Source: a virus. From it: a DNA stretch of 20,065 bases. Made by a program: the position numbers and the translations under genes. The DNA lies in IMG/VR virus record IMGVR_UViG_3300025769_001143, positions 1-20,065 of that record; one strand, given 5' to 3'. The notes under the pieces are model-generated. The model did not search any database, was not told where the DNA came from, and worked only from the letters and a program-made list of their open reading frames with translations. This document shows positions 1 to 20,065 of this stretch, piece by piece; within the stretch, counting starts at the first letter, position 1, and every line of letters begins with the position of its first letter.

Positions 1-137
1 ATACTACGCTTCGGGCTTGTCTGTAGGTAATGTGCAATATCGTACTGCACAGGTGTAGGCTCTGGTAGACCTAAGTGTTGCCATACTAAGTATGTAAAGT
101 TTCTAAAGTCGTGTAACGGCTCTGGAATGTTAGTCAT
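1..137 (-). CDS. Terminase large subunit (TerL, T7 gp19-like), N-terminal fragment
   Basis: This is the ATPase/nuclease motor subunit that packages DNA into the prohead. Only the first 45 codons are inside the window and the frame is still open at base 1, so the gene is cut by the window edge. The visible residues begin MTNIPEPLHDFRNF and continue with LVWQHLGLPEPTPVQYDIA. This matches the region of T7 gp19 that precedes the Walker A loop (FLFVLWKALNLP.PT..Q.DMA in T7, from memory). No ATPase motif is inside the window. Two in-frame ATGs sit side by side at 140 and 137; I chose the second, but the ribosome site (GAAG) is weak and does not decide. The start overlaps the end of the 103-aa gene by a few bases. 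Position after a small terminase agrees with the T7 order. Confidence 0.88.
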   Translation of the reverse strand, partial: MTNIPEPLHDFRNFTYLVWQHLGLPEPTPVQYDIAHYLQTSPKRS

Positions 138-441
138 CATATACTACTTCAATATCATGTGAATGAGCGTCATTAACCTTTGCCCATACTGCGTTGATAG
201 GTGCAACACTAAACTGAAAGGTAGCTGCTAAATCTCCTACAGTAGTACTACCGTCTAAATTAAGACCAGTAGTAGGGGCTGTAGTATTATCACTAAATCC
301 TATAGTAATAGAATGGTTGTCGTGGTCATTTTGAATACATAAGTACATACGGCTAGGGTTATCGTCTAATATCTTTACCCAAGATTGGTCAGCAGGTAGC
401 GTGACACTCTTAGCTGTTAGACTAGCGTTATGTCCTCTCAT
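130..441 (-). CDS. Small beta-rich virion-type protein between TerS and TerL
   Basis: A 103-aa protein with no signal peptide or TM segment. It alternates short hydrophobic beta-type stretches with polar loops: SVTLPADQSWVKIL (residues 12-25), MYLCIQNDHDN, SITIGFSD, then a TTG.NLDGSTTVGD segment and a C-terminal AVWAKV...DIEVVY strand. The pattern (a residue set after ASLTAKSVTL, then NPSRMYLCIQN and ITIGFSD) resembles small phage proteins I know as virion-associated or decoration-type, but I cannot name a family. Its ATG overlaps the TerS stop as ATGA and its own stop overlaps the TerL start, so translation is probably coupled. In T7 the space between gp18 and gp19 holds spanin genes; here a soluble beta protein occupies that place. 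Function is unknown. Confidence 0.72.
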   Translation of the reverse strand: MRGHNASLTAKSVTLPADQSWVKILDDNPSRMYLCIQNDHDNHSITIGFSDNTTAPTTGLNLDGSTTVGDLAATFQFSVAPINAVWAKVNDAHSHDIEVVYDD

Positions 442-653
442 TGTACACTCTCCGCTACCTCAAAGGGTAGGTCTTTTAACAGGTTGTCCATAGGACTTTC
501 TGCCATGATAGCATCAAGACTAGCCCCATTGTCCTTGAGAAACTTGACAGCTACTGACAACTCTGACGCTGTGGCCTCGCCACTACGTACTCGTAGTAGC
601 AAGTCCTGTGTTACAGCATCGTGCAAATTGTCTATCAGTTCTTTTTTACTCAT
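438..653 (-). CDS. Terminase small subunit (TerS, T7 gp18-like)
   Basis: A 71-aa protein proposed to recognise the concatemer and hand it to TerL for packaging. It begins MSKKELIDNLHDAVTQDLL, followed by RSGEATASELSVAVKFL, then KDNGASLD and an acidic tail. The helical N-terminus and the G-E-A-T-A-x-E-L...FLKDNG block are what I recall from small terminases of marine T7-like phages; T7 gp18 is somewhat longer (89 aa). An upstream in-frame GTG at 659 is possible, but AGGAG lies about 7 bases before the ATG at 653, which I prefer. That ATG overlaps the endolysin stop as ATGA. Position two genes before TerL supports the call. I would not call the function from sequence alone without this context. 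Confidence 0.75.
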   Translation of the reverse strand: MSKKELIDNLHDAVTQDLLLRVRSGEATASELSVAVKFLKDNGASLDAIMAESPMDNLLKDLPFEVAESVQ

Positions 654-1063
654 TGCCACTCTCCTGTACGTATCTGCTCAGTGACTTCTACTGCACGTTG
701 GCCTACTTGTTTAGCCCACCTGCTCTGTAGAAACTCGTCTGCCGCCATATCGTACTTTCCGTCCTTTAGCAGAGCCATTGCGTTTACGAACTTTGCTACT
801 GTCCCTATCCCTACGTTGAAGGTGAAGTTGATAAGGGCTGCGAAACGTACCTCGTCTAGGTCTTTCGTCCACGCAAACCTGCGTGTCAGTTGTGTCACTG
901 CCTCTTGTATGTCGTGTTCTAGAAGCATTTCTGCTTCTTTCTCTGTTATACCAACATCGTCTAAGTTTCTTCCAACACCGATAGTACATTTGCCCTGCGT
1001 ACAGAAATAAGGTTTAAGTTTGACACCCTCGTGCCGCTTCAACTGTTCTATTAACTTTGTCAT
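650..1063 (-). CDS. Endolysin, GH24 (T4-type) lysozyme
   Basis: A 137-aa muramidase predicted to cleave the N-acetylmuramic acid to N-acetylglucosamine bond of peptidoglycan during lysis. The catalytic region is KRHEGVKLKPYFCTQGKCTIGVGR (shown in two pieces: KRHEGVKLKPYF at residues 9-20 and CTQGKCTIGVGR at 21-32). Against T4 lysozyme, Glu12 matches Glu11, Thr27 matches Thr26, and Cys21 stands where T4 has Asp20, so the triad reads E-8-C-5-T. Later family features are also present: ALINFTFNVGIGTV (around residues 79-92) and the C-terminal QSRW...VGQRAVEVTEQIRTGEW. There is no signal peptide or SAR segment, so a holin is probably needed for release. T7 uses an early amidase (gp3.5); here the enzyme lies in the late region. 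The ATG overlaps the stop of the 48-aa gene (ATGA). Confidence 0.93.
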   Translation of the reverse strand: MTKLIEQLKRHEGVKLKPYFCTQGKCTIGVGRNLDDVGITEKEAEMLLEHDIQEAVTQLTRRFAWTKDLDEVRFAALINFTFNVGIGTVAKFVNAMALLKDGKYDMAADEFLQSRWAKQVGQRAVEVTEQIRTGEWQ

Positions 1064-1206
1064 GCTTTCTTCTTGTATTTATCTGTGTTTTTCTTAGGAA
1101 ACCCAGCCTTCATGTTTGCATACGACTTGGCAGAGATTGTTGACTTACTCTTAGGGCGGCTAGTGCCAGCCTTCTTACGCTTGTTAATATTTTCATATAG
1201 GCTCAT
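1060..1206 (-). CDS. Small basic conserved phage protein (MSLYENIN type)
   Basis: A 48-aa protein read directly from the minus strand: it starts MSLYENINKRKKAG, continues TSRPKSKSTISAKSYANM, then KAGFPKKNTDKYKKKA. It is rich in Lys and Arg and has no hydrophobic segment. I recall proteins opening MSLYENI.K..KAG and carrying a KS..S..A...AG pattern in many phages of marine bacteria, always small and of unknown function. Its last codons overlap the endolysin ATG (ATGA), and AGGA lies about 10 bases before its ATG. The placement immediately ahead of the endolysin suggests co-expression late in infection. The charge suggests binding to nucleic acid or to an acidic partner, but this is a guess. 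Confidence 0.75.
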   Translation of the reverse strand: MSLYENINKRKKAGTSRPKSKSTISAKSYANMKAGFPKKNTDKYKKKA

Positions 1207-1304
1207 TTTGAATTTATCCTATGTACTATGTTGATTGCTGTATTTATCCACACACCTGTCAATACTAGCAGGTGTATAATTAGTTCAATGTGTATTATTT
1301 CCAC
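1207..1304. other. Longest gene-free stretch, with an inverted repeat
   Basis: About 98 bases between the stop of the larger holin candidate and the start of the 48-aa gene. It holds an inverted repeat (separate entry) and the ribosome site AGGATAAA for the 48-aa gene. I find no open frame of useful length and no good sigma-70 promoter. In a window where nearly all genes overlap or are a few bases apart, this gap is the most likely place for RNA-level control. Confidence 0.6.
1248..1279 (-). promoter_or_regulatory. RNA hairpin (inverted repeat) between holin and lysis/packaging genes
   Basis: Seven bases, ACACCTG, at 1275-1269 (minus strand) are exactly complementary to CAGGTGT at 1258-1252, with a 10-base loop. 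In RNA the stem can extend outward through U-G, A-U, U-G and U-G pairs to about 11 pairs. No run of U follows on the minus strand (the sequence after it is AUAAAUAC), so it is not a standard intrinsic terminator. It could be an RNase processing site or a 3' stabiliser, separating the upstream mRNA from the lysis and packaging genes. This is inference; the palindrome itself is plain in the sequence. Confidence 0.45.
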
Positions 1305-1688
1305 TTACTTCTTTCCGAACATCTTAGTTGCACCCTTGATACCAAAGCTTGCTGATACAATAACGCCCAGCGTATACTTGTACCAATCAGGTGTCATAGC
1401 TAAAGCTTCAAAGCCACGTTCTACATAGTCTACTGTGAAGGGCAAGAAGCATAACAATAGTGGGATACTGAACAAAATTGTAAGGTACTCGTCTTTCCAG
1501 CTTCCACTAGAATTTTTCTGAGCAGCTACATCCCAATCAATCTCACCAGCTATCTGCTTTTCCATGATAGTTGTTTCGGCTTCAATCTGTACAAGCTTTT
1601 GTTTTGCTTTGGCTTTCTTGGTTTCCATGTAACCGCCTACAGCTTCGCCAGCTATACCCATTACACCTTGTATTAGCATACCTATCAT
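1305..1688 (-). CDS. Putative holin (GTA-type 3-TM holin-like)
   Basis: A 127-aa membrane protein likely to permeabilise the inner membrane for the endolysin. It has a weakly hydrophobic Gly-rich N-terminus (MIGMLIQGVMGIAGEAVGGY, residues 1-20), a charged helical region (residues 23-66, rich in K, E and Q), a strong TM segment around residues 68-87 (LTILFSIPLLLCFLPFTV) and a second around 102-120 (WYKYTLGVIVSASFGIKG). The charged helix, the W-K-D-E just before the TM, and P-x-W-Y before the last TM recall the holins known from gene transfer agents and many marine phages. GGAG stands 8 bases before the ATG at 1688. The start overlaps the stop of the preceding 68-aa gene (ATGA). The endolysin follows two genes downstream. 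Confidence 0.68.
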   Translation of the reverse strand: MIGMLIQGVMGIAGEAVGGYMETKKAKAKQKLVQIEAETTIMEKQIAGEIDWDVAAQKNSSGSWKDEYLTILFSIPLLLCFLPFTVDYVERGFEALAMTPDWYKYTLGVIVSASFGIKGATKMFGKK

Positions 1689-1891
1689 TTTATAAACTCC
1701 AATATCTCACCATCTTGCATCTTAACTTTTAACTCTTTGCACGACCACTTTTGGTCAAAGTTATTAGTATGACCTACATTTCGTTTTATCTTTCGCCTAA
1801 CTGAGAGACACTCAGACAAAGACTGATAAGGCGTATACTCTACCTTCTCTCCACCCATGACTAGCAATAAAACAAAAGTAAGTTCAATCAT
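1685..1891 (-). CDS. Small exported or membrane-anchored Cys-containing protein B
   Basis: A 68-aa protein starting MIELTFVLLLVMGG, a short hydrophobic N-terminus that could be a signal peptide or anchor. It is followed by EYTPYQSLSECLSVRRKIKR, and after about 15 residues by KWSCKELKVK and an acidic end. The two cysteines, about 24 residues apart, suggest a periplasmic domain with a disulfide. A longer in-frame start at 1900 exists, but GAGGA lies directly against it and 9 bases before the ATG at 1891, so I chose 1891. It overlaps the 132-aa gene by 8 bases and the holin candidate by 4. It resembles the 65-aa protein at 2282-2479 in layout (hydrophobic start, C..R.IK, then KC or SC). Function unknown. 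Confidence 0.68.
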   Translation of the reverse strand: MIELTFVLLLVMGGEKVEYTPYQSLSECLSVRRKIKRNVGHTNNFDQKWSCKELKVKMQDGEILEFIK

Positions 1892-2282
1892 GGCTACCAT
1901 TCCTCAATTTTTCTAGGTTTTCTTCTAAGTTGGTTATACGTTTCTCGTAGAACTCAAGGGTCAGCTTTTGCTGTTGGTCATAAGGTGCTTTACCACCCTC
2001 AATCTCGTTTTGTAGCTTTTCTAACTCAGTAGCTAAATGCTCTATCAGCATAAACTGTTCGCTGTCTGCTGGCAAGCTACCCATCTCACCACGAGGCCAT
2101 TTGATGCGAAACTCTGTGTTCTGTTCAAGGTCAGAGTTCATCATAGTGATGTTAGTCTCGATGGTGTTTAATCTTTCGATAATTGAAAAATAGGCAAATG
2201 TTGCTAAACTTGCTGCAACAACCATGCTAATAATGTTGCGTAAAGGTAAGGCTACCTCTGTGTTTTCGCTCACTCTTGGCAT
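1884..2282 (-). CDS. TM plus coiled-coil protein, spanin-like topology
   Basis: A 132-aa protein starting MPRVSENTEVALPLRNI, then one TM segment (about residues 17-35, IISMVVAASLATFAYFSII) and a long polar helical remainder. This contains a conserved-looking block RIKWPRGEMGSLPADSEQF (residues 59-77) and heptad-like stretches at 82-97 and 110-129 (FYEKRITNLEENLEKLRNG). I recall near relatives in several marine phage groups, unnamed. One TM near the N-terminus and a coiled-coil periplasmic part is the layout of an inner-membrane spanin (Rz), and the gene sits among lysis genes, but no partner with a clear lipobox is visible, so the spanin role is only a hypothesis. Its ATG overlaps the preceding stop as TAATG. 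Confidence 0.75.
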   Translation of the reverse strand: MPRVSENTEVALPLRNIISMVVAASLATFAYFSIIERLNTIETNITMMNSDLEQNTEFRIKWPRGEMGSLPADSEQFMLIEHLATELEKLQNEIEGGKAPYDQQQKLTLEFYEKRITNLEENLEKLRNGSHD

Positions 2283-2479
2283 TACGTCATTGTTCCCATC
2301 TTCTCACACTTAGCACCTACTATTTCATACTCAGGTATGACAAACTTTACACTGCCTATCATTTCTTTTATACGTGCCTCACACTGTACCTTAGTAGGTT
2401 TAAGACCCCAAGTGTCATCTAATTGTAAACATTCCTCAGGTGACTGTATCATACAGGCAAATACAATAGCTTTAAACAT
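2282..2479 (-). CDS. Small exported or membrane-anchored Cys-containing protein A
   Basis: A 65-aa protein with a short hydrophobic start (MFKAIVFACMIQ), then SPEECLQLDDTWGLKPT, KVQCEARIKEMIG, and IVGAKCEKMG near the end. It has four cysteines (about residues 9, 17, 34 and 58). The stretch VFAC loosely recalls a lipobox, but the preceding segment is too short and Phe at -2 is unusual, so I do not call it a lipoprotein. The C..RIK...G and KC features match the 68-aa protein two genes downstream, and the two may be diverged paralogues. AGAGGA is 6 bases before the ATG. The stop overlaps the next ATG (TAATG). Function unknown; context is lysis. Confidence 0.66.
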   Translation of the reverse strand: MFKAIVFACMIQSPEECLQLDDTWGLKPTKVQCEARIKEMIGSVKFVIPEYEIVGAKCEKMGTMT

Positions 2480-2482
2480 ATC

Positions 2483-2941
2483 TTATCCTCTCGTTGCTAG
2501 ATAGTAGACGAAAGCAAAGTAAACTACTAACGCTCCCCCAAGTATAGTAAGGGCTGCTATGGTTAGTATCTCTATTAACTGCTTACGTTTCCTAAGTTTC
2601 TCTTCTTGTTCTAACTGTCTACGTTTTCTTGCTTCAGCTTGAAACTTAATCCAATCTTGCCAAAGGCCAGCACGTCCGTAAAGTTGCATAGCTTCACGTA
2701 ACTGGTCTTCTTGTTTACGTACTTTCTCAAGTGCCATAAATTCTTCTAAGTCTTCACCAGCACTACCGCCTACTTTAGTCCAGAACGAGTTTTTCTTTTT
2801 ATGCGCTTTCTTCTGAAGAGTATCCTTCGCTGTAACAAAGTCTGATATGGCTTTTCCACAGTCTGCTAGTTCACGTCCGTTGGCTAGAGTTTGTTTTATT
2901 ACAGCAAAGGCGGCATTACAGGCTGCTAATTCAGCCAGCAT
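2483..2941 (-). CDS. Conserved phage protein, charged helices with C-terminal TM
   Basis: A 152-aa protein beginning MLAELAACNAAFAVIKQTLA, followed by a segment with a KKAHKKKNSFW basic patch (residues 44-54), then a highly charged helical region (about residues 63-121: EDLEEFMALEKVRKQEDQL, later EARKRRQLEQEEKLRKRKQ) and a strong C-terminal TM (about 123-148, ending FAFVYYLATRG). This gives a membrane-tethered coiled coil with the bulk on one side. I recall similar proteins, unnamed, in other marine phages. Strong AGGAGA stands 4 bases before the ATG. It opens the run of small membrane-protein genes leading to the endolysin, so a role in lysis or membrane remodelling is reasonable, but not shown by any motif. 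Confidence 0.72.
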   Translation of the reverse strand: MLAELAACNAAFAVIKQTLANGRELADCGKAISDFVTAKDTLQKKAHKKKNSFWTKVGGSAGEDLEEFMALEKVRKQEDQLREAMQLYGRAGLWQDWIKFQAEARKRRQLEQEEKLRKRKQLIEILTIAALTILGGALVVYFAFVYYLATRG

Positions 2942-2949
2942 ATACTCTC

Positions 2950-3126
2950 CTAGTTAGTTCGTCTGATGTTTTGCATAGGTTGTTGGTTAGGTGATGTAGC
3001 CCCAGAGGTACTACCACGTGTAACTTTCTTCTTCTTAATTCCTAACATACTTAGGATACCGCCCTTAACCTTTGCATAAGTTTCACCAAACCCAGCAGGT
3101 TTAGTTCTTACTTTATAGTTTGACAT
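2950..3126 (-). CDS. Small basic protein, unknown
   Basis: A 58-aa protein starting MSNYKVRTKPAGFGETYAK, with KVKGGILSMLGIKKKKVTRG in the middle and a polar Gln/Asn-rich tail (NQQPMQNIRRTN). No TM and no recognisable domain. A longer in-frame start at 3141 exists, but the ATG at 3126 overlaps the stop of the 49-aa TM gene (TAATG) and has AAGGAC shortly before it, so I chose 3126. Its place directly after a holin candidate is where T7 keeps its small terminase, but the sequence does not look like one and a better TerS candidate exists at 438-653. Confidence 0.6.
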   Translation of the reverse strand: MSNYKVRTKPAGFGETYAKVKGGILSMLGIKKKKVTRGSTSGATSPNQQPMQNIRRTN

Positions 3127-3275
3127 TACTTGTCCTTCCACATCTTATATATCTTAAATCCTAAGTAGCAGATGGACATAACCCCTACTACCAAAGCTAC
3201 CCATTGGTTTAGAGCAGGTAGCCACAGAGGTGCAGTCATACCACCACCAGCAAGTATTATATCGTTCTGGTTCAC
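3126..3275 (-). CDS. Putative small holin, T7 gp17.5-like
   Basis: A 49-aa protein found by reading the gap between two clear genes. Its start is GTG at 3275, which overlaps the stop of the preceding fibre-type gene as GTGA; GGAG lies 8 bases before it. The sequence begins (M)NQNDIILAGGGMTAPLWLP, then ALNQWVALVVGVMSICYLGF (one TM) and ends KIYKMWKDK. T7 gp17.5, the type II holin, also has a LNEW segment leading into its TM and a basic KM..WKK tail (from memory), and it also follows the tail fibre gene. Position, a single strong TM and a basic C-terminus all fit a holin. With the 127-aa protein at 1305-1688 this gives two holin candidates. Confidence 0.7.
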   Translation of the reverse strand: MNQNDIILAGGGMTAPLWLPALNQWVALVVGVMSICYLGFKIYKMWKDK

Positions 3276-3817
3276 CCTGCAATCTCCATGACTATTATTG
3301 AAGAACAGGCAGTGACTCTGGAACTATTGCTGGTTGAGCTATCATCTGCTCTGTTTACAGACCAGCCTGAACCACCAGTAGCGCTACGTTGTGCGCCTTG
3401 TATCTTTATAGTGGTAGCACTGGTTGTCCCAGCGTTAATTATTCCACTAAAACTTCCTGTAGAAACTTCATCATCGTTTGTTACCCAACCTACTGTGCCG
3501 AATGTACCAGATGGTCTGCTATCTCCTGTCGTGCCTAAAAGGTTTGTAGTGTTTCCGTCTTGAAGAACTCTGAACATAACACCCCAATCGTGATGACCAA
3601 CAGAAACTGAAGCTGTTATAAGCAATTTGCTTGAAGATGATTTAGGGGTTAAAGTAACCGACATTCCTGCAATATCTTGCCAACCCTGACTAGCAGAATT
3701 TGTATAACCGTTCTGCGTATTGTCTACATTACTGACCACCTGCAACACAGTGCCACTGGGCAACCCTGCGCTAGTAACAGCAGACAAAGACTGATTGTTT
3801 AGTTTTGTTAAAGCCAT
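3272..3817 (-). CDS. Tail fibre tip / receptor-binding-type beta protein, copy 4
   Basis: A 181-aa beta-rich protein and the last of the small fibre-type genes. Residues 1-12 (MALTKLNNQSLS) form a short N-terminal foot. The distal domain shows the pattern shared with the genes at 3828 and 4909: a Gln-Val-Val strand around 26-28, LTPKSSSSKLLITASV (56-71), a TTSATTIKIQG strand (131-141) and the closing SSIIVMEIAG (172-181). Serine, threonine and glycine are abundant and there is no signal peptide, as usual for phage fibres. I infer binding to a host surface feature; no fold-defining catalytic residues are seen. GGGAG lies 8 bases before the ATG. The stop overlaps the start of the 49-aa holin candidate. 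Confidence 0.72.
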   Translation of the reverse strand: MALTKLNNQSLSAVTSAGLPSGTVLQVVSNVDNTQNGYTNSASQGWQDIAGMSVTLTPKSSSSKLLITASVSVGHHDWGVMFRVLQDGNTTNLLGTTGDSRPSGTFGTVGWVTNDDEVSTGSFSGIINAGTTSATTIKIQGAQRSATGGSGWSVNRADDSSTSNSSRVTACSSIIVMEIAG

Positions 3818-3827
3818 GTCAGTCTCC

Positions 3828-4328
3828 CTATTGCCTAATCTCAGTGAGTATCATTATGCTGGGGTTGCCATTTTCATGTGCTTTTCCTGCATCTCCACTA
3901 GCTTCTTTAGCTTGTATTTTGTAGGTAACAGCACTAGTTGTAGCTGGCTCATCAACCCAAGAAGTTGTGAAATAAGTCCTTGTATTATGATAGCCAGTCA
4001 TTATTCTCATTCCATCTGAAGTAGGGTCTAATTGTGTACTGTCTCTAAAAATGTGTTCATAAAGACTTGCACTAGACGAACTATCAACGCCATTATATTG
4101 AGTACACCACTGCACCAATATTTTACTGTTAGAATATTTAGGTGTGATTGTTGCGTACAATCCAGTATCTTGAAAACTGGTTGATAAATTAAGCTCTGTG
4201 TCATAGGTGTTGGTGATAATCTGCACAACACTATTAGCACCCATATCAACGTTACCACTACTATCAATGGTCAACGCACTAGTTCCAGAGGAGTTCTGGA
4301 TGTTGTCTACTTTTAATACTGAAGTCAT
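3828..4328 (-). CDS. Tail fibre tip / receptor-binding-type beta protein, copy 3
   Basis: A 166-aa protein with an N-terminal foot MTSVLKVDNIQNSSG...TIDSSGNV (residues 1-27) that is clearly related to the foot of the next upstream gene (4338-4898). The distal part belongs instead with the genes at 3272 and 4909: VVQIITNTYDTE (34-45), ITPKYSNSKILVQW (61-74), IFRDSTQL (93-100), TTSAVTYKIQA (120-130) and the end IMILTEIRQ. The mixed affinity of its two halves suggests modular exchange. AGGAG lies 6 bases before the ATG. Predicted role: part of, or accessory to, the distal host-binding tip. Exact receptor unknown. Confidence 0.72.
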   Translation of the reverse strand: MTSVLKVDNIQNSSGTSALTIDSSGNVDMGANSVVQIITNTYDTELNLSTSFQDTGLYATITPKYSNSKILVQWCTQYNGVDSSSSASLYEHIFRDSTQLDPTSDGMRIMTGYHNTRTYFTTSWVDEPATTSAVTYKIQAKEASGDAGKAHENGNPSIMILTEIRQ

Positions 4329-4838
4329 CCTTCTCTCCTATTGTACATCTGCTATTCGTTCAAAAGAACAAACAGTTTGAGCGGCACTTGAACTAGCACC
4401 ATAAATTTGCGAACTTCCAGTTAAGCTTGAAACGTTAAATCTATATTGACAGTTAGATATATCATCTACATTAAAGAAATCTAAAAGCGTAATTGCGCCT
4501 GTGCTTGTACCGCCTGATGAATTACCTTCACTTGCTCTAACGTGAATTATAAAACTTGAGCCGCCATCATAACTAGCATTACCTTCAACCATTACAGTGC
4601 TATCACCGCCTTGATGAAGCATCCTACAAGAGAGCATAATCCTGTATACGCCTGTCTTAGCAAAACTAAAAACACCAGAAGAATGGGTTACAGGGTTGTT
4701 ACCAAATGTTGACAACTGTTTTGACTGTTGGGGGCTTCCCCAAGATGTCATAACCCCATCAGATGTTTGGTCACTGAGCAAAGACAACATTAACATTGAG
4801 TATGTGTTGTCCATTGCAATAGAGCCACTACTATCAAT
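4255..4838. repeat. 14-base direct repeat joining two fibre genes
   Basis: The bases CCACTACTATCAAT occur at 4255-4268 and again at 4825-4838, in the same orientation and in equivalent positions of two neighbouring fibre-type genes, where they encode part of the TIDSSG foot. Flanking bases have diverged. Such a shared block next to unrelated distal domains is a possible site for homologous exchange, though it may simply reflect common ancestry. Confidence 0.45.
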
Positions 4839-4898
4839 CGTAGCGGCTGTAGTGCCGTTTGTATGTTGGAGCGTTTCAACGCCTAGTATACTTGCCAT
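4338..4898 (-). CDS. Fibre-type protein with a jelly-roll (C1q-like) distal domain
   Basis: A 186-aa protein. Its foot, MASILGVETLQHTNG...TIDSSGSI (residues 1-27), matches that of the downstream gene at 3828-4328, but the rest differs. Residues 50-100 read TSWGSPQQSKQL, then GVFSFAKTGVYRIMLSCRML (75-94), followed by Gly/Ser-rich loops and a terminal strand TVCSFERIADVQ. The G-x-F-x-F...TGVYRI motif and the C-terminal aromatic strand are typical of C1q/TNF-like jelly rolls used as trimeric tips in phage fibres; the assignment to that fold is by pattern only. AGGAG stands 8 bases before the ATG. Predicted to bind the host surface as an alternative or additional tip. Confidence 0.7.
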   Translation of the reverse strand: MASILGVETLQHTNGTTAATIDSSGSIAMDNTYSMLMLSLLSDQTSDGVMTSWGSPQQSKQLSTFGNNPVTHSSGVFSFAKTGVYRIMLSCRMLHQGGDSTVMVEGNASYDGGSSFIIHVRASEGNSSGGTSTGAITLLDFFNVDDISNCQYRFNVSSLTGSSQIYGASSSAAQTVCSFERIADVQ

Positions 4899-4908
4899 TG
4901 ATTATCTC

Positions 4909-5463
4909 CTATCCAGCTATCTCTGTTACACATATTAATGATATGCCACGCTCTGCATTAACACTATCTGCATCTGTTACGCCTCTATTTAAGTACCAAC
5001 TTGTATCAGGTTGACTATGATTTACACCCACCTTGTATGTTATTTGAGAGGTAGTATTTGGCGCATCAAAGTAACTATAATTTACTTGTTCTGGTGTGGA
5101 TGAAGCGTCTACGGCTTCATAAGTTAAAGCTGAACCCATCAAAATACCAACTTTTCTACTGCCAGAAGCAGGTGCAGATAGTTTTGTTGAATCCCTATAA
5201 AAAAACCAAGCAGAGTTATAAGCCGCACCATGATCGCCCCACTCACCATTTACCATTGCTTCAATCTTAATGATGCTGGAGGATGACACAGGCGTAATGT
5301 TTACAGATAACACACTTATTTCTGTGTCAGTGTTTGAGGTACAAGAAATTGATGACGTTGAACTAAGCTGTGTGTATTGCGTTTGAATAATACCACCTTG
5401 TGGCATCATAATTTTATTACCAGCAGTTTTAGGTGCTAGCTCATCTACATATAACTTGCTCAT
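4909..5463 (-). CDS. Tail fibre tip / receptor-binding-type beta protein, copy 2
   Basis: A 184-aa protein with its own foot type, MSKLYVDELAPKTAGNKI (residues 1-18), followed by MPQGGIIQTQYTQL. The distal domain has the family landmarks: DTEISVLSVNITPVSSSS (46-63), VNGEWGDHGAAYNSAWFFYR (71-90), DSTKL (91-95), NTTSQITYKVG (136-146), a WYLNRG segment and the end SLICVTEIAG. It therefore shares its distal domain with the genes at 3272 and 3828 but not its N-terminus. The ATG abuts the preceding stop (TAAATG). Likely a component of the distal adhesion apparatus. Confidence 0.72.
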   Translation of the reverse strand: MSKLYVDELAPKTAGNKIMMPQGGIIQTQYTQLSSTSSISCTSNTDTEISVLSVNITPVSSSSIIKIEAMVNGEWGDHGAAYNSAWFFYRDSTKLSAPASGSRKVGILMGSALTYEAVDASSTPEQVNYSYFDAPNTTSQITYKVGVNHSQPDTSWYLNRGVTDADSVNAERGISLICVTEIAG

Positions 5464-5934
5464 TTAAACCACCGTAAACGTGCCGTTAATAGTTAAGTCA
5501 CCATTCAGAGTGAACGGACCAGCTACCATAGCATTCTCATCTGCTGCAATTGTTACATTTGCACTACTTGCTAAGGCAGTGTCATTTACACGAATTGCAT
5601 TGTTTTTCATAATACTGCTGCTCATCTTATTAATATCTACCGAGCCATCAGTAGGGGTTACTGTATTACCTACTTCGCCTAAAGCGACAATAAAGTCAAT
5701 ACTGTCACCTGTTACTAGGTTCTCTGAGAATGTAATCGTTGAGCCTGACACTGTGTAAGCATCGATAGGGGCTTGGATAACACCGTTCACTGACACGATA
5801 AGCTGTTCAGCAGTAGCTGGTTTGAAGTTCGCACTGTTGTACTGCATTGTGTAAGCGGCCTGACCGTTTACCACACTGATGCTGTCTAGCTTTTTAAAAA
5901 GCCCACTAGAGGGGGCTACACCAATATAGGGCAT
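5464..5934 (-). CDS. Fibre adaptor-type protein, short
   Basis: A 156-aa protein. Residues 1-90 look like an attachment domain: MPYIGVAPSSGLFKKLDSIS, then AAYTMQYN, QLIVSVNGVIQAP (residues 44-56), YTVSGSTITFSENLVTGD (60-77), then IDFIVALGEVG. A linker with TPTDGSVDINKMSSS (93-107) follows, then a short beta tail ending GPFTLNGDLTINGTFTVV. The I-V-S-V-N-G-V...Y-T-V-S-G-S-x-I-T-F pattern is also present in the 266-aa protein at 6784-7584 and, more distantly, in the N-terminal domain of the gp17-like fibre. I infer that it bridges between fibre parts. AAGGAG precedes the ATG at good spacing. Confidence 0.68.
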   Translation of the reverse strand: MPYIGVAPSSGLFKKLDSISVVNGQAAYTMQYNSANFKPATAEQLIVSVNGVIQAPIDAYTVSGSTITFSENLVTGDSIDFIVALGEVGNTVTPTDGSVDINKMSSSIMKNNAIRVNDTALASSANVTIAADENAMVAGPFTLNGDLTINGTFTVV

Positions 5935-5944
5935 TTATTTCTCC

Positions 5945-6199
5945 TTATGGTTTCGTAGGCCATACAACATCATCTAGTGATGTGTAGCTGTCGGTTATGT
6001 CACGCAATGCTTGGCGATAATCTGTTTGCTCTTGGGTCATAGTGCGGTCAGACAAAGCCCATACATCTGTTTCAGCAAGCAATTTGTTTCGCATTTCTCT
6101 TAAAGCCTCTAGCTTTTCTTCTGCTGTGGGTGTTGGTTGAGTGTATGTTCGTGTTGATGTTTCGCCAGTTACGGCATTTACAAGTTTTTCTGTTGCCAT
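5945..6199 (-). CDS. Putative tail assembly chaperone (Phage_tail_APC-like)
   Basis: An 84-aa protein: a variable N-terminus (MATEKLVNAVTGETSTRTY), then a helical region EEKLEALREMRNKLLAETDVW (residues 27-47, in two overlapping helices), DRTMTQEQTDYRQALRDITDS (51-71) and a short VVWPTKP end. The R-x-x-R-N-x-L-L-A-E-T-D-W/V and Y-R-Q-A-L-R-D-I spacing is what I know from the C-terminal domain of tail fibre assembly and tail assembly chaperone proteins (Pfam Phage_tail_APC). Such proteins help fold or attach fibre tips. It is the only all-helical protein in the fibre region, and it sits among the tip genes, which fits a chaperone role. Confidence 0.68.
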   Translation of the reverse strand: MATEKLVNAVTGETSTRTYTQPTPTAEEKLEALREMRNKLLAETDVWALSDRTMTQEQTDYRQALRDITDSYTSLDDVVWPTKP

Positions 6200-6205
6200 A
6201 ATTAC

Positions 6206-6772
6206 CTACCTATAAAATACTCTAGCAGTTCCTTGATTATATGTTCCAGTTTGAACACTCATGGAAATTCTGTCGCATTCTGCTGAAAGGTCTATCTTGC
6301 TGTAGACTCTATAGATTCCATCAAAGCTGACATTTATTTGCATTGCTGTTTGTGATTGCCAAACATGACCAGACAAATCAGAACAATAACAATAACAATA
6401 TCCATCCCAATCTGTAGAACTGCCCCAATTACCGAGGTCAACGAGTGCGTCAGTTACACTTGCTGATGCGTGACTATTACCAGCATAAACATATTCATAA
6501 GTAGTCACATATCCACTGGTAACTAACCCACCACTTGTTCCTAATCGTATTCTTGGGTACGCATTAGAATTGGCACTATGACCGACATTATTCCATGTCA
6601 TCATTATCTCTCTTGTTCCAGATGGGATGCCAGTAACAGTGTGTGAGGCACTGTCTAGTGTTCCTATAGCCGCACTTTCAGTCCAGTCTTTACCAGCACC
6701 GCTTACAGTACCAGTGAACGCATAAGTATCAGCGAGGTTCATGCTTTCGGCTTGTATTTTAGATAATGCCAT
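6206..6772 (-). CDS. Fibre-type protein with IPSGT / LGTSGG domain
   Basis: A 188-aa protein. Residues 1-25 (MALSKIQAESMNLADTYAF, then TGTVSGA) form a foot of a type common at junctions of phage fibre proteins. The distal domain shows HTVTGIPSGTREIMMTWNNV (44-63), YPRIRLGTSGGLVTSGYV (72-89) and a C-terminal strand pair DRISMSVQTGTYNQGTARVFY. This follows a family I recall from many phage tail proteins: GIPSG.k.I...., LG.sGG...sGY, and a final d.gs..i.Y. A striking YCYCYC run lies at 125-130, encoded by a perfect triple hexamer. GGGAGG lies shortly before the ATG. Predicted to take part in host binding. Confidence 0.72.
   Translation of the reverse strand: MALSKIQAESMNLADTYAFTGTVSGAGKDWTESAAIGTLDSASHTVTGIPSGTREIMMTWNNVGHSANSNAYPRIRLGTSGGLVTSGYVTTYEYVYAGNSHASASVTDALVDLGNWGSSTDWDGYCYCYCSDLSGHVWQSQTAMQINVSFDGIYRVYSKIDLSAECDRISMSVQTGTYNQGTARVFYR
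6383..6400. repeat. Three perfect copies of a hexamer inside a fibre-type gene
   Basis: ACAATA is repeated exactly three times on the plus strand (TATTGT x3 on the coding strand), encoding Tyr-Cys three times at residues 125-130 of the 188-aa fibre-type protein. Gain or loss of one unit keeps the reading frame and adds or removes one Tyr-Cys pair. No other perfect hexamer triplet was noticed in the neighbouring genes. Confidence 0.8.
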
Positions 6773-6783
6773 TAGAGCCTCCC

Positions 6784-7584
6784 TTATGCGTCATCTGTTT
6801 CGTAAGTTACAGTCAAATTGAGCGTATCGCCACTAGCCCATGTTATTGGGTTTGTTGCATTTACATCTGAGTCATCTGTTCTTCTTTGCACATAGATTAC
6901 GTTTGTATTGTTTTCATTCATTTTACCGTGAACAGAGTGCCATCCAGTTCCATTGTTCCATATTATTCCATCAACAGGGAAGTAACCATTTGATGCCCCC
7001 GATACCAATTCAACAGAGGTAAAAGGTAGTCCAGTAACGGCTGTTAAACCACCACCAACAGAGCTTGTAGAACCAAATTCAAAACCAAACCAGCAAGTAA
7101 CGATATCACCTATTCTTATATATCTTCCATAAACGCTACCATTACCTACAGTGAAGTTAGTAAAAGTGGGCGTAAATGTACCAGTGCGATAAAACGCATT
7201 GCTATTAAGGTCAGTCATCTTAAATGTAGATGATGTTGTTTCTATACCTATAGGCGTATCTAGTTTAGCTGTAGTCACAGCACCATTAGCCAGCTTGCCT
7301 GTACTTACAGAACCATCTGGTGGCACTACAGTCTGCAATGCCTTGCCTTGATAAATAACGTAGAAGTCATCTGTGCTTGCCACATTGCCTGTCATACTTA
7401 GTGCAGTGCCAGCCACAGTGTAAGCAATACCAGCTTCCTGACGCACATTGTTTACAAACACCTCAATCTCTTGGGCGTTAGCTACAGCGTGGGTCAGTGT
7501 GTAAGACGCACCACCGTTACCAGTGATAACTTGTTTGTCCATTGAGGAGTAACTATTTGTAGTTTGATTACCTACATATCCCAT
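6784..7584 (-). CDS. Fibre adaptor protein with GTFTPT...GLPF distal domain
   Basis: A 266-aa protein in three parts. Residues 1-85 resemble an attachment domain: MGYVGNQTTNSYSSMDKQVI, then ASYTLTH, EIEVFVNNVRQEAGIAYTVAG (39-59) and FYVIYQGKALQTV. A linker PPDGSVSTGKLANG...TTAKL (88-108) follows. The distal domain carries GTFTPTFTNFT (135-145), YGRYIRIGDIVTCWFGFEF (152-170) and TAVTGLPFTS (181-190), a pattern I recall from many phage fibre and spike tips (GTWTP..., G.Y.kiGd.V, isGLPF). It ends in beta strands (LNLTVTYETDDA). AAGGAG precedes the ATG. Predicted to be a side fibre or a second fibre segment docking through its N-terminus. Confidence 0.76.
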   Translation of the reverse strand: MGYVGNQTTNSYSSMDKQVITGNGGASYTLTHAVANAQEIEVFVNNVRQEAGIAYTVAGTALSMTGNVASTDDFYVIYQGKALQTVVPPDGSVSTGKLANGAVTTAKLDTPIGIETTSSTFKMTDLNSNAFYRTGTFTPTFTNFTVGNGSVYGRYIRIGDIVTCWFGFEFGSTSSVGGGLTAVTGLPFTSVELVSGASNGYFPVDGIIWNNGTGWHSVHGKMNENNTNVIYVQRRTDDSDVNATNPITWASGDTLNLTVTYETDDA

Positions 7585-7594
7585 TGTCTACTCC

Positions 7595-7930
7595 TTATGA
7601 ACTGATTGCATCAACAGCAGATACCCAACAGTCTAGTGAACTTGCTGTGTCTGATTTAATCCAGAGCCTGTCACCTGATTGGACTACTACCTTTGCACCA
7701 CCATCAAGTACCTGTAACGCACCGCCAGCAGCGATAGGCGCACCCTTGACTAGATAGATATCGTTAGTTCCATCGTTGATGTAGCAGTCTACATTGATTG
7801 CGTTGTTTGTAATGTTTGTCATGTGGATACCTACAATCGTATCGTAGCTATCAAAGTTAGCCCCATCAGGAATATCTGCGGCTGCTGTGCCGACAGCATT
7901 GAGGCTGTATCGTCTAAAATTCTGTGCCAT
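7595..7930 (-). CDS. Conserved beta-rich virion-associated protein (MAQNFRRYS type)
   Basis: A 111-aa protein beginning MAQNFRRYSLNAVGTAAADI, with strands TIVGIHMTNIT (32-42), INVDCYINDGTNDIYLVKG (45-63), a PIAAGGALQVLDGGAKVV turn region (65-82), then VVQSGDRLWIKSDTASSLD and CWVSAVDAI. I recall many marine phage proteins with the same opening and the same order (VGI...NI....I.VDV.I.DG....YLVK.API..G..L.V......V...GD.L.V.SDTASS.D...S..EI). They are virion-associated in some phages, with role not precisely known. It sits between the main fibre and the adaptor fibre and has AAGGA before its ATG. A neck, baseplate or fibre-collar role is possible. Confidence 0.74.
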   Translation of the reverse strand: MAQNFRRYSLNAVGTAAADIPDGANFDSYDTIVGIHMTNITNNAINVDCYINDGTNDIYLVKGAPIAAGGALQVLDGGAKVVVQSGDRLWIKSDTASSLDCWVSAVDAISS

Positions 7931-7939
7931 TGTTTATCC

Positions 7940-9178
7940 TTATAGGGCAATCGACATGGCTATACTAAAGCCAGCCGTAGCAAAGTTTGAAGTATTGACA
8001 GCCGCTATGTCTGTCCAGCTAGTTCCATCGTAGTATCGAACTGCATTTGTAGAGGTTGAGAAATACAAGTCCCCAGCAGCTACAGTGTTTCCAGCGTTTG
8101 TATGGGCTGTCTCAGCGTCTGTGTCGTTTGCGTATGTTCCGTAGTAGACTTGGTTAAAGTCTGCCACTGCATTAGCTGCATCTATTGCATAAGCTCGTGC
8201 TGACTTGTGTGTACCATCTACTGTACTAGTACCAGATACATAGCTTGCCCAATCTTTAGCTGAGTGTGCGCCAGCAGAACCTCTGTTCATATCACCTACA
8301 GCATAAGCCTTACTAGATAGTTCAGTACCATCCACTGTAGAGTTAGACGCTTTTGTTGCCCACTCTTGAGCAGCACCAGCACCTGATTGATTTGTAACAC
8401 CTGTACCACCTGTTGCCCATGCTTTAGATGAGTAGCCAGTACTTGCTACAATACCGTTGGTTTTAGTAGCCCACTCTTCAGCTTCGTCAGCAAATCCACT
8501 AGCTTCACCAGCTTTAGTTGTAGCTGTTGTAGCATTAGCTGATGCGTTTTGAATAGCTGTTATGTTAGCAGCGTTTGTGTTGATTGAAGCTATGTTAGTG
8601 GCGTTAGTGTTTACGTTAGTAATGTCTGTAGCTACTATACCAATGTCTGCTTGGTCAGCTACTACTGCTGTGACATCACTAGCAATACCTGCAACAGTTG
8701 TTACTTCTGTGCTAATACCTGCAACTGTGTTGATGTTAGGCAGGTTTGTAGAAATAAATTGCTTGTTTACAGCATCTGTATTATTAACAGGGTCTCCAAC
8801 ATTTTTAATAATATTTCCTTGTGCATCCCACTTATTATCAGCACCTAGAGTAATACCATCGTTAGATTTGTCCACAGCTTCCTGTGCAGCGTGGAAGGTC
8901 TGGATGTTAGAGTTATCCAAATCTTCTTCTGTCAGGACTGAGCCAGAGGCAAAGTCTACTGAACGTGCTGTAAGGTCTGTGGTTCTCCGCACCTGCACAA
9001 GCGTACCTGTAGCAGGAGCAGAGGTTAATTGAACACTAGCAGCAGAAGGAAAAGTCAGGCCAGTTTCAGCCACACCGTCTACTGTTACACTAATCTCAGA
9101 CTGAGCAGTGAAAGTAAAGGGGATAGCGAAAGTGTCAGTCGTGTTATCCCCTGTATAGTTTTGATATGAAAAAGCCAT
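7940..9178 (-). CDS. Tail fibre protein, T7 gp17-like, with repeat shaft and no large tip
   Basis: A 412-aa fibre. The N-terminal attachment domain (residues 1-145) is T7-type: FSYQNYTGDNTTDTFAIPF, then SEISVTVDGV, TLVQVRRTTDLTARSVDF (59-76), SGSVLTEEDLDNSNIQTFHA, AAQEAVDKSNDGI and NKWDAQGNIIKNVGDP (114-130), closely parallel to T7 gp17. Next is an Asn/Thr-rich heptad-like segment (residues 148-226) with 10-residue NTNA repeats, then three repeats of about 37 residues (residues 231-335). The C-terminus (345-412) has YYGTYANDTDAETA and AGDLYFSTSTNAVRYYDGTSW. T7 gp17 is 553 aa and ends in a large tip; none is present here, so downstream genes probably supply it. AAGGA precedes the ATG. Confidence 0.9.
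   Translation of the reverse strand: MAFSYQNYTGDNTTDTFAIPFTFTAQSEISVTVDGVAETGLTFPSAASVQLTSAPATGTLVQVRRTTDLTARSVDFASGSVLTEEDLDNSNIQTFHAAQEAVDKSNDGITLGADNKWDAQGNIIKNVGDPVNNTDAVNKQFISTNLPNINTVAGISTEVTTVAGIASDVTAVVADQADIGIVATDITNVNTNATNIASINTNAANITAIQNASANATTATTKAGEASGFADEAEEWATKTNGIVASTGYSSKAWATGGTGVTNQSGAGAAQEWATKASNSTVDGTELSSKAYAVGDMNRGSAGAHSAKDWASYVSGTSTVDGTHKSARAYAIDAANAVADFNQVYYGTYANDTDAETAHTNAGNTVAAGDLYFSTSTNAVRYYDGTSWTDIAAVNTSNFATAGFSIAMSIAL
8174..8488 (-). repeat. Three tandem repeats of about 37 residues in the fibre shaft
   Basis: Within the gp17-like fibre, EEWATK, QEWATK and KDWASY place tryptophans at residues 236, 273 and 310, exactly 37 apart. Each is followed about 15-17 residues later by YSSKAWA, LSSKAYA or KSARAYA, with TVDGT between in copies 2 and 3. 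The repeats are diverged in sequence but regular in length (about 111-114 bases), as expected of a trimeric shaft that can lengthen or shorten by whole units. Confidence 0.75.
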
Positions 9179-9218
9179 TGCTTATCCTTCTGTGTTTAGT
9201 CAATGATGTAACTTTAGG

Positions 9219-12200
9219 TTAGTTAGCAAACTCGTTAGCTACACCGTTAAGAATCTGTCTAGCACCATAAAGTGATTGCAAAGGTAGTACTCTCAACAAG
9301 GTTCTATACTCTGATTCAGTTAAGTCACCTTCCCAAATGTTCTTACCAGATTGCATGACAGACTGAGCAATAGAGAAAGCAGGTGGAGTGATGGCATAAG
9401 TATTACCATTCATAGCACCTGTTGTCACTTGCAGTATGTAGCTAAATAAGGATGCTGCACCTATCTGTGACATTGCACCAGCAGCCCAACGTGTAGGGTT
9501 TAGGTTATCACGAATGTACTCATCTGCATCGCTACGTCCTTGTGCATTAAGATGTACACGTGCAGCATACATAAGACCACCCATCATTGCTGCTGATGTT
9601 AAAATCTTTGCAACAGTCATGTCCCCACGTACAGCACGTACTCCTAGTCGTTGTCCCTGCTGTTCCATAGAAGCCATAGTAAAGCTTAGAAACTGAAAGA
9701 ATGTACGTCCAAACTCACTACGCATAAAAGCGTTAGTAGAGCCTATATTAGCTTCCTGTACGTTCTGTCTAGCATCTTTAAAACCAGATGCTTCAAATGC
9801 GTTACGTACTTCTCTAGGCCATTGCTTTAGGTTTAGACGTTTGATAGTACCGTTAGGTCTTTTCTCTACAAGGTCACTACGCATGATAGTCTGTATTCTA
9901 GCAGCCATGTCCTCACTAAGGCCAAGCTGTTGACGCTTGGTTACAGAGAAAGGTACTTTACCATCAGCAGCTTTTAATGCCCATTCATTAACATAGTGGT
10001 GCATACTCATCCTACGCAGAACCTGTGTTACGCTAGTCAGTCCTGACCAGTATGCTACAGTCTTTTGCAAAGTTTGACCAGCTTGCATTGCTCTAGCACC
10101 AAAGCCCTTCTTGTCAGCCCATGCTCTCTCAGGAGATATAGTTACACCTACATCATCCATGTCATAACGTGTGACGTTGTTCCACTTACCTAGTGCAACT
10201 TCCTCACCCAAACCAAAGGCATCAATGAGTTCTACCATCAAGGGGTCATTCTCATCTATCTGACCTTTACTTAACTTACCAAGCAGGTTGTTATACTCAG
10301 GTGCAGATTTAAGAACAGTCTTAAACGAGTACTCAAACAGTACGTTAGTCAACTCCATAAGGGCTGACATACCTGACATACCCATATTGACAGCAAAGCT
10401 GTATGCTCTGAAGCCTACGTTAAGGTCACGTGTCCGATTGCTAATATCTTCTCGTTGTGGTAGTCTACCAGTAATACCATCGTAGATAAACTCTAGGGCA
10501 TCTAGTTCGCCCTTTAGCTTTTCTTTATCTAGTGCAGGGGCAGCTTTTATATCATCATTAATCTGTCTGACTAAACTATCCCAGCTAGAGTTAGCAGCAT
10601 TGGTGTTAATACCATTACGAGCAAGGCCAATAGCACCTGATAGTTGAAATACATAACTGTTAAACAACTGTTCTGCATCCTGTTCTAACAAATCATTAAA
10701 GCTATATTCTTCAATACTACCGTCTGCGTTACGTAGGGGCATCCTAGCACCCTCGTTAAGAACCATACGATTTCTTGCTCTCTTGTGTGCCTTAGGAATG
10801 TTAGTACGAGTTAAGATGTCTGTCAGTACGTCAATCTCATCTTCGCCAAAGTTACCTGCTTTAAGAATGTCAGACAAGTCTTGCAGGTTCATTTCGTTAG
10901 CACCAGCATGACCCATCTTACCAAGCTTGGGGTCAGTAATAGACTTAGTGTACGCCATAGAGATACGCTTGATGTAATCAGCTACCTGTTTAGGTGTACC
11001 CTTACGTCTACCGTTACTACGTTTGATAAGCCAGTTCTTTACATTCTCTTCAATGGCTGGTTGTCCCTCACGTATAGCTTTCTCAACAAGTAAAGCAATT
11101 TGGTCATCAGCATCATCGCCTAGTCTTACACGTAGAGCAGAAATCTGGTCATCGTTAAACAGACGTGTCATATAGTTTCTGTTAGCGTTTAACATATCAA
11201 TGCTAAACCCTACTACATCTTCTGCCACAGCTTCTTCAGCTATTTCTCTCTGTAGCTTCTTTACAGCATCACCAGCCATCTTTACCTCAGGGGCTACGTC
11301 AGTGTCAATGCCACGTACATAACGTGACAGAGAAGCATTAAACTCAGTCACAGATAATCCTGTCTTTCTATTCCACAATGCCTGTGCATTAGGTAGGATT
11401 TCTGACATCTTGCTTCTATACTTTAGCTGTAGTCTTTCAGCTACCTCAGATGCAGATTGGTTGTTAGTTTCTAACTTACCACCCTTGTACCCTGCGCTGT
11501 TCTGTGATATCAGTCTAGCTGCGTAACGAATACGTCCTAGTTCTGAGTTAGCAGCACGTGCGCCTGATGAGATGAGGTTACGTAGACCAAACATGTTGAA
11601 GCCAGCTATCTTAGGTATAGCTTCTACTTCTTGTGCTGTTGCCTCTGTAGCTGCTGCCCTACGTGTAGGTAATCCATCTACAGCGTCAATCAACTCTGTA
11701 CCCTGTAGCTCTCTATCAATCAGTTTGTTTGCCAGAGCATCTACATTGTACTGGTCATGGAACAGACGTTCGTTTGGTGTTAGGTCTTCTCCTCTTGCTA
11801 CTTTAGCAGCAATGCGTGAGCGTTCACCTGCACGTCTAAAGGCTGTTGTAGCAGCATCTATACCACCTGTAAGCCCTGCACCAATACCTGCTGCAATCAT
11901 TACGTCATGTGCTTCAATGTCGTAGCGATACTTAGCCCTGATAGCTTCAAAGGCTGCAAGTTCAGCCCCACCAATCGCAGCTACCTTTGCAGTACGATAG
12001 GCATTGCGTCCTTGCTTACCTGCCCCTGCAAGAAATGCAGCAGCACCAGCAGCAGGTGTACCTACAGCAGTAACGGCTGCACTTGTTCCAAAGATAGCAG
12101 CCCACTCAACAGGGTCAAACATAACTGCCAATGCTGTAGCTGTAATACCTGACCAACCGTCTGCGTTAATCTGTTGTAGATTGTTTTGTGTACGTAGGTA

Positions 12201-12563
12201 AGACTTCTGCATAAGTTTAGCACTAGAGTAGCCACTTACTTGGGCGTTCTCTAGTACCTCACGTACAGCACGACTATCTTCTAGTCCCTCTGTTAAGTCT
12301 CTCACCAAGTCTGGTGTAAACTTGTCAATAGGCTCACCAGCAGGTGCAGTAATCCTATCCATGTTGTTAATGACTGTGGGCAGCACCCACTCTTCTTGTA
12401 TCGCACTGCCCAAGCTAGTAAAGAACTTTGACTTTTGGTTATCAGCTAATAACTGCTGTTTTAGGAACACAGATTCATCCATGTTTGTGACGAGAGGTAA
12501 ACGCTCTACGTCAGCAGGTGCTATGTTCAAGCCCTCAAGCAAGTTGTTTTCTAGCGTTGCCAT
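9219..12563 (-). CDS. Internal virion / ejection protein, T7 gp16-like, without transglycosylase
   Basis: A 1114-aa protein of the inner core, thought to be ejected and to help form the DNA channel across the host envelope. Its position (after gp15, before gp17), great length and middle features support a gp16 assignment: hydrophobic, Ala/Gly-rich stretches at about 138-182 (ALAVMFDPVEWAAIFGTSAA and on) and 193-241 (EAHDVMIAAGIGAGLTGG), and long charged helical regions afterwards. T7 gp16 (1318 aa) starts with a lytic transglycosylase domain; this protein starts MATLENNLLEGLNIAPADVE and shows no Glu-Ser SLT motif, and is about 200 residues shorter. It begins 2 bases after the gp15 stop, with GGAG in the end of gp15. 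Confidence 0.85.
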   Translation of the reverse strand: MATLENNLLEGLNIAPADVERLPLVTNMDESVFLKQQLLADNQKSKFFTSLGSAIQEEWVLPTVINNMDRITAPAGEPIDKFTPDLVRDLTEGLEDSRAVREVLENAQVSGYSSAKLMQKSYLRTQNNLQQINADGWSGITATALAVMFDPVEWAAIFGTSAAVTAVGTPAAGAAAFLAGAGKQGRNAYRTAKVAAIGGAELAAFEAIRAKYRYDIEAHDVMIAAGIGAGLTGGIDAATTAFRRAGERSRIAAKVARGEDLTPNERLFHDQYNVDALANKLIDRELQGTELIDAVDGLPTRRAAATEATAQEVEAIPKIAGFNMFGLRNLISSGARAANSELGRIRYAARLISQNSAGYKGGKLETNNQSASEVAERLQLKYRSKMSEILPNAQALWNRKTGLSVTEFNASLSRYVRGIDTDVAPEVKMAGDAVKKLQREIAEEAVAEDVVGFSIDMLNANRNYMTRLFNDDQISALRVRLGDDADDQIALLVEKAIREGQPAIEENVKNWLIKRSNGRRKGTPKQVADYIKRISMAYTKSITDPKLGKMGHAGANEMNLQDLSDILKAGNFGEDEIDVLTDILTRTNIPKAHKRARNRMVLNEGARMPLRNADGSIEEYSFNDLLEQDAEQLFNSYVFQLSGAIGLARNGINTNAANSSWDSLVRQINDDIKAAPALDKEKLKGELDALEFIYDGITGRLPQREDISNRTRDLNVGFRAYSFAVNMGMSGMSALMELTNVLFEYSFKTVLKSAPEYNNLLGKLSKGQIDENDPLMVELIDAFGLGEEVALGKWNNVTRYDMDDVGVTISPERAWADKKGFGARAMQAGQTLQKTVAYWSGLTSVTQVLRRMSMHHYVNEWALKAADGKVPFSVTKRQQLGLSEDMAARIQTIMRSDLVEKRPNGTIKRLNLKQWPREVRNAFEASGFKDARQNVQEANIGSTNAFMRSEFGRTFFQFLSFTMASMEQQGQRLGVRAVRGDMTVAKILTSAAMMGGLMYAARVHLNAQGRSDADEYIRDNLNPTRWAAGAMSQIGAASLFSYILQVTTGAMNGNTYAITPPAFSIAQSVMQSGKNIWEGDLTESEYRTLLRVLPLQSLYGARQILNGVANEFAN

Positions 12564-12565
12564 TC

Positions 12566-15500
12566 TTATTCTCCGAATACGTTATCATAGATAGAGTTAA
12601 AGCCTTTGCTAATTTTATCCATAGCTTTGCGTCCATACTTTCCAGCTTTTAACTGTAGCATAGATGGTAGACTTTCAGAAGGTATATCGCTTGCGCCTTT
12701 TATACGTCTAAAGCTTACATCTTCTTCTGTCATGTTGTAATCAGAAAGCTCTACTTTATCACCAGTATTACCACCAATAAAGTACACAGTATCACCTTCT
12801 ACTTTTGCAACAATGCCAACGTGTGCTACACCAAGCTTAAACTTCTTACGGTCTTCTGCGCTGTGCATCTTAATCATAATGTCACCAGCTTGTACCTGTG
12901 GTGCTTCAACAGCATCACCAGCTTTCAAGTAAGAAGCAGCACGTACTTGGTTAAACTTATCCTTACCAAGCAAGCTACGTGTATCTACGCCTGAATCTCT
13001 TAGAACCTGTGTTAAGAAAGCAGCGCACCAAGCTTTACTTGTTGCAAAATCTTCAACACTCTGTTCGTCAGGATTCCAATCACCTACAACATTCTCAAAG
13101 AAACCTTTGACAGCAGCAGCACCTTCTTCAGTATTCTCATCAATACCTAGATACTGATAAGCTACGTCAGCAGGGTTCTTAGCTGTAGCAATAGCAGCTA
13201 CTGCCTCTGCTTCTGGCTTCTCACCAATGATAGCAGGTTTAAGGTCAGACGCTTCTGCCTTAGGAATAATGCTTTCTATTATAGCACCACCAGCAGCTTC
13301 AATGTTCTCAGCAGCATCAGCAGCCATACCTTCAGCCATTCTCATAGCCCTGTCAGCAGTCTGTGTAGCCCATTTAGTAGCTGTTACAGCACCATCTTCT
13401 GCTACATTGTATAGCATGTTAAACTTAGCTTTAGCAAGTGCAGCTATCTGTTCAGCAGAACCTTCTGCATACTGCCCAGCTTCTTTGATGGACTCCATAA
13501 ACTTAGGCCACTCGTTAGCTACGTTTTCTTTACCTAGCTGATATGCCATACTAATAGCAGATACCTGTGAGGATTCTGGTAGATTACTAAAACCTTCTAC
13601 AGTATTATTCCACCAATCACCAAGCTTACTTACCTTTACGTTTAGTACTGCCTTTGCTTCTGCTTCTGTAACATTGTTAATGTCAGAAATCATAGCACGT
13701 TCATCAGGCTCTAGGCTTTCAATTTGAAAACCATAACCTACTGAGTCTTTACCCATGTCATCATAAGGAGAAGCTTCAAAGCCTTCCTCATCAATCAATG
13801 TAGAAGCAGCAGCTTCTTTAATACCTAAAGCACCCTTAACCAATGAACCTGTAGTTTCCTTTACTTCATCTACAAGTGCTTGCTCTTCAGCAGTTCTATT
13901 AGCCTCAGCTTTGACAAGAGAACCTAAGTAAGGCGTTGCTTTCTTGGCTGCATCTATAATAGAGTTAGTAGCCTGTTGTGGTAGTGATAGGTATGCTTCG
14001 TCAGCATCATTAGAGAGTGTAATGTCACCTGTTTCTTTATCAACATTAAAGAGTGGTGGGTTCTCTACAAACCACTGTCCAAGATTATCTAACACACCAA
14101 CCAAGTCAGACAGAGCAGGTACACCTTCTACACCTGCACCACCTAATAGGTACTGATTAAGAGAAAGGTCTTGCTCTAACTGGCCTTCAACAGTAGCACC
14201 AGAAGTAGACATCGTACTGATGTCAGGTGTCGTAGCAAGTGATACATCATCAGGAATAACCAAGTTAGCTACAAGATTATTTAGCTGTTGTCTGTCAGTA
14301 AGTAGGGTTACTTTATCTATCTTACCAGTAATAACACCAATATCAGTTACCTGTCCATCTTGTTTTCTAAACGCACGAATGACAGCGTTCTTAGGATTGG
14401 TAGGGTCAGGTTGTACCTGTAGCACAAAATCTTTCGCTCCAAACTTTTCAAGCATATACTTCTTTACTTGAGGTAAGGCTGCAAGTGTTTCGTTGTACTC
14501 AGTTACAATAGTTGCTACATCAAATGCTTTATCCATACCTGTGTTTAGGTCTTTAAAAGCATAAGGAGTACCATCACTTGACGTAGGTATCTGATAATCT
14601 TTCTTAACAATGTTAGCAGCTTTCTGAATCAACTCTTCAGGTGTACCACGTTCTCCTAGTATAGACAAAGCTTCGTAAGCTTTAACTACAGCGTTTTCAA
14701 CGTCAGCCGTGTCATAGGTTTCTGACAAATCAGTACCAAATACATCAGCAAAGACACCTGCCTGTAGTGCGTCTGTTACTTTAGCTCTAGTATCTTTATC
14801 AAGTTTGACAAGCCTATCTTCATCAAGACCTTGTATCTGCATAGCAGCGTTGCCAAAGTCTTGAACTGTTAGTACGCCTGTTTGTGTATCCATCTCTTCC
14901 TCGTACTGAGGAATTTGAATAGTACCTACATCAGCTTGGTCAAAGACTTTAAATGCTAATAGGTCATAACGTAGTTTCTGGTCATCAGTTAGCTTCAGGT
15001 CAAAACCAGAGTTCTTCATCATAACATACATCTGCAAGCCCTGTTGAACTTTCTTAAATCCTTCAGGGGTAGTGGGGTCTCCTGATACAAGAAGAGTAGC
15101 ACCATCATTTACAAAAGCTGAAAACTTTGTAGGCGTGATACCAGCATCTCTGAACATGTCTAACTGCCCACCAAGACCTAGACCCTGTTCTTTTGCGCTT
15201 GCAAACAGAGCATCTTCTATTTCTTTAGCAGTGTATTTTACAGTTGTTCCATCTTGCTTTTTGTAACCAACACCTTCAAATATGCTACCTCTTCTGTTTA
15301 GCTTAAACTGTTCAATAGCACCTGTCAGTCCTGTAGCTTTAGCGTTATCATTAAATTGTTTTGTTCTAAACGCAGCTTGTTTAACAGTAATGTTATTTGA
15401 TTGCTGTGTGTAACGAGACTTACCTAATTGGTTCATAGAATAATTAGCGTCTTGTAAGTACTGTGTTACAGCAGAGAAAGGGTCAGAACCTTTTAACTTA

Positions 15501-16183
15501 TCTGACATGTCTACAAGAAAGTCGTTTACCTTGTTATCATTTACTTGAAAGTAATCATTGTTTGCCTGATGAAATTCAGTAAAGTTATTTGCAATTTCTT
15601 GTTTTGCTTCTTCAGCAGTTAGTAGACCTGCTGCTAGTTCTGCGTTAATCTGACGTATACCGTCACCAAAACCTTCTAGCAATACGCCTTGTGTATGTAC
15701 GTACTTAGCAGGGCGAAAGGTCTCACCCATAAATGTTTCAAGACCTAACTCAATGTTCTGGTCAAAGATTTGAATGATGTCATCACCAACACCACTGTCT
15801 TTTAATGTTTGAATATAATCTTGCTTTTGTCCTCTAACGCCATTATATACAGCGTCTTGGTCTTGCGCCAAATAATTCTGTTCATTCTTCTGGTAGTCAA
15901 GAGCAAGGTCTCCCAGAAACTTTCTGGATTGTAACTTTACTTGAAACTCTTTGTTAGCCTGAATACCGTCAGCAATTTCTTTTTCTTTTCTAAGTCTTTC
16001 TAACTTACGCTGTTCTGCTCCTGTTTCAATAGCAGGTGCAATAGCGGTCATAAACTGAGCAAGAGGACTAGGCTGTGAAGCTTGTGAAACAGTCCTAACA
16101 AACGTATCGACAGGGCTTGCTGTTGGTCTAATGTCGGCCTGACTAGGGGCTTGAAACTGTCTTACCTGTGGTCTTTGTGCCAT
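12566..16183 (-). CDS. Internal virion protein, T7 gp15-like, with lysozyme-like and Cys/His peptidase-like domains
   Basis: A 1205-aa inner-core/ejection protein; T7 gp15 is 747 aa. Residues 1-770 are long, charged and mostly helical and carry no enzyme motif. A GH24-like domain lies at about 785-955: EEGFEASPYDDMGKDSVGYG (799-818) gives Glu800, Asp809 and Ser814 at the places of T4 lysozyme Glu11, Asp20 and Thr26, and ADRAMRMAEGM (943-953) matches the family's C-terminal helix. A second domain at about 1003-1162 has AWCAAFLTQVLRDSG (1051-1065), KAGDAV..PQVQAGDIMI (1087-1104), GVAHVGIV (1118-1125) and FIGGNTGD (1135-1142). Cys1053, His1121 and Asn1139 suggest a CHAP/NlpC-type peptidase or amidase. 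Both could open the cell wall during DNA entry. GAGGT lies 5 bases before the ATG. Confidence 0.85.
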   Translation of the reverse strand: MAQRPQVRQFQAPSQADIRPTASPVDTFVRTVSQASQPSPLAQFMTAIAPAIETGAEQRKLERLRKEKEIADGIQANKEFQVKLQSRKFLGDLALDYQKNEQNYLAQDQDAVYNGVRGQKQDYIQTLKDSGVGDDIIQIFDQNIELGLETFMGETFRPAKYVHTQGVLLEGFGDGIRQINAELAAGLLTAEEAKQEIANNFTEFHQANNDYFQVNDNKVNDFLVDMSDKLKGSDPFSAVTQYLQDANYSMNQLGKSRYTQQSNNITVKQAAFRTKQFNDNAKATGLTGAIEQFKLNRRGSIFEGVGYKKQDGTTVKYTAKEIEDALFASAKEQGLGLGGQLDMFRDAGITPTKFSAFVNDGATLLVSGDPTTPEGFKKVQQGLQMYVMMKNSGFDLKLTDDQKLRYDLLAFKVFDQADVGTIQIPQYEEEMDTQTGVLTVQDFGNAAMQIQGLDEDRLVKLDKDTRAKVTDALQAGVFADVFGTDLSETYDTADVENAVVKAYEALSILGERGTPEELIQKAANIVKKDYQIPTSSDGTPYAFKDLNTGMDKAFDVATIVTEYNETLAALPQVKKYMLEKFGAKDFVLQVQPDPTNPKNAVIRAFRKQDGQVTDIGVITGKIDKVTLLTDRQQLNNLVANLVIPDDVSLATTPDISTMSTSGATVEGQLEQDLSLNQYLLGGAGVEGVPALSDLVGVLDNLGQWFVENPPLFNVDKETGDITLSNDADEAYLSLPQQATNSIIDAAKKATPYLGSLVKAEANRTAEEQALVDEVKETTGSLVKGALGIKEAAASTLIDEEGFEASPYDDMGKDSVGYGFQIESLEPDERAMISDINNVTEAEAKAVLNVKVSKLGDWWNNTVEGFSNLPESSQVSAISMAYQLGKENVANEWPKFMESIKEAGQYAEGSAEQIAALAKAKFNMLYNVAEDGAVTATKWATQTADRAMRMAEGMAADAAENIEAAGGAIIESIIPKAEASDLKPAIIGEKPEAEAVAAIATAKNPADVAYQYLGIDENTEEGAAAVKGFFENVVGDWNPDEQSVEDFATSKAWCAAFLTQVLRDSGVDTRSLLGKDKFNQVRAASYLKAGDAVEAPQVQAGDIMIKMHSAEDRKKFKLGVAHVGIVAKVEGDTVYFIGGNTGDKVELSDYNMTEEDVSFRRIKGASDIPSESLPSMLQLKAGKYGRKAMDKISKGFNSIYDNVFGE

Positions 16184-16192
16184 GTCTACCTC

Positions 16193-16813
16193 TTAAAAAT
16201 CTAAGTCTAGCGCACCAAAGTTACCCATCCACTGACTGCTAGAATATCCAGTAGTTTTAGGAATAACATAGTTTGGTTTTGTCTTTGCAATAGCTTGTCC
16301 AGTAAATAAGTTTTTACCTGTTATATCTGCTTCAGCAGAATACGCATTAGCTGCTATACCTATAGCATGAGCCATAACATTTGGCTTTTGTCCACGTGGC
16401 ATACTGTTAATACGGTTTTTCATATTAGTGTTTACGCCAATAATCTCATCGTCAATCTGGTCTAGTGTCATAGCTAAGTTACCAGATATTACATCCTGTG
16501 CGCGTAGTTTACGTGCTTCTACGTCTGATACCTTTAATCCCTCTGTCTGACCAGTAAGCCCTGATTCAGCAGAAACTACCTTACGTGATTCAGCTTCTTG
16601 CATTGCTGCAATCTGTAGTTCAAAGTCTTTACCAGAGGCAGCTTCAGCTTCTTGTATGGCTCTTTTGTTTAACGCTTGAACACTCTCATCTCTTGCTCTA
16701 GCAGATTCTTGCCAGTTACGTGTATACTCAGCTTCAATTCTTTGGTGTTCACGTCTAGCTTCCATGAAGCCCATAACGCCTTGACCAATTTGTAGCATGG
16801 TATATGGATCCAT
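16193..16813 (-). CDS. Internal virion protein, T7 gp14-like
   Basis: A 206-aa protein, close in length to T7 gp14 (196 aa). After MDPYTMLQIGQGVMGFMEA (residues 1-19) comes a long charged helical region with many Glu, Gln, Arg and Ala (about 20-125; for example ESARARDESVQALNKRAIQE) and a more polar C-terminus ending WMGNFGALDLDF. In T7, gp14 leaves the capsid first and lodges in the host outer membrane; I assign that role by position and layout. A longer frame to 16861 is open, but the ATG at 16813 overlaps the gp13 stop as TAATG and has AGGA before it, so I chose the shorter start. Gene order gp13-gp14-gp15-gp16 is exactly that of T7. Confidence 0.82.
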   Translation of the reverse strand: MDPYTMLQIGQGVMGFMEARREHQRIEAEYTRNWQESARARDESVQALNKRAIQEAEAASGKDFELQIAAMQEAESRKVVSAESGLTGQTEGLKVSDVEARKLRAQDVISGNLAMTLDQIDDEIIGVNTNMKNRINSMPRGQKPNVMAHAIGIAANAYSAEADITGKNLFTGQAIAKTKPNYVIPKTTGYSSSQWMGNFGALDLDF

Positions 16814-17259
16814 TAGTCTATCCTCACAAATTCTAAAAAGGGTTTGTTTCCTACACCCCATGTTTCATGTCGTTTAATAAATGTGAAGCCTACAAATCGT
16901 AACCAATCTATAGCTACCTTATAGTCTGCATCAACAGCGTTAGTAAGTAGGGGGTACTTCTTGTTTATTTCTCTTACCCACTTACGTGAACCACGTAGGA
17001 AGGGTATCCATATCTTTGTAATAGGTGGGGCAGTAAGAAGCCATACAACCCCTTCACCACCCACACCATACATACCTGCAATCTCGTTGGTATCATCTAC
17101 TATGATTGTCCAACACTCATCTGATTCGTCCAAGCCTAGCTGTAACGCTATCTCAGGGCTACCATGTGAGGCTGTAACCTCTGCTGCATCTTCTGGTCTT
17201 AGGTTATCCTTTAACCAATCAACGTCAGCTTGGACACTCTGTCTCACATGACCTTTCAT
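16813..17259 (-). CDS. gp13-like protein with GNAT-type fold
   Basis: A 148-aa protein. T7 gp13 is 138 aa and is needed for virion assembly. It starts MKGHVRQSVQADVDWLKDNL, then a helix-loop SPEIALQLGLDESDECW (about 35-51), strands TIIVDDTNEIAGMYGVGG, VVWLLTAPPITK, a helix with FLRGSRKWVREINKKYPLL and a C-terminal AIDWLRFVGFTFIKR motif. This order is that of the DUF2833/Gp13 family, which resembles a GNAT acetyltransferase but is not known to be an active enzyme here. An open frame runs to 17298, but the ATG at 17259 overlaps the gp12 stop (TAATG) with AGGAGA about 5 bases before it, so the start is clear. Confidence 0.84.
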   Translation of the reverse strand: MKGHVRQSVQADVDWLKDNLRPEDAAEVTASHGSPEIALQLGLDESDECWTIIVDDTNEIAGMYGVGGEGVVWLLTAPPITKIWIPFLRGSRKWVREINKKYPLLTNAVDADYKVAIDWLRFVGFTFIKRHETWGVGNKPFLEFVRID

Positions 17260-19595
17260 TACATTCTCCTTGAACGTAGTACGTAGAAGCCTTCCCACTC
17301 TGCACTTTGAAAAGCAGCAGGTAGGTGACTATCGCTTTGTATTACAATCTTTGTGTCTGAGTTTCCTACTACACCAAACTGGTATGTACCACTATCAATA
17401 GCAGCCTTGTTTAGTATGTTAGCAGCACCACCTACGATACGTCCTGTAAAGTTACGTGTATAGGTAGCACGTCTAGCAGGTGTAGTATTAACAGTAAAGA
17501 AGCCTGTATTGTTATACACCACAGACCAGTTACGAATACGTAGGTCTGCTGTAGTTACAGGGTTGTTGTTAATCTTAGGTACAGGCTCAGAGAACTGGTA
17601 CTTAAATGTAAAAGGTATACCAGCAAACACAACCTCACCAGCCGATAGTTTACCTGCAACAGACGATAGAGGTATAATACCCCCATCCTGTGCTATATAA
17701 ATAGTATTACTATCAGTATATGGTACAGTTGTCAAACCTGATGTTTCTAGTCTTACACGTCTATCCAGATGGACAGAGAACTTACCATCAGTATATCCTG
17801 TAGCGTCATCAACAGACAGGTTGATACGTTCTAGGAATAGGTTAGTACCACGCTTAATAAGTATGTAGATATCAGCTAGGTTGAATGATACACCTATGAC
17901 ATCGCCATCAAATACCCAACGTGACCATGAAGCCTGTAGTTTCTCTCTACCCTGCCAGTAGTATCTGTACACATAGAAAGCTTGTGCATCGTTACTAGAC
18001 TGTAGTATGAGCATATCTTCGTTAGACGATGCTTGGATGTTAGTTACCTCACCATTAATGTACTCAGGTACGTGTGACGTAATCTCACTAGCATCATTAG
18101 TGTCTGTGTCGCTATCTACAAAGTACTCCCACATGCCTGACCATACGCCACGCTTGGACGCAAAGTATACATACTTACCAGACTGCGCTGGCTTGGCTCT
18201 CAGGGATGCCTCAAACTCTGTTGTGTTAGCAACATTGATAGTCTCAGGGGTAAGTACAGGGTCTCCTGTTACCTTGAACTGTGTGAGGTCTGAGAAGAGA
18301 AGTAGGCTCTCGTTAAATGGTACAGCATGTTTAAGTATGCTAACCTTGTTAGAGGACACTGCCACGTCAATGGGGTCACTATCTACAATGGTTAACGCTG
18401 ACTTGCGGAAGAAGTCAAAGTCTACAAACTCACCTGCACGAGAGAAGATAACATTCTCATCAGCTAGTAGTCCTAGTCTGTTACGATGAAAGAAGATATC
18501 AGCTAACTTAAAACCTACAAAGGAAGGGAAGGGGTTAGTATCATCGTTACCAATCTTCCTGTCAGCGTAAGATTGTACGTCAAACGTGAAGTTAGCACTA
18601 ACATCTTTTACCAGCTTGTGTGGCATAGTACTAGCATCTAGGTCAATGATAACATTAGGTTCTACAGTCTCTTTCCATACACCATTATCATACTTAACGT
18701 AGTAATCATCCTGTGCTTTCTGGTTATCCCCTGCTACCTCAATAACAAAGTCATTAGGGGCTTCTACTGGTAACTTTTTAAAGTCAGGTGTAGTATCTTT
18801 AAATACAAGAAGGTGGTCTCCGCCATGTGAATCACCTACAACTACTTGGAAGTTTGTGGTATCTGTGGACTGAATGTGTAGCACTGAACCATAACGTGTA
18901 ATTGTAATACCAGTTACAGCAGAAGCATTTGTAATATTATCATAGTACGTAGAGTTAACACCTGTACCTGAAAACGTATTTAGGTTTTCTGCAATAATAT
19001 CTGTTGATGCTCCACGCTCTGCGTTCTGTGTCAAACTTGTGCTAGACTGTGTACTAGATTTAGTTGCAAATTCTACAGTACTTGTACTAGAACCTTTTGT
19101 AATTGTTAAACGATAGGTAGAAGAATAGTCAGCTTGTTTGACATACACCAGTGCTTCTGGATTACGAGAAGGTGATGTGGTAGTACCTTGTGCAACTGTT
19201 ACATTCTTGTTAATAATAAACGTATTGTCTGCGATAGATACAGCAGCAAGTTCTTTACTAGGGTCAGTCAATCCTGATAGGTATGAAGCTGCGTTGTTAG
19301 TAATAGTACGTGACGTACCATCCTTATCAAACACACGAACAGTACCTGCTGTGTCAATCACCAGAGAATAAAACTCGTTCTCATCTCTACGAATAGTGTG
19401 TATAAAAGCTTTGTCTAGGTTTGATATAACGCCTAAGTCAGCTATGTGCTGAGTACTAGGACGCTTTGATAAACCTGTGACCACACTAGACAGACCGTTC
19501 TCTTGTAGTTCTGCCTGTGTATTAAGGCGTAGAGATGGTGGCTGTTGAGACACCCCATTGATTAGGTTGGGGATAGATTGACTGATGAGTGCCAT
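17259..19595 (-). CDS. Tail tubular protein B, T7 gp12-like (nozzle)
   Basis: A 778-aa protein (T7 gp12 is 794 aa) that forms the lower tail tube or nozzle. The N-terminus, MALISQSIPNLINGVSQQP, then RLNTQAELQENGLSSVVTGL and SKRPSTQHIADLG, is clearly parallel to T7 gp12 (MALISQSIKNLKGGISQQP...QVNGWSSETEGLQKRPP). Later typical blocks include FPSFVGFKLADIFFHRNRLG (about 353-372) followed by LLADENVIFSRAGEFVDFDFF, and KVSILKHAVPFNESLLLFSD, all common in this family. The end is beta-rich (FYVLRSRRM). The ATG overlaps the gp11 stop (TAATG) and AGGAG lies 9 bases before it. The downstream gp13-like gene is coupled in the same way. Confidence 0.95.
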   Translation of the reverse strand: MALISQSIPNLINGVSQQPPSLRLNTQAELQENGLSSVVTGLSKRPSTQHIADLGVISNLDKAFIHTIRRDENEFYSLVIDTAGTVRVFDKDGTSRTITNNAASYLSGLTDPSKELAAVSIADNTFIINKNVTVAQGTTTSPSRNPEALVYVKQADYSSTYRLTITKGSSTSTVEFATKSSTQSSTSLTQNAERGASTDIIAENLNTFSGTGVNSTYYDNITNASAVTGITITRYGSVLHIQSTDTTNFQVVVGDSHGGDHLLVFKDTTPDFKKLPVEAPNDFVIEVAGDNQKAQDDYYVKYDNGVWKETVEPNVIIDLDASTMPHKLVKDVSANFTFDVQSYADRKIGNDDTNPFPSFVGFKLADIFFHRNRLGLLADENVIFSRAGEFVDFDFFRKSALTIVDSDPIDVAVSSNKVSILKHAVPFNESLLLFSDLTQFKVTGDPVLTPETINVANTTEFEASLRAKPAQSGKYVYFASKRGVWSGMWEYFVDSDTDTNDASEITSHVPEYINGEVTNIQASSNEDMLILQSSNDAQAFYVYRYYWQGREKLQASWSRWVFDGDVIGVSFNLADIYILIKRGTNLFLERINLSVDDATGYTDGKFSVHLDRRVRLETSGLTTVPYTDSNTIYIAQDGGIIPLSSVAGKLSAGEVVFAGIPFTFKYQFSEPVPKINNNPVTTADLRIRNWSVVYNNTGFFTVNTTPARRATYTRNFTGRIVGGAANILNKAAIDSGTYQFGVVGNSDTKIVIQSDSHLPAAFQSAEWEGFYVLRSRRM

Positions 19596-20065
19596 TAGAA
19601 AGTTCTCCTACCCTGCCTATCAATAATGCTGAATGTGTCATAGTTATCAAATATGTTGTGGTCATCTGCTGCTTTGTCAAACTCTTTAAGTTCAAACATA
19701 GCTCTCTCTTCATCACGTACTTGAAAGTCGTGAAGAGTGTTAGACCCTACAATACGGTCTTGGAATATTCTGGTTGCTCTGAGTGTAGTATATCTCTTAC
19801 ATACCTCAGGCAAGTCATCAAAGTCTAGCTGAACTACTACATCTAACTTGGTATTAGCACCAATATTAAACGTGTGGTTCTTTCTGTCATACATCTTCAA
19901 GCCACGCTGAACTAAGTCAGGGCTGTTTGCCTCTAGTGTAGCGTCTGCACGTAGGATGTCTGTACCTAGTACTATCTCACCACTAGCGTTCTGTGCGTAT
20001 GATTTATTTAATTCTGTGTTAAAGTGCCAGCCCATTGATTGCACTTCTCTGTCTACAGTGTTAAG
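19595..20065 (-). CDS. Tail tubular protein A, T7 gp11-like (gatekeeper), 5' end missing
   Basis: The C-terminal 156 residues of the tail protein that joins the portal to the nozzle. The frame is open to the very last base of the window (20065), so the N-terminus lies outside; the GTG at 20044 is internal. The first visible residues are LNTVDREVQSMGWHFN, matching T7 gp11 LNKINRQIQSRGWTFN. Further on come YDRKNHTFNIG, a DFDDLPEVCKRYTTLRATR segment (T7: YDEMPECFRYWIVTKASR), FQDRIVGS, and a C-terminal tail with DHNIFDNYDTFSII. T7 gp11 is 196 aa, so about 40 residues are missing. Confidence 0.92.
   Translation of the reverse strand, partial: LNTVDREVQSMGWHFNTELNKSYAQNASGEIVLGTDILRADATLEANSPDLVQRGLKMYDRKNHTFNIGANTKLDVVVQLDFDDLPEVCKRYTTLRATRIFQDRIVGSNTLHDFQVRDEERAMFELKEFDKAADDHNIFDNYDTFSIIDRQGRRTF

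What the first reader, a model, noticed from the sequence alone, without database searches (positions are those of the whole stretch)
3272..7930. Receptor-binding cassette of eight small genes after a short fibre
Where T7 has one fibre gene, this phage has gp17 plus eight small genes, seven of them beta-rich and one a putative assembly chaperone. Three (3272, 3828, 4909) share a distal domain, two more carry other recognisable tip domains, and each has its own strong ribosome site. The layout suggests a branched or multi-part adhesion device, or alternative tips.
Basis: partly seen in the sequence, partly recalled or inferred. Interest (0 to 1): 0.62.

Follow-up and report, generated by a model that had tools for sequence, protein, structure and literature searches.

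The report
Phage fibre kit with swappable tips
This marine T7-like phage seems to build its host-binding apparatus from many small parts, each with a fixed 'plug' end that marks its place and a free end that is swapped between places and between phages, which would let it change what it binds without redesigning the tail.

Summary
The cassette is real, but has nine small genes (3272-7930), not eight: eight beta-rich proteins and one PF16778 chaperone. The branched or multi-part reading is largely supported. Across about 250 related contigs and a few isolates I find an ordered kit. (1) A trunk fibre ending in a C-terminal tag (GFxIAMxIAL) precedes adaptor A: 111 of 117 A genes, whatever the fibre's N-terminus. 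(2) Two holders (B, E) share an N-terminal domain resembling tail-fibre anchors and CBA120 TSP4 assembly domains. (3) Each holder either carries its own tip, or ends in a 'cap' and is followed by three separate small genes, each a conserved ~27-aa leader plus a tip. (4) Leaders keep a fixed order (33/33 contigs), while tips move between positions; near-identical tips (95-98%) sit behind different leaders. Window tip I is predicted as a TNF-like lectin fold. No reverse transcriptase or resolvase was found, so exchange is most likely ordinary recombination. It works like the branched tailspike complexes of Ackermannviridae, built from ~110-270-aa parts. Docking, presence in virions and receptor binding are inferred. 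A new variant of a known kind.

The parts
7940..9178 (-). gp17 trunk fibre, 412 aa: T7 fibre N-domain plus repeats, no distal receptor-binding domain recognised
   Evidence: PF03906 9.2e-34; gp17 <500 aa is followed by A in 17/18 relatives, >=500 aa in 0/16
7943..7972 (-). C-terminal tag of gp17 (GFSIAMSIAL), putative address for adaptor A
   Evidence: 111/117 genes upstream of A end in this kind of tag across many fibre N-termini; strict motif 89/117 against 2 elsewhere in 3165 genes; A identity follows tag type, not fibre N-type
7595..7930 (-). Gene A, 111 aa adaptor; homologues annotated virion structural protein
   Evidence: same place in HTVC019P, HTVC203P, HMO-2011
6784..7584 (-). Gene B, 266 aa holder with its own fused tip (N-domain about 7339-7584, tip about 6787-7242)
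   Evidence: phrog_18673 and phrog_13144; N-domain Foldseek to T7-type fibre N-domains and CBA120 TSP4
6206..6772 (-). Gene C, 188 aa leader-tip protein (leader 6692-6772)
   Evidence: leader identity .86, body .21 among relatives; DNA breakpoint
5945..6199 (-). Gene D, 84 aa fibre-assembly chaperone
   Evidence: PF16778 2.6e-11, above cutoff; phrog_4912 1.2e-14
5464..5934 (-). Gene E, 156 aa tipless holder: same N-domain type as B, ends in the cap
   Evidence: short E followed by F/G-type genes 11/11, long self-tipped E 0/20
5467..5565 (-). Cap of E (...ENAMVAGPFTLNGDLTINGTFTVV), putative dock for F, G, H
   Evidence: same cap at the end of short B and some gp17; 30/30 G-leader genes have a cap within three genes upstream, background 60/1225
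4909..5463 (-). Gene F, 184 aa leader-tip protein (leader 5398-5463), TNF-like tip family
   Evidence: phrog_6942 7e-15; tip 71% identical to a slot-I tip in L015
4338..4898 (-). Gene G, 186 aa leader-tip protein (leader 4812-4898)
   Evidence: leader .85, body .22 in 42 relatives; tip 77% identical to a slot-H tip in L285
3828..4328 (-). Gene H, 166 aa leader-tip protein (leader 4242-4328)
   Evidence: tip 76% identical to the fused E tip of L162
3272..3817 (-). Gene I, 181 aa leader-tip protein (leader 3737-3817), TNF-like lectin fold predicted
   Evidence: AlphaFold pLDDT 81.7, Foldseek to TNF-like trimers

Best explanation
The interval encodes a modular, position-addressed receptor-binding array hung on a short T7-type trunk fibre. 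Proposed assembly: the trunk's C-terminal tag binds adaptor A, and A recruits holder B and, with C, holder E. A holder either ends in its own tip or in a cap on which three separately encoded leader-tip proteins dock. In the window B carries its own tip and E is capped and carries F, G and H; D is the chaperone. Each leader-tip protein has a conserved N-terminal leader that fixes its place and an exchangeable distal domain, most often TNF/C1q-like and probably homotrimeric, that touches the host. Recombination between phages moves tips within and between places while leaders, tag and caps stay, so binding specificity changes without disturbing assembly. Shown: gene order, leader/tip split, tip exchange across slots, cap-trio, tag-A and holder-length associations, TNF-like fold of tip I (prediction). 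Inferred: physical docking, stoichiometry, presence in virions, receptor binding.
For: Order of leader classes conserved in 33/33 contigs. Leaders 53-86% identical, bodies 21-33%; DNA blocks of about 80-100 bp around each start flanked by unrelated bodies. Best tip match lies in a different slot in 59/138 cases; tips up to 97-98% identical behind different leaders, and the tips of window F, G and H each have a 71-77% match in another slot elsewhere. Holder length predicts a following trio: B 11/11 against 0/36, E 11/11 against 0/20, with 3-4 changes of state on the E tree. Caps on other holders also precede leader-tip genes: gp17 in L013, L016, L044, B in L341 and L313; 30/30 G-type genes have a cap upstream against 60/1225 background. 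Tag to A. Tip I: TNF-like lectins, and sequence match to the C-terminus of LME-1 phage orf22, present as 18 chains in a solved portal-tail entry. Same organisation in isolates HTVC019P, HTVC203P, HMO-2011.
Against: No direct evidence that any of these proteins is in the virion or binds a receptor. Tag-A and cap-leader associations involve neighbouring sequence, so physical linkage could create part of them. Many contigs share ancestry, so Fisher p-values overstate independence. Gene calls are from my own script. The B model is poor outside its N-domain (pLDDT 62) and its Foldseek E-values are only 0.006 to 0.05. No multimer prediction could be run. The route A to B to E is a guess from gene order.
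Confidence: 0.72

Rival explanations
1. Independent small adhesins: each small protein attaches on its own to the tail or to gp17. Leaders are generic trimerisation or attachment starts, and caps, tags and trios co-occur only because neighbouring DNA travels together.
For: Tag and A, and cap and F, are adjacent in sequence, so linkage is expected. Tips in a trio are drawn independently, so no joint structure is required.
Against: Leaders are class-specific and ordered (33/33). The cap recurs on three different holders with leader-tip genes behind it. Holder state switched 3-4 times with perfect association. Linkage does not explain why ten residues at the fibre end are conserved across unrelated fibre N-termini.
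Confidence: 0.15
2. Heterotrimeric head: the three leader-tip proteins behind a cap form one mixed knob, as human C1q chains A, B and C do, giving one composite binding site.
For: Three leader-tip genes with three distinct leaders follow each cap in most complete cases; C1q/TNF-type folds are common among tips; x8/x9/x7 tips are mostly one family.
Against: Tip families within an F/G/H trio are no more alike than between loci (F-G .32 vs .26, G-H .21 vs .21, F-H .26 vs .28; permutation p .23 to .63), which argues against obligate co-assembly of the knobs.
Confidence: 0.07
3. Assembly artefact: near-identical leaders in different phages caused short-read contigs to be joined wrongly, creating apparent tip swaps.
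For: Leaders are short conserved blocks of 80-100 bp, a classic place for chimeric contigs.
Against: Window and L002, different IMG/VR records, are 99.96% identical over 9.7 kb including B to part of H; L004 and L005 agree with each other. Leaders behind near-identical swapped tips differ (54-64% aa), so they cannot be the chimeric joint. Leader fourfold sites are only about 57% identical overall. Isolate genomes show the same layout.
Confidence: 0.03

Closest known systems
Branched tailspike complex of Ackermannviridae (CBA120, S117; PMC8825819, PMC8432352, PMC11414711)
   Same: One virion-anchored protein, assembly domains that recruit others, conserved N-termini fixing position, receptor-binding modules exchanged between positions, some hubs without a receptor-binding module (Limestonevirus TSP4).
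   Different: Here the parts are 111-270 aa rather than large tailspikes, in a T7-like podophage; positions are more numerous; fused and split versions of the same holder alternate; no beta-helix enzyme was recognised; tips are TNF/C1q-like.
Metaviromic islands of pelagiphages (Mizuno et al. 2014, PMC3909814)
   Same: Tail fibre, C1q and carbohydrate-binding genes are the hypervariable region of marine phages; conserved fibre N-terminus and variable C-terminus.
   Different: That work reports variability; it does not describe (in the passages read) leaders, slots, tags, caps or movement of tips between positions.
Tail-fibre genes of HMO-2011, HTVC019P and HTVC203P (GenBank annotation)
   Same: Members of the same organisation: fibre with tag (HMO-2011, HTVC203P), A, B, leader-tip genes, E, chaperone.
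   Different: HTVC019P and HTVC203P have long self-tipped E and no F/G/H; HMO-2011 has capped B and capped E, each with three leader-tip genes, in another phage lineage.
LME-1 phage orf22 fibre (PDB 9efk)
   Same: Its C-terminal 160 residues are the same tip family as window F, H, I (6.5e-26 with the profile); 18 chains in the entry.
   Different: There the tip belongs to one 658-aa fibre, not to a separate small protein.

Membership tests
Branched receptor-binding complex with gp10-like (XD) assembly domains | First protein anchored to the virion by a conserved N-terminal domain | tested here: met
   gp17 PF03906 9.2e-34
Branched receptor-binding complex with gp10-like (XD) assembly domains | Hub proteins carry gp10-like XD2/XD3 domains | tested here: inconclusive
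   B N-domain: Foldseek to CBA120 TSP4 (7rfv) prob 1.00, rmsd 2.7 over 65 columns, but E 0.02; also resembles T7-type fibre N-domains; E protein matches K1 depolymerase 9k4a at 1e-6
Branched receptor-binding complex with gp10-like (XD) assembly domains | Receptor-binding modules exchanged between positions, N-termini conserved per position | tested here: met
Branched receptor-binding complex with gp10-like (XD) assembly domains | Physical complex of several receptor-binding proteins in the virion | not testable with these tools
   needs proteomics, cryo-EM or binding assays
Branched receptor-binding complex with gp10-like (XD) assembly domains | Members are tailspikes with beta-helix or depolymerase bodies | tested here: not met
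   no such domain in any of the nine small proteins
TNF/C1q-like trimeric lectin domains (tip of I; F and H by homology) | TNF-like jelly-roll fold | tested here: met
   model pLDDT 81.7; Pgp3 C-terminal domain 1.4e-7, PLTL lectin 3e-5, BC2L-C lectin 2e-4
TNF/C1q-like trimeric lectin domains (tip of I; F and H by homology) | Forms a trimer and binds a glycan | not testable with these tools
   monomer prediction only
Diversity-generating retroelement | Reverse transcriptase present | tested here: not met
   PF00078 absent in the window and five related records; records may be incomplete
Invertible tail-fibre system | Serine recombinase and inverted repeats around fibre ends | tested here: not met
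   PF00239 absent in six records; no inverted repeats in 3272-9200
T7-like phage (RNA polymerase-encoding podophage) | Single-subunit T7-type RNA polymerase in the genome | tested here: met
   PF00940 in 5/5 longer relatives; the window itself lacks that part of the genome

The most novel reading that the evidence does not exclude
Marine phages from at least two lineages share an explicit peptide address code for building receptor-binding arrays: a C-terminal tag recruits the adaptor, a C-terminal cap recruits three leader-tip proteins, and ~27-aa leaders define slots, so any tip joined to a leader is seated at that slot. Tips form one shared pool across slots and phage types.
Probability: 0.45. 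Interest if true: 0.78.

Novelty: new variant of a known kind. Interest (0 to 1): 0.64.

Why it matters
How the most abundant marine phages keep pace with host-surface change is poorly understood; hypervariable tail regions are known, but not their rules. The pattern offers a mechanism that can be tested (tag, cap, leader, tip), explains why many small 'hypothetical' tail genes lie behind short fibres in phages related to pelagiphages, predicts which annotated genes are holders, plugs or tips, and gives cultured test systems (HMO-2011, HTVC203P, HTVC019P). Short address peptides that seat unrelated domains would also interest protein engineers.

Tried and rejected
Leader as DNA recombination hotspot or RNA signal: fourfold-site identity of leaders (C .58, I .57) is not above that of gene A in the same pairs (.54.61), so protein-level constraint suffices. 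Diversity-generating retroelement or invertase: not found. An integrase was found in one of six records only (G003), so it is not part of the system. Heterotrimeric head: not supported by tip concordance. Megablast of the window against 50,697 phage records: no match, so relatives came from IMG/VR. Foldseek on the B tip was uninformative because the model is poor there. The strict cap model scored only 4 of 8 genes upstream of x8 genes; three more look like caps by eye and one is not. Literature searches on 9efk/LME-1 and S-TIM5 proteomics gave nothing usable.
Full report
WHAT IS THERE. The window is a 20,065-base IMG/VR virus record. On the minus strand, gp12, two smaller genes (the second PF24072, T7 gp14 family), two large internal virion genes and gp17 are followed by nine tightly packed genes from 7930 down to 3272, called here A (7595), B (6784), C (6206), D (5945), E (5464), F (4909), G (4338), H (3828) and I (3272). 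gp17 has the T7 fibre N-domain but only 412 residues. D is a tail assembly chaperone by PF16778. F, H and I match the C-terminal part of one fibre family. The finding is real; the gene count is nine, not eight. Five longer relatives carry a T7-type RNA polymerase. Nearest isolates differ by gene: gp12 is closest to LUZ100 and Rhizobium phages (about 42%), gp17's N-terminus and A to pelagiphages. GC is about 42%. The host is unknown, probably a marine bacterium.

LEADERS AND TIPS. Relatives were gathered with gp17, A, the 2483 gene, an x8 gene and G as baits, giving 158 plus 101 non-redundant loci. In the close relative L003, gp17 and A are identical in protein to the window, but the following genes keep only their starts: DNA blocks of about 80-100 bp covering the ribosome site and the first ~27 codons are 85-97% identical, and the bodies between them are unrelated. 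L003 is mosaic elsewhere too (internal virion genes diverge). Over all relatives, residues 1-26 are 53-86% identical against 21-33% for the bodies (G .85/.22, H .82/.22, C .86/.21, I .71/.30, F .53/.24). Leader classes keep one order, B-C-E-F-G-H-I, in 33 of 33 contigs with two or more typed slots.

TIPS MOVE BETWEEN SLOTS. The best match of a tip in another contig is in a different slot in 59 of 138 cases. Examples: L288 G and L342 F, tips 97% identical with leaders 54%; L288 F and L342 H, tips 98%, leaders 63%; L092 H and L102 E, 95%. For the window, F's tip is 71% identical to a slot-I tip in L015, G's tip 77% to a slot-H tip in L285, H's tip 76% to the fused tip of E in L162. In L082/L015 a slot-I leader is joined to an F-type body.

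HOLDERS: FUSED OR SPLIT. B and E share an N-terminal domain type. B occurs long (240-395 aa, own tip) or short (162-170 aa). Short B is followed by the leader-tip genes x8 and x9 in 11/11 loci, long B in 0/36. E occurs long (267-328 aa) or short (154-156 aa); short E is followed by F/G-type genes in 11/11, long E in 0/20. The E tree needs about four changes of state (at least three forced by well-supported branches), so this is not one inherited event. Short B and short E end in the same cap motif (...NAmvaGPfTi..gvTlTVNGtftvv). The cap also ends gp17 in L013, L016 and L044, where leader-tip genes follow directly, and ends a 178-aa B in L341 and L313, where F, G, H follow B. In a sample chosen by G alone, all 30 G-type genes have a cap-bearing C-terminus within three genes upstream, against 60 of 1225 other C-termini. 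Usually three leader-tip genes with three different leaders follow a cap; L341 shows two cap-plus-three sets, the second behind a 78-aa leader-plus-cap protein. In L335 the chaperone lies between them.

TRUNK TAG AND ADAPTOR. Of 117 genes lying directly before A, 111 end in a short tag (GFxIAMxIAL or ..IALG types). The strict form occurs in 89 of these and in 2 other genes out of 3165. The fibres' N-termini are of several different kinds. A-protein identity follows the tag (0.74/0.71 within a tag type, 0.34 between) and not the fibre N-type. Fibres shorter than 500 aa precede A in 17/18 loci, longer ones in 0/16. Many of these loci were fetched with A as bait, so the informative part is the tag's conservation and near-exclusivity. 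Tag and A are neighbours, so linkage may contribute.

FOLDS. The model of I (pLDDT 81.7) matches TNF-like jelly-rolls: Pgp3 C-terminal domain (1.4e-7) and the TNF-like lectins PLTL and BC2L-C (3e-5 to 4e-4). By sequence the tip profile matches the end of LME-1 phage orf22 in PDB 9efk, present as 18 chains in a portal-tail entry (6.5e-26). B-type tips include C1q-like domains (adiponectin 1.8e-8). The B N-domain resembles T7-type fibre anchor domains and CBA120 TSP4, with modest E-values.

MECHANISM. Most likely: trunk tag to A; A to B and onward to E; capped E as the stand for F, G and H; D as chaperone; tips as glycan-binding ends. Recombination at and around leaders swaps tips, and selection keeps leaders because they seat the protein. 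Leader synonymous sites are not unusually conserved, so the constraint is on protein. Tips in one F/G/H set are statistically independent of each other, which favours three separate homotrimers over one mixed head. No reverse transcriptase or resolvase was seen. Shown by sequence: order, leader/tip split, swaps, associations. Inferred: contacts, stoichiometry, virion presence, receptors.

COMPARISON. The closest working analogue is the branched tailspike complex of Ackermannviridae, where XD-bearing hubs recruit other tailspikes, receptor-binding modules occur on different tailspikes, and Limestonevirus TSP4 lacks a receptor-binding module (PMC8825819, PMC8432352, PMC11414711). That marine phage fibre regions are hypervariable and rich in C1q-type genes is known (PMC3909814). 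I did not find the tag, cap, leader and slot rules described, but the library covers open-access papers only. HMO-2011, a SAR116 phage without close relation to the window, has fibre tag, A, capped B with three leader-tip genes, capped E with three more, and chaperones.

LIMITS. Contigs are mostly metagenomic; gene starts are from a script; related contigs are not independent; only two structure jobs were available and no multimers.

Noticed in passing
L341 5474-5710 and L313 6033-6269: 78-aa protein with a MALSKI leader directly joined to a cap, followed in L341 by a second set of three leader-tip genes: a minimal leader-plus-cap linker.
   Followed up: partly
L008 13263-14102, L015 12589-13428, HMO-2011 (L351) 4001-4853: Two conserved genes of about 154 and 121 aa (LWDRLCWAKE... 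and ...VDKDGNQ...NRDFRGAW) lie behind the x8/x9/x7 set in two unrelated phage lineages; function unknown, possibly assembly factors.
   Followed up: no
L014 11740-12771, L163, L085 and others: In many relatives a protein of about 340 aa (MALSKILPASQEQYAGARNLIINGAMQVAQRG) with a 56-74 aa partner replaces gene C and the chaperone D.
   Followed up: no
window 12566-16183: 1205-aa protein in the place of an internal virion protein with a weak CHAP-like match near its C-terminus (PF05257 6e-5, below cutoff; phrog_21357 endolysin 2e-6).
   Followed up: no
window 438-659: 73-aa protein matches PF11123 DNA_Packaging_2 (4.5e-12), probably small terminase.
   Followed up: no
G003 (contig of L015) 2255-2710: A tyrosine integrase (PF00589, 6.5e-29) in one related T7-like contig and not in five others.
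   Followed up: no
window 3126-3275: 49-aa protein with a likely membrane segment directly after I, conserved 78-84% in near relatives.
   Followed up: no
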